Assembly (NCBI RefSeq): GCF_020687685.1
Contig: NZ_JAJEWM010000001.1
Span: 1,612,001 to 1,676,000 of the forward strand
Length of the DNA: 64,000 bases
Reading direction: 5' to 3'
Source of the DNA: Tessaracoccus sp. OS52
Lineage (GTDB): Bacteria; Actinomycetota; Actinomycetes; Propionibacteriales; Propionibacteriaceae
The translations under genes and the position numbers were made by a program. Below, one piece after another: positions 1 through 64,000 of this stretch. Below the pieces are notes generated by a model. The model made no database searches. It was not told the DNA's origin and saw only the letters and a program-made list of their open reading frames with translations. The first letter of the stretch is position 1. Every line of letters begins with the position of its first letter.

Positions 1-346
1 CGGCGGAGCCGATGCCCTCGCTGTCCACGGCGTTGAGCAGGATCAGGTCCATGCCCTGCTGGATGTAGGCATCGATCTGGTCGTTCTGCGCGGCGAGGTC
101 CTGACGACCGTCCTGCACGTTGATCTCAAAGCCCTCCTGCTCCGAGAGCTCGGTCATCGAGGTCTGCATCGCGGCGAAGAACGGGTTGGAGATGTCCTGG
201 AGCATCAGGCCGACCTTCTCGACGTTGCCGTCGCCTCCCTCGCCCGGGGAGTTGGTGGTTGTGGTCTCGTCGCCAGTGGTGCAAGCGGTGGCCAGCAGAG
301 TGGCTGCAGCAGCAGCCACCAGGGCCTTGCGAGCGGTGAACTTCAT
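1..346 (-). CDS. Sugar ABC transporter substrate-binding lipoprotein (N-terminal part)
   Basis: The first 115 codons of an RbsB-like periplasmic binding protein; the rest lies beyond the left edge. The start is the ATG at 346. A basic N-terminus and Ala-rich hydrophobic stretch end in the lipobox LATAC with the lipidated Cys at residue 22, followed by a Thr-rich linker, so the protein should be anchored outside the membrane. The mature part opens with VGLMLQDISNPFFAAMQ, typical of pentose/polyol binding proteins of the Peripla_BP_4 type. It is divergent from a kinase/isomerase/dehydrogenase operon and shares a LacI-style operator with it, so it probably imports the sugar or polyol that those enzymes use. 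The substrate cannot be read from this fragment. Confidence 0.85.
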   Translation of the reverse strand, partial: MKFTARKALVAAAAATLLATACTTGDETTTTNSPGEGGDGNVEKVGLMLQDISNPFFAAMQTSMTELSEQEGFEINVQDGRQDLAAQNDQIDAYIQQGMDLILLNAVDSEGIGSA

Positions 347-439
347 TGTTTTCCTCCGTGTCAGGGGTCTACCCGTGATTTGTTGCTGACGAGTCCGAAC
401 GGGTCTCGTCGTTGAGCAGAACCAACAGTAGGACAAACG

Positions 440-453
440 AGACAACGTTGTCT
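440..453. promoter_or_regulatory. Putative LacI-family operator (perfect 14-bp palindrome)
   Basis: AGACAACGTTGTCT is a perfect palindrome with a central AACGTT step, the form typical of LacI/GalR operators. It lies between the divergent binding-protein gene (start 346) and the kinase gene (start 518), and a LacI regulator is encoded two genes into the latter operon. Inference: the regulator controls both transcripts from this site. Confidence 0.65.
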
Positions 454-517
454 ACACTGGTCCGAAAGTGAGATGGTTCCGTTATTCGTTGCAAGGAAGC
501 AAGGAGGAACAACGAAG

Positions 518-1495
518 ATGAAGGTCCTGGTGGCTGGTCACTGCTGCGTTGACATAACACCTGAGCTGCCGGACACGCCGGGTATGGAGCCCGGCCTGCT
601 CTACCCGGTGGGTCCCCTGCGTTTCAAGGTCGGAGGCTCTGCGCCCAACACGTCCGGCACCCTGATGGGGCTCGGCGCCGACGTCGACGTGGCCGTTGCG
701 ATCGGGGACGACGAGCTGGGTCAGATCTGCCGGGAACAACTGGAGCAGCGCCCCGGCAGACTGCACGCCATCGCGTCGCCTCTTTCCTCCTCGTACAGCA
801 TCGTCGTCGAGCACGGCCGTCACGACCGCACGTTCTGGCAGCACGAGGGATCCAACGCCACCTTCGATCCACGCCTGCTGGACTTGGATGGGCTCTCCCC
901 CGATCTGCTCCACCTCGGCTATCCGTCCCTGCTGCCGCTGACGTGCACCGAGCCCACGGCGATGGCAGAGGCGTTCCAGACGGCCAAGCTGCTGGGCATC
1001 ACCACGTCCCTGGATCTGGCCCATGTCGGTGACGGCTCCGTGGCCTCCCGGGTGGACTGGCCGGCCTGGTTCGCCAGGACCCTGCCGCACGTCGACATCT
1101 GCTCCCCCAGTTGGGACGACGTCTCCAGCGCGCTCGGAACGCACGCGGAGGCCACCCGCGGCGCTCTCGAAGCCATGGCGGACCGGCTCCTGGACTGGGG
1201 GGCGGCAGTCGTCAGCCTGTCCGCCGGCAGCCTCGGGTTCGTCATCAGGACCGCCCCGATCGAGCGGATCCGGGACGGCGGCGGCGTCCTCAGGTGCGTA
1301 GCGGAGGCCTGGGCCGACCAGCGGCTGTGGTTCCCGGCCGACCACGTGGCCAATCCCGCCACGACCGTGGGGGCCGGGGACGCCCTCACCGGCGGCCTGA
1401 TCCATGCCATCACCCAGGGCCTTGCCCCTGCCGAGGCCGGGAATCACGCAAGGACCATCGTCGGCCGCCACCTGCGGCGGGAACCACTCGCGTGA
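518..1495 (+). CDS. PfkB-family carbohydrate kinase
   Basis: 325 aa. The ATG at 518 is preferred over the in-frame ATG at 473 because an AAGGAGG ribosome site sits at 501-507. PfkB family features are visible: an N-terminal strand opening VLVAGHCCVDI, the sugar-binding GGSAPNTSG near residue 38, and the C-terminal signature TTVGAGDALTGGLIHAI near residue 285, which holds the catalytic Asp and anion hole. Such enzymes phosphorylate a sugar or nucleoside with ATP in the cytosol. It is the first gene of an operon with lacI, manA and an mtlD-like gene, and its TGA overlaps the GTG of lacI. Fructokinase- or ribokinase-like activity is possible; the substrate is not determinable here. Confidence 0.85.
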   Translation: MKVLVAGHCCVDITPELPDTPGMEPGLLYPVGPLRFKVGGSAPNTSGTLMGLGADVDVAVAIGDDELGQICREQLEQRPGRLHAIASPLSSSYSIVVEHGRHDRTFWQHEGSNATFDPRLLDLDGLSPDLLHLGYPSLLPLTCTEPTAMAEAFQTAKLLGITTSLDLAHVGDGSVASRVDWPAWFARTLPHVDICSPSWDDVSSALGTHAEATRGALEAMADRLLDWGAAVVSLSAGSLGFVIRTAPIERIRDGGGVLRCVAEAWADQRLWFPADHVANPATTVGAGDALTGGLIHAITQGLAPAEAGNHARTIVGRHLRREPLA

Positions 1496-2478
1496 GTGTC
1501 TCCTCGAAGCGCGCCACCATAACCGACGTCGCACGAGAGGCGGGGGTCAGCCTCAAGACGGCGTCCCGGGTGATGAACGGAGTACCCACCGTCGCACCGA
1601 CCATGCGCGACCAGGTTCTGGGCGCCGCCAAGCGACTCGGGTACCGCCCCCACCGCGGTGCCGCGATGATGCGTTCCGGTCGCTCCGACATGGTGGGGAT
1701 GATCATCCGCGACATGACCAACCCGTTCTACTCCACTGTGGCCGCGGGCGCGGCAGACGAGGCGGAGGAACACTCCTGTCTGCTGATCACCTGCAGTTCC
1801 GAGGGCTCGGGCGAGCGGCAGGAGCAGTTGGCCGAGGCGGTCTTCGACCAACGGCCACGGGGGCTGCTCATCACGCCGACGCGCGGCCACAGCGACATCA
1901 TCGCCACGGAACTGGCGCTGGGGACGCCGGTGGTGGCGGTCGACGAGACGCTGGACGGGATCGAAGTCGACTCGGTCACATTCGACAACCGTGGCGCCGC
2001 CCGGGAGGCAGTGGCGGCAGCGGTGGCCATGGGGCGCAGGAGGTTCGCCTCGCTCAGCGATGCCGACAGCTTGTCGAACATGCCGGTCCGCGTCCAGGGA
2101 GCCCGCGAGGCGCTCGCTGCAGGCGGGCTCGAGTTCCACCCAGAGCTGATGTTCAAGGACCTGCACACCGAGTCACAGGCCAGGGCCGCCGCGGCCCGGG
2201 TGCTGGGGGGTGCCGAACTCCCCGACGCGATCTTCTGCGCCAACAACGTCTCCGCCATTGGTGCGGCGGCGGAGATCCACAGCCGCGGGCTGGACGTGGC
2301 ACTGGTCGTGTTCGACGAATTTCCCCTGAGCCGCACCCTCCCGTTCCCCGTCATCGCCGTGGACCACGACGACCGCGAGATGGGGCGGGCAGCAGCGCGT
2401 CTGCTCTTCGAGCGGATCTCTTCACCCGAGCGCCCTCTGCAACACCTGACCGTCACCACCACCCTGCGAACCCACTGA
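1492..2478 (+). CDS. LacI-family transcriptional regulator
   Basis: 328 aa from the GTG at 1492, which overlaps the stop of the preceding kinase (GTGA), suggesting translational coupling. The N-terminal helix-turn-helix is clear (TITDVAREAGVSLKTASRVM, residues about 9-28), followed by the hinge helix and a periplasmic-binding-protein-like effector domain (from about residue 64, DMTNPFYSTV motif). Proteins of this family repress sugar catabolic genes and release DNA on binding a sugar. The palindrome at 440-453 is the obvious candidate operator, which would make this a local autoregulator of its own operon and of the divergent transporter. Confidence 0.92.
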   Translation: MSVSSKRATITDVAREAGVSLKTASRVMNGVPTVAPTMRDQVLGAAKRLGYRPHRGAAMMRSGRSDMVGMIIRDMTNPFYSTVAAGAADEAEEHSCLLITCSSEGSGERQEQLAEAVFDQRPRGLLITPTRGHSDIIATELALGTPVVAVDETLDGIEVDSVTFDNRGAAREAVAAAVAMGRRRFASLSDADSLSNMPVRVQGAREALAAGGLEFHPELMFKDLHTESQARAAAARVLGGAELPDAIFCANNVSAIGAAAEIHSRGLDVALVVFDEFPLSRTLPFPVIAVDHDDREMGRAAARLLFERISSPERPLQHLTVTTTLRTH

Positions 2479-2490
2479 GGAGCAACGAAG

Positions 2491-3489
2491 ATGCAAGCCG
2501 AACCCATCATCCTGCCCGCCAACCAGCCCGCCGACCGCTTCTACGCCGGCGGGGCGCGAATAGCGGAACTGCGCGGCACGGACTACCCGGGGGGAAACAC
2601 CCCGGAGGACTGGGTGGCTTCCACCACCTGCCTGTTCGGGGAAACGAGCCTCGGACTGACCCGGCTGCCGTCCGGGGACTTCCTGGCCGATGTCATCGCC
2701 GCCGACCCCGGCTCCTGGCTGGGACGCGACCACGTTGAGCGTTGGGGTTCCGACACGAAGCTGCTGACCAAGCTCCTGGACGCCGGCCAGCGACTGCCCG
2801 TCCACGTGCATCCGGACGGAGCGTTCGCCCGCGAGCACCTCGGCCACGCCCACGGCAAGACGGAGGCCTGGCTGGTGCTGCGCGCAGGCACGGTCCACCT
2901 CGGCTTCCGGCGCGAGGTCAGCCCCGACGAGCTGGCCGACCTCGTGGACCGCCAGGAGACCGCGGTCATGCTGGACGCCCTGCACGCCGTGAAGGTCGAG
3001 CCCGGCGACGCCGTGCTGGTCCCCGCAGGCTTCCCGCACGCCATCGGGGACGGCATTCTGCTCGTCGAGGTGCAGGAGCCGGAGGACTTGTCGATCCTCC
3101 TCGAATGGGAGGGCTTCGCCCTCGACCCGGACGCGCCGAAGGACCTGGGTCTGGGAATGGGCCTCGCCCTGCAGGCCACTGATCTGCGGCCCCGCAGCCT
3201 GGCGGAGATCGAGTCCCTGGTGGCCCGACGTGCGACTGGCCCCGCGCTGCCGGAGGAAGCGGATCCCTACTTCCGTGCCGACTGGGTGGCCGAAGGTCCA
3301 CTGAATGCTGGATTCGGCGTGCTGGTCGTCCTGGACGGCGAGGGTGCGCTGGAATGGCCGGGAGGTTCCCTGCCCGTGAGGAAGGGGAACACCATAGTGG
3401 TCCCGCACTCGACGCCCTGCACCCTCACGGGGTCGCTGCGCGCCGTATGGTGCCGTCCCCCTGCAGCGACGGCGCCGGAGGCGATGTGA
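2491..3489 (+). CDS. manA: Mannose-6-phosphate isomerase, class I
   Basis: 332 aa. Interconverts mannose-6-phosphate and fructose-6-phosphate with a bound zinc. The cupin metal site is recognisable: LPVHVHPD near residue 104, HGKTEAW near 121 and VPAGFPHAIG near 178. It is shorter than the E. coli enzyme (about 390 aa) and resembles the compact Gram-positive type. It lies 12 bp after lacI with the same upstream context (gagcaacgaag before the ATG) as the kinase gene, and its stop overlaps the next start (ATGTGAG). In this operon it would deliver product to glycolysis as fructose-6-phosphate. Confidence 0.88.
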   Translation: MQAEPIILPANQPADRFYAGGARIAELRGTDYPGGNTPEDWVASTTCLFGETSLGLTRLPSGDFLADVIAADPGSWLGRDHVERWGSDTKLLTKLLDAGQRLPVHVHPDGAFAREHLGHAHGKTEAWLVLRAGTVHLGFRREVSPDELADLVDRQETAVMLDALHAVKVEPGDAVLVPAGFPHAIGDGILLVEVQEPEDLSILLEWEGFALDPDAPKDLGLGMGLALQATDLRPRSLAEIESLVARRATGPALPEEADPYFRADWVAEGPLNAGFGVLVVLDGEGALEWPGGSLPVRKGNTIVVPHSTPCTLTGSLRAVWCRPPAATAPEAM

Positions 3490-4643
3490 GCCGCCAGGGA
3501 CTGGTTTTCGGGGCCGGGGCCGTCGGGAGGGGCTTCGTCGGCGAGATCCTCTCAGACGCTGGCTGGCGCGTGGTCTTCGTCGACGCCTCCCCCGAACTGG
3601 TGGCGGCGCTGCAGCAGGGAGAGTACCCGCACGACACCGTCTCCAGTGCCGGGACGGTACGTAAGATGGTGAAGGGCTGCACCGCCATCGCCGCCCAGGA
3701 CCGCGACGCCGTGCGCGCCGCCGTCGCCTCCTCCGACGTCGTGTTCACCAGCGTGGGGGCTCGCAACCTCCCGCACATCGCTGACTCCCTGGCAGCCGGG
3801 CTGGCCGACCGCCACCGCGCCGGGTCCCGTGCCATCGACGTGTTCCTCGCCGAGAACCTGCACGACGGAGCGGGCGTGATGCGCGCGCTTCTCGAGTCCG
3901 AGCTCGATGGGTTCGGCGTCGACCCCAGGGCGGTACTGGATCGGGTGGGTCTCGTGGAGACCTCCATCGGGCGGATGATCCCCGTCCCCACCGCGGAACA
4001 GCGACGCGAGCACCCGGCACTGGTGGCCGTGGAGCCTTACCGTCAGCTCCCCTTCGACCGCGCGGCATGCCGGGCGGCGGTCCCGGACATCCCGGACCTG
4101 TTGGGAAACGCCGACGTGGACTTCGGCTTCTACACCGACCGCAAGCTCTACGTACACAACCAGGGCCACTCGCTCACCGCCTACCTCGGTGAGTTGAAGG
4201 GCCACAGGGAGATCGCGACCGCCATCGCCGACCCGGACGTGCGTGCGTCGGCCGCTGCCGCGATGCACGCCGCCGCCCGTGCGCTGGCCGCCAAGTACTC
4301 CCAGCCTGAGTCCGAACTCCTTGCCCATGCCGATGACCTGCTGCAGCGGTTCGGCAACACCGCCCTGCATGACACTGTGGAACGGGTGGGCCGGGACCCG
4401 GAACGCAAGTTGCAGATGGGCGAGCGGTTCCTCGGCGCCTTGGAACTGACCTCGGACTGGGGCGAGCCCGAGCCAATCCTGCCCGGCATCGCCCTGGCGA
4501 CCCGCCAGCTGGTGCTCTCGCGACCCGCCACCGCTCCTGACGAGACCATCGAAGCGGTCCGCTCCGAGGTGGCGCGGGTGGCTCCCGGACTCGTCGGCCG
4601 CTTCGACGAACTCCTCGCCGGAGTACTCGACGACCGGGCCTGA
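3486..4643 (+). CDS. Mannitol dehydrogenase family protein (mannitol-1-phosphate 5-dehydrogenase-like)
   Basis: 385 aa from the GTG at 3486, overlapping the manA stop. An N-terminal Rossmann motif (VFGAGAVGRGFVGEIL, residues 7-22) binds NAD(H). The long-chain mannitol dehydrogenase catalytic pattern K-x4-N-x2-H is visible as KLYVHNQGH near residue 222. The size and the position of the nucleotide site fit mannitol-1-phosphate 5-dehydrogenase (MtlD), which converts mannitol-1-phosphate and NAD to fructose-6-phosphate; a tagaturonate or altronate type is also possible. With the upstream kinase and isomerase it suggests a polyol or hexose route ending in fructose-6-phosphate. It is the last gene of the operon and is followed by a terminator. 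Confidence 0.8.
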   Translation: MSRQGLVFGAGAVGRGFVGEILSDAGWRVVFVDASPELVAALQQGEYPHDTVSSAGTVRKMVKGCTAIAAQDRDAVRAAVASSDVVFTSVGARNLPHIADSLAAGLADRHRAGSRAIDVFLAENLHDGAGVMRALLESELDGFGVDPRAVLDRVGLVETSIGRMIPVPTAEQRREHPALVAVEPYRQLPFDRAACRAAVPDIPDLLGNADVDFGFYTDRKLYVHNQGHSLTAYLGELKGHREIATAIADPDVRASAAAAMHAAARALAAKYSQPESELLAHADDLLQRFGNTALHDTVERVGRDPERKLQMGERFLGALELTSDWGEPEPILPGIALATRQLVLSRPATAPDETIEAVRSEVARVAPGLVGRFDELLAGVLDDRA

Positions 4644-4660
4644 CCGATACCGGACAAACG

Positions 4661-4696
4661 GCGGCGGGCCACCCCTCAAGAGGGATGGCCCGCCGC
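4661..4696. terminator. Bidirectional hairpin between convergent genes
   Basis: GCGGCGGGCC (4661-4670) pairs with GGCCCGCCGC (4687-4696). The stem extends inward with an A-T pair and CCCT/AGGG, leaving a 4-nt loop and one mismatch. It sits between the convergent mtlD-like gene and pnp. There is no clear T-run on either side, as is common in high-GC actinobacteria. Confidence 0.7.
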
Positions 4697-4711
4697 TCGC
4701 ATCTTGCCGAC

Positions 4712-6922
4712 TTACTCGTCCTCGGAGGACTCCTCGTCGCCACCCTCGACCACGGGGGTGAGCGAGAGCTTGCCACGGTCGTCGATCTCTGAGATCTCGA
4801 CCTGCAGCTTCTGGCCGACGCTGACGACGTCCTCGACGTTCTCCACACGCTTGCCACCGGCGAGGTCGCGCAGCTTGGAGATGTGCAGCAGCCCGTCCTT
4901 GCCCGGCATGAGCGAGACGAAGGCGCCGAAGGTCGTGATCTTCACCACGGTGCCCAGGTAGCGCTCGCCCTTCTCAGGCAGGTGCGGGTTGGCGATGGCG
5001 TTGATCATCGCCAGGGCGGCGTCGGCGGCCTCACCGGAGGTGGCGCCGACGTAGATGGTGCCGTCGTCCTCGATGGAGATGTTGGCGCCGGTGTCGTCCT
5101 GGATCTGGTTGATGACCTTGCCCTTGGGGCCGATGACCTCGCCGATCTTGTCAACCGGGATCCGCACCGAAATGATGCGGGGTGCGTACTGGCTCATCTC
5201 GTCGGGGACGTCGATGGCCTCGTTCATCACCTCGAGGAGGGTGTGGCGAGCCTCGCGGGCCTGGAGAAGAGCCTTCGACAGCTCCTCGGCGGGGATGCCG
5301 TTCAGCTTGGTGTCCAGCTGCAGGGCCGTGACGAAGTCCTTCGTGCCGGCGACCTTGAAGTCCATGTCGCCGAGCGCGTCCTCGGCGCCCAGGATGTCGG
5401 TGAGGGCGATGTACTTGGTCTCGCCGTCGACCTCCTCGCTCATGAGACCCATGGCGATGCCGGCCACGGGGGACTTCAGGGGCACCCCGGCGTTCAGCAG
5501 GGAGAGCGTGGACGCGCAGACCGAGCCCATCGACGTCGAGCCGTTGGAGCCGAGGGCCTCGGAGACCTGACGGATGGCGTAGGGGAACTCCTCACGCCTC
5601 GGCAGGACCGGGAAGATGGCCCGCTCCGCGAGAGCACCGTGTCCGATCTCGCGACGCTTGGGTGAGCCCACGCGACCGGTCTCGCCTGTCGAGTACGGCG
5701 GGAAGTTGTAGTTGTGCATGTAGCGCTTGGTGGACTCCGGCGACAGCGTGTCTATCTTCTGCTCCATGTCGAGCATGTTCAGCGTGGAGACGCCCAGGAT
5801 CTGGGTCTCGCCACGCTGGAAGAGGGCAGAGCCGTGCACGCGCGGGATCACGGCCACCTCAGCGGACAGGGTGCGGATGTCGCGGGGCCCGCGACCGTCG
5901 ATGCGGACACCCTCGGTGAGGGTGCGGTGCCTGACGATCTTCTTGGTGAGCGCCTTCAGCGCAGCGGAGATCTCGTTCTCCCGGCCCTGGAACTTGTCGG
6001 CGAGCTGCTCGGTGACTTCCTGACGGATGCCGTGCGTGGCCTCGTCGCGCTCCTGCTTGCCGGCGATCTTCATGGCCTCGGCGACGCGGGCTGCAGCGAG
6101 TTCCTCGACTGCGGCGAAGACGTCGTCCTCGTAGTCCCGGAAGACCGGGAAGTCGAAGGTCTCACGCGGCAGCTTGGCCGCGAGTTCGGACTGGGCGTCA
6201 CACAGGATCTTGATGAAGGGCTTGGACGCTTCGAGGCCCTGGCCCACGACCTCCTCGGTCGGCGCGGTGCTGCCGCCGCGGACGTTCTCCCAGGTCGCCT
6301 CGGTGCCGCCTGCCTCGACCATCATGATCGCGACGTCGCCGTCTTCCAGGACACGGCCTGCAACAACCATCTGGAAGGTGGACTTGGCCGCCTGCTCGAC
6401 GGTGGGGAAGCCGACCCACTGGTCGTCGATGAGGGCGACCCGGACGCCACCGATGGGGCCGGAGAACGGCAGTCCGGCCAGCTGGGTGGACATGGACGCG
6501 GCGTTGATGGCCACGACGTCGTAGAAGACCGACGGGTTGAGCGACAGGACGTTGACGACGACCTGGACCTCGTTGCGCAGGCCCTTCACGAAGGCAGGGC
6601 GCAGCGGGCGGTCGATCAGGCGGGCGGCCAGGATGGCGCCCTCTCCGGGACGTCCCTCGCGCCGGAAGAACGAGCCGGGGATCTTGCCGGCGGCGTACAT
6701 GCGCTCTTCGATGTCGACGGTGAGGGGGAAGAAGTCGATCGCGTCGCGAGGGGTCTTCGCGGCGGTGGTGGCAGACAACAGCATGGTGTCGTCGTCGAGG
6801 TAGACAGCGGCCGACCCGTCGGCCTGCTGGGCGAGCAATCCGGCTTCGAAGCGGATGGTGTGCTTGCCGTGTGAGCCGTTGTCGATAACGGCTTCTGAGA
6901 ATTCGAGACCCGGTCCTTCCAT
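4712..6922 (-). CDS. pnp: Polyribonucleotide nucleotidyltransferase (PNPase)
   Basis: 736 aa. Phosphorolytic 3'-5' exoribonuclease, and in actinobacteria also a 3'-tail-adding enzyme, acting in the cytoplasm on mRNA. The domain order is complete: RNase PH-like 1 (about 10-235), an alpha-helical linker, RNase PH-like 2 (about 330-550; [21 protein letters not shown]), a KH domain ([17 protein letters not shown] near 598) and a C-terminal S1 domain ([18 protein letters not shown] near 655), ending in an acidic tail. The start at 6922 has AAAGGAG eight bases upstream. The order rpsO-pnp is the standard one. A leader of about 210 nt carries a possible stem-loop. Confidence 0.97.
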
Positions 6923-6985
6923 GGACAGGCTCCTTTCGGTGGTGTGGCTGAGCCCTTGGGCAGTGGATTCACCGCCGCGTCCACC

Positions 6986-7029
6986 GGTCTTCGATCGAGG
7001 TCCGCGGGGGCGAATTGCACCCGAAGACC
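6986..7029 (-). promoter_or_regulatory. Possible stem-loop in the pnp leader
   Basis: GGTCTTCG (6986-6993) and CGAAGACC (7022-7029) form an 8-bp perfect stem enclosing 28 nt, about 65 nt before the pnp start. In E. coli, pnp is autoregulated through an RNase III-processed leader hairpin; a similar role here is only inference. Confidence 0.3.
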
Positions 7030-7130
7030 ACTACCGAGGACCAGATGAGACTGCGGGCTGGCAGCTCTGGTTGGTGACTTGTTCAGTTGTGTCGATCTAC
7101 GTCGCTCAGCCTAGCGTCAAGCGCGCCGAA

Positions 7131-7159
7131 GGCCAGTCCCCGACGAGCGGGGACTGGCC
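7131..7159 (-). terminator. rpsO: Hairpin downstream of rpsO
   Basis: GGCCAGTCCCC (7131-7141) and GGGGACTGGCC (7149-7159) form a perfect 11-bp stem with a 7-nt loop, 25 bp after the rpsO stop on the minus strand. There is no strong T-tract after it, so it may be a partial terminator or processing signal between rpsO and pnp. Confidence 0.65.
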
Positions 7160-7184
7160 TCGGGAGAAAGATCTTCGATGCGCG

Positions 7185-7448
7185 TCAGCGACGCAGGCCC
7201 AGGCGAGCGATCAACGCACGGTAGTGCTCGATGTCAGCCTTTGCGACGTAGTTGAGCAGACGGCGGCGCTGGCCGACCATCAGCATCAGGCCACGACGGC
7301 TGTGGTGGTCCCCCTTGTGCTCCTTCAGGTGCTCGGTGAGGTGAGCGATCCTCGAGCTCAGGAGGGCGATCTGCACGTCCGGCGATCCGGTGTCACCCGG
7401 GCTGGTCGCGTACTCTTCGATGATCTTCTTCTTCAGGTCAGCATCCAT
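7185..7448 (-). CDS. rpsO: 30S ribosomal protein S15
   Basis: 87 aa, close to the usual 88-89. Binds 16S rRNA in the central domain and helps nucleate platform assembly. The conserved region [14 protein letters not shown] (about 18-31), the [15 protein letters not shown] segment and the C-terminal LLNYV...[12 protein letters not shown] are all present. The ATG at 7448 follows a GAGAGGAT ribosome site. It lies directly upstream of pnp on the same strand, with a hairpin between them. Confidence 0.97.
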
Positions 7449-7652
7449 ATCGGGATCCTCTCGGTCGCTGCACGGCGCCCCAGTCGCGAGGTGCGGTCGG
7501 AGCTCTTACGGGGCCGTGGCCGATCTACGGCAACCTGACAACACTAGCACTCGGGGCCTCTGAAGTCCCAACCGACGCCAGCGGCCTACAGTGGGCGCCA
7601 CTTTGGCGCTAGGGTGGTTGCGACCTTGCAAGCAAACAGACCAGGAGCAGTC

Positions 7653-8132
7653 ATGGCCATCGTCGTCCGTCGTGCCGAGGAATCCGACCTGCCTGCCCTC
7701 CGGGAGATCCAGCCCAACCCGGACGCCGAGCTTGTGGACAAGTACTTCGAGGCGCAGAAGGCCGGAACCCTGATCTTCGCCGTCGCGTTCGACGGGGCGG
7801 AGCCGGTCGGCACCGCCCTGCTGGACTTCGACGCCGACGGCATGACGCCCGAACTGCGCAACATGTACGTGCCGCAGAAGTTCCGGCGCCGCGGCGCCGG
7901 CCGGGCGCTGTCCCGCTGGATCGAGGACCAGGCGAGGGCTGCCGGCCACACGGCCGTCTACCTTGCCGTGGACCCCAACAACGAGAAGGCCGTGCCGCTG
8001 TACGTATCGCTCGAGTACCACCCCACTGGCGAGCACCGGTTCGTGGAGAACCCCGACATCCCGCAGGTCGCCGACGAGTCGGAGGCCAGCCAGTACTACG
8101 CCATCTACAAGAAGTCGCTGACCGCGCGCTGA
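7653..8132 (+). CDS. GNAT-family N-acetyltransferase
   Basis: 159 aa. The ATG at 7653 is chosen because AGGAG lies at 7643-7647; an in-frame upstream ATG at 7614 has no ribosome site. The acetyl-CoA-binding motif is visible as NMYVPQKFRRRGAGRALSRW (about residues 70-89), followed by the LAVDPNNEKAVPLYVSLEY segment typical of GNAT motif B. Substrate unknown. It is the only plus-strand gene between rpsO and ribF and is convergent with ribF, 10 bp between the stops, so it is an insertion in an otherwise minus-strand translation block. Confidence 0.85.
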   Translation: MAIVVRRAEESDLPALREIQPNPDAELVDKYFEAQKAGTLIFAVAFDGAEPVGTALLDFDADGMTPELRNMYVPQKFRRRGAGRALSRWIEDQARAAGHTAVYLAVDPNNEKAVPLYVSLEYHPTGEHRFVENPDIPQVADESEASQYYAIYKKSLTAR

Positions 8133-8142
8133 GCGCCCCTGC

Positions 8143-9027
8143 TCAGCCGGCAGCCAGGATCTCGCGGGCTCGCGCCACGTCGCGGCCCATCTGATCGACG
8201 AGCGCCTCGATGCCCTCGTACTTCACCTGGCCCCTCAGGCGCTCCACGAAGTCGACCACGACCTCCACGCCGTAGAGTTCGAGGTCGGTCTCATCGATGA
8301 CGTGGCTCTCCACCCGGCGATCGACGCCGTTGAAAGTTGGATTGGACCCGACGGAGATGGCCGCCGGGCGGCGGATCCCGTCCTCGGCCGTCAGCCAGCC
8401 CGCGTACACGCCGTCGGCGGGGACGGCCATCTGCTCGCCCACGCTGAGGTTCGCCGTCGGAAAGCCGAGTTCGCGCCCGCGCTGGTCGCCCATCACCACC
8501 ACCCCACGGAAACTGAAGGGGCGTCCAAGGTGCTGCAGCGCTTCCGTTACGTCACCCTCCGCCAGCGACGAGCGGATCAGGCTGGAACAGGTGATCGCCT
8601 CGCCCACCGATTCCAGGGACAGCGGCCTCACCTCGAAGCCGTAGCGCTGGCCGAGTTCGGTGAGCCGTGCGACGTCGCCGCTGGCCGCCTTGCCGAAGCG
8701 GAAGTTCTCACCCACGACGACCCTGGCCGGGTGCAGGGGCACCACGTAGGTCTCGACGAACTCCTCCGGGCTCAGCGCAGCCACCGCCGGAGTGAAGCGG
8801 ATGACCCGCACCTCGTGCGCCCCGGCCTCCTTGAGGAGCTCGATGCGGGTGTGGAGGTCGCTGAGCATCCGCGGAGTCGCCTCCGGCCGGACCACACTGA
8901 CCGGGTGCGGCCAGAACGTGATGACGACAAGGGGGAGGGACCCGTCACCGACGGCTTCGGTCAGCACCTTCCGATGCCCGCGATGGACACCGTCGAAGTT
9001 GCCGATGGCCACGACACACTGGTTCAC
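8143..9027 (-). CDS. ribF: Bifunctional riboflavin kinase / FAD synthetase
   Basis: 294 aa from the GTG at 9027, which has GGAGGA six bases upstream; an alternative GTG at 9045 overlaps the truB stop but contains the ribosome site within it. The N-terminal FAD synthetase half shows AIGNFDGVHRGH (residues 6-17) and TFWPHPVSV, with the nucleotidyltransferase ending in TCSSLIRSSLAEGDV. The C-terminal flavokinase half shows GRELGFPTANL and the ISVGSNPTFNG motif. It converts riboflavin to FMN and then FAD. The position after truB is conserved in bacteria. Confidence 0.95.
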   Translation of the reverse strand: MNQCVVAIGNFDGVHRGHRKVLTEAVGDGSLPLVVITFWPHPVSVVRPEATPRMLSDLHTRIELLKEAGAHEVRVIRFTPAVAALSPEEFVETYVVPLHPARVVVGENFRFGKAASGDVARLTELGQRYGFEVRPLSLESVGEAITCSSLIRSSLAEGDVTEALQHLGRPFSFRGVVVMGDQRGRELGFPTANLSVGEQMAVPADGVYAGWLTAEDGIRRPAAISVGSNPTFNGVDRRVESHVIDETDLELYGVEVVVDFVERLRGQVKYEGIEALVDQMGRDVARAREILAAG

Positions 9028-9041
9028 AGGTCCTCCACGAA

Positions 9042-9905
9042 TCACACGAGCACGGCAACGGGTCTGGCCCCGTCACCGTCAGGACGATACAGGGCGAGCA
9101 ACTCCCCCGTCGGCGAGATCATGCCCGTGACCGCCGCCGGCACCTGCAGGGCGAGCGGACGGCCGTAACGGATGTCGGCTTCGGTGGCCGCGTCCACCTC
9201 AAGGCAGGGAAAACTCAGCCTGGCAGCCTCGGCCATCGACATCAGTACGGGTGCCTCGTCACCGAGTTCGACGGCCTGCGTGAGGTCGTAGGCCCCGATG
9301 CGGGTTCTGCGCAGGCTCGTGAGGTGGCCGCCGACGCCGAGGGCCTCCCCCAGGTCCCGGGCGATCGCCCGGATGTAGGTGCCACTGGAACACTCGACGT
9401 CGAGGTCGACGTCGAGGGTCCTGGCCCCCGGGCGCACGCCCACGATGTCGAGCCGGCTGACCTCGACCTCACGCGGTGCCAGTGCCACGCTCCTGCCCTC
9501 GCGGGCCAGCTTGTAGGCGCGCTCGCCCCCGACCTTGATGGCCGAGACCGAACTCGGTACCTGGCTGATGCGCCCGCGCATGGGGGTCAGGGCAGCCTCC
9601 AGCTGCGCCTCGGTGATGTCCGCTGCGGGCGCGCCGGGTGTCACCTCACCGTCGGCGTCATCGGTACTTGAGCGCTCCCCCAGACGCACCGTCGCGAGAT
9701 AGCGCTTGTCGTGGAGCGCGAGGTGACCCAACATCCGCGTGGCTCGGTTGACACCCAGGATGAGCACGCCGGTGGCCATGGGGTCCAGCGTGCCGGCGTG
9801 CCCGATCTTCTTCGTCCCCAGCAGGCGCCGGAGCCGGGCGACCACCTGGTGCGAGGTGGCCCCGGACGGCTTGTCGAGGACCACCAGCCCCGAGAGCTGG
9901 GTCAC
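9042..9905 (-). CDS. truB: tRNA pseudouridine(55) synthase
   Basis: 287 aa. Isomerises U55 in the T-loop of tRNAs. The catalytic Asp lies in the TruB signature GHAGTLDPMATGVL (about residues 35-48), preceded by LDKPSGATSHQVV; the YIRAIARDLG segment and a C-terminal PUA-like region follow. The start is a GTG at 9905 that overlaps the rbfA stop (GTGA), so the two genes are translationally coupled. Confidence 0.96.
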   Translation of the reverse strand: MTQLSGLVVLDKPSGATSHQVVARLRRLLGTKKIGHAGTLDPMATGVLILGVNRATRMLGHLALHDKRYLATVRLGERSSTDDADGEVTPGAPAADITEAQLEAALTPMRGRISQVPSSVSAIKVGGERAYKLAREGRSVALAPREVEVSRLDIVGVRPGARTLDVDLDVECSSGTYIRAIARDLGEALGVGGHLTSLRRTRIGAYDLTQAVELGDEAPVLMSMAEAARLSFPCLEVDAATEADIRYGRPLALQVPAAVTGMISPTGELLALYRPDGDGARPVAVLV

Positions 9906-10339
9906 TCCTCGTCGCCGGCGTCGGCGCGGGGCTCGCGGTAGGGATTGGGCTCGCCGGCGTACTGCTTGCCGGCCGCCTCCGCCGCCACCTCCGCATCACT
10001 GGCCTGCACTCGCGCCAGGAGGTCCTCGATGTTCTTGGCCACCTCGGAGGTGGCATCGAGGACGAACTCCAGGCTCGGAGTGAACTTCAGTCCGAGCTGC
10101 TGCCCCACAGTGGTGCGCAGCATCCCCTTGGCCGACTCCAGTGCAGCGGCCGTCCCGGCCCGCTCCTCGTCGTCACCAAGGACCGTGTAGAAGGCCGTCG
10201 CCTCACGGTTGTCACCCGTGAGACGCACCTCCGTGATGGTCACGAAACCCAGACGGGGATCCTTGACCCGACGCTCGATGGTCGAGGCCAGGATCACCTT
10301 TATCTGGTCGGCGAGTTTCGCGTTTCGTGGGCTGGGCAT
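9902..10339 (-). CDS. rbfA: 30S ribosome-binding factor A
   Basis: 145 aa. Start at the ATG at 10339, directly after AAGGAGGAACC. A KH-like small protein needed for late 30S maturation and cold growth. Recognisable segments are the N-terminal LADQIKVILASTIERRVKDP, the central GFVTITEVRLTGDNREATAFY and LGLKFTPSLEFVLD near residue 95. The C-terminus has an Ala/Glu-rich extension. It lies between infB and truB and overlaps the truB start by 4 nt. Confidence 0.95.
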   Translation of the reverse strand: MPSPRNAKLADQIKVILASTIERRVKDPRLGFVTITEVRLTGDNREATAFYTVLGDDEERAGTAAALESAKGMLRTTVGQQLGLKFTPSLEFVLDATSEVAKNIEDLLARVQASDAEVAAEAAGKQYAGEPNPYREPRADAGDEE

Positions 10340-10370
10340 GGTTCCTCCTTCGGATGGGTGCGACGGCCGG

Positions 10371-13289
10371 TCAGGACCGCTCGCGCTCCACCACCTCGTA
10401 GGTCTCGACGACGTCACCGATGCGGATGTCGTTGTAGTTCGACAGCGTCAGACCGCATTCGAAGCCCTCGCGGACCTCGGAGGCATCGTCCTTCTCGCGA
10501 CGCAGGGACGCGATCGCTGTCTGGGCGATGACAACCCCTTCCCGCAGGAGACGGGCCTTCTGGTTGCGCTTGATGGTCCCGTCGGTGACCATGCAGCCCG
10601 CGATGTTGCCGAACTTGGAGCTGCGGAAGATGTCGCGGATCTCTGCCTGGCCACGGACCTCCTCGGCGAAGATCGGCTTGAGCATGCCCTTGAGGGCTGC
10701 CTCGATCTCGTCGATGGCGGCGTAGATGACCGAGTAGAAGCGCATGTCGACGTTCTCGGCGTCGGCCAGCTTGGCAGCGTGCTGCGTGGGCCGGACGTTG
10801 AAGCCGATGATGACCGCCTTCGATGCCGCCGCGAGGGTGACGTTGGACTCGGTGATGGCACCGACTCCGCGGTCGATGACCCGCAGCGAGACCTCTTCGC
10901 CCACATCGATCTTGCTGAGGGCGTCCTCGAGGGCCTCGACGGAGCCTGCTCCGTCGCCCTTGAGGATGAGCAACAGCTCCTGGGCCTCGCCCTTCTCCAA
11001 CTGCTCGAAGAGCTGGTCGAGGGTCTTGCGACGGGAACCGGCTGCCTGGGCGGCGGCCCGCATGCGGGCGGCACGCTGGTCGGCGATCTGGCGGGCCATC
11101 CTGTCGTCCTCGACGACCAGGAAGTTGTCGCCCGCGCCGGGGACCGACGTGAGGCCAAGGACCTGCACGGGACGCGAGGGCGGTGCCTCATCCAGGTTCT
11201 CCCCGGTGTCGGCGAGCAGCGCCCGGACTCGTCCATGGGCCGATCCGGCTACGATCGAGTCACCGATGCGCAGGGTGCCTCGATGGATGAGGACGGTGGC
11301 GACGGGGCCGCGGCCCTTGTCGAGGTGCGCCTCGATCGCGACGCCCTGGGCAGGCATGTCCGGGTTGGCACGCAGGTCCAGCGCAGCGTCGGCGGTCAGC
11401 ACGATGGCCTCGAGCAGTTCGTCGAGCCCCTGGCCGGTGGCAGCGGACACGTCGATGAACTGGGTGTCACCGCCGTACTCCTCGGGCACCAGACCGAACT
11501 CGGAGAGCTGTCCACGAACGCGCGTGGGATCCGCAGACTCCTTGTCGATCTTGTTGACCGCCACCACGACGGGAACGTCCGCAGCCTTGGCGTGGTTGAG
11601 CGCCTCGATTGTCTGGGGCATCACGCCGTCATCCGCGGCCACGACCAGCACCGCGATGTCGGTGGACTTCGCACCACGGGCACGCATGGCGGTGAACGCC
11701 TCGTGGCCCGGGGTGTCGATGAAGGTGATGGCTCGATCCTGGTCGTCCACGACGGTTTGCACCTGGTAGGCACCGATGGCCTGGGTGATGCCACCGGCCT
11801 CCTTGCCCGCCACGTTGGACTTGCGCAGCGTGTCCAGGAGCCTGGTCTTGCCGTGGTCGACGTGACCCATGACCGTGACCACTGGGGGCCGGGACTCGAG
11901 GTCGGTGTCGTCACCGATGTCCTCCCCGAACTCCAGGTCGAAGGACTCGAGCAACTCGCGGTCCTCGTCCTCGGGCGAGACGACCTCGATGTTGTAGTCC
12001 AGTTCAGCACCCAGCACCTCAAGGGTGTCGTCGGCGACCGACTGGGTGGCCGTGACCATCTCACCGAGGTGGAACAGCACCTGCACCAGCGACGCCGCGT
12101 CCACACCGATCTTCTCAGCGAGGTCCGTCAGCGATGCCCCACGGCGGACGCGGACCGTCTGGCCGTCGCCCTTGCGCAGGCGCACGCCACCGATCGCAGG
12201 AGCCTCCATCTGGTCGAACTCTTGCCGACGCTGCTTCTTGGACTTGCGACCCCTCTTGCCGCCTGCGCCACCTCTACCGAAGGCGCCCTGGGTGCCGCCT
12301 GTGCGACCACGACCACGGCCGCCGCTGGGTCCGCCCATGGGCGGGCCACCAAAGCCGCCGCCGCCGGGACCACCAGGACCGCCACCGCCACCGGGACGAC
12401 CACCACCGCCGCCACCGGGACCACCCGGACGCCCACGACCGCCCGCACCGGGGCCACCACGGCCACGTGCGGGGGCTGAGGAGCCCAGTTGGGCCGACTG
12501 CTGCTTGGGCATCATGGCCGGGTTGGGGCGCGGCAGACCGCCGGTGCCACCGGGCCGTGGCATGCGCTCACCGGTTCCCGGAACACCTGCGCCCCCGGGA
12601 CGCGGGGCGCCCGGGCGCTGGTCGCGTCCCTCGGGACGGGCGCCAGCCTCCGGACGGCGGCTAGGACGCTGGGTGCCCATGCCCTGGGCGGGTGCGAACG
12701 GGTTGTTGCCGGGACGGGGCGAGCCGGGCTTCCGCCCGACGGTACCCGGCGTGGGACCACCCGGGCGAGCCGCGGGACGGGCACCGGGCCGCGGAGCGGG
12801 GGCGTTCGACGACGGCGCCGGGCCGTCGGCGTCGGGCCGCTTCGCAGCGGGCTGCGGGGCGGGAGCCGTGGTCGGAGCCGGAGCCGGAGCGGGTGCCGGC
12901 GCCTTGGACGCGGGCTTGACGCCGGGACGTGGTCCACCGGGCTTGGGGGAGGTCGAGACACCCTCCTCCGAGCTCACGGGGGCGCCAGGGGTGGCGCGGG
13001 GACCGACGGGCTTGGGAGCGGGCGCCTCGGGGGCGCGGGCCGCGGGAGCGACCGGCGCGGTCTTCTCCGCCGACGGCTTGGGGGTGCTCGGAGCAGCCTG
13101 CTTCGGCGACTCGGGCTTGGGTGTTTCAGAGGGTCCGCTCAGTGATTCCCGCAGACGGCGCACGACCGGCGCTTCCAGCGTGGACGACGGGCCGCGAACA
13201 TATTCGCCCATCTCGTTGAGCTTGTTCAAAAGCTCCTTGCTTGTGATCCCGATCTCTTTTGCGATCTCGTGGACGCGAGGCTTGGCCAC
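10371..13289 (-). CDS. infB: Translation initiation factor IF-2
   Basis: 972 aa; GTG start at 13289 after AAGGAG. GTPase that places fMet-tRNA on the 30S subunit. The N-terminal IF2_N domain (residues 1-50) is followed by a very long Pro/Ala/Gly linker (about 55-350) with a PGG-rich stretch, usual in actinobacteria. The G domain starts near 465 with G1 GHVDHGKT, G3 DTPGHE and G4 NKID; domains II, III and C2 follow to the end ([17 protein letters not shown]). A second IF2_N-like segment ([20 protein letters not shown]) lies near 375. It is downstream of ylxR by 176 bp and upstream of rbfA by 31 bp. Confidence 0.97.
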
Positions 13290-13465
13290 TACTCTCCTTC
13301 ACGGCCCAGACCCCATGTCCGGACCAGTTAGTTTTGTTGCTTGCTCATCGTTGGATACTCATCGAGTGGTCATGAGCGTTAGCCCACTTTCTGGTTCGTG
13401 CCGACGCGGATCGTCGGCATTCAGCGATGCGGCCACAGCGAACAGACGCAGGGCCATCGACCATG

Positions 13466-13747
13466 TTACCCCGCCGAAGGCGCCTGATTCCACCCGGATG
13501 CGATCTGGTCCAGTCGTTCCGCCAGCGCGGGGGCCGGTTGGGCCCCATGCCCGAAAGCGCGTTGCAGTGCCCGGCGCCGCGTCGCCTGTTCCAGACAGGA
13601 GCGTTCCGGGTGCAGGTAGGCTCCCCGCCCCGGAAGCCGGGGACTGGTCGCCTCGACGACCTCCTGGCCGACCCGCACGAGGCGGATCAAGGTGTCCTGG
13701 CCAGCCCTTTGACGACAGCCGAGGCAGGTGCGCAGGGGCTCAGCCAT
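13466..13747 (-). CDS. ylxR: YlxR family RNA-binding protein (RnpM-like, DUF448)
   Basis: 93 aa. The DUF448 signature is clear: RTCLGCRQR at residues 6-14 and LPGRGAYLHPERSC near 38. In Firmicutes the family has been reported to bind RNA and modulate RNase P (RnpM). It normally sits directly between nusA and infB. Here infB follows as expected, but the gene upstream is a glutamate-transporter permease, whose TGA overlaps this ATG by 8 nt (ATGGCTGA). Translation may therefore be coupled to the transporter. The 176 bp between ylxR and infB show no clear promoter or hairpin to me. Confidence 0.9.
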   Translation of the reverse strand: MAEPLRTCLGCRQRAGQDTLIRLVRVGQEVVEATSPRLPGRGAYLHPERSCLEQATRRRALQRAFGHGAQPAPALAERLDQIASGWNQAPSAG

Positions 13748-14594
13748 GTTCGACCACGCCCGCCTTGGGACCCCTGCGGCGCGCGATCCACCGGGCCAGC
13801 GCAGACACGGAGAAGTTCACCGCCAGGTAGATGGCCAGCGTCACGAGGAAGATGGAGAAGGAGTACTGCGTGGAGCCATAGAAGTCCTTGAGTTGGTTGC
13901 TGACCCGAAGGATTTCGGGGTACGCGACGATGTAGGCCAGCGAGGTGTCCTTCAGCAGGACCACCAGTTGCGCCACGATGATCGGCAGCATCTGCCGGAA
14001 GGCCTGTGGGAACTCGACGAGCACGCGCGTCGCGAACGAGGTCAGCCCCAGCGAGAGACCGGCCTCCCGCTGCCCGCGCGGCAGCGACTGGATCCCCGCG
14101 CGCAGGGCCTCGCCGATGATGGCACCGTTGTAGATCGCGAGCGCCCACACCACGGCCCAGTAGCCGCTGGTGGCAAGCGCCAGGAGGATGAACAGCATCA
14201 TGAGCAGCACGGGCATGCCGCGGAAGAACTCCAGCACGATCGCCGTCGGTACGCGCACGAGAGGCGACGGCGCCAGCCGCGCGAAGCACAGCAGCACGCC
14301 GAAGATGATCGCCAGCACGGCCGCCAGACCGGCCGCTCGCAGGGTGCCCATGAGGAGGCCCCGCTGCAGCAGTCCGCGCCAGACCTCGTCGTCACCGAAG
14401 ATGTCCCACCGCTCGGGGCTCCACAGCCCGGTCAGGACCGCCCCGTTCACCGTGACCCGGGGCTGGCCGAGGGCGTAGATCAGCCATGCCAGACCGCCCA
14501 CCACCAGGACGCCAATGACCACCGAGAAGGTCCGTGACAGCGCCCTCGCCCGTGGGCCGGGGGTCTCGTAGAGGACCTGCACCTCTGCGCTCAT
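13740..14594 (-). CDS. gluD: Glutamate/polar amino acid ABC transporter permease (GluD-like)
   Basis: 284 aa, several transmembrane segments. The EAA loop that contacts the ATPase is visible as GEALRAGIQSLPRGQREAG (about residues 160-178), and EFFRGMPVLLMMLF marks the HisM-type permease. It has a longer N-terminal segment than GluC with a periplasmic stretch, as GluD proteins do. It pairs with GluC to form the membrane channel. It starts 4 nt inside the gluC end (ATGA) and ends inside ylxR. Confidence 0.9.
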   Translation of the reverse strand: MSAEVQVLYETPGPRARALSRTFSVVIGVLVVGGLAWLIYALGQPRVTVNGAVLTGLWSPERWDIFGDDEVWRGLLQRGLLMGTLRAAGLAAVLAIIFGVLLCFARLAPSPLVRVPTAIVLEFFRGMPVLLMMLFILLALATSGYWAVVWALAIYNGAIIGEALRAGIQSLPRGQREAGLSLGLTSFATRVLVEFPQAFRQMLPIIVAQLVVLLKDTSLAYIVAYPEILRVSNQLKDFYGSTQYSFSIFLVTLAIYLAVNFSVSALARWIARRRGPKAGVVEHG

Positions 14595-15238
14595 CGCAGC
14601 ACCGCCACCTTCCGCTCGATCCGGGCGGCGAAGCGACCGAGGGGAATGGTGATCACCAGGTAGCAGACGGCGATGCCGAGCAGGATGGGGATGACAGAGT
14701 CACCGTGGGCGTTCGTGAGGGTCTTGGAGACAGCGATCAGCTCCACCACGACGAAGCCGGCGGCCACTGACGTGTTCTTGGTGAGCGCGATGATCACGTT
14801 GATCAGGGGCGGGATCACCATCCGCACCGCCTGGGGCATGACGACGAGTGTGACGATCTGCATGAAGTTCAGCCCGACCGAGCGAGCTGCCTCGGCCTGT
14901 CCGACGGGCACTCCGTTGATGCCGGAGCGGAGGGCCTCGGCCACGAACGCGGAGGTGTACAGCGACAAGGCGATGTAGGCGCCGGTCTTCGACTGGAAGC
15001 CGAGTTGCAGCGCGGGCAGCACCACCATGATGAAGAAGAACACCAGCGTGAGCGGGGTGTTGCGCATGACCTCGGTGTAGGTCGTCGCGACCCAGCGGAG
15101 ACTCGCGATCGGCGAGATCCGGAGGAACGCGACGACCGTCCCGATCAGCAGTGCACCCAGCCCGCCGACGGCGAGCAGTTCGAGCGTCACCCGGAAACCG
15201 GCCCAGTAGCTGGGCAGGTTGCTGAGGACGGCTTCCAT
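14591..15238 (-). CDS. gluC: Glutamate/polar amino acid ABC transporter permease (GluC-like)
   Basis: 215 aa, about five transmembrane segments, HisMQ family. Its EAA loop reads EALRSGINGVPVGQAEAARS (about residues 100-119), and TEVMRNTPLTLVFFFIMVV is the typical early segment. It forms the transmembrane heterodimer with the GluD-like protein. It begins 18 bp after the binding-protein gene and overlaps the next gene by 4 nt, giving a tight gluA-gluB-gluC-gluD order as in Corynebacterium. Confidence 0.9.
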   Translation of the reverse strand: MEAVLSNLPSYWAGFRVTLELLAVGGLGALLIGTVVAFLRISPIASLRWVATTYTEVMRNTPLTLVFFFIMVVLPALQLGFQSKTGAYIALSLYTSAFVAEALRSGINGVPVGQAEAARSVGLNFMQIVTLVVMPQAVRMVIPPLINVIIALTKNTSVAAGFVVVELIAVSKTLTNAHGDSVIPILLGIAVCYLVITIPLGRFAARIERKVAVLR

Positions 15239-15256
15239 GGGTGCGTGCCTTCTGCG

Positions 15257-16093
15257 TCAGTAGCGGTCGACGGCAGGGGGCTCGGGGGTCTCGAGCACCT
15301 TGCCCGCCGTGCTCTCCCAGGCCTCTGCCCAGGACCCGTCCTCGTAGGACTGCTCAAGGACGTCGTTGATGAAGTCGCGGAACTCGTCGTCGCCCTTCTT
15401 CAGCCCGATGCCGTAGGGCTCCTCGGTGAAGGGCTCTCCGGCCAGCTCGAACTCGCCTTCGTTCTGGTCCACGAGTCCAGCGAGGATGACGTTGTCGGTG
15501 GTGAGGGCCTGGGCCTGCCCGGTGCGGATCGGCTCCAGGCAGTCGGAGTACTTGTCGACGGTGATGATGTTGTCGGTGTACTCGGCCACGTTCTTCTCCG
15601 AGGTGGAACCGGTCACGGTGCACACCGTGTTGTCACCCAGGCTCTCCGGCCCGTCGATGCCGTCGGGGTTGCCGGCGGGGACGAGGAACGTCTGCCCGGC
15701 GATGTAGTAGGGGCCGGCGAAGTCGATGACTTCCTTGCGCGTGTCGTTGATCGTGTAGGTGGCCACGACGATGTCCACCTGACCGCTCTCGATGAAGGGC
15801 TCCCGGTTCTGGGAGACCGTTTCCTTCCACTCGATTTTCTCCTCGGGGATGCCGAGAGCCTCGGCAACCAGCTTGCCGATCTCGACGTCGAAGCCGACCG
15901 GGGTGCCGTCGGGGCCGGCCAGACCGAACAGGGGCTGGTCGAACTTGGTTCCGATGGTGATGGACTGCTCCGAGGCAAGGCGCGCCATCGTGGTGCCCTC
16001 CTCGAAGTCGGACTCGACGGTGTCGCCACCACAGGCGGCCAGGGCGGGAATGACGGCCACCGTGATGATGGCGGCCCGTAGGTTGTGCTTCAT
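15257..16093 (-). CDS. gluB: Glutamate-type ABC transporter substrate-binding lipoprotein
   Basis: 278 aa. A short signal peptide ends in the lipobox ALAAC (Cys about residue 21), so the mature protein is lipid-anchored. SBP family 3 features are present: FGLAGPDGTPVGFDVEIGKLVAEAL near residue 55, an INDTRKEVIDFAGPYY motif near 115, and a C-terminal KGDDEFRDFINDVL. It delivers glutamate or a related polar amino acid to GluCD. The start at 16093 has AAGGAG upstream. Ligand specificity is inferred from operon layout and family, not from contact residues. Confidence 0.9.
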   Translation of the reverse strand: MKHNLRAAIITVAVIPALAACGGDTVESDFEEGTTMARLASEQSITIGTKFDQPLFGLAGPDGTPVGFDVEIGKLVAEALGIPEEKIEWKETVSQNREPFIESGQVDIVVATYTINDTRKEVIDFAGPYYIAGQTFLVPAGNPDGIDGPESLGDNTVCTVTGSTSEKNVAEYTDNIITVDKYSDCLEPIRTGQAQALTTDNVILAGLVDQNEGEFELAGEPFTEEPYGIGLKKGDDEFRDFINDVLEQSYEDGSWAEAWESTAGKVLETPEPPAVDRY

Positions 16094-16126
16094 TTGCTGC
16101 TCCTTGGTGGGGTTTGGAAAAGGCGG

Positions 16127-16879
16127 TCAGTGGAGGATCTTGGACAGGAAGTCCTTGGCGCGATCACTGCTCGGATCCGTGAAGAACACCTCGGGCGGGG
16201 CCTCCTCCACGATGGCCCCTTCGGACATGAACACGACGCGGTCCGCCGCCTTCCGGGCGAACCCCATCTCGTGGGTCACAACGATCATCGTCATCCCGGA
16301 CTGCGCGAGGGCGACCATGACGTCGAGGACTTCGTTGATCATCTCGGGGTCCAGTGCGCTCGTCGGCTCGTCCAGGAGGATCACCTTCGGGTCCATGGCG
16401 AGCGAGCGTGCGATGGCCACGCGTTGCTGTTGCCCGCCGGAAAGCTGGGACGGGAGCTTGTTGGCGTGGTCCTGCACCCCGACGCGGGTGAGCAGTTCCA
16501 TGGCCCGCTTGTCGGCGTCCTTCTTGGGAATCCTGCGCACCTTGATGGGTGCCAGGGTCACATTCTCGAGGACGGTCTTGTGGGCGAACAGGTTGAAGGC
16601 CTGGAACACCATGCCGACCTCGCTGCGCAGCTTCGCCAGTTCCTTGCCCTCCTCGGGCAGGCGCTGCCCGTCGATGTAGATCTCCCCCGAGTCGATGGGC
16701 TCCAACCGGTTGATGGAGCGGCACAGCGTCGACTTGCCGGATCCCGACGGTCCGATGACGATGACCACCTCGCCCTTGGCGACTTCCAGGTCGATGTCCT
16801 TGAGTACCTGGTGCTGGCCGAAGAACTTGTTCACGCCGCGCAACTGGACGAGCGGGGATGGCGTGCTCGTGTCTGGCAT
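16127..16879 (-). CDS. gluA: Polar amino acid ABC transporter ATP-binding protein
   Basis: 250 aa. Walker A GPSGSGKST (about residues 43-51), Q-loop VFQAFNLFAHKT, ABC signature LSGGQQQRVAIARSLA, Walker B VILLDEPTSALDP and the H-loop VVTHEMGFAR are all intact. It powers uptake through the GluC/GluD channel. It is the first gene of the operon; the roughly 130 bp upstream hold the divergent promoter region shared with the plus-strand amidohydrolase gene, in which I could not assign -35/-10 boxes with confidence. Confidence 0.93.
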   Translation of the reverse strand: MPDTSTPSPLVQLRGVNKFFGQHQVLKDIDLEVAKGEVVIVIGPSGSGKSTLCRSINRLEPIDSGEIYIDGQRLPEEGKELAKLRSEVGMVFQAFNLFAHKTVLENVTLAPIKVRRIPKKDADKRAMELLTRVGVQDHANKLPSQLSGGQQQRVAIARSLAMDPKVILLDEPTSALDPEMINEVLDVMVALAQSGMTMIVVTHEMGFARKAADRVVFMSEGAIVEEAPPEVFFTDPSSDRAKDFLSKILH

Positions 16880-16973
16880 GGCGCCACATTAGGCCCGCGT
16901 GCGGCCAAAGTCGGGGCGCTTTACCGCATCGTTACACAACCCCTACCACCGGTTGGCCACGAACGGTCCTGCT

Positions 16974-16996
16974 GATAGGTTTGAGAAAACCTTATC
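16974..16996. promoter_or_regulatory. Imperfect inverted repeat upstream of the amidohydrolase cluster
   Basis: GATAGGTTT (16974-16982) and AAACCTTATC (16987-16996) form an inverted repeat with one bulged base, ending 13 bp before the start codon at 17010. Its position suits an operator or a hairpin covering the ribosome site. No regulator gene is adjacent, so its partner is unknown. Confidence 0.35.
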
Positions 16997-17009
16997 TACA
17001 GGAGCATCG

Positions 17010-17756
17010 ATGCCGACGTTCTTCGAGGAGCTCGCAGCGGACCGACGCCGGGTGGCGCTGGACTGCGACGTGATGCTGGGCCACTGGCCGCAGCGGGCGG
17101 ACCTTGACCTGTCCCCCGACGCAGTGGCCACCGTCCTGACGCGCGCCGGTATCGACGGCGCGCTCGTGGCCAGCGGACAAGCCGTGATGTTCGACGAGGA
17201 AGCCGGGAACGCCGAGGCGCGCACCTGGGCCGCCGAGCGCGACTGGCTGCCGTGCCACGTGGTCAACCTTCGCGACGCGAGTGACTTCACGGAGCGGGTG
17301 GTCGAGTGGATCGAACTGGGGGTGCGCGCCATCCGCTTGCCCGGGGTCACCCAGATGGTCCCGGTCACCGCGCCGGGCTACCAGCTCGTCGTCGCAGAGG
17401 CAGCCCGCCATGGGCTGGTCATGCTCGCCGAGGGCAACTTCACAGCGGTCCAGCACGCCTTCCGTGGGATCGACGCGAAGGTGGTGTTCCTGGACATGGG
17501 CTACTACGAGACCGCGGACTTCCTCATCGCGGCTCGGGCCGAGCCCGGTTTCGTCGCCAGCACCAGGCGGCTCCTAGGACCCGACACGCTGGAGATCGTC
17601 TGCTCCGAGGTTGGCGCCCGGCACATCGCCTTCGGTTCGGGCAGCCCCTTGCAGGACTTGGAGCCGACGGTGTGGCGGCTCCGGGACGCCCGCCTGGGCA
17701 CCGAGGACTTCGACGCCATCGCCGGTGGCACCCTGACCGCACTGCTGGAGAACTGA
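17010..17756 (+). CDS. Amidohydrolase-like TIM-barrel protein, atypical metal site
   Basis: 248 aa; ATG at 17010 with AGGAGC upstream. The fold pattern resembles the amidohydrolase-2 family (compare the gene at 18970), with a C-terminal 'ARHIAFGSGSPLQD' that takes the place of the family's FGTD strand. However, the N-terminal H-x-H metal pair is not seen: the equivalent stretch reads DCDVMLGHWP, and the active-site Asp strand reads FGSGSP. It may be a non-catalytic or differently metallated homologue. It is the first of three plus-strand genes with a 1-bp gap to the DegT gene. Function unknown. Confidence 0.6.
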   Translation: MPTFFEELAADRRRVALDCDVMLGHWPQRADLDLSPDAVATVLTRAGIDGALVASGQAVMFDEEAGNAEARTWAAERDWLPCHVVNLRDASDFTERVVEWIELGVRAIRLPGVTQMVPVTAPGYQLVVAEAARHGLVMLAEGNFTAVQHAFRGIDAKVVFLDMGYYETADFLIAARAEPGFVASTRRLLGPDTLEIVCSEVGARHIAFGSGSPLQDLEPTVWRLRDARLGTEDFDAIAGGTLTALLEN

Positions 17757-17757
17757 C

Positions 17758-18966
17758 ATGGGCACCACCTCCCCGTACCGCAACTACCCGACCTACGAGA
17801 CCGCCGACGGCCGCCGCTTCGGGCAGGAGGAGGAGGCGGCGGTGCTGCGCGTCATCCGCAGTGGCCACCTGTCCCGCGTCGGCGGCACGGAAACCATCGC
17901 GCTCGAGTCCGAGTTCGCCCAACTGATGGGAATGCCGCATGCGGTGGCCTCCGCCACGGGTTCGGCGGCGATCCACTGCGCCGTCGCGGCCCTGGACCTG
18001 GAGCCGGGCGACGAGATCATCGTTCCCCCGATCACCGATGCCGGCAGCATGATCGGGGCCCTGGCCCAGGGCTTGGTCCCGGTGTTCGCGGACGTGGACC
18101 CGAAGACAGGTTGTCTGACGGCGGAGTCCGTCGCCGCCGCGATCACCGAGCGCACCCGCGTGGTCGTCGTGGTCCACCTGTTCGGGGGTGCGGCCGACGT
18201 CGAGGCGATCACCGAGCTGTGCCACCGTCGCGGCATCCGGGTCATCGAGGACTGCGCGCAGGCCTACCTCGCCACCACCCCGTCCGGCGCCCTCGTCGGG
18301 ACCGTGGGAGACATCGGGTGCTTCAGCCTCCAGCAGAGCAAACACATCACCACCGGTGACGGTGGCCTCCTGGTCACCGCCGACGCCGGGCTCGCCCGCC
18401 GGGCGGCGCTCTTCGCAGACAAGGGCTGGCCGAGGGACACCGGCGAGCGAACCCACCTGTTCCTCGGCCTCAACTACCGGATGACCGACCTGGTCGCCGC
18501 GGTCGCGAGAGCGCAGCTCGGCAAGGTCTCCGAAGTGGTGGCGGACCGTCGCAGGATCGCCGAGGGCTGGTCGACGGCCCTGCGTCGCCCCGGCGTGAGT
18601 GTCCCGGATGCCGAGCGGCACAGTTTCTGGCTCTACCCGCTGGTCCTCGAGCCCGCCGTCGTCGGCGGGACCAACCGGGATCTCGTCGAACTCCTTGCCG
18701 ACACCGGCCTGAGCGCCTCTGCCGGGTACCTGCAACGGGTCCTGTACCGCAACCCCGTCCTGACGGAGCGGCGCACGTTCGGGTCGTCCGGCTGGCCGCT
18801 GTCGCTGGCCAGCCGGCCGGCCCCCGAGTGCCCCGTGGCCGAAGACCTGGTGCGATCGTCCCTGGTCACCGTCGGCATCAACGAGAACTTCACCCCCGAC
18901 GACGCCGCTGCGGCGGCTGCCGCACTGGGCAGCGCGCTGGACGAGCTCGCCCTGAGGAAGGACTGA
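17758..18966 (+). CDS. DegT/DnrJ/EryC1/StrS family aminotransferase
   Basis: 402 aa. PLP-dependent family that transaminates keto-sugars or cyclitols. The PLP lysine lies in SLQQSKHITTGDGGLLVT (about residues 187-204); other family segments are ATGSAAIHCAVAALDLEPGDE near 65 and VIEDCAQAYLAT near 163. It lies between two amidohydrolase-type genes on the same strand. No nucleotide-sugar synthesis genes are nearby, so the substrate may be a free keto-sugar or keto-inositol rather than an NDP-sugar. This is inference. Confidence 0.88.
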   Translation: MGTTSPYRNYPTYETADGRRFGQEEEAAVLRVIRSGHLSRVGGTETIALESEFAQLMGMPHAVASATGSAAIHCAVAALDLEPGDEIIVPPITDAGSMIGALAQGLVPVFADVDPKTGCLTAESVAAAITERTRVVVVVHLFGGAADVEAITELCHRRGIRVIEDCAQAYLATTPSGALVGTVGDIGCFSLQQSKHITTGDGGLLVTADAGLARRAALFADKGWPRDTGERTHLFLGLNYRMTDLVAAVARAQLGKVSEVVADRRRIAEGWSTALRRPGVSVPDAERHSFWLYPLVLEPAVVGGTNRDLVELLADTGLSASAGYLQRVLYRNPVLTERRTFGSSGWPLSLASRPAPECPVAEDLVRSSLVTVGINENFTPDDAAAAAAALGSALDELALRKD

Positions 18967-18969
18967 TCC

Positions 18970-19755
18970 ATGACCCAGTTGCACCCCGTCGCGCGCACCC
19001 GGCACGTCGTCGACACCCATGCGCACGTCGGACCGTACTTCTTCCACATGGGCCAGGACGACGTGAACGCCAACCACCGCCTGTGCGCACGGTGGGGCAT
19101 CGACCTGCAGTTGGTCTCGCACTCCCGCGGCGTCTTCCACGACGCCGCCGCCGGGAACGCGGAGCTGGCAAGGGTCCTGGAAGGATCCGACCTGCTGCGG
19201 GGCTACGTCGTGATCAATGCCCGGGACCTGGTGACCGCTTCGTCGGAGCTGGAACGCTGGCTACAGCCCGGAAGTCCGTTCGTCGGGGTCAAGATGCACA
19301 CCCACTATGCGAACGCTCCGATCTCCTCGCCGCAGGTCAGGGACGCCCTCCAGTTGCTCGACGACTTCGACACGGTGCTGCTGATCCACACCTGGGGAGC
19401 GGACGTGCTGGAGCTTGCTCGCCTGCTGGAGCCACTGAGGACGCTGCGCGCCATCGCGGGCCACATGGGCGCCGACCGCTGGGACCTCGCCGCCGAAGCG
19501 GCGACGCACCAGGAGCGGCTCTACCTGGAACCTTCGTGCTCGGTGGCCCTCGGTGGCCAGATGGCGCACGTGATGCGCCACGCTCCCCGGCAGCAGGTGC
19601 TCTTCGGGACCGACGCGACGCTGCTCGACCCGTCGGTGGCCTTCGGCCAGGTGGCTGCCGCGGACCTGACGGCTGACGAGCTCGAGGACGTGATGTGGCG
19701 CAATGCCCACCGGCTGTTCGGGGAGCGGCTCGGGAGCGCCCTGCGTCCGGTGTGA
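18970..19755 (+). CDS. Amidohydrolase family 2 protein
   Basis: 261 aa. The N-terminal metal-binding strand VVDTHAHVGP (H-x-H, about residues 13-22) is intact, a central LIHTWG and GHMGADRW supply the middle histidines, and LFGTDATLLDP near 215 supplies the active-site Asp. These are hallmarks of the TIM-barrel amidohydrolase-2 family (decarboxylases, lactonases, hydrolases). It follows the aminotransferase by 3 bp and converges on the SDR gene with 7 bp between stops. The reaction is unknown; deamidation or lactone opening would fit the neighbours. Confidence 0.8.
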   Translation: MTQLHPVARTRHVVDTHAHVGPYFFHMGQDDVNANHRLCARWGIDLQLVSHSRGVFHDAAAGNAELARVLEGSDLLRGYVVINARDLVTASSELERWLQPGSPFVGVKMHTHYANAPISSPQVRDALQLLDDFDTVLLIHTWGADVLELARLLEPLRTLRAIAGHMGADRWDLAAEAATHQERLYLEPSCSVALGGQMAHVMRHAPRQQVLFGTDATLLDPSVAFGQVAAADLTADELEDVMWRNAHRLFGERLGSALRPV

Positions 19756-19762
19756 CGACGCT

Positions 19763-20443
19763 TCAGCGCGCGAAGACGGCCGACTCGTCGGCGACCAGGT
19801 TCAGGATCCGGTGGCCGGGCTCCCGGTGGCCGGCCAGCTCCGTCGCGATCCACCGGGCCACGTCGGAGCCTGCGATGGCCGGTACCGCGGAACCATCGGC
19901 CAGGCGAACCTGCTCCGGCTGGCCGGTCGACGGGTTCAGCCACAGGGGCGCCGTCGCATCAGGCGTCGGCCACCCGATGCGGATGCTGACTGCGGCGATA
20001 CCGAGCACGGGTGCCAGCTCAGCGGCCGTGGCTTCGGCCATCCGCTTGCTGAGTCCGTAGGGGTGAAGGCTGTCCGGCGCCTCGTCGGCGCCGAGCCTGC
20101 GAACGCCCGCATAGGCGAACACCGACAGAGAGCTCATGTGTAGGAACCGCGCGACACCGGCGTCGGCGCAGGCGAGCATGGCCTGGGCCACCGATCCGAC
20201 GTTGACCGCCCAGGCCTCCCCCACCACCCGGGGGTCCGTGGCCTCGTCACCTCGGGGCACGCGCGCACATAGGTGCACCAGTGCGTCATGGTTCTCGAGC
20301 ACCTCGGCGAGTCCCTGACGGTCGGTTGCCTCCACGACAACGGGGCCCATGCGGTCGATGATCGTCACCTCATGTGCAGTCGCCAGCCGGGGTGCAATCC
20401 AGCCGCCGATCCTCCCTGAACCACCCAACAGCGCGATCCTCAT
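19763..20443 (-). CDS. NAD-dependent epimerase/dehydratase (short extended-SDR protein)
   Basis: 226 aa. The Rossmann motif LLGGSGRIGG (residues 5-14) binds NAD(P), and the active-site pair Y-x3-K is visible as HPYGLSKRMAE near 127, with the Ser in MSSLSVF. It is shorter than typical sugar epimerases (about 310 aa) and close in size to NAD-dependent uronate dehydrogenases (about 260 aa), a possible but unproven assignment. It starts 33 bp after the broken Gfo/Idh gene on the same strand, with AAGGAGG upstream. Confidence 0.75.
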   Translation of the reverse strand: MRIALLGGSGRIGGWIAPRLATAHEVTIIDRMGPVVVEATDRQGLAEVLENHDALVHLCARVPRGDEATDPRVVGEAWAVNVGSVAQAMLACADAGVARFLHMSSLSVFAYAGVRRLGADEAPDSLHPYGLSKRMAEATAAELAPVLGIAAVSIRIGWPTPDATAPLWLNPSTGQPEQVRLADGSAVPAIAGSDVARWIATELAGHREPGHRILNLVADESAVFAR

Positions 20444-20476
20444 CGATCCTCCTTGGTTCCGCCTTCGCGGACAACC

Positions 20477-21339
20477 TCATAGAAAAGGGATTCTATCAGT
20501 CTCTTCGGAACTACGTGAGACTGCCTCCAGCAGGGCGGTGGCCGCGACTGCGGCTCCCAGACCGGTCTCCGGCGTCCCCGCCATCACGCCTGCGATGACG
20601 CTGCTGACGGGCGCGAGGTAGTCCTCAGGCAGGCCGAGGACGCGCTCACCGTCGCCGAGGTCCATCTGAAAATCCCCCTCACCCGGTGGGGCGTCCAGCA
20701 GGCGCAGTTCGATGCGGCAGCCGGCGAGCCGGGCCCGAACCACCACTTCGTCCCCCTTGAGCTCAGCCGTGACGTCCTCCGGCAGCGGCCCCGTGGCCCC
20801 GGCGAGCGCCACGGCGCAAGCCGCCTCCGCCGCGTGGATGCCGTAGAAGAACAACCCACCGTGCCGGCAGTCCAACTGGGCAGGCCCGACGACGACCACC
20901 CGGGACGTTCCCCTCCCCGGCTGGCCAGCACCTCCGGGTGCCACTGCATGACCGAGCCAGTGCCCAGCGGCACCGACATCCGGCTCGCAGTCCGCACCAG
21001 GCGCGTGGCGTCAGAAAGGGTCGTCGCGAGCGGCTTGTCCACGAAGGTGGGCCTGCCGGCCGAGATGGCGTGACCGGCGAAGGAGGCGTGGGTGCGCCCG
21101 TCGCGGTGCGCGACGATGACACCGTCGCAACCAGCCAGCAGGGCCTCCGTCGAGGGGGCCACGTCGACCCCCAGGTCCGTGAGTTCCTCGTCCCGATCCG
21201 GGCTGGCGGTCAGGGCCGACGTGATGCGCAACCCCGGATACCTGGACTCGACGTTGAAATGCCGCAGGAACGCGTCCACATGGGTCGACTCGGAACCCAG
21301 CACTCCGATCCTCGCGCCACGCACACCCGGTACCGTCAC
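20477..21339 (-). pseudogene. Gfo/Idh/MocA-family oxidoreductase, frameshifted
   Basis: Two reading frames together make one oxidoreductase of about 287 aa. The N-terminal part starts at the GTG at 21339 (GGAGGAGG just upstream) with ARIGVLGSESTHVDAFLRHF, then HRDGRTHASFAG and RPTFVDKPLATT, the last being the Gfo/Idh K-P motif, and GSVMQWHPEVLAS. The match then continues in another frame (RVVVVGPAQLDCRHGGLFFYG) to the stop at 20477. The frame changes at about 20895-20925, where GGGGAGGGG and CCCGGG runs lie. The span is one base short of a whole number of codons. A sequencing error and a real mutation cannot be told apart here. Confidence 0.7.
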
Positions 21340-21397
21340 TGGCCCTCCTCCCATCCAGGGAGAGCCTATCCAGAAATCGCTTGCTCGCGGCGGCGGG

Positions 21398-22372
21398 TCA
21401 GTGGCCGGCGGCGGTGTCGGGCTGGATGTCGATCCGCCAGCCCGTGAGCCTCGCGGCGAGCCTGGCGTTCTGGCCCTCTCGCCCGATGGCCAGCGACAAC
21501 TGGTAGTCCGGCACGATCGCGCGGCAGGCGCGCGCTGCGGCGTCCACCACCTGCACCGAGATCACCTTCGCCGGTGACAACGCCGCGGCCACGAACTTCG
21601 TCGGGTCCTCCGACCAGTCGACGATGTCGATCTTCTCCTCGCCCAGTTCGTTGGTGACGGCACGCACCCGCTGCCCCATCGGGCCGATACACGCTCCCTT
21701 GGCCGACACGTTCGGGTCATGGCTGACCACGGCGATCTTCGTCCGGTGTCCGGCCTCGCGCGCGATCTCCTTGATCTCCACGACTCCGGAGCCGATCTCG
21801 GGCACCTCCATCGCGAACAGCTTGCGCACCAGGTTGGGGTGCGTGCGCGACACGACCACCTGGGGGCCACGCAGTTCCCGACGGACGGCGACCACGTAGA
21901 CGCGGATGCGACGGCCGTGCGAGTAGTCCTCGCCGGGCACCTGCTCGGCCTGCGGCATGATCGCTTCCAGCGACCCCAGGTCCACCCGGACGGCTCGGGA
22001 GTCCCGGTCAGCCTGGACCACACCCACGAGGATGTCCCCCTCGGAGCCGGAGAAGTGTCCGAACTTCTGGTCATCCTCGGCTTCGCGCAGGCGCTGGAAG
22101 ATGACCTGACGCGCCGTCGACGCCGCGACCCGCCCGAAGTCCTCCGGGGTGTCGTCGTAGTACCCGACGATCTGGTCGTCGTCATCGAATTCGGGAGCGA
22201 GCACCGAAACCTTGCCGGTCTTGCGGTCGACCTCCACCTTCACCCCACGCAGCGGGTGTTCGGTCTTGTTGTAGGCGTTGAGGAGCGCGTCCTCAAGCGT
22301 CCTGATCAGGTAGTCCATCGAGACTTCCTTGTCGCGCTCGATGGCGCGCAGGGCAGCGAGATCCACGTCCAT
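21398..22372 (-). CDS. nusA: Transcription termination/antitermination protein NusA
   Basis: 324 aa, the usual compact actinobacterial length without the C-terminal acidic repeats of E. coli. N-terminal RNAP-binding domain (1-125), S1 domain from about 128 ([20 protein letters not shown]), then KH1 and KH2 ([19 protein letters not shown] near 233 and [19 protein letters not shown] near 297). It binds RNA polymerase and modulates pausing and termination. It follows rimP by 3 bp. The expected next gene, ylxR, is instead about 7.6 kb away. Confidence 0.96.
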
Positions 22373-22375
22373 GGC

Positions 22376-22876
22376 TCAGGCCTCCTTCGGCGTGTCGTCG
22401 GAATCGAAGCGGAACTCCTTCGGCGGGTTCATCTCCACCTGCACCACGGCCTTCGAGATCTCCGTGAGCGGCAACGACTCCTCGCGCCCCTCGACGTCCA
22501 GGGTCACGACTTCGCCGTCGACCCCCACGATCCGGCCGGTCACCTCGGCGCCGCCGAGCCACAGCCGGACCAGTCGGCCGGTGTTGCGGCGGTAGTGCTT
22601 GGCCTCGGTGAGGGGCTTGCCGACGCCGCGGCTGGTGACCTCCAGGGTGAACGGAGCCTGGCCGACGGCGGTGCTCGAATCCAGTGCCGCGGAGATGCGC
22701 GCCGAGGCTGCGGAGATGTCGTCCAGCAGCGGGCCGCGGCCTGCCGGCCCATCACCGTCGACGGTGATGCGGAGCAGTTTCCGCTTGCCCACGGGCGTGA
22801 CGTCCAGGCTGTCGAGTTCGAGGCCGTGCTCAGCCAGGATGGGCTCGACCAGTTCTGTGAGCTGGCTTTCTTGCAT
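22376..22876 (-). CDS. rimP: Ribosome maturation factor RimP
   Basis: 166 aa; the ATG at 22876 is chosen, with GGAGA upstream, over an in-frame ATG at 22924. Needed for 30S subunit maturation. The two-domain pattern is visible: an N-terminal alpha/beta domain (HGLELDSLDVTPVGKRKLLRITVDGD) with the conserved ALDSSTAVGQAPFTLEVTSRG region, and a C-terminal SH3-like domain (KHYRRNTGRLVRLWL). It starts the rimP-nusA pair and is divergent from the lipoprotein gene at 22952. Confidence 0.92.
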   Translation of the reverse strand: MQESQLTELVEPILAEHGLELDSLDVTPVGKRKLLRITVDGDGPAGRGPLLDDISAASARISAALDSSTAVGQAPFTLEVTSRGVGKPLTEAKHYRRNTGRLVRLWLGGAEVTGRIVGVDGEVVTLDVEGREESLPLTEISKAVVQVEMNPPKEFRFDSDDTPKEA

Positions 22877-22951
22877 TGCTGGTTCTCCGATTCGGTTGTG
22901 TGACTCGATTGTGGTGACCCCCAAGCATACGTCCCCGGTAGGGTTCTACCC

Positions 22952-23884
22952 ATGCCTCCCACCCGTCGAGCCATGCTCGGCCTCGCCGCCGCGCTCGCCG
23001 GGGCATCAGTGACGGCCTGCGCCCCGAGTCCGGTGGTCACCGGGGGTCCGTCGGAACCCATGTCACCTGTCCCGACCGAGCCGGAGCAGGGCCGGGCGGC
23101 CGCCCGAGGCGCGGACTGGTGCAACCGGCTCCTGGCGCTCGTCGGCCAGGCTCCGGAGACCGACGGGGAGTGGGCACTGGCGGTGGCGGCGCAGACGCAG
23201 GAGCACCTGTCGCGCCTAAACGCCCTCGACCCCCTCGTGGCGGACACCGAGCCGGTCTTCACCCCCTCAACCGTCCCGTCCCCCCGACCGACATCCTTCG
23301 ATGACGAACTCGCCGGCCACGTGACCGAAGGTGTTGCGCTGTTCAGTTCCCTGTTGGCCGAGGCCCCGACACAGCCGGAGCGGCTGCTCCAAGCCTCTCT
23401 CGCGGCGGCGACGGCGGGCCTGCCCGCGAAGGCCTATCCCCCGGTTCGCGGGGACGCGAGCCCGATCCGATTCCCGGAGACCACCACCGAACGCTCGCTC
23501 GGCGTGGCCCTGACCCACGTCTGGGCCCTGATCAACGGCCTGGAGGTCTCAATCGGCCGGCTCTCCGCCGGGGAGAACCGCGAGCGGGCCGGGGGGAGAC
23601 TCGACGAGGCGCGTCTGCTGCGGAACCGGTTGCGGGCGGCCATCACCGGGGAGCCGCCTGCCCAGGAGATCTCCTACGAACTGCCCAACCCGATGTCCAC
23701 CAACCAGGAGGTGAGGGCGGGTCTGGCCGTGCTGGAACTGGGCGTGCTCGACGCCTTGGCCCGCCTGGTGGCATCGGAGGCGGATGCCGAGGACTGGCTG
23801 GACCCCCTGCTGGACCAGGTCGGCCACGTGCAGGGCTGGGGAGGCCGGCTCCCGTACTGGCCCGGCTGGGCCGGGCTGGAGTAG
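22952..23884 (+). CDS. Lipoprotein with C-terminal ferritin-like (DUF4439-type) domain
   Basis: 310 aa. The N-terminus has a twin-arginine-like TRRAMLGLAAAL stretch followed by a lipobox SVTAC (Cys about residue 24), so the protein is likely exported and lipid-anchored, possibly by Tat. A Pro-rich linker follows. The C-terminal 140 residues (SLGVALTHVWALINGLEVSIGRLS onward) form long helices that resemble the DUF4439 ferritin-like domain, often encoded next to rimP and proS in actinobacteria. This family call is from memory of gene context. It converges on proS with 7 bp between stops. Confidence 0.65.
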   Translation: MPPTRRAMLGLAAALAGASVTACAPSPVVTGGPSEPMSPVPTEPEQGRAAARGADWCNRLLALVGQAPETDGEWALAVAAQTQEHLSRLNALDPLVADTEPVFTPSTVPSPRPTSFDDELAGHVTEGVALFSSLLAEAPTQPERLLQASLAAATAGLPAKAYPPVRGDASPIRFPETTTERSLGVALTHVWALINGLEVSIGRLSAGENRERAGGRLDEARLLRNRLRAAITGEPPAQEISYELPNPMSTNQEVRAGLAVLELGVLDALARLVASEADAEDWLDPLLDQVGHVQGWGGRLPYWPGWAGLE

Positions 23885-23891
23885 TCCGGCC

Positions 23892-25670
23892 TCAGCTCCC
23901 GGCGAGTGCCGCGATGGCCTCGACTGCATCGCCCACAGCGACGTCCATCCGCTCACCCGTGGCCCGGTTGCGGACCTCGACGACGCCGTCGGCCAGGCCT
24001 CGCCCCACGACCACGATGATGGGCATTCCCATGATCTCGGCGTCGGCGAACTTGACGCCCGGGCTGGCCTTGCGATCGTCCACCAGGACGTCCAGCCCGG
24101 CCGCCGACAGGGCGGCTGCGATCCGGTCGGCCTCCTCGAAGACCAACTGGTCCTTGCCGGTGGCCAGGATCTGGACCTGGAAGGGCGCCAGTTCAAGGGG
24201 CCACGAAAGGCCTTTCTCGTCGGAGGTTGCCTCGGCCACGGCAGCGACCGCACGAGAGACGCCGACCCCGTAGGAACCCATGGTCACGGTCACGAGCTTC
24301 CCGTTGTGGTCAAGCACTTTCAGCCCCATGGCCTCGGCGTACCGGCGGCCCAGCTGGAAGATGTGACCCATCTCGATGCCGCGGGCGAGCGTGAGAGGGC
24401 CCGAACCGTCGGGGGCAGGGTCGCCCTCCCGGACCTCGGCCACGTCGAGGACGCCGTCGGGCGTGAAATCGCGCCCGGCCGTGACTCCGCTGAGGTGTTC
24501 ATCGGCGGCATTCGCCCCCGTCACCCAGTGGGTCCCCGCGACGATGCGGGGATCGGCCACGTACCGGATGCGCGTCACCGACTCCTCCCCCAGCACCGCC
24601 GTGCCGGAGACGTCGACGGGTCCGATGAAGCCGAGCTTCAGCGCCGGGTACCGCTGGAAGTCCTCGGCAGAGAACGGGATCGCCTCCGCCGGCTCCAGGG
24701 CCGCTTCCAGACGCTTCGCGTCAACCTCGCGGTCTCCTGGCAGCGCCACGGCGAGGGGGTAGCTGGTGCCGTCGGGGTTGGTCACCTTGAACAGCAGGTT
24801 CTTCAGGGTGTCGGAACGGGTCCACTCTCCCCCGCCGGGCCGGGCCACACCGGAGTTGAGAACGCCGACGACGGCCTCGATGGTGCCGGCGTCGGGGGTG
24901 GCGACCACCTGGATCGCGGGAGCGTCACTGATCGGCCGCGGTTCCGGTGCAGCGATCCGCACGGCTTCGACGTTGGCGGCGTAGCCACCCTCGGAGCGGA
25001 CGAAGGTGTCCTCGCCGTTGGGCGCCACGGCAAGGAACTCCTCGGAACGGGATCCGCCCATGGCCCCGGCCATGGCCGAGACCACGACGTAGTCCAGGCC
25101 CAGCCGTTCGAAGATGCGGACGTAGGCCTCGCGGTGCATCTGGTAGCTGGCCTCCAGGCCGGCGTCGTCGATGTCGAAGGAGTAGGAGTCCTTCATGACG
25201 AACTCGCGGCCGCGCAGCAGCCCGGCGCGTGGACGGGCCTCGTCGCGGTACTTCGTCTGGATCTGGAACAACGACAGCGGGAGGTCCTTGTAGGAGTTGT
25301 AGAGGTCCTTCACAAGCAGGGTGAACATCTCCTCGTGAGTGGGCCCCAGGAGCATGTCCGCGCCCTTGCGGTCCTGCAGCCGGAAGAGGTTGTCACCGTA
25401 ATCGGTCCAGCGGTTGGTCGCCTCGTAGGGCTCACGCGGAAGGAGGGCCGGGAAGTGGACTTCCTGTGCGCCGATCGCCTCCATCTCCTCGCGAACGATG
25501 GCCTCCACCTTCTGCAGCACCTTCAGCCCGAGGGGCAGCCACGAGTAGATGCCGGGAGCGACGCGTCGGATGTAGCCGGCCCTGACCAGCCAGCGATGGC
25601 TGGGGACCTCGGCGTCGGCCGGGTCGTCGCGGAGGGTGCGGACGAAGAGTCTGGAGAGTTTTGCGATCAC
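23892..25670 (-). CDS. proS: Prolyl-tRNA synthetase (bacterial type)
   Basis: 592 aa; GTG start at 25670. Class II motifs are visible: motif 2 [23 protein letters not shown]-like region near residue 140 and motif 3 [17 protein letters not shown] near 445. The central insertion (about 225-380) contains the YbaK-like editing domain usual in bacterial ProRS. The C-terminal anticodon-binding domain ([14 protein letters not shown] to end) is intact. It charges tRNA-Pro. It lies 37 bp after the GNAT gene in the dxr-rseP-ispG-GNAT-proS string. Confidence 0.96.
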
Positions 25671-25707
25671 GGGGCAACTGTACTCAGGCCCCGGGGGTGA
25701 CGTCGCC

Positions 25708-26541
25708 TCAGTAATGGACGGTGGCCAGGGCGCCGACGGTCCTGAACCCGAGCCGCTCGTAGGCGCGGATGGCCGGGGTGTTGAAGTCGTTGACGTAGAG
25801 CGAGACGACGGGATGGGTCACCATCACCTGGCGCAGCATCGACGACAGGGCGGGAACCGAGAGCCCCTCTCCGCGGCGGTGGGGATGGACCCACACCCCC
25901 TGCAACTGGACCTGGTCGCCGAGCCTCGGCCCTAGGTCGGCCTTGAAGATCACCTCGCCGTCCTCGACGATGCCGAAGGCGTCGCCCTGCTGCAGGCGCT
26001 CCTTCACGTAGCGTTCGTATCCGCCGCCGTACTTGAACGGGGAACTGCCGATCTCCTCGGTGTACATGTGGACAGACGCGGCCAGGTAGGACTCGAACTC
26101 CTTGGTGGTGAGCACCCGGACGCGTTCGTCGGCGTCGACGGCCGGCTGCTGGTCGAGGACCATCAGCGGCTGGCGCCGTCGGACGTTGGAGACCTTCCCC
26201 CAGGCTCCCGGCCAGCGCTCCACCAGGCCCACGTAGAGTCCCAGCGCGGTCATGGCCGGCCCGAGGATCGAGGCGGCCGTGCGCGACGGTCCCATCGCCT
26301 TGACGAAGGCGGGGACGGCGTCGGGGTCGAAACCGGCGGGGAAGATCGTGCCGCCGTCGAGGCACACAGCCGTCAACTCCCCGTTGCGCTCGAAGCCGTG
26401 AATCTTGCCCACCCGCCGGCGGTCCATGCCGAACTGGGCGATCTTGGCGGCCAGGAAGAGGTTCTCCACCGGCCGCTGGGCCAGGAGAGCCTCCACTTCC
26501 TGCTGGTCGTCCGGCCCGAGCGGCCTCAGGCCAGTTGTCAT
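25708..26541 (-). CDS. GNAT acetyltransferase with N-terminal DUF4081-type domain
   Basis: 277 aa; ATG at 26541, one base after the ispG stop. The N-terminal half ([20 protein letters not shown]) resembles the DUF4081 domain, and the C-terminal half is a GNAT fold with [21 protein letters not shown] (about residues 216-236) as the acetyl-CoA loop and [19 protein letters not shown] near the end. This two-part protein is regularly found between ispG and proS in actinobacteria. Its substrate is not established to my knowledge. Confidence 0.8.
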
Positions 26542-26542
26542 C

Positions 26543-27685
26543 TCAGACGACCGAGACCTCTGGCGCACCGACCTCACCCATCTCCGCCGCGAGGCGCCGG
26601 GCCTCGAACAGCAACGTCTCCACGATCTCGGACTCGGGGACGGTCTTGATGACCTCGCCACGGACGAAGATCTGGCCCTTGCCGTTGCCGGAGGCGACGC
26701 CGAGGTCGGCCTCCCGCGCCTCTCCCGGACCATTGACCACACAACCCATGACTGCCACCCGCAGGGGCGCCTCCATGCCCTCGAGGCCGGCGGTGACCTC
26801 CTCGGCGAGCTTGTACACGTCCACCTGGGCGCGACCGCAGGAGGGACAGGACACGATGTCCAGTTTCCGGGGCCGCAGGTTGAGCGACTCCAGGATCTTG
26901 ATGCCGACCTTGACCTCCTCCACGGGCGGCGCGGAGAGGGACACGCGGATGGTGTCCCCGATTCCCTGGCTGAGCAACGCCCCGAAGGCCACCGAGGACT
27001 TGATGGTCCCCTGGAAGGCCGGCCCGGCCTCGGTCACCCCGAGGTGGAGGGGGTAGTCGCACTTCTCGCTGAGCAGTTCGTAGGCCCGGACCATGACGAC
27101 GGGGTCGTTGTGCTTCACGGAGATCTTGAAGTCACCGAAGCCGACGTCCTCGAACAGTGACGCCTCCCACAGTGCAGATTCCGCGAGGGCCTCTGCCGTG
27201 GGGGCGCCGTACTTGGCGAGGATGCGCTTGTCCAGGGAGCCGGCGTTCACGCCGATCCGCAGCGACACTCCGGCGGCGGTGGCGGCCTTGGCGATCTCGC
27301 TGACCTTGTCATCGAACTGCTTGATGTTGCCGGGGTTGACACGCACCGCCGCGCAGCCGGCGTCGATGGCGGCGAAGACGTAGCGGGGCTGGAAGTGGAT
27401 GTCCGCGATGACGGGAATCTGGGACTTCTTGGCGATGATGTGCAGCACGTCGGCGTCGTCCTGGCTGGGGACTGCCACCCGGACGATGTCACAGCCGGTG
27501 GCGGTGAGCTCTGCGATCTGCTGCAAGGTCGCGTTGATGTCGGTGGTCTTGGTGGTGGTCATGGACTGGACGCTGATTGGCGCGTCGCCCCCGACGTAGG
27601 TGCTACCGACCTTGATCTTGCGGGTCTTGCGACGGGGGGCAAGGGTGGGGGCGGGGGCAGCGGGCATTCCAAGACTCACGGTCAT
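26543..27685 (-). CDS. ispG: 4-hydroxy-3-methylbut-2-enyl diphosphate synthase (IspG/GcpE)
   Basis: 380 aa. A [4Fe-4S] enzyme of the MEP isoprenoid pathway that reduces MEcPP to HMBPP. The N-terminal TIM barrel contains [12 protein letters not shown], and the C-terminal cluster domain shows the cysteines in SCPSCGR (about 279-285) and [11 protein letters not shown] (about 313-323). With dxr two genes upstream it gives two MEP-pathway steps in one string. It follows rseP by 36 bp. Confidence 0.96.
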
Positions 27686-27721
27686 GGGCCCAGAATACCC
27701 ATGCTTGCGAACCTCACCGAC

Positions 27722-29008
27722 TCAGAACAGCTGGATGGGGCTGATGATGTCGGCCAGGATGAGGACGACTCCGCCCAGCAGGAGGAACCCGCCCACGGCG
27801 TAGACCACCGGGAGCAGCTTCGCCGTATCGGCCGGCGGTGGCGTCGGCTTGCGCCTGAGGTTTGCCCAGGCACGCCGCACACCGTCGTAGAGCGCGGCGG
27901 CGATGTGTCCGCCGTCCAGCGGCGGCAGGGGAACCAGGTTGAGCAGTGCGACGAAGAGGTTGACGCTGCCAAGCAGCGAGAACCAGCTCGCGGCGCGGTC
28001 TGCAACCGGGATGTCGGCGGCGGTTCCGATCTCACCGGCCACGCGGCTCGCGCCGACGACCGAGATCGGGCTGTTGATGTCGCGCGGTTGCCCGGTGACG
28101 AGATCGGCGGCGACGTTGTAGACCCGCACCGGGAAACTGGCGAGGGCGACCGCGGACATCTTGGTCATGTCCCACATCTGGGCGACGGTCTCGACGGGAC
28201 CGGTGCGCGTCAACTCGTTGCCCGGCGACACCCCCAGGAACCCCGCTTCCACATACTTGGTCGGGTCGAGCCGGTCCGGCACATGGTGCAGGACGGTACG
28301 CACCGTGGGGAGCGTGAGCTGCTGCCCGTCCCGCTCCACCACCACGGTGGCCTCGCCGTCGCGGTTGGCTCGGATCAGGTCGCCCATCTGCCGCCAGTTC
28401 GTCAGCGGGTGGCCGTTGAACGAGACCAGGGTGTCTCCCACTTCGACGCCCGCTTCCGCAGCGGGTGTGGGCGGGTCGGACTCGAGGCACTCGGCCGGTT
28501 CCCGATCCCTTGGGATGACACAGTCACTGACGGCGGCCACCTCAAGGGTGGGCTGGTAGGTGCCGTGCAGTGCGTTGATCCCGAAGAAGATTCCGAAGGC
28601 GAGGACGACGTTCATCGCCGGGCCGCCGAACATCACGATCAGGCGCTGCCAGACCGGCTTCTGGTAGAGCAACCGGCCGTCGTCGGCGGGGGTGATCTCC
28701 TCGTACTCGTAGCTGCGGGCCTGGTCCGCGAGCCGGGTGAGCCAACCCTTGGGCCTGTCGCTGTGCCTTTCGGGTGGGTACATCCCGATCAGCCTCACGT
28801 AGCCGCCAAGCGGAATGGCCTTGACGCCGTACTCTGTCTCCCCCGACCTGCGCGACCACAGCGTCCGGCCGAAGCCGACGAAGTACTGGGTGACCTTCAC
28901 CCCGAAGATCTTGGCCGGGACCAGGTGCCCGACCTCGTGCAGTGCGATCGACGCCATGATCAGCGCGAAGAACAGAACGGCGAGCCCGATGGTGGCCACG
29001 GCGGTCAT
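27722..29008 (-). CDS. rseP: Site-2 protease family zinc metalloprotease (RseP/RasP-like)
   Basis: 428 aa; ATG at 29008 overlapping the dxr stop (ATGA). Intramembrane M50 protease. The zinc motif HEVGH is in the first transmembrane segment (about residue 22), a PDZ-type region lies around 180-270 (AGVEVGDTLVSFNGHPL), and the C-terminal segment contains the second conserved motif NLVPLPPLDGGHI near 370. Such enzymes cleave anti-sigma factors or signal-peptide remnants. The dxr-rseP-ispG order is conserved in actinobacteria. Confidence 0.93.
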   Translation of the reverse strand: MTAVATIGLAVLFFALIMASIALHEVGHLVPAKIFGVKVTQYFVGFGRTLWSRRSGETEYGVKAIPLGGYVRLIGMYPPERHSDRPKGWLTRLADQARSYEYEEITPADDGRLLYQKPVWQRLIVMFGGPAMNVVLAFGIFFGINALHGTYQPTLEVAAVSDCVIPRDREPAECLESDPPTPAAEAGVEVGDTLVSFNGHPLTNWRQMGDLIRANRDGEATVVVERDGQQLTLPTVRTVLHHVPDRLDPTKYVEAGFLGVSPGNELTRTGPVETVAQMWDMTKMSAVALASFPVRVYNVAADLVTGQPRDINSPISVVGASRVAGEIGTAADIPVADRAASWFSLLGSVNLFVALLNLVPLPPLDGGHIAAALYDGVRRAWANLRRKPTPPPADTAKLLPVVYAVGGFLLLGGVVLILADIISPIQLF

Positions 29009-30207
29009 GCGCGGGCCTCCACCAGTTCGGCGGCGCGGGTCCGGCCCCACGCATCAGCGGCGAGGACGTCGTCGACGGTGAGTGCGTCGTCGCCGACGAG
29101 ACCGCCGGCCAGGTGCTCATCGAGGCACTCGGCGATGACGTCGACGATCTCCGGGAACGCGAGCCGACCGTCGCAGAAGGCGTCGACACAGGCCTCATTG
29201 GCGGCGTTGTAGACCGCAGGAGCGGTGCCCGAGGCCTTGCCCGCGCGCCGAGCCAGCTCCACGGCGGGGAAGGTCTCGGAGTCGAGCGGCTCGAAGGTCC
29301 AAGTGGCGGCGGTGGTCCAGTCGCAGGGGCTGGCGACGTCGGCGAGGCGGTCGGGCCAGGTCAGCGCGAGGCCGATCGGCAGCCGCATGTCCGGCGGAGA
29401 GGCCTGGGCGATGGTGGAACCGTCGCAGAACTCAACCATCGAGTGGACGATCGACTGCGGATGGACGGTGACGACCACGTCATCCAGGTCCACGTCGTAG
29501 AGCAGCGCGGCCTCCAGCAACTCAAGGCCCTTGTTGACCAGGGTGGCGGAGTTGATGGTGATGACCCGGCCCATGTTCCAGGTCGGGTGCGCCATGGCGT
29601 CGGCCGGTTTGACGTCCGCGAGTTCCTCGCGGGTGCGTCCGCGGAAGGGGCCGCCCGAGGCGGTGAGGATGAGGCGACGGACCTCGTCGGCGCGACCGCT
29701 GCGCAGCGCCTGCGCGAAGGCGGAGTGCTCCGAGTCCACCGCGATGATCTGGCCCGGCGCAGCTGCTCCTGTAACCAGTTTGCCGCCGATGACGAGGGAC
29801 TCCTTGTTTGCGAGCGCCAGCCGAGTTCCGGCGGCCAGGCAGGCCAGCGTCGGGCGCAGTCCCGCGGCACCGGTGATGGCGTTGAGAACCAGATCACACT
29901 CGCTGCCGGCAAGTTCGGTCGCGGCGTCGGGGCCCAGGATCAGCCTGGGAAGTTCAAAGTCCCCGGTTGCCCAGCCGCGGCGAGCGGCCTCGGCGTAGAG
30001 CGCCTGCTGGAGGTCACGGGCCTTGCTGGCCTTCGCGAGAGCGACCACGCGCGGCGCGAACTCGACGACCTGTGCTGCCAGCACTTCGATGTTTCCTCCG
30101 GAGGCGGCCAGACCGACGACGTCGAACTCGCCACGTCGACCGGAGACCACGTCAAGGGTCTGGGTTCCGATTGAGCCGGTACTGCCGAGCAGGACGATTC
30201 TTCGCAC
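29005..30207 (-). CDS. dxr: 1-deoxy-D-xylulose 5-phosphate reductoisomerase
   Basis: 400 aa; GTG start at 30207. Second enzyme of the MEP pathway, NADPH-dependent. N-terminal VLLGSTGSIGTQTLDVV (residues 5-21) binds NADPH; the metal-binding and catalytic region shows AVDSEHSAFAQAL near 150 and LTASGGPFRG near 183, and WNMGRVITINSATLVNKGLELLEA-like sequence near 212. It begins a minus-strand string with rseP and ispG. The gene upstream on the same strand is an unrelated lipoprotein, 60 bp away. Confidence 0.96.
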   Translation of the reverse strand: MRRIVLLGSTGSIGTQTLDVVSGRRGEFDVVGLAASGGNIEVLAAQVVEFAPRVVALAKASKARDLQQALYAEAARRGWATGDFELPRLILGPDAATELAGSECDLVLNAITGAAGLRPTLACLAAGTRLALANKESLVIGGKLVTGAAAPGQIIAVDSEHSAFAQALRSGRADEVRRLILTASGGPFRGRTREELADVKPADAMAHPTWNMGRVITINSATLVNKGLELLEAALLYDVDLDDVVVTVHPQSIVHSMVEFCDGSTIAQASPPDMRLPIGLALTWPDRLADVASPCDWTTAATWTFEPLDSETFPAVELARRAGKASGTAPAVYNAANEACVDAFCDGRLAFPEIVDVIAECLDEHLAGGLVGDDALTVDDVLAADAWGRTRAAELVEARA

Positions 30208-30267
30208 CGCACAAGTCTCTCACGCATGACAAGGCGGGGGAGACCTGGCGCCCCCGGCCACAACGCG

Positions 30268-31140
30268 TCAGTTCAAGGCTTCCCCGGCCTTTTCCAGCAT
30301 CCGTCGGTGTTGATCGAGCACTCCCGCGAGCAGTTCCCCATTCCTCGCGACGAGCTCGTTCTGGATCTCGACGTCCACGGTCATGGCCCTGCCGGGGAAG
30401 TTGACATTGAGGGAGCATTCCAGTTCCTGAAGGGCCATCTGCTTCTTCTCCTCGGGAGGGGCAGCCTTTACGGATGCGCCCGCCTCATGGAGTTGCCTGA
30501 AGTCGTGCCCCGCCGCAGTCATGCAGTCCGCCCAGTCTGCTTCGGCGGCCTTGTACCCGGGATCCTCCTGCATCCGGATCCGTGCCTCCTCCAGCAGGCC
30601 GAGCGACGGCGTGAAGTACCCGAGTGGAATGTCTCCCCTGAGAGAATCCCACGACTCCTGCTCGCAGCCTCCTGGAGGGATCAGCTGGCCCTCACTGTCC
30701 TTCATGGTGCTGGCGTCCCCGGTTGCGGTCCGGCCAGTCATCACCTCCTCCGACAGGTCGGGGTGGGCCTCGTCGTCGCTGTCGGTCGGCAGCGGAGGAC
30801 TGTCGTATCCGTACCGGACGACCTCTTCCCGGTTGAGTAAGCCATACCGGCGACGGAGGTTGAAGTAGTCGCTGACGTCCTCCTCCCCAGGTCGGTCGGG
30901 GGGAAGCTCCAACCCGAATCTGGCAGCACACTCTGACTGGAGCTTGAACGCAGCCAGAATCATCAGTTCCATTTCCTCGTCCGAGGGGAGGTACTCCATG
31001 AGAGGAAGGTCCACCTGGCTGCTGGCCGTGACCATCACGGTGGGCACCTCCTCGCCCTGCGCGGAACAGGCTGCGGCGCCGAGCCCCAGCAGGATGACAG
31101 CCATCGCGGAACGGACTGACCTGACACCGATGTTCAACAT
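30268..31140 (-). CDS. Uncharacterised lipoprotein
   Basis: 290 aa; ATG at 31140 after AAGGAG. A signal peptide ends in the lipobox GAAAC (Cys about residue 25). The mature protein is acidic and mostly helical by composition, with four further cysteines: in SECAARF, GGCEQES, DWADCMTAAGHDF and LECSLN. The W-x-x-C-M-x3-G pattern recurs in small actinobacterial lipoproteins encoded beside secreted peptides and two-component systems, as recalled rather than searched. It follows the secreted protein gene at 31319 and the two-component genes on the same strand. Function unknown; a surface partner or protection role is speculation. Confidence 0.7.
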   Translation of the reverse strand: MLNIGVRSVRSAMAVILLGLGAAACSAQGEEVPTVMVTASSQVDLPLMEYLPSDEEMELMILAAFKLQSECAARFGLELPPDRPGEEDVSDYFNLRRRYGLLNREEVVRYGYDSPPLPTDSDDEAHPDLSEEVMTGRTATGDASTMKDSEGQLIPPGGCEQESWDSLRGDIPLGYFTPSLGLLEEARIRMQEDPGYKAAEADWADCMTAAGHDFRQLHEAGASVKAAPPEEKKQMALQELECSLNVNFPGRAMTVDVEIQNELVARNGELLAGVLDQHRRMLEKAGEALN

Positions 31141-31220
31141 GCATTCTCCTTGTGAGTCATTGGCTTCGCTCACGGTGCCGGCCCGCCACCATCGCGAGGT
31201 CGCCACCCGTCCCGGCCGGG

Positions 31221-31253
31221 CGTCAGCCATGCCCCGTCGGGGCATGGCTGACG
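31221..31253. terminator. Perfect 15-bp hairpin between secreted-protein and lipoprotein genes
   Basis: CGTCAGCCATGCCCC (31221-31235) and GGGGCATGGCTGACG (31239-31253) pair perfectly around a 3-nt loop. It lies 66 bp after the stop of the secreted protein gene and 80 bp before the lipoprotein start on the minus strand. There is no T-run. It may limit read-through from one gene to the other. Confidence 0.55.
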
Positions 31254-31318
31254 AGCGCTACCGCTCCTCGGCTCCTCCTGGCAACGAAGCCCAACGGTCG
31301 TGGACTGGCGAACCGGAC

Positions 31319-31756
31319 TCAGGAGAGCCTGAAGGAAGAAGTCCAGTCGTTCCAGCCGCGCGCATCGGGGTGGTTGTCCACGGCGCCCGCCATCCTGAAC
31401 CAGTTGGTCTGATACCCCTGGTAGTTCTCGAAGGAATGCAGCGCGACCTTGCAGTTGCCGTACGTGATGCCCCAGGAGATGCTGTTGTCCCATTCACCCA
31501 GACGCGGCTCCCGCCACTCAGCGCCCGTCCAGCCCTCCTTGTAGGAGGTGCAGTCCCTGCCACCGCTGACGGTGAGGACGTTTCCTGTGCCGTTCGAATG
31601 CTCCGTGAAGGTGGCCCAACGCACATAACCTCCATTGAAGCTGATGTGCCAGTCGTTGTTGGGCGAGGCCTCTGCCTGGGTAGGGGCAATGGCGGTGGCA
31701 CCCACCGCCAGCGCCGCGACGACGCCGGTGAGGATCCTGCGGATCGATTTCTTCAT
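31319..31756 (-). CDS. Small secreted protein, possibly beta-gamma-crystallin-like
   Basis: 145 aa; ATG at 31756 after GAGAGGAAA. A Sec signal peptide with basic start and cleavage after APTQAEA (about residue 30) yields a mature chain of about 115 aa rich in Trp, Gly, Asn and aromatic residues, with only two cysteines (RDCTSYK and GNCKVAL) that could form a disulfide. The C-terminal KVALHSFENYQGYQTNWF ... RGWNDWTSSFRLS resembles one Greek-key repeat of the beta-gamma-crystallin / peptidase-inhibitor I36 type (aromatic-x-NYQG ... W-N-D-x-x-S-S). The match is weak and by eye. It lies next to a two-component system. Confidence 0.65.
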   Translation of the reverse strand: MKKSIRRILTGVVAALAVGATAIAPTQAEASPNNDWHISFNGGYVRWATFTEHSNGTGNVLTVSGGRDCTSYKEGWTGAEWREPRLGEWDNSISWGITYGNCKVALHSFENYQGYQTNWFRMAGAVDNHPDARGWNDWTSSFRLS

Positions 31757-31913
31757 GTGTTTCCTCTCGCTGCGGGCACTCTCTGCGCCCATGACGAACT
31801 CAACCAATCCACGCGTGGCCGCGCATCGCCCGTTCAGGTAGGGGGTGGGGGGCGCGGATGACCACATCGGGTCACGCAATGCGCGCGCCGGCGGCCAAAC
31901 TGGGCGACGCCAG

Positions 31914-32579
31914 TCAACTCTGAATCAGGCCGGAACGCACTGCCCACATGACGGCCCCCAAGCGGTCGGGGGTACCCGTCTTGTTCATGACCGCCGCCAC
32001 GTGCCGCTTGACTGTGTCGGGCGCGATGCTCAGGCGTCTGGCTATCTGGTCATTCGTAAGCGATTGCGCCACGAGTTTCAGTACCTCTTCCTCACGCACC
32101 GTGAGCGGTGCGGGCAACGGATCCTGGGGAACCACAACCCGCCGTGAGTGGTGGCCCCCCACTGACGGCGAGTAGGGATGGAGACCGTGCGCGGCCGCGA
32201 TCAGGCCGGCAATGATCCGCTCCACCGGGTCCGTCTTGAGCAGGTACCCGACCGCCCCCGCGGACAGCGCAGAGCGTAGTGAATCGGAATCATCCATGGA
32301 CGTGAACATCACCACGTTCAACGGCCCGAAGGCATCCAACATGCGACGCGTCAGCTCGAATCCGTCAACACCGGGCATTCGCACGTCCACGGCAACGACA
32401 TGGGGATGCGACGCTTCCCTCCGCAGTTGGGCGAGCGCCTCTCGGGAATCCCCCGCCCACCTGACCTCCAGTCCCCGCTGTTCCAGTTGCAGGGAGAGGA
32501 GCCTGAGCATCAGGACGTCGTCGTCGACAAGGCCCACCGTGACAACCTCAGGCATGGGATCCGAGCAACCCTCTGTCAC
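31914..32579 (-). CDS. NarL/LuxR-family response regulator
   Basis: 221 aa; GTG at 32579 overlaps the kinase stop (GTGA). The receiver domain has the acidic pocket VDDD (18-21), phospho-acceptor Asp about 65 (VDVRMPGVDG), the switch Thr in MFTSM and the Lys in YLLKTDP. The C-terminal LuxR-type helix-turn-helix is LTVREEEVLKLVAQSLTNDQ onward to VKRHVAAVMNKTG (about 158-203). It is encoded with its kinase upstream and the secreted protein gene downstream, making the latter and the lipoprotein plausible targets. Confidence 0.93.
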   Translation of the reverse strand: MTEGCSDPMPEVVTVGLVDDDVLMLRLLSLQLEQRGLEVRWAGDSREALAQLRREASHPHVVAVDVRMPGVDGFELTRRMLDAFGPLNVVMFTSMDDSDSLRSALSAGAVGYLLKTDPVERIIAGLIAAAHGLHPYSPSVGGHHSRRVVVPQDPLPAPLTVREEEVLKLVAQSLTNDQIARRLSIAPDTVKRHVAAVMNKTGTPDRLGAVMWAVRSGLIQS

Positions 32580-33379
32580 ACTTCGTCTGCAAGACCGGAA
32601 CCCAGCGGCAGGACCACCCTCAGGCTGAAAACGCCCGCAGCGACGCGATGGTCCACCTCTCCGCCCAGCCGGCGCACGCGCCGTCGCATCTCAAGAAGTC
32701 CCAGCCCTGTGGATATCCGGTGGTCCACCTGTGCCCGGGGAAGTGCGTCGTTCTGCCAGCTCAGCACCAGCTGGTCACAGTCAGCGTAAAGCGTCAGGAA
32801 CACCCTGCTACGGGCGACGGCGTGCCTGCATATGTTGGACACTGATTCACACGCAACCCGCGACGCTTCAGCCTCGATCGACTCCGGTAGGTTCAGGCGT
32901 GCGGAGCCCGTTTGCAGGACGTCGAAGCCGGCCGAGCGCAGGGTCTGGATGGAGCGAGCCCATTCCCTCTCCAGACGGCTTCGCGACTTCTGCACTCGCC
33001 CGAGGGCGGTCGGGCAGCCCATGACCTCGCGCAGCTCGCTCACCCCAGCCTCACCGACCTCTATGAGCGCATCCAGGTGCCCGCTGAGCCATACGGGGAG
33101 GTCAGGGCGACGTCGCAGATCGCGAGCGATCATCAGCACCTGAGCCAGTCTTCCCGACCCCGAATCGTGCAGGACCTGCATGACGTCGCGCAACTGAGGT
33201 CGCCCATCAAGGTCCGCCAACGCCCGATCCGAGCGCCTGACCGAAAGCGCCACACGGTGAGTCACCCGGGCCCCAACGACCAACGAAATTGCTGCCAGCG
33301 CCACGAGACTTCGCCCGAGCCACCGTCGCTTGGACGACTCCGGCTGAAGCCCTACTGCGCGCGTCATGCCGGTAACCAT
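32576..33379 (-). CDS. Sensor histidine kinase, HisKA_3-like, degenerate ATP-binding region
   Basis: 267 aa from the ATG at 33379 (GGAG seven to ten bases upstream; ATG 33367 is an alternative). One N-terminal membrane segment (LGRSLVALAAISLVVGARV, about 21-39) and no extracellular sensor domain. The phospho-acceptor His about 71 lies in MQVLHDSGSGRLAQ. The HATPase half keeps the N-box (ACESVSNICRHA, about 177-188) and a G2-like STGLGLLEMRRRV, but the usual D-x-G-x-G of the G1 box is replaced by NDALP. It overlaps the response regulator by 4 nt. It may be a weak kinase or work mainly as a phosphatase; this is inference. Confidence 0.8.
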   Translation of the reverse strand: MVTGMTRAVGLQPESSKRRWLGRSLVALAAISLVVGARVTHRVALSVRRSDRALADLDGRPQLRDVMQVLHDSGSGRLAQVLMIARDLRRRPDLPVWLSGHLDALIEVGEAGVSELREVMGCPTALGRVQKSRSRLEREWARSIQTLRSAGFDVLQTGSARLNLPESIEAEASRVACESVSNICRHAVARSRVFLTLYADCDQLVLSWQNDALPRAQVDHRISTGLGLLEMRRRVRRLGGEVDHRVAAGVFSLRVVLPLGSGLADEV

Positions 33380-33440
33380 AGCTAGCGCTCCGGGCACTCC
33401 GAGGGGTCCTTTCCCGACTTTTCGACCCGGGTTCTGGCGG

Positions 33441-33455
33441 ATTGAATTGTTCAAT
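33441..33455. promoter_or_regulatory. Inverted repeat upstream of the histidine kinase gene
   Basis: ATTGAA-TTG-TTCAAT is a perfect 6-bp inverted repeat in an AT-richer patch, 62 bp before the kinase start. It could be an operator for autoregulation. It lies next to the gdhA terminator, so it may also just be part of that region's structure. Confidence 0.3.
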
Positions 33456-33463
33456 TTGAGCGC

Positions 33464-33508
33464 AAAAAGCGCCCGCCCCGCGGCGCCGAAGCACTGCGGG
33501 GCGAGCGC
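33464..33508 (-). terminator. gdhA: Rho-independent terminator of gdhA
   Basis: GCGCCCGCCCCGC (33469-33481) pairs with GCGGGGCGAGCGC (33496-33508) with one mismatch and a 14-nt loop. On the minus strand the stem is followed by TTTTT (33464-33468). It is the best canonical intrinsic terminator in the window. Confidence 0.85.
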
Positions 33509-33521
33509 CCGGGTCGTTGAC

Positions 33522-35282
<1,761 letters not shown>

Positions 35283-35345
35283 CGCCGGCCCTGGTCGGCA
35301 CCGCCGAGGGCTGTTGTGACGGGTCGGTCGGCCTCGATCTGACCA

Positions 35346-35727
35346 GCAGCCGGCTCGATTTACCAGCGTTGTTCACGGCCACCAGCCGTAGAGCGCTGGT
35401 GACGAGCGACAACGCTGGTCAACTGGTGGAAGCGCTGGTGAACCCGTGGGAGCGCTGGTGAACCGTGGGAACGCTTCGACGCGCGGCAGCCGGCTCGATT
35501 CACCAGCGTTGTTCACGGCCACCAGCCGTAGAGCGCTGGTGACGAGCGACAACGCTGGCCAACCGGCGGAAGCGCTGGTGAACGACCAACAACGCTGGTC
35601 AACCGTGGGAACGCTCGACGCGCGGCAGCCGGCTCGATTCACCAGCGTTGTTGACGGCCACCAGCCGTACAGCGCTGGTGACGAGCGACAACGCTGGTCA
35701 ACCCTTGGGAGCGCTGGTCAACCCCCA
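35346..35727. repeat. Tandem array of ~140-bp units with nested inverted repeats
   Basis: Three copies begin at 35346, 35486 and 35625 (140- and 139-bp spacing); the third is cut short near 35727. Each opens with GCAGCCGGCTCGATT, then ACCAGCGTTGT and, 36 bp later, ACAACGCTGGT, a perfect 11-bp inverted pair (35362-35372 and 35409-35419 in copy 1) enclosing an inner ACGGC-CACCA-GCCGT hairpin. The second half of each unit carries further CGCTGGT motifs followed by GAAC or CAAC. The array fills the gap between the small gene at 34980 and rlmN (35283-35742, 460 bp), with no convincing gene in it. Role unknown. Confidence 0.85.
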
Positions 35728-35742
35728 TGCTGGTGGTCCGTC

Positions 35743-36876
35743 TCAGCCGGAAGTCACGTCCTGCTGGGAGGCGGCGAGCTGGCCGCAGGCGCCGTCGATC
35801 TCGCTCCCCCGGGTGTCACGTAGGGTGACGGGGACGCCCCGTCGCTCCAGGGTGTGGATGAAGGCGCGTTCGTCCTCCTTGCGTGAAGCGGTCCACTTGG
35901 ATCCGGGCGTGGGATTCAGCGGGATCAGGTTCACGTGGACCCAGCCCCAGTCCCCGCGCCGCTTCAGTACGTCGGCGAGGAGGTTCGCGCGTGCCACCGA
36001 GTCGTTGATGTCGCGCATCATGGCGTACTCGATCGACACGCGGCGCTTGGTGCGCTGGGCGTAGCCCCACGCAGCGTCGACCACCTCGTCGACCTTCCAG
36101 CGGTTGTTGATCGGGACGATCTCGTCCCTGAGCTCGTCATCCGGGGCGTGCAGGGAGACCGCCAGGGTGAGCGGAAGGCCCTCCTCCGTGAGCTGGTGGA
36201 TCTGCGGGACGAGGCCGACGGTGGAGACCGTGATGCCGCGCGCGCTCATGCCGAAGCCACCCGGTGAGGGTTCGAGCAAGGTGCGGATGGCACCCATCAC
36301 AGCCTTGTAGTTGGCCAGCGGCTCCCCCATCCCCATGAAGACGATGTTGTTGAGCCTGCCCGTGGCCCCGGGCACCTCGCCCGCGGCGAGCATCCGGTTG
36401 GCCGCGAACGCCTGGATGGTGATCTCGGCCTGCGACAGGTTGCGCTTCAGGCCGCCCTGTCCCGTGGCGCAGAACGGACAGGCCATGCCGCAGCCGGCCT
36501 GCGACGAGATGCACAGCGTGGAGCGGTTGGGGTAGCGCATCAGGACGGACTCCAGCAGCGAGCCGTCGTGGAGCTTCCAGAGGGTCTTGACGGTGGCGCC
36601 CTTGTCCGCCGTTCGGCTGGTGACCTGCTCGAGCAGACGCGGGAAGAGCTGCTCGGCCAGTTCCTCCCGAATTGACGCAGGAACGTCGGTCCAGGCGGCA
36701 GGATCGTCGGAGAGATGGTCGAAGACGTGGCGGGAGATCTGCTCCGCACGGTACTTCGGCAGCCCGAGCTTCTCCGTGGTCTCCCGGCGCTCCTGATTCG
36801 TGAGGTCCAGCCAGTGGCGCGGTGGCTTGCCGCGCCGCGGCGCCTCGAAGACGAGCGGAAGAACAGTGGTCATCAT
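35743..36876 (-). CDS. rlmN: Dual-specificity 23S rRNA/tRNA adenine-C2 methyltransferase RlmN
   Basis: 377 aa. Radical SAM enzyme methylating A2503 of 23S rRNA and A37 of some tRNAs. The cluster motif C-x3-C-x2-C is CGMACPFC (about residues 129-136), preceded by [21 protein letters not shown] and the SAM-binding [12 protein letters not shown]-like region follow, and the C-terminal acceptor cysteine lies in EIDGACGQL. It starts inside the cdsA stop (ATGA). Confidence 0.95.
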
Positions 36877-37736
36877 GCCCCCAGAGCAAGGTTAAGGACG
36901 AGCCAGCCCACCGGGAACGCGACCAGCATCGAATCGAGCCTGTCCATCACCCCGCCATGGCCGGGCAGGAAGTTGGACATGTCCTTGATCCCGGCGTCAC
37001 GCTTGATGAGCGACTCGACAAGGTCTCCCAGAGTAGCCGCAAGCGCAACGGCGATCCCGAACAGGACTCCCACCCACCAGCTGGTCCGCAGCAGGAGCAG
37101 CGCACAGGCCACCCCCACCAGGACGCTGAACACCACGGACCCAAGCACGCCTTCCCACGTCTTGCTGGGACTGATGAGAGGCGCGAGCTTGTGCTTGCCA
37201 AGCTGGGAGCCGACGGCGTAGGCGCCGGTGTCGGCGGCCACCACGCAGAACACGATGGTCAGGATGCGGAACTCGCCGTTGGACTCCCCCATCAGCAGCG
37301 AGACGAACACGCCCATGAGTGGGATGTAGGCGACGATGAAGGCCGATCCGGCGGCGTCGCGGAGGAAACCCTCGGGGCCATGCCGGAGCCTGGCGGTGAA
37401 GCTGGCCAGCACGGTGGCGCCCAGGCAGGTGACGATGAAGGTAGAGGGTTGGATGACGTCGAACACCGCCACGAGCCAGCCACCGACGATACTGACGGCC
37501 GTGCCCACGACGATTGGGACGATGGCAGCGTGCATTCCCTTGCGCTCCAAGGCGTTGTGCACCTCAATGGAGGCCAGGCACAGGGCTGCGGCGACCAGTA
37601 GCACAAAGAACCAGTGCGCCCAGAGGAGCCCGACCGCCACAGCCACGAACAGCCCCACCCCGACGCCGATGGCGACCGGAAGGTTGCGGCCACTCGTCGG
37701 CGTCGAGGCGGGCTCGCTCGCAGCAGTGGTCGGCAT
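36873..37736 (-). CDS. cdsA: Phosphatidate cytidylyltransferase
   Basis: 287 aa, about eight transmembrane helices. Makes CDP-diacylglycerol from phosphatidate and CTP at the membrane. The family signature is present near the C-terminus: [20 protein letters not shown] followed by GVMDRLDS (about residues 240-268). An N-terminal Ser/Thr/Pro-rich stretch precedes the first helix. Its ATG shares a base with the frr stop (TGATG), and its own stop overlaps rlmN. Confidence 0.94.
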
Positions 37737-38293
37737 CAGATCTCGCTGAGCTCGGCTTCCTTGGCCTTCAGCAGGTCATCAATGCTGTCCACGAACTTCT
37801 TGGTAGAGGCGTCCAGCGCCTTCTCCGCGCGGGCGAGCTCGTCCTCGCTGATCTCGCCGTCCTTCTGCAGCTTCTTGAGCTGATCCATGGCGTGGCGACG
37901 GACGTTGCGCACCGCCACCCGGGCATCTTCAGCCTTGCCCTTGGCCATCTTGACGTACTCCTTGCGGCGCTCCTGTGTGAGCTCGGGCATCACCACGCGG
38001 ATGGAGTTGCCGTCATTGCCAGGATTGACCCCGAGGTCGGCGTCGCGGATGGCCTTCTCGATTGCGGCGATGGCACTGCGATCGAAGGGGGTGATGAGCA
38101 GTGAACGCGGATCCGTGGAGGTGAACGAGGCCAGCTGCTGCAGCGGCGTGGGGGCACCGTAGTAGTCAGCGTTGATCCCGGCGAACATCGCGGGGTGCGC
38201 CCTTCCCGTCCGGATGCTGGCGAGGTCCTCGCGTGCGAAGTCCACCGCCTGCTGCATCTTGGTCTGGGCTTCCTTCTGGGTTTCGGCGATCAT
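37736..38293 (-). CDS. frr: Ribosome recycling factor
   Basis: 185 aa, the standard length. Acts with EF-G to split post-termination ribosomes. Typical segments: the helix MQQAVDFAREDLASIRTGRA near the start, the GAPTPLQQLASF strand, and the C-terminal KKLQKDGEISEDELARAEKA coiled helix. It sits 23 bp after pyrH in the rpsB-tsf-pyrH-frr-cdsA order conserved across bacteria. Confidence 0.97.
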   Translation of the reverse strand: MIAETQKEAQTKMQQAVDFAREDLASIRTGRAHPAMFAGINADYYGAPTPLQQLASFTSTDPRSLLITPFDRSAIAAIEKAIRDADLGVNPGNDGNSIRVVMPELTQERRKEYVKMAKGKAEDARVAVRNVRRHAMDQLKKLQKDGEISEDELARAEKALDASTKKFVDSIDDLLKAKEAELSEI

Positions 38294-38316
38294 GACCGCC
38301 CTCCTTTCGTGGTGGG

Positions 38317-39030
38317 TCAGCGGGTGACAAGCGTCCCGATGTGCTCGCCATTGACGACGCGAGCGATGTTGCCGGGCTTCGACAGGTTGAAGAACACGAT
38401 GTTCAGGTTGTTGTCGCGCGCCAACGCGATCGCGGTGGCATCCGCCACCTTCAGGTCCTCGGAAAGGAACTGGTCGAACGTCAGTCGGTCGAACTTCGTG
38501 GCGTCCGGATCGGTGCTGGGGTCCGCGGTGTAGACGCCATCGACTCCCTGCTTTCCCATCAACAGGACCTCGGCGCCAATCTCGAGTGCACGCTGCGCAG
38601 CCACCGTGTCGGTGGAGAAGTACGGCATGCCCGAGCCAGCACCGAAGATCACCAGGCGCCCCTTCTCCAGGTGGCGTTCCGCGCGGCGTGGGATGTAGGG
38701 CTCTGCGACCTGCCCCATCGTGATGGCGGACTGCACCCGGGTGTTGATGCCTTCCTTCTCGCAGAAGTCCTGCAGCGCGATGCTGTTCATGACCGTGCCC
38801 AGCATGCCCATGTAGTCGGCCCGGTCACGGTCCATGCCGCTCTGGCTCAACTCGGCACCACGGAAGTAGTTGCCGCCGCCCACGACCACGGCCACCTGCA
38901 CACCGTCATTGACGACGTCGGCGATCTCCTTGGCGATGCTCCTGACGGTGTCAGGATCCACACCGAGCTTTCCGCCACCGAAGACCTCGCCGGACAGCTT
39001 GAGCAGCACCCGCCTGTATCGCTTCGTCAT
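38317..39030 (-). CDS. pyrH: Uridylate kinase
   Basis: 237 aa; ATG at 39030 with GAGGGG upstream, preferred over an in-frame start further up at 39135 that would run into the palindrome. Hexameric amino-acid-kinase-fold enzyme making UDP from UMP. Visible motifs: [12 protein letters not shown] (residues 8-19), [15 protein letters not shown] near 52, and the Asp in [18 protein letters not shown] near 160. It follows tsf, with a strong palindrome in the gap. Confidence 0.96.
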
Positions 39031-39103
39031 GGTTCCCCTCGGGGTTGGTGGTTGCGGTCGGTTCGGTGAAAGCCTATCGTCCCCGGGCGGACCCCGGACA
39101 CAG

Positions 39104-39145
39104 ACGGTGGCGTGTGCCGCGAGTACTCGCGGCACACGCCACCGT
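39104..39145. terminator. Perfect 42-bp palindrome between tsf and pyrH
   Basis: Each arm is 21 bases with no unpaired centre (axis between 39124 and 39125; core GCGAGTACTCGC). It starts 12 bp after the tsf stop and ends 74 bp before the pyrH start. A partial terminator that lowers pyrH relative to rpsB-tsf is likely; there is no T-tract on the minus-strand side. Confidence 0.65.
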
Positions 39146-39156
39146 TTGATGACTTG

Positions 39157-39969
39157 TCAGGCTGTGATGGCGAAGCGCGCGAAGCGCGTCACCTCGGCGC
39201 CGGCGGCCTTCAGCAGGTCACCGACGGACTTCTTGTCCTCCCAGACTGCCGGCTGGTCAAGGAGTGCAACGTCCTTGTAGTAGCCACCGAGACGGCCCTC
39301 GACGATGCGCGTGATGGCACCCTCGGGCTTGCCCTCCTCGCGGGCGGTCGCTTCTGCGATGCGACGCTCGTTCTCCACGATGTCGGCCGGGACCTGGTCC
39401 CGCGAGACGTAGGTGGGGCTCATGGACGCGATCTGCATCGCGACCTGGTGGGCGAGGGTCTCGTCCCCACCGGTGTACTCCACGAGTACGCCGACCTGCG
39501 GAGGCAGGTCTGCGGCCCGGCGGTGGAGGTACAGGTGGGTGGTGCCGTCGAAGTTCGCAGCGTTGACCACCGAGATGTTCTCGCCGATCTTCACGCCGAG
39601 TTCCTTGACCGCCTGCTCCACCGTCTCACCGGAGGCGAGCGTGGCAGCGTTGGTCGACTCCACGTCGGTGGCGCCGCTGGCCAGCACTGCGTCGACGATC
39701 TGGTCTCCCAGCCCGACGAACTCGGCGTTCTTCGCAACGAAGTCGGTCTCGGCTGCGAACTGGATCAGGACGCCCTGCTTGCCCGCGACGATCCCGTTGG
39801 CGGCCTCGCGGTCAGCCCGCTTGGCAGCCTTGGCGAGACCGTGCACGCGAAGCACCTCAACGGCCTTCTCGAAATCACCCTCGGCCTCGACCAGGGCATT
39901 CTTGGCGTCCATCATGCCGGCGCCAGTGGCGTCGCGGAGCTTCTTAACGTCTGCGGCGGTGATTGCCAT
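39157..39969 (-). CDS. tsf: Elongation factor Ts
   Basis: 270 aa. Nucleotide exchange factor for EF-Tu. The N-terminal signature KKLRDATGAGMMDAKNALVE (residues 9-28) is intact, followed by AKAAKRADREAANGIVAGK and the TDFVAKNAEFVGL motif that contacts EF-Tu. It has the single-repeat core length typical of actinobacteria. It follows rpsB by 29 bp and is followed by a long palindrome. Confidence 0.96.
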   Translation of the reverse strand: MAITAADVKKLRDATGAGMMDAKNALVEAEGDFEKAVEVLRVHGLAKAAKRADREAANGIVAGKQGVLIQFAAETDFVAKNAEFVGLGDQIVDAVLASGATDVESTNAATLASGETVEQAVKELGVKIGENISVVNAANFDGTTHLYLHRRAADLPPQVGVLVEYTGGDETLAHQVAMQIASMSPTYVSRDQVPADIVENERRIAEATAREEGKPEGAITRIVEGRLGGYYKDVALLDQPAVWEDKKSVGDLLKAAGAEVTRFARFAITA

Positions 39970-39998
39970 CAGTCACATTTCCCGTCTGGGTAGGAGGA

Positions 39999-40958
39999 TT
40001 ACTTGGTTTCGGTGGTCTCGTCGACGGTGTCCTCATCGGCCTGGGCAGGAGCCTCAGCGACCTCAGCCTCAGCAGCAGGAGCCTCAGCGACCTCAGCCTC
40101 AGCGACCTCAGCCTCAGCGGCAGGAGCCTCAGCGGCAGGAGCCTCAGCGACCTCCGGGGCGGTGGCTTCGGCCTCGGCCGCAGCAGTCTCCGCCTCGGAC
40201 TTGGCGAGGAGTTCGAGCTCCCAGTCGGGCATGGGCTCAGCGACGGCCTCGTCTCCCGACTTCCCGGACGAACGCTCGATCAGGCCTGCCGCGACGGCGT
40301 CGGCGACGATCCGGGTGAGCAGTGCAACAGAGCGAATCGCGTCGTCATTGCCGGGGACGGCGAAGTCGACCTCGTCCGGGTCGCAGTTGGTGTCGAGGAT
40401 GCCCACGACGGGGATGTGCAGCTTGCGGGCCTCGTCGACGGCGAGGTGCTCCTTCTTGGTGTCGACGATCCAGACCGCCTGCGGGGTCCTCGACATGTCG
40501 CGGATGCCGCCGAGGGTCTTGTCGAGCTTGATCTTCTCCCGCTCGAGCTGCAGCAGTTCCTTCTTGGTGAGGCCGCTTGCCGCCACGTCGGTGAAGTCCA
40601 TGACCTCAAGCTCCTTGAGGCGCTGGATGCGCTTGGAGACGGTCCCGAAGTTGGTGAGCATGCCACCCAGCCAGCGCTGGTTGACATATGGCATCCCGAC
40701 ACGGGTGGCCTGCTCGGCGATGGCTTCCTGGGCCTGCTTCTTGGTCCCCACGAAGAGGACCTGGCCGCCGCGGGAAACCGTGGACTTGACGAAGGCGTAG
40801 GCCTTGTCGATGTAGCTCAGGGAGAGCTGGAGGTCGATGATGTAGATGCCGTTGCGCTCGGCGAAGATGAACCGCTTCATCTTGGGGTTCCAACGACGGG
40901 TCTGGTGCCCGAAGTGGACGCCGGACTCCAACAACTGGCGGGTGGTGACGACGGCCAT
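39999..40958 (-). CDS. rpsB: 30S ribosomal protein S2
   Basis: 319 aa from the ATG at 40958 (AAAGGAA upstream). The S2 core (residues 1-235) shows [19 protein letters not shown] near the start and [13 protein letters not shown] near 97. The tail after about 245 is an Ala/Glu-rich repeat ([13 protein letters not shown] type), low in complexity and encoded by imperfect repeats of about 15-30 bp (40050-40155). Such tails are common in actinobacterial S2. A promoter and leader hairpin are visible upstream. Confidence 0.96.
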
Positions 40959-40974
40959 GGCCGTTCCTTTCACT

Positions 40975-40993
40975 GCGGACACGATGTGTCCGC
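40975..40993 (-). promoter_or_regulatory. rpsB: Leader hairpin just upstream of rpsB
   Basis: GCGGACAC (40975-40982) and GTGTCCGC (40986-40993) form a perfect 8-bp stem with a 3-nt loop, 16 bp before the rpsB start and just before the ribosome site. rpsB leaders in other bacteria bind S2 for feedback control; whether this stem does so is inference. Confidence 0.4.
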
Positions 40994-41156
40994 CACTGCT
41001 CGGGTGGGCGCGGTGGCCCACGGTGGTTTCGTGACCCCTCTTGAGAGGCCTTCCTGATGCGCCCGGTGATGGCACCCGCTGGCGGGACCACGCGACCACC
41101 GGCGGTTCCCCGCGCAGCGCATGCGATGTCAACCGGACAGACCGGTCGCGATGGTC

Positions 41157-41186
41157 ATTCTAGACTCCCACGCGCTCGGGTGCCAA
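41157..41186 (-). promoter_or_regulatory. rpsB: Promoter of the rpsB-tsf transcript
   Basis: On the minus strand TTGGCA (41181-41186) and TAGAAT (41157-41162) are separated by 18 bp, a good match to a sigma-70-type housekeeping promoter. The start point would fall near 41150, leaving a leader of about 190 nt before rpsB. Confidence 0.65.
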
Positions 41187-41193
41187 CCGGGCG

Positions 41194-41811
41194 CTACCGT
41201 TCAAGCACGACGCGGAGCCACGCGGACACCACCGAGGCGATGCCCGGCAGGTCCTTCTTGAGTGCGTGGTCGCCTTCCACCAGCACCACCCGGCACGTCC
41301 GCGATCCCTCGGGGCGTCCGAAGGGGTCGCGCTTGCCCTGGACCACCAGGACCGGAACGCCGACGCCGGTGAGTTCGTCCTGCCGGGACTTTTCCGGGCG
41401 ACCGGGGGGATGCAGTGGGAACGCGAGGCACAGTACACCCGCGCAACCTGTTGCCTCCCAGGTCCGGCACGCCACCCTGGCCCCGAACGAGCGGCCACCG
41501 GTCACCAACGGCACCCCCGCGAAGGACCCTGCCGACAGGTGTCGGGCGACCGTGGTCCAGGCCAGGTCCGCCTGGGCGGCTGGGGCCGGGGCCCTCCTTC
41601 CCGCCACGCGGTAGGGCTGTTCCACGAGTGCGACCGCGCAGCCGAGACCCAGGGCGGAGTCGGCAGCGATCCGCAGGTCGCCCGCGCCGACGCCCCCACC
41701 GGCGCCGTGGCCGAGCATCAGCAGCCCAGTCGGCACCGAGCCGGCCGGCCGCATCAGGTGGACGCGCGCGGGGCCGTGGGGCGTCGCCACCTCCGAGATC
41801 TCCGGCTCCAT
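41194..41811 (-). CDS. Alpha/beta hydrolase (KANL3/Tex30-like, dienelactone hydrolase fold)
   Basis: 205 aa from the ATG at 41811. The oxyanion region LMLGHGAGGGVGAGD (about residues 31-45), the nucleophile elbow GGRSFGAR (Ser near 111), the acid strand VLVVQGKRDPFG near 160 and the catalytic His in VEGDHALKK near 187 are all present. It resembles small cytosolic hydrolases of unknown substrate. The open frame continues far upstream across the M23 gene, but that extension has no start context and is antisense to a clear gene, so the short form is chosen. Confidence 0.8.
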   Translation of the reverse strand: MEPEISEVATPHGPARVHLMRPAGSVPTGLLMLGHGAGGGVGAGDLRIAADSALGLGCAVALVEQPYRVAGRRAPAPAAQADLAWTTVARHLSAGSFAGVPLVTGGRSFGARVACRTWEATGCAGVLCLAFPLHPPGRPEKSRQDELTGVGVPVLVVQGKRDPFGRPEGSRTCRVVLVEGDHALKKDLPGIASVVSAWLRVVLER

Positions 41812-41880
41812 TCCCCGAATGCTACTTCCCCACCTGTGGACAGTGACGGCGCGGACAGCGGCGCACCCACAGTGTTGGAC

Positions 41881-42783
41881 ATGCGTCCATTCCTGACCCT
41901 CGTCCCACTCCTCCTGCTGCTGTTGTTCCCCCGGGCCGCACACGCCGACGGTGGCCTCGAACTGGATCCGCCGGTCCCGGGGGCGGTCCTGAAGTCCTTC
42001 AGTACCGGGCCGGAGCGCTGGTCGCCGGGGCACCGTGGCGTGGATCTTGCCGGCCGGGCGGGCGAGGAGGTGCGGGCCGCGGCGGTGGGGGTTGTGTTCT
42101 TCGCCGGCAGCGTCGCCGGCAGACCATCGGTGTCGGTGGACCACGGCAACGGACTGCGCACCACCTACACGCCGGTACGGGGATCTGTGGCCAAGGGCGA
42201 CGTCGTGGCCGCGGGTGACGTCGTCGGCACGCTCGCCCCGGGCCACTGCGCATCCGCCTGCCTCCACTGGGGACTGACCGACGGAACGGACCATTTCGAC
42301 CCGCTGGCCTACACCGGGGTGCGTCAGGTCCGGCTCCTCCCCGTCGGCAGCGCCGCGCGGCCGAGCCCGCAGTTCAGGGCGGCAACCACGAAGATGAGCG
42401 CCGGCAACCTGCCGGTCAAGGGGCGGATAAGCTCCCGGTTCGGAATGCGGACGCACCCGGTCACTGGGGTCCACAAGTTGCACGATGGCGTGGACATCGC
42501 CACCGGCTGCGGGCAACCCGTCGTGACGCCATGGACGGGAACGGTCACGACGGTCCAGCACCATCCCGCCTACGGGAACAGGGTGATCATCGAACACGCG
42601 GACGGCCTCAGCGCCTACGCGCACCTGCAGAAGATGTCTGTGCGCAAGGGACAGCGCCTCCAGGCAGGGACGCCCGTGGGCACCGTCGGTTCCACGGGTT
42701 TGTCGACCGGTTGTCACCTCCACTGGATGGCCTGGACCGGGGGGCGGCTGGTGGATCCGCTTACACTCGTCGGTTCGCGGTGA
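41881..42783 (+). CDS. Secreted protein with two M23 (LytM) peptidase domains
   Basis: 300 aa. A signal peptide (FLTLVPLLLLLLFPRAAHA, cleavage about residue 22) directs export. Domain 1 (about 35-155) has the zinc motif H-x3-D as HRGVDL (H51, D55), but the H-x-H motif reads CLH (C127, H129). Domain 2 (about 178-296) is canonical: HDGVDI (H201, D205) and HLH (H279, H281). These domains cut peptidoglycan cross-bridges or, when degenerate, activate amidases. An M23 gene next to rpsB is common in actinobacteria; the tandem form looks unusual. The stop directly abuts the xerC stop on the other strand. The start lacks a clear ribosome site. Confidence 0.85.
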   Translation: MRPFLTLVPLLLLLLFPRAAHADGGLELDPPVPGAVLKSFSTGPERWSPGHRGVDLAGRAGEEVRAAAVGVVFFAGSVAGRPSVSVDHGNGLRTTYTPVRGSVAKGDVVAAGDVVGTLAPGHCASACLHWGLTDGTDHFDPLAYTGVRQVRLLPVGSAARPSPQFRAATTKMSAGNLPVKGRISSRFGMRTHPVTGVHKLHDGVDIATGCGQPVVTPWTGTVTTVQHHPAYGNRVIIEHADGLSAYAHLQKMSVRKGQRLQAGTPVGTVGSTGLSTGCHLHWMAWTGGRLVDPLTLVGSR

Positions 42784-43689
42784 TCAAGCTCGCGGGTGGG
42801 CCTGCCGGAAGGCATCCCTCAGGCGCTGGGAGGTGACGTGCGTGTAGATCTGGGTCGTCGCCACCGACGAGTGCCCCAGCAGTTCCTGTACGGAACGCAG
42901 GTCTGCACCGCCCTCGAGGAGGTGGGTGGCCATGGCGTGTCGCAGCCCGTGGGGGCCGACCTCGGCACCGCCGGCGCGGGTCGCCTCATGAACCACCCGA
43001 CGGGCCACCCGCGGGTCGAGCCTTCCCCCGCGGGCACCGAGGAAGACCAGATCTGGGCTGGCCGTCACGGCAACCAGATCGCGCACCGCCAGCCACTCCT
43101 CGAGGGCCCTGCGCGCTGGCGCACCCATGGGGACGCTGCGTTCCTTTCCACCCTTGCCCATCACCCGGACGGTCCCGCGCTCGGTGTCGACGTCACGCAG
43201 CCCGATGCCGCACAGCTCGGACACCCGCAGGCCGCTGGCATAGAGCAGTTCCACCAGCGCGAGGTCCCGTGCCGCGATCGGTCCCTCCCCCTCCGCCACT
43301 CGGGTTCGGGTGGATTCGAGGCTGTCGCCAACTGCCGAGGCGGACGGGACCTTCGGCAGCCTGCGCTGGCGCTTCGGCGCCCGGAGCCGACTCGCGGGAT
43401 CCACCGCCAGCAGCCCCTCCACCTTCACCGCCCAGGAGAAGAAGCCCCGCACGCATGCGACACGGCGCTGCACCGTCGCCGGCGCCGCCCCGGCCTCGGA
43501 CATGTCCGCGAGCCACGCGCGCAACGTCTGAAGGGTCACTTGCGCGGGGGGCCGCTGCGCATACCCGGCAAGGGCGCGCAGGTCTGACAGGTAGGCCCGG
43601 ACGGTGTGCGCGGACAGCCCCTGGTCAGTCTCAAGGTGTCTGCGGTACTCGTCGAGCACCGCTTGCCACGCCTGGCTCGCCTGCGTCAT
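42784..43689 (-). CDS. xerC: Tyrosine recombinase XerC
   Basis: 301 aa; ATG at 43689. N-terminal SAM-like core-binding domain (about 8-95) and C-terminal catalytic domain with the R in LLYASGLRVSELCG (about 169), the Lys in VMGKGGKERSVPM, H-x-x-R in GPHGLRHAMATHLL near 245, and LGHSSVATTQIYTHV with the nucleophile Tyr near 279. It resolves chromosome dimers with XerD at dif. Size and context (between M23 and def, near rpsB) fit XerC rather than a phage integrase. Confidence 0.93.
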   Translation of the reverse strand: MTQASQAWQAVLDEYRRHLETDQGLSAHTVRAYLSDLRALAGYAQRPPAQVTLQTLRAWLADMSEAGAAPATVQRRVACVRGFFSWAVKVEGLLAVDPASRLRAPKRQRRLPKVPSASAVGDSLESTRTRVAEGEGPIAARDLALVELLYASGLRVSELCGIGLRDVDTERGTVRVMGKGGKERSVPMGAPARRALEEWLAVRDLVAVTASPDLVFLGARGGRLDPRVARRVVHEATRAGGAEVGPHGLRHAMATHLLEGGADLRSVQELLGHSSVATTQIYTHVTSQRLRDAFRQAHPRA

Positions 43690-43757
43690 GGCAACCAGTA
43701 TCGCCGAGGCGGCATACTGGTTGACTGCGAACACGCGTGCACCGAGGAGAGACCCAC

Positions 43758-44366
43758 ATGGCCCTGGACCTGACCACAGGCGGCAAGATCCGTCCGATCA
43801 CCCGATGGGGAACCCCGGTCATGCACTCCCGGACCAGGCCGGTCACCGAGTTCGGCGAGGAACTGCACGAGCTGGTCCGCGACATGTTCGCAACCATGCG
43901 GGCAGCCGAGGGCGTCGGGCTGGCGGCCACCCAGGTGGGCGTTGACCTGGCCGTGTTCGTCTACGACTGCCCGGACGCCGATGACATCGTGCGTCGGGGG
44001 GTGGTGTGCAACCCGGTGATCGAGCTTCCCACCGGCAAGGACCGGAACCTGGACGGCAGCGAGGAGGGCTGCCTCTCATATCCGGGCGGCTACCAGAGCG
44101 TGGCGCGACCGGACACCGCGCGTTGTACCGGTCAGGATGCCGAGGGCAACGACGTCGACCTGGTCGGCACCGGACTACTGGCCCGCTGTTTCCAGCACGA
44201 GACCGATCACCTCAACGGCACGGTCTTCGGGGACCGGCTCTCCGTCCGCGCCCGCCGCAAGCTGGACGAGCAGGCCCAGGAACTCGCCTACCGCTACCCC
44301 GAGGACTGGCCGGTCTCCCCCAAGCGGGTGGCCACCCCGGAGCAGGCGGAAATCTCCGAGGCTTAA
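43758..44366 (+). CDS. def: Peptide deformylase
   Basis: 202 aa; ATG at 43758 after GAGGAGA. Removes the N-terminal formyl group from nascent proteins with a bound metal ion. All three motifs are visible: GVGLAATQVG (about residues 53-62), EEGCLSYPG (about 103-111) with the metal Cys, and QHETDHLNG (about 149-157) with the two metal His and catalytic Glu. The C-terminal extension is typical of actinobacterial enzymes. Confidence 0.95.
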   Translation: MALDLTTGGKIRPITRWGTPVMHSRTRPVTEFGEELHELVRDMFATMRAAEGVGLAATQVGVDLAVFVYDCPDADDIVRRGVVCNPVIELPTGKDRNLDGSEEGCLSYPGGYQSVARPDTARCTGQDAEGNDVDLVGTGLLARCFQHETDHLNGTVFGDRLSVRARRKLDEQAQELAYRYPEDWPVSPKRVATPEQAEISEA

Positions 44367-44384
44367 CCCTGAGTGCACCTTCTG

Positions 44385-44403
44385 GACATGTAGCGTTCAT
44401 GTC
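44385..44403. promoter_or_regulatory. Inverted repeat upstream of the secreted nuclease
   Basis: GACATG-N7-CATGTC is a perfect 6-bp inverted repeat between def and the nuclease gene, 65 bp before its start. It may be an operator. The 101-bp gap shows no other clear signal. Confidence 0.3.
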
Positions 44404-44467
44404 TCCCGGGCCCCGAATTAACCGTGGCTACCTAGGGTCGCTGATGACCCCTAACAGAAGGTGATCC

Positions 44468-47179
44468 ATGAAACTTCGCAGTCGCATCGCCGCAGTGTCC
44501 GCGGCGGCCGCAGTGACGCTGACGGGCTTCGGAGCCCTCAGCCCGTTCCCCTTCGCGCAGGCCGCCCCGGCCACGGACCTGATGATCAGCGTCTACGTCG
44601 AGGGCAGCGGCAGCAACAAGGCCATCGAGCTTCACAACCCCACCGATGTGGCCATCGACCTGGCCGGCTACACCGTCGAGCTCTACTCCAACGGAGCGGC
44701 GACGGCCACCAACAGCCTGGGTCTCCAGGGGTCGCTCGAACCCGGAGGTCACTACACCATCACGAACTCGCTCGCCTCGGCCGAGCTTGCCGCTCACAGC
44801 GACGTGACCAGCGCCGTGACCAACTACAACGGTGACGACGCGCTGGTCCTCAGGAAGGGCACCGCCGTCATCGATTCCATGGGACAGGTCGGCTTCGACC
44901 CGGGGACCTCCTGGTCCGCCAACGGGGTGAACATGCTCGACATGACCCTGACCAAGAAGGCCTGCACCGTCGACGCGTCGCCCTCCGATGCCTACGACCC
45001 CTCAGTCGACTTCGCGGCCACGGCCCAGAACGACTTCTCCACGCTCGGATCCGTCGACTGCACAGGCACCGAGCCGTCGCAGACCCCCACCGTCGACCCG
45101 ACGCAGACACCGGAGCCCACCGTCGACCCGACGCAGACACCGGACCCCACCGTGACGCCGACCGTCTCACCCACCCCGACGCAGGACCCGTCGGGACTGA
45201 GCATCGGTGCCGTCCAGGGCACGACGAACACCAGCCCCTATGTGAACCAGACGGTGACGCTGGACGCGTTCGTGACCGCCACCTTCCAGGGCACCGAATC
45301 GGGCCGTGCCCAGTTCAGTGGCTACTACATCCAGGACGCCGGTGACGGTGACGCCGCCACCAGCGACGGCCTGTTCGTCTACGCCCCCAACGGCCCTGCC
45401 CGCAGGGTCGGTGAGGAGATTCGCATCACGGGCACCATCGTGGAGGCCTTCGGCCAGACCCAGCTCAACCCCACCGAGGTCACCGTCCTCTCCACCTCAG
45501 ACACGGCCGCGATCCCCGCCACGGAGCTGACAGTGCCTGTCTCCGACTACGAGCGCTTCGAGGGGATGTACGTGACGTTCCCGCAGCAACTGACCATCCT
45601 TGAGTTCTTCAACTTCGACCGCTTCGGCGAGATCGTCTACGGCCTCGAGCGCCAGTGGACTCCCACCGCCGTGACGGAACCGGGTGCAACCGCTCAGACG
45701 CTCGCCGCCCACAATGCAGCGAGCCGGATCGTCGTCGATGACGGCTTCAACTCCCAGAACGTCTCCCCCGCCATCCACCCCAACGGTGAGCCGTTCGCCA
45801 GGGACAACTACTTCCGCGGCGGCGACAGGGTCGCCAACCTCACGGGTGTGATGAGCTTCCGCAACAGCACTTTCAAGCTGCAGCCCACCCAGGGCGCCGA
45901 CTACACGGCCGCCAACCCGCGCCCGGAGGCCCCCGCGGTCGGCGGCGACTTCAAGGTGGCATCGTTCAACGTCCTCAACTACTTCACGACGCTGAACATG
46001 CGTGGAGCCACGACGCCGGAGGAACTCCAGCGCCAGCAGGCCAAGATCGTCGCGGCGCTGGCGGAGATCGACGCCGACGTCGTGGGACTCATGGAGATCC
46101 AGAACAACGCGCCGACCGCGGTCGCGCACCTCGTCGCCGGACTCAACGCCGCGGTCGGGGAAGGTACCTACGCCTACATCGACACCGGCGTGCAGGGCAC
46201 CGACGAGATCTTCCAGGCCATCATCTACAAGACAGCCACCGCCCAGCCCGTCGGGGATTTCGCGGTGCTGGACTTCAACGACGGCCGCAACCGGCCCAGC
46301 CTGTCGCAGACCTTCCGTCACCGCACCTCCGGTGAACTTGTCACCGTCAACGTGAACCACCTGAAGTCGAAGGGGTCCGCGTGCACCGGGGACCCGGACC
46401 TGGGCGATGGCCAGGGCAACTGCAACCTCACCCGAGTGGCCGCCGCACAGGACATCGTGAAGTGGCTGGCGACGGACCCGACGGGGCAGGGCGCCACCCG
46501 CACCATCGTGCTGGGTGACCTGAACTCCTACGACCACGAGGACCCGATCGACGTCTTCGTCGAGTCCGGGTACACCGACCTGGAGAAGAAGTTCAACGGT
46601 GAGCACGCCTACTCCTACGTGTTCGACGGGCAGCTCGGATACCTGGACTACGGCCTCGCCAACGCTGGTGCGGTTGCCGACGTCGTGGGGGCCGCGACGT
46701 GGCACATCAACGCCGACGAGTCGGACCTGTTCGACTACACCATGCGGTTCAAGGCCGACAACGAGGACGCCCTGTTCGCGGCTGACCCCTACCGCTCCTC
46801 CGACCACGACCCCGTGATCATCGGTCTGCAACTTGGAGGCGGTTCCACCCAGAGCCCCACTCCCGAGCCCTCAGCGACGCCCACGCCCACGGTCACCGTG
46901 ACCGCCGAGCCCACGGCGACCCCCACCGTGACCGCCACGGCAACCGTGACCGCCACCGCCACGGTGACCGCCACCGCAACGGTGACCGCCACCGCAACCG
47001 CCACGGTGACCGCCACCGCGACGGTGACGGCCACGACCACGGCGACGGCGACGACCACGGCGACAGTGACCGAGACGGTCACCGCGAAGCCCGGTCGCGG
47101 TCCGAAGCCGGGCAAGGGTCCGCAGCACCGACCTGGATCGCGTGCCCACCTCGGCCCGATCTGGTGGACGCTCAGCTGA
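44468..47179 (+). CDS. Large extracellular nuclease (ExeM/NucH type) with lamin-tail domain
   Basis: 903 aa. A signal peptide ends near residue 32 (PFAQAAP). A lamin-tail domain follows (about 36-195; NKAIELHNPTDVAIDLAGY), then a Thr/Pro repeat linker (about 198-240), an OB-like region (about 242-365) and an endonuclease/exonuclease/phosphatase domain (about 495-790). The last shows FKVASFNVLNYF, the catalytic Glu in GLMEIQNN, NHLKSKG, GDLNSY and the terminal SSDHDPV. The C-terminus has a TVTA-type repeat and a basic end, without LPXTG. It should degrade extracellular DNA/RNA. It stands alone with a terminator. Confidence 0.88.
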   Translation: MKLRSRIAAVSAAAAVTLTGFGALSPFPFAQAAPATDLMISVYVEGSGSNKAIELHNPTDVAIDLAGYTVELYSNGAATATNSLGLQGSLEPGGHYTITNSLASAELAAHSDVTSAVTNYNGDDALVLRKGTAVIDSMGQVGFDPGTSWSANGVNMLDMTLTKKACTVDASPSDAYDPSVDFAATAQNDFSTLGSVDCTGTEPSQTPTVDPTQTPEPTVDPTQTPDPTVTPTVSPTPTQDPSGLSIGAVQGTTNTSPYVNQTVTLDAFVTATFQGTESGRAQFSGYYIQDAGDGDAATSDGLFVYAPNGPARRVGEEIRITGTIVEAFGQTQLNPTEVTVLSTSDTAAIPATELTVPVSDYERFEGMYVTFPQQLTILEFFNFDRFGEIVYGLERQWTPTAVTEPGATAQTLAAHNAASRIVVDDGFNSQNVSPAIHPNGEPFARDNYFRGGDRVANLTGVMSFRNSTFKLQPTQGADYTAANPRPEAPAVGGDFKVASFNVLNYFTTLNMRGATTPEELQRQQAKIVAALAEIDADVVGLMEIQNNAPTAVAHLVAGLNAAVGEGTYAYIDTGVQGTDEIFQAIIYKTATAQPVGDFAVLDFNDGRNRPSLSQTFRHRTSGELVTVNVNHLKSKGSACTGDPDLGDGQGNCNLTRVAAAQDIVKWLATDPTGQGATRTIVLGDLNSYDHEDPIDVFVESGYTDLEKKFNGEHAYSYVFDGQLGYLDYGLANAGAVADVVGAATWHINADESDLFDYTMRFKADNEDALFAADPYRSSDHDPVIIGLQLGGGSTQSPTPEPSATPTPTVTVTAEPTATPTVTATATVTATATVTATATVTATATATVTATATVTATTTATATTTATVTETVTAKPGRGPKPGKGPQHRPGSRAHLGPIWWTLS
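46887..47080 (+). repeat. Low-complexity Thr/Val/Ala-coding repeat in the nuclease gene
   Basis: Imperfect tandem repetition of about 6- to 18-bp units built from ACCGCCACGGTG-like words encodes TATVTATATVTAT-type sequence near residues 815-870. Such tracts expand and shrink by slippage and may act as a flexible or wall-spanning stalk. Confidence 0.75.
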
Positions 47180-47195
47180 GCACCCTGGTACCAGA

Positions 47196-47230
47196 AACGG
47201 GGACCGGTCCTTCGCGGACCGGTCCCCGTT
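47196..47230. terminator. Bidirectional terminator between nuclease and methyltransferase
   Basis: AACGGGGACCGGTCC (47196-47210) and GGACCGGTCCCCGTT (47216-47230) form a perfect 15-bp stem with a TTCGC loop. It lies between convergent genes, 16 bp after the nuclease stop and 15 bp before the methyltransferase stop. Confidence 0.85.
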
Positions 47231-47245
47231 CGGTTCACCAGCGGC

Positions 47246-48043
47246 TCAGCGCAGGACGTAGGCCAGCACCGCCGCAGCAGTCGCGACGTTCAACGAGTCG
47301 ATGCCGTCGGCCATGGGGATCGTGACAGCGACGTCTGCGGCCTCCAGCCAACCCTGGGACAGTCCGTGGCCCTCATTTCCCAGCAGCAGCGCGACCTTGT
47401 CGTCGGTCCGGTAGTCATCCAGCGCGACGGCGTCCTCGGCCAAGGTCGCCGCCACCAACGTGAAGCCGGCACCGCTCACGCGGCCGAGGTCACCGTCGGA
47501 GGACATCCTGCGCCACGGCAGTTGCAGGGAGGCACCCATGGAGGCCTTGATCGCACGCCGGTAGAGCGGGTCGGCACTGGTGGCCGAAACCACGACGCCG
47601 TCCCACCCCAGTGCGGCCGCGACGCGCAGAATCGAACCGATGTTGGCGTGATCGACGATGTCCTCGCACACGATCAGCCGCCGTCCGGACAGGAGCACTT
47701 CCCAGGACGCCTCAACGGGTCGCAGGAACGAGGCGAGCGCGCCGCGGTGGATGTGGAACCCGCTCACGGCCTCGACCATGGCCGCGGAGGCGACGTAGCA
47801 GGGGACTTCCGGCCAGGCCGCGATCACGTCGTGGAGTCCTGGCAGCCAGCGCTCCTGCAACAGGAAGGATCGCGGTCTGGCTCCTGCCTCGGCGGCCCGT
47901 CGGATGATCTTCTCGCCCTCCGCGATGAACAGGCCCTCGGCCTGCTCGAGATGGCGACGCAGTCGTGAATCCCGCAAGGACACGTAGTCCGCCAGGCGGG
48001 GATCCGACGGGTCGGCTACCTCAACGAGCACGGGCACGCTCAC
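47246..48043 (-). CDS. TrmH/SpoU-family RNA 2'-O-methyltransferase
   Basis: 265 aa from the GTG at 48043; the start lacks a clear ribosome site and the GTG at 48037 is an alternative. SPOUT methyltransferase with a deep trefoil knot. Conserved motifs: VCEDIVDHANIGSILRVAAAL (about residues 120-140), ALLLGNEGHGLSQ near 208, and IPMADGIDSLNVATAAAVLAY near the C-terminus. The N-terminal part (RRHLEQAEGLFIAEGEKIIRRA) is the substrate-binding SpoU_sub_bind-like region. It modifies rRNA or tRNA; which site cannot be told. Confidence 0.88.
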   Translation of the reverse strand: MSVPVLVEVADPSDPRLADYVSLRDSRLRRHLEQAEGLFIAEGEKIIRRAAEAGARPRSFLLQERWLPGLHDVIAAWPEVPCYVASAAMVEAVSGFHIHRGALASFLRPVEASWEVLLSGRRLIVCEDIVDHANIGSILRVAAALGWDGVVVSATSADPLYRRAIKASMGASLQLPWRRMSSDGDLGRVSGAGFTLVAATLAEDAVALDDYRTDDKVALLLGNEGHGLSQGWLEAADVAVTIPMADGIDSLNVATAAAVLAYVLR

Positions 48044-48110
48044 TCGACGCGGACCAGGACGACTCCATGCCGAAAGCCTAGCGGGGACGGGAACGGATAC
48101 CTTTGGTGGC

Positions 48111-49106
48111 ATGCCGCGCCCCCCGTCCAGGATCGACCCGTTTGTGCTCATGATCCTGGCGGCGGCCGGACTCGCCTTCCTGCTGCCGGCCACCGGGGGC
48201 GCAGCGGTCGCCGTCGACTGGGCCACCAGGGTCGCCGTCTTCATCCTCTTCTTCGGGTACGGCGCCAAGCTCTCGGTCCATGAGGCCGTCGCCGGCCTCA
48301 GACACTGGCGTCTACATCTGGTGATCCTGGCGTGCACCTTCGTGGTGTTCCCGCTGGTCGGCGCGGGGTTCCTCGCAATCCCCGACGGCGTCATCGGCGT
48401 CACCACGAGGCTCGGCCTGGCGTTCCTGTGCCTGGTGCCCTCCACGGTGCAGTCCTCGATCACCTTCACCTCGCTGGCTGGGGGCAACGTCCCCGGAGCC
48501 ATGGTGTCGGCAACGGCGTCCAACCTGCTCGGCGTCCTCGTCACCCCAATGCTGGCGCTGCTGATGCTCCCCGCCAACGGTGGCTCGGGCATCGGCCTCG
48601 ACCAGTTCCTCGGTGTCGTGGTCCAGCTGTTGCTGCCGTTCGTGCTCGGGCAGCTGTCGCGGCGCTGGACTGCCGGTTTCATGAGCACCCACTCGCGCAG
48701 GATCAAGTACTGGGATCAGGGGGTGATCTGCCTGGTCGTGTACGGGGCCTTCTCGGACTTCTTCGCCCAGGGAATGTGGCGTCAGGTGGAGCCCTGGGAC
48801 CTGCTGGTCATGGTGGCGCTCTGCCTTGCCCTGCTCGCAGCGATGCTCTGGTTCACGTGGCACCTCGGTGGCTGGCTGAATTTCACCCACCCGGACCGGA
48901 TCGCGATCATGTTCTGTGGCACCAAGAAGTCGCTCGCCACTGGTGTCCCGATGGCGAGCGTTCTGTTCGCGGACCAGTCCGTCGGTCTGGTGGTGCTGCC
49001 GCTCATGGTCTTCCACCAGTTGCAGTTGATGGCCTGCACGGTCATCGCCGGGCGCCTCGCCCGCGGCACAGGCGAAACCGCCGGTGCTCGTCCCCCGGGA
49101 ACCTGA
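48111..49106 (+). CDS. Bile acid:sodium symporter-like membrane protein (SBF_like)
   Basis: 331 aa, about nine to ten transmembrane helices. The family segment with a broken helix is visible (FLCLVPSTVQSSITFTSLAGGNVPGA, about residues 102-127), as is the second one near FCGTKKSLATGVPMASVLF (about 266-284). This form corresponds to the YfeH/SBF_like subgroup. It transports an organic anion with sodium, but the natural substrate is unknown. It is divergent from the SpoU-type methyltransferase gene. Confidence 0.85.
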   Translation: MPRPPSRIDPFVLMILAAAGLAFLLPATGGAAVAVDWATRVAVFILFFGYGAKLSVHEAVAGLRHWRLHLVILACTFVVFPLVGAGFLAIPDGVIGVTTRLGLAFLCLVPSTVQSSITFTSLAGGNVPGAMVSATASNLLGVLVTPMLALLMLPANGGSGIGLDQFLGVVVQLLLPFVLGQLSRRWTAGFMSTHSRRIKYWDQGVICLVVYGAFSDFFAQGMWRQVEPWDLLVMVALCLALLAAMLWFTWHLGGWLNFTHPDRIAIMFCGTKKSLATGVPMASVLFADQSVGLVVLPLMVFHQLQLMACTVIAGRLARGTGETAGARPPGT

Positions 49107-49139
49107 CCCGCACTGCGGCAAGGGGAAACAATCTTGATG

Positions 49140-49168
49140 TTGAGATTTCTTCGCGCGTGCTCTAGCTT
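49140..49168 (+). promoter_or_regulatory. Candidate promoter for the DUF485-actP operon
   Basis: TTGAGA (49140-49145) and TAGCTT (49163-49168) are 17 bp apart, about 50 bp before the GTG start at 49219. The -10 match is partial. Confidence 0.4.
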
Positions 49169-49218
49169 CAGCTTCCGGGACCAGCGTTGGCCCCGCCCAG
49201 CCTCGAAGGAGCATTGCA

Positions 49219-49656
49219 GTGACGCAACAGCAAGAGGATTCGCGCCCCCTCCGCAACGAAGATGAACCCGAGTTCCACCTGCCGGAAGAACACTGGCCCC
49301 TTCCGGAACTGCTGCACACCCAGCCCGGCCACGCGTCGCCGGACAACGCGGCGTTCCTGGTGGCGGCCGCCGGCGAGCAGTACCAGTCCCTGCGCGGAAC
49401 CTTCCGCAGGTTCGCCTTTCCGATGACGATGGCTTCGCTGGTGTCGTACTTCACCTACGTGCTCCTGTCCATCTACGCTGAGGGCTTCATGGCCCAGCCC
49501 CTGCTCGGCGCCCTCAACGTGGGCATGGCGCTCGGACTCACCCAGTTCGCCATCACGTGGATCTGGACCGCAATCTACGTCCGCTACGCGCAGCGTCGCC
49601 TCGACCCGGCCGCGTCCGACCTGAAGGCCCAACTCGAGGGCGGGATGGTGGCGTGA
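49219..49656 (+). CDS. DUF485 membrane protein (acetate-symporter partner)
   Basis: 145 aa; GTG at 49219 with AAGGAG upstream. A cytosolic N-terminal half is followed by two transmembrane helices (FAFPMTMASLVSYFTYVLLSIY and LGLTQFAITWIWTAIYVRYA), the DUF485 pattern. It corresponds to E. coli YjcH, which is co-encoded with ActP. Its stop shares a base with the actP start (TGATG). Confidence 0.9.
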   Translation: MTQQQEDSRPLRNEDEPEFHLPEEHWPLPELLHTQPGHASPDNAAFLVAAAGEQYQSLRGTFRRFAFPMTMASLVSYFTYVLLSIYAEGFMAQPLLGALNVGMALGLTQFAITWIWTAIYVRYAQRRLDPAASDLKAQLEGGMVA

Positions 49657-51269
49657 TGCTCCTCGAGACCTATGGCAACCCAGCGATCAACATCGGCGTC
49701 TTCGCCGTGTTCGTGGCGCTGACGATGGGGATCGTCATCGTCGTGACCCGCCAGAAGGCAAAGGCGTCGGACTTCTACACCGGAGGTGCGGCATTCTCGG
49801 GCCGGCAGAACGGCCTCGCCATCACCGGTGACTACCTCTCGGCAGCCTCCTTCCTCGGCGTCACGGGCGCGATCGCCATCTACGGCTACGACGGGCTGCT
49901 CTATGCGGTCGGGTTCTTCGTGGCCTGGATCGTCGCCCTGTTCCTCGTGGCCGAGCCGCTGCGCAACACCGGCAAGTACACGATGGCCGACGTCCTCAGC
50001 TTCCGGATGAGGCAGAAGCCGGTGCGGACCGCAGCGGCGACGTCCACCCTGGTGGTGTCGTTCGTCTACCTGCTCGCGCAGATGGCCGGCGCAGGTGGCC
50101 TCGTGGCCCTACTGCTCGGTGTGTCCGACAAGACCACCCAGGGCTGGGTCATCGCGCTGGTGGGGGCCTTGATGGTGGTCTACGTGCTGGTCGGCGGCAT
50201 GAAGGGCACCACGTGGGTGCAGATGATCAAGGCCGTACTCCTCGTCGCAGGGGCGGCGATCATGGCGGTGATCGTGATGCTCGGCAACGGGTTCAACCTC
50301 TCCGAGCTGCTGGCAGGCGCCCAGAGCGCCGGCCTCGACAGCACCACCGGCGCCGGACGCGACCTGCTGCAGCCCATGCAGCAGTACGGCGGCTCTGCCA
50401 TCACCAAGCTCTCCTTCCTCTCGCTGGCGCTCGCCCTGGTGCTCGGGCCTTCCGGCCTGCCGCACGTGCTGATGCGCTTCTACACGGTGCCGACGGCGAA
50501 GGAGGCCCGCCGTTCGGCGGTGTGGGCCATCATCCTGATCGGGGGCTTCTACCTGCTCACGCTCATCCTCGGCATGGGCGCCGCGATGCTGGTCGGGCAG
50601 CAGACCATCCTCGACGCCCCCGGCGGCGTCAACTCCGCGGCACCGATGCTGGCGCTCGTGATCGGCGGCGAGGTGTTCATGGGGGTCATCTCCGGGATTG
50701 CGTTCGCCACCATCCTCGCCGTCGTGGCAGGGCTGACAATCACCGCATCGGCCTCATTCGCGCACGACGTCTACAACAACGTCATCAATAACGGCTCGGT
50801 CGACCCGGTCGAGGAGGTGAGGGTGGCTCGCATCACATCCGTGGTCATCGGCGTCCTCGCGATCCTCGGTGGCATCCTCGCCAATGGACAAAACATCGCG
50901 TTCCTGATTTCGCTCGCCTTCGCGGTCGCGGCCTCGGCGAACCTGCCCTCGATCCTGTACACCCTGTACTGGCGCCGGTTCAACACCCGCGGTTCCGTGT
51001 GGAGCATCTACACGGGTCTGGTCAGCTCAGTGGTGCTGATCGTCTTCTCGCCTTCGGTATCCGGATCGGCGACGTCGATGCTGGGTGAGGGAGTCGACTT
51101 CGCGTGGTTCCCGCTCACCAACCCGGCGCTGGTCTCCGTGCCCCTGGCGTTCCTCGCCGGCTGCGTCGGCACGCTCACCGCGTCGCACAAGGCAGACGAG
51201 GACCTGGCGATCGAGATGGAGGTCCGTTCCATGACTGGCGCCGGAGCAGGCGACGCAGTGGCCCACTGA
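49656..51269 (+). CDS. actP: Cation/acetate symporter, SSS family (ActP-like)
   Basis: 537 aa, about 13 transmembrane helices. The SSS-family start (VTRQKAKASDFYTGGAAFSGRQNGLAI, about residues 29-55) and GDYLSAASFLGVTGAIAIYGYDG (about 57-79) are characteristic of ActP/acetate transporters, and PSGLPHVLMRFYTVP near 265 belongs to the sodium-site region. It takes up acetate, propionate or pyruvate with a cation. The pairing with DUF485 supports the ActP assignment over other SSS members. Confidence 0.9.
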   Translation: MLLETYGNPAINIGVFAVFVALTMGIVIVVTRQKAKASDFYTGGAAFSGRQNGLAITGDYLSAASFLGVTGAIAIYGYDGLLYAVGFFVAWIVALFLVAEPLRNTGKYTMADVLSFRMRQKPVRTAAATSTLVVSFVYLLAQMAGAGGLVALLLGVSDKTTQGWVIALVGALMVVYVLVGGMKGTTWVQMIKAVLLVAGAAIMAVIVMLGNGFNLSELLAGAQSAGLDSTTGAGRDLLQPMQQYGGSAITKLSFLSLALALVLGPSGLPHVLMRFYTVPTAKEARRSAVWAIILIGGFYLLTLILGMGAAMLVGQQTILDAPGGVNSAAPMLALVIGGEVFMGVISGIAFATILAVVAGLTITASASFAHDVYNNVINNGSVDPVEEVRVARITSVVIGVLAILGGILANGQNIAFLISLAFAVAASANLPSILYTLYWRRFNTRGSVWSIYTGLVSSVVLIVFSPSVSGSATSMLGEGVDFAWFPLTNPALVSVPLAFLAGCVGTLTASHKADEDLAIEMEVRSMTGAGAGDAVAH

Positions 51270-51288
51270 AACCCCCTCCGCGGGCGCC

Positions 51289-52482
51289 TCAGCCCTCCTC
51301 GGGCCTGGGCGCCTGCGCGCGGGAGGGTTCGGGATCGGGCACGCCGCTGACGGGCGGGGCCGACGGCGTCTCCTGACGGGGGCTGTCGAGCTCTGCCGGC
51401 TTGGAACCTCGCCGGGTGTGCCGCAGGACCGCGTTCTGCTCCATCGCCTGCGCTTCCGCGATCGCCTGCTGCATCGTCTCGTCCGAGCGTTCCCGGTCCT
51501 GGTCCCGCTGCGCGGCGATCTCTGCCTGCACGTCTATCCGCTCCGGGGCCTGGAAGTTGTCACCCACCTTGGAGATGTAGTCGCGGACATTCTCCGCGCC
51601 CGACACCTGCCCGAGACCCTTCAGTGCGTCGTTGAGTTCGCTGGGGATGATCCACATCTTGTTCGAGTCCCCGGAGGCCAACCGTGGCAGCATCTGCATG
51701 TACTGGTAGGCCAGCAGCCCTTGGTCCGGCTGACCCGCGTGGATGGCGCCGAAGACGGTGGTGATGGCCTGAGCCTCGCCCTCCGCGCGCAGCATCGCGG
51801 ACTGGCGGTCCGCCTGTGCGCGCAGCACGGCGGCCTCCCGTTCACCCTGGGCCCGGAGAATGGAGGACTCCCTGTCACCGCCCGCCTGCAGGATCTGCGA
51901 CTGTCGCTGGCCCTCGGCCAGGAGGATCTGCGCTCGTTTGTCGCGCTCGGCCCGGGCGCCCTTCTCCATTGCGTCGCGGATGGTGGGCGGCGGGTCGATC
52001 GCCCGCAACTCCACCCGGTTGACCTTGATCCCCCACTTGCCGGTGGCCTCGTCGAGGACCATGCGCAGCTTCTGGTTGATCTCCTCGCGCGAGGTGAGTG
52101 CCGCCTCGAGATCCATCCCACCGATGATGTTGCGCAGCGTCGTCATGGTGAGCTGTTCGATGGCGTCGTGGTAGTTCTGGGCCTCGTAGGCGGCCCGTAC
52201 CGGATCAACGATCTGGAAGTAGATGACCGAGTCGATGGAGACCATCAGGTTGTCCTCGGTGATCACGCCCTGGGGCGGGAACGGGACGACCTCCTCGCGC
52301 ATGTCCATGGTGTAGGCGACGCGGTCGAACACGGGAATCACCAGGTGCGGCCCCGGATCCAGGCGGCGCCGGAACTTGCCGAGTCGCTCGACGATGCCCA
52401 CGTGCTGCTGGCGCACGATCTTCAGCATCATGAGCAGGAACAGCACCACCACGATTGCGATGCCAATAGCGATGAACTCCAT
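51289..52482 (-). CDS. SPFH/Band 7 membrane protein (stomatin-like)
   Basis: 397 aa. One N-terminal transmembrane segment (residues 2-22), an SPFH domain (about 25-200; VGIVERLGKFRRRLDPGPH, EEINQKLRMVLDEATGKWGI), and a long Ala/Glu/Gln coiled coil (about 185-250) with repeats of the form LRAQGEREAAVLRAQADRQS. A charged Pro-rich tail ends the protein. Resembles QmcA and eukaryotic stomatin, which form membrane rings. It is encoded 15 bp after an NfeD-like gene, the usual partner of SPFH proteins. Confidence 0.9.
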   Translation of the reverse strand: MEFIAIGIAIVVVLFLLMMLKIVRQQHVGIVERLGKFRRRLDPGPHLVIPVFDRVAYTMDMREEVVPFPPQGVITEDNLMVSIDSVIYFQIVDPVRAAYEAQNYHDAIEQLTMTTLRNIIGGMDLEAALTSREEINQKLRMVLDEATGKWGIKVNRVELRAIDPPPTIRDAMEKGARAERDKRAQILLAEGQRQSQILQAGGDRESSILRAQGEREAAVLRAQADRQSAMLRAEGEAQAITTVFGAIHAGQPDQGLLAYQYMQMLPRLASGDSNKMWIIPSELNDALKGLGQVSGAENVRDYISKVGDNFQAPERIDVQAEIAAQRDQDRERSDETMQQAIAEAQAMEQNAVLRHTRRGSKPAELDSPRQETPSAPPVSGVPDPEPSRAQAPRPEEG

Positions 52483-52497
52483 TGTCTCCTCCTTGGC

Positions 52498-52983
52498 TCA
52501 GCTGTGCCCGAGTTCGCCTTGCGACTGCACGGGGTAGACGATCAGGGTTACGCCGTCGATGCCATACACCTCGACGTCATCACCCTCTTCGATGGTGATG
52601 GCCGGATCGAAGGAGCGGGCGTCCCAGATCTGGCCGGACACCTTCACCTCGCCGCCGGTGCGGGTGATCTCCGCAGTCGCCCTGCCCGGGGAACCGACGA
52701 GGGATTCCAGGGAGGACCGGTAGCCGGGTGCGTTGCGGACCTTGTTGAGCAGCGTCGGACGCAACAGGAACAACGTCAGGACAGCCACGACCAGCGCGAC
52801 CATGATCTGCAGCCACCACAGTCCGGGGACGATCAACGCCGTGACACCCCCGGCGAGGGCACCGGCGGCCAGCATCAGGAGCGTGAGGTCCATGGTGAGC
52901 AACTCGAGCGCGGCGAGCCCCACCGCGAGGATCCCCCAGCCGGCCCAGGAGAAGTCACGGAGCCATTGGACGAAGTCATCCAT
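52498..52983 (-). CDS. NfeD-like membrane protein
   Basis: 161 aa from the ATG at 52983, which overlaps the ABC gene's stop (ATGGATGA); a GTG at 53004 is a weaker alternative. Three to four transmembrane helices (WAGWGILAVGLAALELLTMDLTLLMLAAG and following) and a C-terminal OB-fold (about 90-160; GSPGRATAEITRTGGEVKVSG ... YGIDGVTLIVYPV), the short NfeD form without a protease domain. NfeD proteins act with SPFH proteins at membrane microdomains. Confidence 0.85.
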   Translation of the reverse strand: MDDFVQWLRDFSWAGWGILAVGLAALELLTMDLTLLMLAAGALAGGVTALIVPGLWWLQIMVALVVAVLTLFLLRPTLLNKVRNAPGYRSSLESLVGSPGRATAEITRTGGEVKVSGQIWDARSFDPAITIEEGDDVEVYGIDGVTLIVYPVQSQGELGHS

Positions 52984-53770
52984 GTCGGGCCACCGATCTG
53001 GCACTCCAGCGACCGTCGGAGGATTCGACGCGCAAGGCCATGCCGAAGGCCTCGCTCAGGTTCTCGTCGGTGAGGGTTTGGTCTATGGGCCCGGCGGCGG
53101 TGACCCGCCCTCCGGCCATCAGCAGGCAGTGCGTCACGCCGAACGGGATCTCCTCGACGTGGTGGGTGACCAGCATCGAGGCGGGCGCGTACTCGTCGAG
53201 GAAGAGGTCGGAGAGGGTGTCAACCAGCGCCTCCCGCCCTGCGAGATCGAGTCCCCCGGCCGGCTCGTCCAGAAGGAGCAGCTCGGGATCCGTCATCAGG
53301 GCACGGGCGATCTGCGCGCGCTTGCGCTCCCCCTCGCTGAGGGTGCCGAACGTGCGGTCCGCCAGGTGGTCGATCCGCAATTGCTCCATCAACCGCATCG
53401 CCTGCGCGTGGTCGGCGTCCTCGTACTCCTCGCGCCACCGCCCCAGGACCGCGTACGCGGCCGACAGCACGACGTCGAGCACGCGCTCCCCGCGGGGCAA
53501 CTTCTCCGCCAGTGCTGCGGAGGTGAGACCGATCCGGGGCCGCAGTTCGAACACGTCGATGGTGCCCACCACATCACCCAGCAGCCCGACCACACCGTCG
53601 GTCGGGTAGAGCTGGGCCGCGAGCACCTGCAGCATCGTGGTCTTGCCGGCGCCGTTGGGTCCGATGACGACCCAGCGATCCTGCTCCATGACGGTCAGGT
53701 CCACCGAGTCCAGCAGCACCGCGTTCCCACGCTTGACCGTCACGCCTGCAAGTTCCGCCACCGCTGCCAT
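52976..53770 (-). CDS. ABC transporter ATP-binding protein (no permease nearby)
   Basis: 264 aa. Walker A GPNGAGKTT (about residues 37-45), signature LSEGERKRAQIARALMTDP (about 143-161), Walker B LLLLDEPAGGLD and an H-loop MLVTHHVEEIP are intact. It looks like the YlmA-type ATPase group, which occurs without a membrane partner. It overlaps the NfeD gene by 8 nt, hinting at coupled expression. It is 35 bp after fabI on the same strand. Confidence 0.85.
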   Translation of the reverse strand: MAAVAELAGVTVKRGNAVLLDSVDLTVMEQDRWVVIGPNGAGKTTMLQVLAAQLYPTDGVVGLLGDVVGTIDVFELRPRIGLTSAALAEKLPRGERVLDVVLSAAYAVLGRWREEYEDADHAQAMRLMEQLRIDHLADRTFGTLSEGERKRAQIARALMTDPELLLLDEPAGGLDLAGREALVDTLSDLFLDEYAPASMLVTHHVEEIPFGVTHCLLMAGGRVTAAGPIDQTLTDENLSEAFGMALRVESSDGRWSARSVARHG

Positions 53771-53805
53771 GCCCCAACCCTACCGGGGCAGGCGGTAGGG
53801 CGTGG

Positions 53806-54579
53806 TCAGGCCCCGGTGGAATGCAGTCCACCGTCGACGTGGATGATCTCGCCGGTGGTGGCCGGGAACCAGTCGGACAGCAGCGCGACCACGGCCTTGG
53901 CCGCGGGCACGGCGTCGGTGGCGTCCCAGGTCAGGGGCGAGCGCTGGGACCAGATGTCGTTGAACGACGACGCTCCGGGGATGGCCTTCTTCGCGACCGT
54001 GTCGAGGGGGCCGGCGGCGACCAGGTTGGAGCGGATGCCGTCTGGTCCCAGGTAGCGAGCGAGGTAGCGCGAGGTGGACTCCAGGGCAGCCTTGGCCACG
54101 CCCATCCAGTCGTAGGTGGGCCAGGAGACGGTGGCGTCGAACGTGAGCCCGACGACGCTGGAACCGCGGTTCATCATGGGCTTGGCGGCCATCGTCAGGC
54201 TCTGCAGGGAGTAGGCGGAGATCTCCAGGGCCTTCGAGACCGATTCCCAGTCGGTGGTCAGGAAGGCGCCACCGAGGGCCTTCTCCGGGTCCGCGTACGC
54301 GATCGAGTGGACGATCCCGTCCAGGCCGCCGGACAGGTGCTGCGAGAGCAGGTCGGGCAGACCGGCGAGGTGATGCGGGTCTGTCACGTCGATCTCCACC
54401 AGCGGCGGCTGCTGCTCCATCCGCGCCACGACTCGCCGCGCGAGGCTGACCGCCCGGCCAGCGGCGGAGACGACGACGTTGGCCCCCTCCCGCTGCGCGA
54501 TCTCGGCCACCGCGTAGGCGATGGAGGTGTTCAAGGTCACACCGGTGACCAGGATGTTCTTGCCTTCGAGGATTCCCAT
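53806..54579 (-). CDS. fabI: Enoyl-[acyl-carrier-protein] reductase (FabI/InhA type)
   Basis: 257 aa; ATG at 54579 after AGGAAG. Last reduction step of fatty-acid elongation, NADH-dependent. The FabI form of the Rossmann motif is present (GKNILVTGVTLNTSIAYAVA, residues 6-25), and the Y-x6-K active site is YDWMGVAK (about 156-163). The sequence resembles the mycobacterial target InhA. It follows fabG by 28 bp, the MabA-InhA arrangement of actinobacteria. Confidence 0.94.
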   Translation of the reverse strand: MGILEGKNILVTGVTLNTSIAYAVAEIAQREGANVVVSAAGRAVSLARRVVARMEQQPPLVEIDVTDPHHLAGLPDLLSQHLSGGLDGIVHSIAYADPEKALGGAFLTTDWESVSKALEISAYSLQSLTMAAKPMMNRGSSVVGLTFDATVSWPTYDWMGVAKAALESTSRYLARYLGPDGIRSNLVAAGPLDTVAKKAIPGASSFNDIWSQRSPLTWDATDAVPAAKAVVALLSDWFPATTGEIIHVDGGLHSTGA

Positions 54580-54607
54580 TTGCTTCTTCCTGTAGAAACT
54601 TCTCCGG

Positions 54608-55318
54608 TCAGTGGCCCATGCCGAGGCCACCGTCCACCGGCAGCACCGCCCCGGAGATGTACCCTGCGCCGTCCCCCGCGAGGAACACCGCGGCGGCCGC
54701 GACGTCGTCGCCGCTGCCCAGCCGCCCGGCGGGGATCCGGGACTGGTAGCCCTTGATGGTGTCCTCCGGCAGGACGGCTGTCATGTCGGTCTCGATGAAG
54801 CCGGGTGCGATCACGTTGGCGGTGACGTTGCGGCTCCCGAGTTCCCGCGTGAGGCTGCGGGCCATCCCGACGAGGCCGGACTTCGAGGCGGCGTAGTTCA
54901 ACTGCCCGGGCGAGCCGATGAAACCGACCACCGACGAGATCAGGATGATGCGGCCGAACCGGGCCCGGGTCATTGGCCGGGCGGCGCGGCGCACGACTCG
55001 GAACGCGCCGGTCAGGTTGGTGTCGATCACCTGGTCCCAGTCCTCGTCGCTCATGCGCAGGATCAGGGTGTCCTTGGTGACGCCGGCGTTGGCAACGAGC
55101 ACCTCGACGGGGCCGAGCTCGGCCTCCACGGCATCGAAGGCAGCGTCCACCTGGGACTGGTCGGTGATGTCGCACTGCACGCCCAGCACACCGTCCGGGA
55201 CCCCACCGGAGCGATAGGTGGCCGCGACGCGGTAGCCGGCATCGCGGAACCGTTCGGCGATGACGCGGCCGATCCCCTTGGAACCGCCGGTCACCAGGAC
55301 AACGCGAGATTCTTGCAC
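54608..55318 (-). CDS. fabG: 3-oxoacyl-[acyl-carrier-protein] reductase (MabA-like)
   Basis: 236 aa; GTG at 55318. SDR enzyme reducing beta-ketoacyl-ACP with NADPH. Motifs: VTGGSKGIG (residues 9-17), NAG in VLVANAGVT, the Ser in LISSVVGFIGSPGQL and Y-x3-K in NYAASKSGLVGMARS near 140, then PGFIETDM. No ribosome site precedes the GTG; a TAGGTT box about 8 bp upstream suggests a leaderless mRNA. It is divergent from DUF3099 with a 39-bp gap. Confidence 0.93.
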   Translation of the reverse strand: MQESRVVLVTGGSKGIGRVIAERFRDAGYRVAATYRSGGVPDGVLGVQCDITDQSQVDAAFDAVEAELGPVEVLVANAGVTKDTLILRMSDEDWDQVIDTNLTGAFRVVRRAARPMTRARFGRIILISSVVGFIGSPGQLNYAASKSGLVGMARSLTRELGSRNVTANVIAPGFIETDMTAVLPEDTIKGYQSRIPAGRLGSGDDVAAAAVFLAGDGAGYISGAVLPVDGGLGMGH

Positions 55319-55357
55319 GGCGTCAACCTACCGCAAGCGGCATATGCTTGGCTGACC

Positions 55358-55678
55358 ATGGCAGGCGCTCGCAACAGTACGGACCCGCCGCTCATCACGA
55401 GCGCGGCCCGCAGCCGCACCCTCGATGTGGACGAGCGCGAGCGGCGCTACGTCATCACCATGAGCATCCGGACCGCCTGTTTCCTGGCGTTCCTGGTGGT
55501 GCCGGGCTGGTGGAAGGTGGTGGCGCTGTGCGCGGCCGCGTTCCTGCCGCTGGTCGCCGTGGTGCTGGCCAACAACTCAGACCACCGGCCGCCGCCGTTG
55601 GCAGCTGAACCTGACGAGAGCCGGCCCGCCCTGCCGGCATCCGATGTCATCGTGGGCGTCGTGGAGGACGACGAGTGA
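55358..55678 (+). CDS. DUF3099 membrane protein
   Basis: 106 aa. The DUF3099 pattern is seen: LDVDERERRYVITMSIRTACFL, then two close transmembrane helices (about 33-70) and a short polar tail. Found throughout actinobacteria; function unknown. The start at 55358 has no ribosome site, but a TATGCT box lies about 14 bp upstream, so a leaderless transcript is possible. Its stop overlaps the SURF1 start (GTGA). Confidence 0.8.
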   Translation: MAGARNSTDPPLITSAARSRTLDVDERERRYVITMSIRTACFLAFLVVPGWWKVVALCAAAFLPLVAVVLANNSDHRPPPLAAEPDESRPALPASDVIVGVVEDDE

Positions 55679-56472
55679 AGAAGCTGATCCTGCGCTGGGT
55701 GGCCCTGGCGGTGTTCCTGAGCCTGATGGCGTTCCTCTTCGTGAAACTGGGCGAATGGCAGTTGAGCCGCCTCGAGGAGCGGCGCGAGGCGAACGCCGTC
55801 GTCGAGGCGAACCGGGACAAGCCGTCCGTCGGTTACCGCGAGGTCATGGGGGGTCCCATCAGCGACGGCATGCAGTGGCAGCGGGTGGAACTCCGGGGCA
55901 CCTACACGGGCGAGCAGTACCAGGTTCGGTACCGCACCTACGCCGATGCTCCCGGGATCGAGGTGGTCGCGGTCCTGGAGACGGTGGAGGGCGACGAGGT
56001 GCTCATCAACCGGGGGTTCATCGCACGCCAGACGGGACAGCCCGACACCGAGGACCTGCCCGCCCCACCAGTCGGAGACGTGCAGCTCACCGGCTACCTG
56101 CACCGCGATGAGCGGGGCGACGACACCGCCGTCGTGCCCCACGACTTCAAGGTGAGACTGATCAACGCGGGGGCCATCGGCGAGTCACTCGGGCGTGAGC
56201 TGCTTCCCGGGTACCTCGTCCTGATCGAGTCCGACCCGGACAACGGCGAGGCCCTGGAACCCATGGCACCCCCCATCCTGGACGAGGGCAACCACTACTC
56301 CTACGCCTTGCAGTGGTTCGCCTTCAGCGTCATCGCCCTCGTGGGCATCGTCGTCCTCATCCGCGCCGACCTCAAGGATCGCAGGAAGGCTCAAGCCAGG
56401 GCCGAGCGCCGGGCCCGCCTGACCGCTGCCCGCGAGGACGCCGACGAGACACTGGCCAGTGCCGCCGACTGA
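55675..56472 (+). CDS. SURF1 family protein
   Basis: 265 aa; GTG at 55675. Two transmembrane helices, one at each end (residues 7-24 and about 210-230), flank an extracytoplasmic domain. The N-terminal LGEWQLSRLEERREAN and the PHDFKVRLINAGAIGESL and NHYSYALQWFAFS segments match the family. SURF1 helps assemble haem-copper (cytochrome c) oxidase, so the organism likely respires with such an oxidase. It overlaps the next gene by 14 nt. Confidence 0.88.
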   Translation: MKKLILRWVALAVFLSLMAFLFVKLGEWQLSRLEERREANAVVEANRDKPSVGYREVMGGPISDGMQWQRVELRGTYTGEQYQVRYRTYADAPGIEVVAVLETVEGDEVLINRGFIARQTGQPDTEDLPAPPVGDVQLTGYLHRDERGDDTAVVPHDFKVRLINAGAIGESLGRELLPGYLVLIESDPDNGEALEPMAPPILDEGNHYSYALQWFAFSVIALVGIVVLIRADLKDRRKAQARAERRARLTAAREDADETLASAAD

Positions 56473-57277
56473 AGCCCTGCGCCGCGTCGCCGGCTGGCTG
56501 GCCTGCCCGGTGTGCCGGGCGGGCATGGCCATCGCCGACGCGGGGCTCGCGTGCGCGAACGGCCACCGGTTCGACGTCGCTAGGCAGGGCTATGTGAACC
56601 TGCTCGGCAGGTCCGCGCCGCCCAACGCCGACAGCGCGGACATGCTCGCCGCGCGCGCCCGGTTCCTCGCCGCCGGGCACTACTCCCCCGTCAGCGACGC
56701 CGTCGCAACCGCGGTGGCGGGCTGTGCCCGGCTACTGGAGGTGGGCGCCGGGACCGGCCACTACCTCGCGGCGGCGTTGGAGCGAACGCCTCAGGCTCTG
56801 GGGCTGGCGACCGACGTGTCACCCGCGGCGGCTCGCCGTGCCGCCCGAGCGCACCCGCGGATGGCTGCGGTCGTCGCTGACACCTGGGCCGGCCTGCCCG
56901 TCGCCGACGCCGTCGTCGATGGTCTGCTGTGCGTGTTCGCCCCCCGGAACGCCGACGAGTTCGCCCGTGTGCTGGCCCCCGGCGGCGTCCTGGCGCTGGC
57001 GGTCCCGGGAGCGGACCACTTGCACGAGCTTCGCAGCGCCCACGGCCTGCTGGGCGTGGGCTCCGACAAGCTCGAAACGGTGTCCGACGCTCTCGCAGGT
57101 CACTTCGGAGCGCCTGAGATCCATCGCGTCAGGGGAATCCTGACGCTCCCCGACGACGAGGCCGTCGACCTCGTGGCGATGGGGCCCAATGCGTTCCACT
57201 CAATACCCGTCGGGGTCACCGGGGGTGCGGTCACCCTCGACGTCACCGTCGCACGATTCACCCGCGCGCCTAACTGA
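56459..57277 (+). CDS. rlmA: 23S rRNA (guanine-N1) methyltransferase (RlmA type)
   Basis: 272 aa; GTG at 56459. An N-terminal zinc-binding region (CPVCRAGM ... CANGHRFDVARQGYVNLL, about residues 16-49) is the hallmark of RlmA enzymes, followed by a SAM-binding domain (RLLEVGAGTGHYLAAALE, about 90-107) and APGGVLALAVPGADHLHEL. RlmA(I) methylates G745 and RlmA(II)/TlrB G748; TlrB confers tylosin resistance. The actinobacterial form cannot be split between the two by eye. Confidence 0.85.
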   Translation: MPPTEALRRVAGWLACPVCRAGMAIADAGLACANGHRFDVARQGYVNLLGRSAPPNADSADMLAARARFLAAGHYSPVSDAVATAVAGCARLLEVGAGTGHYLAAALERTPQALGLATDVSPAAARRAARAHPRMAAVVADTWAGLPVADAVVDGLLCVFAPRNADEFARVLAPGGVLALAVPGADHLHELRSAHGLLGVGSDKLETVSDALAGHFGAPEIHRVRGILTLPDDEAVDLVAMGPNAFHSIPVGVTGGAVTLDVTVARFTRAPN

Positions 57278-57366
57278 GAGCACTCGCACGCCCCATGCAG
57301 CGCAGCGCTTCAGCTGGCGGCGGGGTCCTGTTGTAGGGTGTTGCGGGCTCCCGAGATTGGATTGAC

Positions 57367-59352
57367 TTGACGACTGCCAGCGCCCCCGACACCGCGCGAC
57401 CAGCCACCGCGCACCCAGGGCGCCCCCGCATGGCCGCGCTGGATGGCGTCCGAACCATCGCGGTCTTCCTGGTCATCGCTTTCCACGTCTCGGCACCGCG
57501 TTCCGCCGCAGGCTTCATCGGTGTCGACATCTTCTTCGTGCTGTCGGGATACCTCATCACCGCAGGGCTACTGCGTGAGGTGGAGAAGTCGGGAAGGATA
57601 AGCCTCGGCAATTTCTGGCTGCGGCGCTTCAAGCGGTTGATGCCCGCAGCGCTGCTCACGCTGCTGGCCGTCACGCTGTGGATGCTGTTCTTCTCCCCCC
57701 TGTTCCAGCAGCGCAGCGTCAGCACGGATCTGTGGTGGACCCTGCTCTACCTGGCCAACTGGCACCTCATGAACGCCAACTCCTACTTCGCGGCCACCGG
57801 GGCGGAGAGTCCGCTTCTGCACATGTGGTCCCTGGCCGTGGAGGAACAGTTCTACGTCGGGTGGCCACTCCTGCTGGCCGGCGCCCTCGTCATCGTCGGG
57901 CTCATGGTCAAACATCGCGCCACTGAAGCACGGCGCGTCCACCCGGCCTCGACGGCGAGGACCCTGGCCACCGCCACCGCGGTGCTGGCGGCGGCCCTCA
58001 TCGGAATCTCGGTGGTGCTGCTGGCCACGCTGTACGACCCGGCCAGCCCGGACCGCGCCTACATGGGCACCGACACCAAGGCCTTCGAGCCGCTGTTGGG
58101 CGCGCTGGCCGCTGCGCTGCTGACTCGCCCGGCCATCAAGGACTTCCTCGCGCGACACCACGTCCTGCTCGGCTGGGCTGGGGTCGTGCTGATGGTGTCC
58201 CTGTTCCCGTTCCTGGACGGCCCCTCCGACTTCTACTACACGTGGGGGGCCTTGACGTTCTGCCTCGGGGCGCTGGCGCTGATCATCGCGCTCGTCCTCG
58301 CCGGCGAGGCTGGCTTCTGGGCCAGGGTGCTCGGGTGGGAGCCGGTGGCCTACCTCGGGCGCATCTCCTACGGTCTCTACTTGTGGCACTGGCCGTTGGC
58401 GGTGTGGATCATCGGCGACCTCGAGGGATTCCGCTGGTTGCGGGCCATGGCCGTAGTGGGTCTCACCGTCGTGGCCGCTGCCCTCTCCTACCACTTGGTG
58501 GAGATGCCCGTGCGGACCGGCAAGTGGTTCACGGCCAAGCGCTCCGCGGCGGTGGCAGTGGCTTCCTTGGCCGCGATGCTGGTGGCGGTGTCCTTCGGCG
58601 GCGGCACCCCCCTGAGCCCGCTGCTCCAGGGGTCCACGCCCGTCAGCACCTTGAACAAGAGCGTCATCCTCACGGTCGGGGACTCGGTTCCCCAAAGATT
58701 CAACCCCGTCCTTGACGAGGAGGCCGGGGCACTGCGCCTCGAGGTGGCCAGCGCCACCGTCGGCGGCTGCGCCCCGACCGGCGTGGACGTGCCCCTCTAC
58801 GTCGGAAAACCAGACGTGGAGTGCGGCGCCGCGCTGGAGAATCAGCGCTCCGCGATGGCCCAGTTCGAGCCCGCGACGATCGTGTGGTGGAGCCGCTACG
58901 AGCTCGCCGACATGAGGATCGACGGTGAGGTCGTCGGCCCTGAGGAGGAACGCTTCTGGGAGGCCCAGCAGCAGAACCTGGAGGAGACCGCCGCCAGGCT
59001 CATGGCCGACGGTGCTGTCCTGGTGTTCGTGGAGACCGACCGCATCGGCACCGGCGTCTATGCCCAGTGCACCCCCGAGGACTGCCATCCGTTCCTGGAC
59101 CGCCTCGCCCACCAGGACCAGTACCGCCAGCGCTGGAACCAGATGGTCCGCGACTATGCCGCCGAGCACGAGTTGGCTCGCACGGTAGTCGTGGACGACC
59201 TCTACTGCACCGACGACGCGGTCCCCTGCTCGGATGTCACCGACGGTGTCCCCGCCCGCGCCGACGGCAGCCACTTCACGGACCCGGCGGTGCAGGACGA
59301 GATCGCCCGAGGCGTCCTCGAACGCATCCTCGAGGCCGCCGACATCACCTGA
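57367..59352 (+). CDS. Acyltransferase 3 with C-terminal SGNH domain (OatA-like)
   Basis: 661 aa from a TTG at 57367; the ATG at 57430 is the main alternative. An acyltransferase-3 membrane domain of about ten helices (residues about 25-400) holds the catalytic His of IAFHVSAPR (about 40) and GVDIFFVLSGYLIT. After a last helix, an external SGNH hydrolase-like domain (about 430-655) shows VGDSV near 438 and the D-x-x-H pair in DGSHFT near 632. Such proteins O-acetylate peptidoglycan or surface glycans. It converges on the phosphohexomutase gene with an 11-bp gap. Confidence 0.88.
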   Translation: MTTASAPDTARPATAHPGRPRMAALDGVRTIAVFLVIAFHVSAPRSAAGFIGVDIFFVLSGYLITAGLLREVEKSGRISLGNFWLRRFKRLMPAALLTLLAVTLWMLFFSPLFQQRSVSTDLWWTLLYLANWHLMNANSYFAATGAESPLLHMWSLAVEEQFYVGWPLLLAGALVIVGLMVKHRATEARRVHPASTARTLATATAVLAAALIGISVVLLATLYDPASPDRAYMGTDTKAFEPLLGALAAALLTRPAIKDFLARHHVLLGWAGVVLMVSLFPFLDGPSDFYYTWGALTFCLGALALIIALVLAGEAGFWARVLGWEPVAYLGRISYGLYLWHWPLAVWIIGDLEGFRWLRAMAVVGLTVVAAALSYHLVEMPVRTGKWFTAKRSAAVAVASLAAMLVAVSFGGGTPLSPLLQGSTPVSTLNKSVILTVGDSVPQRFNPVLDEEAGALRLEVASATVGGCAPTGVDVPLYVGKPDVECGAALENQRSAMAQFEPATIVWWSRYELADMRIDGEVVGPEEERFWEAQQQNLEETAARLMADGAVLVFVETDRIGTGVYAQCTPEDCHPFLDRLAHQDQYRQRWNQMVRDYAAEHELARTVVVDDLYCTDDAVPCSDVTDGVPARADGSHFTDPAVQDEIARGVLERILEAADIT

Positions 59353-59363
59353 AACCGGCCGCC

Positions 59364-60791
59364 TCAGAGGCCGAGGAACTCCCGGAACTCCTCGCACGCC
59401 TGCTCGGCCTGCTCCTGGTCCGGCATCTCGCAGAAAATCCGCAGCAGCGGCTCCGTACCCGAGAAGCGGGCGATGATCCAGCCCTGGGTGAAATAGACCT
59501 TGCAGCCGTCGGCGTAGGAGGTGCCCGTCACCTCGGCGGTGAACTTCGGCAGCTTCTTCTCGACCATCAACGTGTTCAGGATCTCCGGCTTGCGCTCGGG
59601 ATCGAAGGCGAAGTCCGTCTCGGCCATGTAGTGCGGCTCGAACTGACCGGTGATCTCGTCGTAGATCTCGCTCATCGACTTGCCCACCACAGCCAGCATC
59701 TCCACCAGGAGCGCCGCGGCGTAGATGCCGTCCTTGCCCGCGATGTGGCCACGCACCGTCAGGCCGCCGGAGGACTCGCCGCCGATGATCGCGTCGGTCT
59801 CGAGCATCTTGCCCGAGATCCACTTGAAGCCGACGGGCACCTCGTAGCACTTCTCACCGAAGCGCTCGGCCACGTCGTCCAGCAACGAAGTGGTGGCGAC
59901 GTTGCGAACCACCGGCCCCTTCCAGCCCTTGTACTTGAGCAGGTAGTAGTAAAGGATCACCAGCAGCTGGTTCGGGTGCAGGAAGTTGCCCAAGTCATCG
60001 ATCACGCCGATCCGGTCGGCGTCGCCGTCGGTGGCGATTCCCAGGTCGCAGTGGTGGTCCAGCACGAACCGCTTCAACGCCCCGAGACCCGCGCTGGTGG
60101 GCGAGGGGAGCTTGCCACCGAAGAGGGTGTCGTGCCGGTCGTTGATCACGTCCACCTCGCAGCGCGCCGTCAGCAGGATTGTCTGCAGCGACGTCCGGGA
60201 GACGCCGTACATGGGGTCGAGGGCGATCTTGAGCTGCGCCTTGCGGATGGCCTCCATGTCCACCTGGGAGATGATCGAGTCGATGTAGCCGTTGAAAGGG
60301 TTGATCTCCTCGACGGCGCCGCTGGCCACGGCCTTGGCGTAGTCGACGGCCGGGAGCCGCTGCTCCGCCTCCCCCTCGAGTGCACCCATGCGAGCCTCGA
60401 TGTCCGTGGTGACGGCCTCGTCGGCGTCCTTGCCACCGGCCGTGAACACCTTGATCCCGTTGTAGAGGGCGGGGTTGTGGGAGGCGGTGATGGCCATCCC
60501 GTAGGGCAGCCCGCGGTCCTTGACCGTCCACATGATCAGCGGCGTGGGCGCCTGCGCGACCTTGATCACACTGCAGGGGATGCCCGCACCTGCGAAGACC
60601 TCCGCGGCCCAGCCGGCTGCGACGTCGGAGAGGAAGCGACGGTCGTAGCCGATGACGATCCCGCGGTCGGCGACCCCTTCGTCGGTCATCCGCTGCGCCA
60701 GGGCCCCGGCCAGCAGCCGCACGTTGGCCCGCGTGAACTCATCCCCGATGATCGCTCGCCAGCCGCCGGTACCGAACTTGATTCGCGCCAT
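59364..60791 (-). CDS. Phosphohexomutase (phosphoglucomutase/phosphomannomutase family)
   Basis: 475 aa. Interconverts hexose 1- and 6-phosphates through a phosphoserine. Motifs in order: FGTGGWRAIIGDEF (residues 6-19), the catalytic Ser loop TASHNPALYNG (about 103-113), the metal loop DGDADRIG (about 258-265), the sugar loop GGESSGG (about 330-336) and the phosphate loop RFSGTEPLLR (about 445-454). Compact form, likely specific for glucose or mannose phosphates; which one cannot be told. It supplies cell-envelope sugars or glycogen. Confidence 0.92.
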   Translation of the reverse strand: MARIKFGTGGWRAIIGDEFTRANVRLLAGALAQRMTDEGVADRGIVIGYDRRFLSDVAAGWAAEVFAGAGIPCSVIKVAQAPTPLIMWTVKDRGLPYGMAITASHNPALYNGIKVFTAGGKDADEAVTTDIEARMGALEGEAEQRLPAVDYAKAVASGAVEEINPFNGYIDSIISQVDMEAIRKAQLKIALDPMYGVSRTSLQTILLTARCEVDVINDRHDTLFGGKLPSPTSAGLGALKRFVLDHHCDLGIATDGDADRIGVIDDLGNFLHPNQLLVILYYYLLKYKGWKGPVVRNVATTSLLDDVAERFGEKCYEVPVGFKWISGKMLETDAIIGGESSGGLTVRGHIAGKDGIYAAALLVEMLAVVGKSMSEIYDEITGQFEPHYMAETDFAFDPERKPEILNTLMVEKKLPKFTAEVTGTSYADGCKVYFTQGWIIARFSGTEPLLRIFCEMPDQEQAEQACEEFREFLGL

Positions 60792-60891
60792 CGTCTCTCC
60801 TCATCGGGTGGAGATTCCAGCCTAGTGAAACGGAGCTTGCTGGTTGACCCCGTGGACATTGCGCATGAGCGATCCCGGGCAAGGGCCGGGC

Positions 60892-62490
60892 TCAGGCGAG
60901 GTCCACCAGCTCCTGGTACTCGTCGCTCCACAGGTCCTCCACACCGTCGGGGAGCACCAGGACCCGGTCCGGCTCGAGCGCCTCGACCGCACCCGGGTCG
61001 TGGGTGACGAGCACGACGGCGCCCGCGTAGGTCCGCAGGGCGCTGAGCACCTCGGCCCGGGATGCCGGGTCGAGGTTGTTGGTGGGCTCGTCCAGCAGGA
61101 GCACGTTGGCGGCGGAGACCACCAGCATCGCCAGCGCGAGCCTGGTCTTCTCGCCACCCGAGAGCACCTTCGCGGGCTTGGCGACGTCGTCGCCGGTGAA
61201 CAGGAACGAGCCGAGCACCTTGCGCACCTCGGTGTCGTTGAGGTTGGGGGACGCAGACACCATGTTGTCCAGGACGCTGCGGTTGACGTCGAGGGTCTCG
61301 TGCTCCTGCGCGTAGTAGCCGAGCTTCGCGCCGTGACCCAGCACCCGCTTGCCCGTGTCCGCCTCCTCGATGCCCGCGAGGATGCGCAGCATCGTCGTCT
61401 TGCCGGCTCCGTTGAGCCCGAGGATGACCACTTTGGACCCCTTGTCGATCGCGAGGTCAACGGCGGTGAACACCTCGAGGGAGCCGTAGGCCTTGGACAG
61501 GCCGTCACCCCGCAATGGAGTCTTCCCGCAGGGCGCCGGCTCGGGGAAGCGGATCTTGGCCACCTGGTCGGCCTGCCGCTCGCCCTCGACACCGGCAAGC
61601 AGTCGTTCGGCCCGCTTGGCCATGTTCTGTGCGGCGACGGCCTTGGTGGCCTTGGCCCGCATCTTGTCGGCCTGCGCCATCAGCTGCGTGGCCTTCTTCT
61701 CGGCGTTGGCCAGTTCGCGCTTGCGTCGTTTCTCGTCGGTGTCACGCTGGAGGAGGTAGCGCTTCCAGTTCATGGCGTACACGTCGATCTCAGCGCGGTT
61801 GGCGTCGAGGTGGAACACCTTGTTGACGACGGCGGCCAGCAGCTCGGTGTCGTGGCTGATGATGATCAGTCCGCCCGGGAAGGACTGCAGGTAACTGCGG
61901 AGCCAGACGATCGAATCCGCGTCCAGGTGGTTGGTCGGCTCGTCCAGCAGCAGGGTGTCGGCGTCGGAGAACAGGATGCGGGCGAGTTCGATGCGACGTC
62001 GCTGGCCACCCGAGAGTGTCTTCAACGGCTGCGACAGCACCCGGTCCGGAAGCCCAAGGTTGGCGGCGATCCGGGCGGCCTCCGCCTCGGCTCCATAGCC
62101 TCCGGCCGCCTGGAGGGCATCGTCGGCGCGGGTGTAGGCGGCCATCGCCTCCTCGCGCTCCTGGCCGTCGGTCAGCGCCATGTCCTCCTCCGCCTTGCGG
62201 AGGCGGCGGATGACGTGGTCCAGGCCCCGGGCGCCCAGGATGCGGTCGCGCGCGATCTGTTCGGGGTCGCCCGAGCGCGGGTCCTGCGGCAGGTATCCGA
62301 GCTGCCCGGAACGGGTGACCGAGCCGGCTGCGGGCTGGCCCTCCCCCGCGAGGATTCGAGTCAGGGTGGTCTTGCCTGCGCCGTTGCGGCCCACCAGGCC
62401 GACGCGGTCGCCGTCGATCACCTGGAAGGACACCGGGGACAACAACAGGCGGGCCCCGGCCCGCACCTCAAGATCCTTGACCTGCAACAC
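60892..62490 (-). CDS. ABC-F family ATPase
   Basis: 532 aa from the GTG at 62490; no clear ribosome site. Two ABC domains: Walker A GRNGAGKTT near 35 and GLNGAGKTT near 350; signatures TLSGGQRRRIELARIL and VLSGGEKTRLALAML; both Walker B/DEPTN motifs (LLLDEPTNHLD and LLLDEPTNNLD). The inter-domain linker is charged and helical (KRRKRELANAEKKATQL). ABC-F proteins act on the ribosome; some protect it from antibiotics. The sequence fits the common housekeeping type. Confidence 0.9.
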   Translation of the reverse strand: MLQVKDLEVRAGARLLLSPVSFQVIDGDRVGLVGRNGAGKTTLTRILAGEGQPAAGSVTRSGQLGYLPQDPRSGDPEQIARDRILGARGLDHVIRRLRKAEEDMALTDGQEREEAMAAYTRADDALQAAGGYGAEAEAARIAANLGLPDRVLSQPLKTLSGGQRRRIELARILFSDADTLLLDEPTNHLDADSIVWLRSYLQSFPGGLIIISHDTELLAAVVNKVFHLDANRAEIDVYAMNWKRYLLQRDTDEKRRKRELANAEKKATQLMAQADKMRAKATKAVAAQNMAKRAERLLAGVEGERQADQVAKIRFPEPAPCGKTPLRGDGLSKAYGSLEVFTAVDLAIDKGSKVVILGLNGAGKTTMLRILAGIEEADTGKRVLGHGAKLGYYAQEHETLDVNRSVLDNMVSASPNLNDTEVRKVLGSFLFTGDDVAKPAKVLSGGEKTRLALAMLVVSAANVLLLDEPTNNLDPASRAEVLSALRTYAGAVVLVTHDPGAVEALEPDRVLVLPDGVEDLWSDEYQELVDLA

Positions 62491-62543
62491 AACGTGCCAC
62501 TCTACCCAACACCCCCAAGGCGACGGGCATCGGCGGGTCGCGG

Positions 62544-63035
62544 CTAGAAGTGGACCAGCATTCCGACGGCGAAGGTCACGACCGCGAGGCAGGCGCAGCC
62601 AAACTCCACCAGAATGCCCCGCGCAGATGCCTTGACCGCCTCCCAGGAGGTTCGCAGGGCGGTCCCCGCGTCCTGGACGCGGAGAAACTCCACTAAGAAC
62701 AGGCCGGCCGCGAATCCGATCGGGAGTCCGACCACAGGAATCAGAAACATCCCGACCACGCCGCACAGCATCCCGACCAGGACCGAGTGGTTCGGGATCT
62801 GCTCCCGCCGCAGGACCCTGCCGGTGAGCACGTAGGTGGCGATCATCCCGGCCAGGCACAGGGCGCCTCCGACGGCGAACACCGTCCAGCCGACGGGCCC
62901 GCCCACCACCACGGCCCACACCAGCAGGCCGACGATGATGGTGCCGCCTCCGGGCAGCACCGGGAAGACGATGCCGGCGAGCCCGACGAGCAGCAGGAGT
63001 CCGGTGATGAGGGAGGCGATGACGTCGGGGTTCAC
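62544..63035 (-). CDS. DUF456 membrane protein
   Basis: 163 aa; GTG at 63035. Four to five hydrophobic helices rich in Gly and Val, with the VLPGGGTIIVGLLVWAV segment near residue 26 and GVVGMFLIPVVGLPIGFAAGLFLVEF near 92, the usual DUF456 glycine-rich hairpins. Function unknown. It lies between the ABC-F gene and the haloperoxidase-like gene on the same strand, 20 bp from the latter. Confidence 0.8.
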   Translation of the reverse strand: MNPDVIASLITGLLLLVGLAGIVFPVLPGGGTIIVGLLVWAVVVGGPVGWTVFAVGGALCLAGMIATYVLTGRVLRREQIPNHSVLVGMLCGVVGMFLIPVVGLPIGFAAGLFLVEFLRVQDAGTALRTSWEAVKASARGILVEFGCACLAVVTFAVGMLVHF

Positions 63036-63055
63036 TCGCCCAGCCTAGGGCCTGC

Positions 63056-63886
63056 TCAGAGCGAGCCCACGAAGTCCAGCAGTGCTCGCTCCCACTCGTC
63101 GCGGTGCGAGACGTTGATCCCGTGCGGTCCGCCAGCCACGACGTGCAGTCGGGCGTTCGGGATGATGTCGACGGCGCGGGCGCTGGATGCCGCAAGCGGG
63201 ACGTTCTGGTCGCCGTCGCCGTGGATCAGCAGCGTCGGCACGTCGATGCGCCTGCAGTCCTCCCGCAGGTCGGTCGCCCAGATCAGGATGCACTCCGCAG
63301 CCGCCTGTGGGTCGCTCTGAAGTCCGATCCCGACCGCCTTTGAGCGCACGTCCTCGGCCACGGTGAGGCCTTCGGCATTGCTGAAGAAGTTGGTCACGAA
63401 CTGGTCCACGAACCCCGGGTGGTCGGCGGCGCAGGCCTCGGACATCTTCTGGAACTCCGAGAAGGGCATCGCGCCGTCGGGATTGTCGTCCGCCTGGGCG
63501 AGCGCGGGACAGATGGAGCCGGAGAGCACCACCCCCGCGAGTCGATCCGTACCGTAGGTGGAGCAGTAGCGCGCCACCTCTCCGCCGCCCATGGAGAACC
63601 CAAGCAGGACCGCGTCTCGCAGGTCCAGCCCACTGATGAGATCGTGCAGGTCGGAGGCGAGCCTGTCGTAGTGGTAGCCGGTGGCGGGTTTGTCGGAGTG
63701 GCCGAAGCCGCGTCGGTCGTAGGTGATGACGCGCAGCCCGGCGGCAGTCAGCGCGGGCTGGTTGTCCGCGAACGACTCCCCGGACAGCGGCCAGCCATGC
63801 ACCAGCACCATCGGACGGCCATCACCGCCGGAGTCGGTGTAGTTCAGCTCAACGGGTGCGTCCCCTGAAGTGGTCAGCCTTGGCAT
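63056..63886 (-). CDS. Alpha/beta hydrolase (non-haem haloperoxidase / arylesterase-like)
   Basis: 276 aa; ATG at 63886 directly after AAGGAGGCAACG. The oxyanion motif VHGWPLSGESF (about residues 29-39), the nucleophile elbow LGFSMGGGE (Ser near 98), the acid strand LIHGDGDQNVPL and the catalytic His in GGPHGINVSH form a full triad. The YDRRGFGHSDKPATGY segment is typical of cofactor-free haloperoxidases, which in vivo usually act as esterases. The substrate is unknown. Confidence 0.87.
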   Translation of the reverse strand: MPRLTTSGDAPVELNYTDSGGDGRPMVLVHGWPLSGESFADNQPALTAAGLRVITYDRRGFGHSDKPATGYHYDRLASDLHDLISGLDLRDAVLLGFSMGGGEVARYCSTYGTDRLAGVVLSGSICPALAQADDNPDGAMPFSEFQKMSEACAADHPGFVDQFVTNFFSNAEGLTVAEDVRSKAVGIGLQSDPQAAAECILIWATDLREDCRRIDVPTLLIHGDGDQNVPLAASSARAVDIIPNARLHVVAGGPHGINVSHRDEWERALLDFVGSL

Positions 63887-63946
63887 CGTTGCCTCCTTGT
63901 CGGCGCGCTTGGCAGCGACGTTATCGGCGTCGGAGGAAACGGACAA

Positions 63947-63969
63947 GACCCCCCGCGTGTGCGGGGGTC
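63947..63969. terminator. Hairpin near the right edge
   Basis: GACCCCCCGC (63947-63956) pairs with GCGGGGGTC (63961-63969) with one bulged C and a 4-nt loop. On the minus strand the complement of 63993-63995 could be a TGA stop of a gene beyond the edge, which this hairpin would end. Too little is visible to call that gene. Confidence 0.55.
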
Positions 63970-64000
63970 CTGGTCCTGGCCGAGGGCTGGCCTCAGAGGT

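Follow-up and report, generated by a model that had tools for sequence, protein, structure and literature searches.

In the window analysed here, a 64-kb stretch of DNA (64,000 nucleotides) from Tessaracoccus sp. OS52, a tandem array (35346–35727, assigned to neither strand) was found in the gap between a 100-codon ORF (34980–35282, forward strand) and rlmN (35743–36876, reverse strand), and the gap was shown to be convergent, as an earlier note on this sequence had described it. TRF gave a period of 140 with 2.7 copies and 90% matches, and a repeat search gave a 113-nt unit present three times at spacings of 140 and 139; the modules are 139–140 bp long. This agrees with the almost three units of about 140 bp reported earlier, except that the interval originally given, 35283–35742, begins with about 55 bp of non-repeat sequence (35283–35340). 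Each module contains one 58-bp imperfect palindrome, referred to as the core, with the plan ACCAGC-13-ACCAGC-8-GCTGGT-13-GCTGGT. A pattern search placed the three cores on the forward strand at 35362–35419 (core 1, centre CGTAGAGC), 35502–35559 (core 2, with one mutated word, GCTGGC) and 35641–35698 (core 3, centre CGTACAGC). The nested arrangement of inverted repeats that had been noted is thus real: the 58-bp pattern was found three times in the window and 0.00 times in 100 shuffles. The 11-bp inverted pair claimed for every unit, ACCAGCGTTGT/ACAACGCTGGT, was seen around the core in copies 1 and 3, but in copy 2 the second arm is ACAACGCTGGC. Further GCTGGT words trail the cores at 20-bp steps on the forward strand: an outward run after core 1 (35414–35459; detected by TRF, as a 20-bp family in the repeat search and by word count) and, by word count, two words 20 bp apart after core 2 (35574–35599) and two words 20 bp apart at 35693–35718, the first being the last word of core 3 and the second one step more. 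The density of CGCTGGT/ACCAGCG words, put at more than ten and far above chance, was confirmed, with 13 in the interval first noted and 42 in the whole window compared to 15.7 expected.

The small ORF is conserved in two other Tessaracoccus genomes, G048 (52%), which is the closest relative by RlmN (91% identical), and G041 (41%). In both of these the small ORF and rlmN nearly touch and there is no insert, which corresponds to an empty orthologous site. Since the flanking genes nearly touch in both, the window array appears to have been gained, or to have been lost in the relatives, since the split from G048 and G041. The empty site of G048 is too diverged to define a target duplication at this locus, and neither target duplication nor strain-level movement was seen for the elements in general, with one genome per species compared throughout.

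The repeats are not confined to the window. In the genome that the window comes from (G000), the family gave 114 blast matches and about 60–66 cores in about 26 clusters. All clusters were intergenic: 15 between tandem genes, five in convergent and four in divergent gaps, and two at contig ends, according to a home-made codon-usage gene model, which missed the 100-codon ORF, the window cluster being really convergent. Word density was 37/kb across the clusters and 1.5/kb elsewhere. Words on the same strand were spaced by 19 (122 cases) or 20 bp (153 cases) and little else, and the centre between the core arms was 8 bp across the clusters. The 19/20-bp steps lie mostly on one side of the core, and this polarity is predicted by an asymmetric centre (C...C or G...G), with counts of 19:0 vs 2:14. 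Comparison of tandem module copies showed 3.1% differences at word positions and 11.0% at other positions, i.e., words change about 3.5 times less often, which indicates that the words are constrained beyond shared descent, as judged from these copies. The p-values of the two tests (5e-8 for the centre and 6e-21 for the words) overstate the case, since copies within one cluster are non-independent. The 14-nt spacers were 82% alike within a cluster and 57% alike between clusters. As a separate observation, only three of the approximately 26 clusters were located in a 1.8-Mb stretch of G000:C1 (200 kb to 2.02 Mb) and a 400-kb sample drawn for the most part within this stretch contained zero cores, the elements being concentrated in the other parts of the genome; a parS search to place the origin of G000 gave no site. 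The repeat gave no match that would indicate its derivation from a phage, a plasmid or a viral contig, and a literature search on repeats in Tessaracoccus or Propionibacteriaceae gave nothing relevant.

The search of relatives that the earlier note had proposed, in addition to that of the genome itself, was carried out at two levels. The exact pattern, searched for in a library of 84,980 species that may omit the window's own genome, matched only in T. bendigoensis (G011). With a covariance model (R1), 20 of 39 Tessaracoccus genomes were found to contain the 58-bp geometry, as were two genomes from a single further genus within the same family; the rest of the class gave only scattered weak matches to the covariance model, with other sequences. 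Loci L196 and L197 from the other genus (G167 and G164) contained perfect-arm hairpins on the 58-bp plan with GCCAGC words. The words vary by species (ACCAGC, GCCAGC, GCCTGC, ACCTGC, and GCCCGC), forming species dialects on a constant geometry. Array-bearing species retain the 20-bp outward steps, and G045 contains near-perfect simple hairpins without arrays. T. bendigoensis was the most element-rich species. Because many copies in G011, G023, G015, and G053 are located at contig ends or in very short contigs, draft genomes probably contain more copies than were counted. Besides, core-like hairpins were found apparently at one site, downstream of the same gene, in G004, G002, and G005 (L078, L082, and L088), with arms that have changed yet are still mostly complementary; this hairpin may be a conserved terminator.

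Outside the window, a gene of G000 (C4:5369–6295) with a 308-aa product was found between two clusters. Homologues showing 44–51% identity were found in G023, G015, G045, and G007, every time with a core on each side. In all five loci one core lies upstream of the gene and the second at its 3′ end, at −17 to 207 bp from the gene and 1072–1270 bp from core to core; in G045 the downstream element (L179:2753–2810) overlaps the final codons. The gene of G000 has an SH3-domain protein gene and a phosphoglucose isomerase gene as neighbours, and no abiEii is located next to it. When the neighbours of the four other loci were read by eye as well, the gene was seen in at least four chromosomal contexts, G023 and G015 having one neighbour in common. 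Because the neighbouring genes differ between carriers, the gene and its two elements appear to have relocated together, as one unit. Among all loci fetched, nine pairs of cores 0.6–2.6 kb apart were present. Five of them enclose this gene, three enclose other genes, namely an Fe-dependent alcohol dehydrogenase (G000), a DUF222/HNH-like ORF (G023; L150:1684–3385) and a serine hydrolase (G041), of which the last two were identified by eye; the ninth pair is 660 bp apart. The DUF222/HNH-like ORF could be a chance occurrence or a second associated nuclease. By tblastn and profile searches, further homologues were found neither in 800 kb of random stretches from two carriers nor in any of the other Tessaracoccus loci fetched. 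T. bendigoensis showed no partner gene at the sampled sites, and a weak tblastn match at L075 was rejected as it falls in an unrelated ORF. Homologues were not confirmed in viral contigs and not found in phages; on plasmids only three Tsukamurella records were found (31–32% identical), and these lack core-like flanking hairpins.

The first approximately 180 residues of the bracketed protein match AbiEi antitoxins (PADLOC, E-values down to 1.7e-17), and Pfam AbiEi_4 was detected in all five bracketed proteins, the G000 member falling below the cut-off. The last approximately 120 residues matched no Pfam model, an NCBIfam search of the protein gave no match, and a profile search for relatives in the PDB gave none that was credible. 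In this C-terminal part, E195, D228, G-E239-x-D241-G, and K245 were invariant in eight proteins down to 31% identity, a pattern from which a putative PD-(D/E)XK-like nuclease is predicted. Those AbiEi proteins that have been characterised repress their own expression by acting on inverted repeats. For AbiEi, the site consists of two 23-bp inverted repeats separated by 3 bp (PMC3985639), and for Rv2827c of four tandem 23-bp repeats (PMC7319586). The 25-8-25 core resembles these operators. What is known of the family, taken together with the word constraint, suggests that the partner protein may bind the elements, and the earlier proposal of a nucleoid-protein or recombination site fits in so far as the words change less often and inverted-repeat binding is known in the family of the bracketed protein.

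A mobile repeat family, which was also among the earlier proposals, is supported by the dispersed intergenic clusters, the empty orthologous site and the bracketing of one gene in several contexts. Taken together, these findings suggest that the repeats propagate themselves as a system, aided by a partner protein of a new type. We give about an even chance to the reading that the window array belongs, as a non-autonomous element, to a genus-wide palindromic family that is REP/RAYT-like and has as its partner the stand-alone AbiEi-family protein, the C-terminal part of which resembles a nuclease. The core arm of approximately 25 bp, with two words 19 bp apart, would be the binding site; two protein copies would each occupy one arm, with the 8-bp centre between them, and additional binding sites would be provided by the 20-bp arrays. 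Nicking or cutting at the palindrome by the C-terminal part would lead to the core being copied or moved to other intergenic places, the copies would spread as non-autonomous elements, and slippage or repair would add more 20-bp steps and whole modules. Mobilisation in trans and nuclease activity are here proposed by analogy with RAYT/REP (PMC2817692). Weighing against this reading are the lack of any observed target duplication or movement between strains, the sampled T. bendigoensis sites with no partner gene, the Tsukamurella homologues with no core-like hairpins beside them, the C-terminal part with no Pfam match and the array-free hairpins of G045. The broader idea of a selfish repeat class, in which an AbiEi-family protein carrying a nuclease-like domain takes the role that the HUH transposase has in REP systems and disseminates the palindromic sites to which it binds, and site and protein co-evolve into per-species dialects, is more tentative, and we place it clearly below an even chance. 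REP-like repeats that lack a RAYT have been puzzling, and the present system offers for them a concrete candidate partner, open to testing, from a family in which none was expected. If proteins of the AbiEi type do spread their own sites, an antitoxin family would become a source of mobile elements and the stand-alone actinobacterial AbiEi members would gain a possible role. The species dialects form a natural series for the study of protein-DNA co-evolution.

Compared to known systems, a similar organization is seen in REP/BIME elements with RAYT transposases (IS200/IS605-like), which share the dispersed imperfect palindromes in intergenic DNA, the clusters of tandem modules with locus-specific filler, the species-specific sequence and the presence of one gene flanked by two copies (PMC2817692). 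In contrast, the bracketed gene here is AbiEi-like and not a RAYT, and a RAYT/HUH (Y1_Tnp) gene was found in none of the 39 Tessaracoccus genomes, with controls matched in five named genomes. The core is 58 bp with four words and 20-bp arrays, compared to 20–40 bp for REP; there is no GTAG/CGTC tag at the stem, the flanks of G000 cores being GGTTY/SAACC by inspection; and no compensatory changes between arms were seen in G000 and G011. Lacking RAYT, tag and compensatory arm changes within a genome, the window family is outside REP/RAYT membership. A 2013 survey of the GTAG/CGTC REP super-families (Di Nocera, PMC3733652), the text of which does not mention actinobacteria, likewise described CGTC REPs without a dedicated transposase and repeats clustered with flanking DNA, but stems of 5–13 bp, whereas those described here are 25 bp. 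The G000 dialect (GCTGGTSAAC) lacks the CGTC tag, although in some of the other dialects the word is followed by GGCGTC. BOX of Streptococcus (boxA-boxB(n)-boxC) is also a modular intergenic element with an inner unit in variable number and a burst-like spread within a lineage, but has terminal inverted repeats and target duplications (PMC3049150), whereas the present family is built on a central palindrome from which 20-bp steps run outward, and showed no duplication. AbiE type IV toxin-antitoxin operators share the AbiEi-type protein and palindromic sites of paired 23-bp repeats, four in tandem for Rv2827c (PMC3985639, PMC7319586). They differ in being one operator, compared to dozens of dispersed sites here, and in that no AbiEii lies beside the G000 gene, the product of which has the extra, putatively nuclease-like part. 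Integron attC sites were also considered, and their GTTRRRY was not seen. E. coli Chi contains GCTGGT too, but the fixed palindromic geometry is unlike Chi.

The elements might serve regulation only, as operator-like sites, dispersed by a different process, of an AbiEi-type repressor or a nucleoid-type protein, with the bracketing reflecting autoregulation or insulation. Autorepression by characterised AbiEi proteins (PMC3985639, PMC7319586), the constrained and helically phased words and the element upstream of the gene in five of five loci are consistent with this. We nevertheless regard this as unlikely, as each of the five loci has another element at the 3′ end of the gene, the changes of context and the empty site point to elements and gene that move or turn over, and the dispersal would still lack a cause. 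It is also rather improbable that an unrelated transposase, undetected or lost, spread the repeats as a MITE- or REP-like family and that the AbiEi-like gene is cargo picked up between two copies. Other genes do occur between two copies, as in G000, G023, and G041, and non-autonomous repeats are often mobilised in trans, but dialect-matched elements enclose this one gene in each of five species and in at least four contexts, Y1_Tnp was found in none of the 39 genomes, and no terminal duplications were seen.

A structured RNA locus, also proposed earlier, was not supported. Bidirectional transcription terminators or 3′-end hairpins that multiplied would account for the convergent gap of the window and for the G045 cores, which are near-perfect single hairpins with none of 12 in a divergent gap. 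The strong predicted folds (z −3.8 to −13) would agree too, but any long palindrome gives such folds. Arms of G000 paired no better than arms swapped in from other loci, those of T. bendigoensis paired worse, and a weak cross-species covariation follows the dialects. This lack of covariation within a genome argues against an RNA function, as do the elements that array-bearing species carry in divergent gaps and the absence of any Rfam match. Terminators, besides, require neither fixed words nor 20-bp arrays, and this explanation is considered very unlikely.

Plain drift of a functionless local minisatellite, which would fit the homogenised spacers within clusters, is refuted by the dispersed family and hardly credible, as about 26 unlinked clusters are built alike, other species retain this layout while using other words, and the word positions are constrained. 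The window contains two other short-period tandem repeats, at 40046–40154 in the alanine/glutamate-rich end of an ORF taken as rpsB and at 46879–47072, and neither of them is related to the hairpin family.
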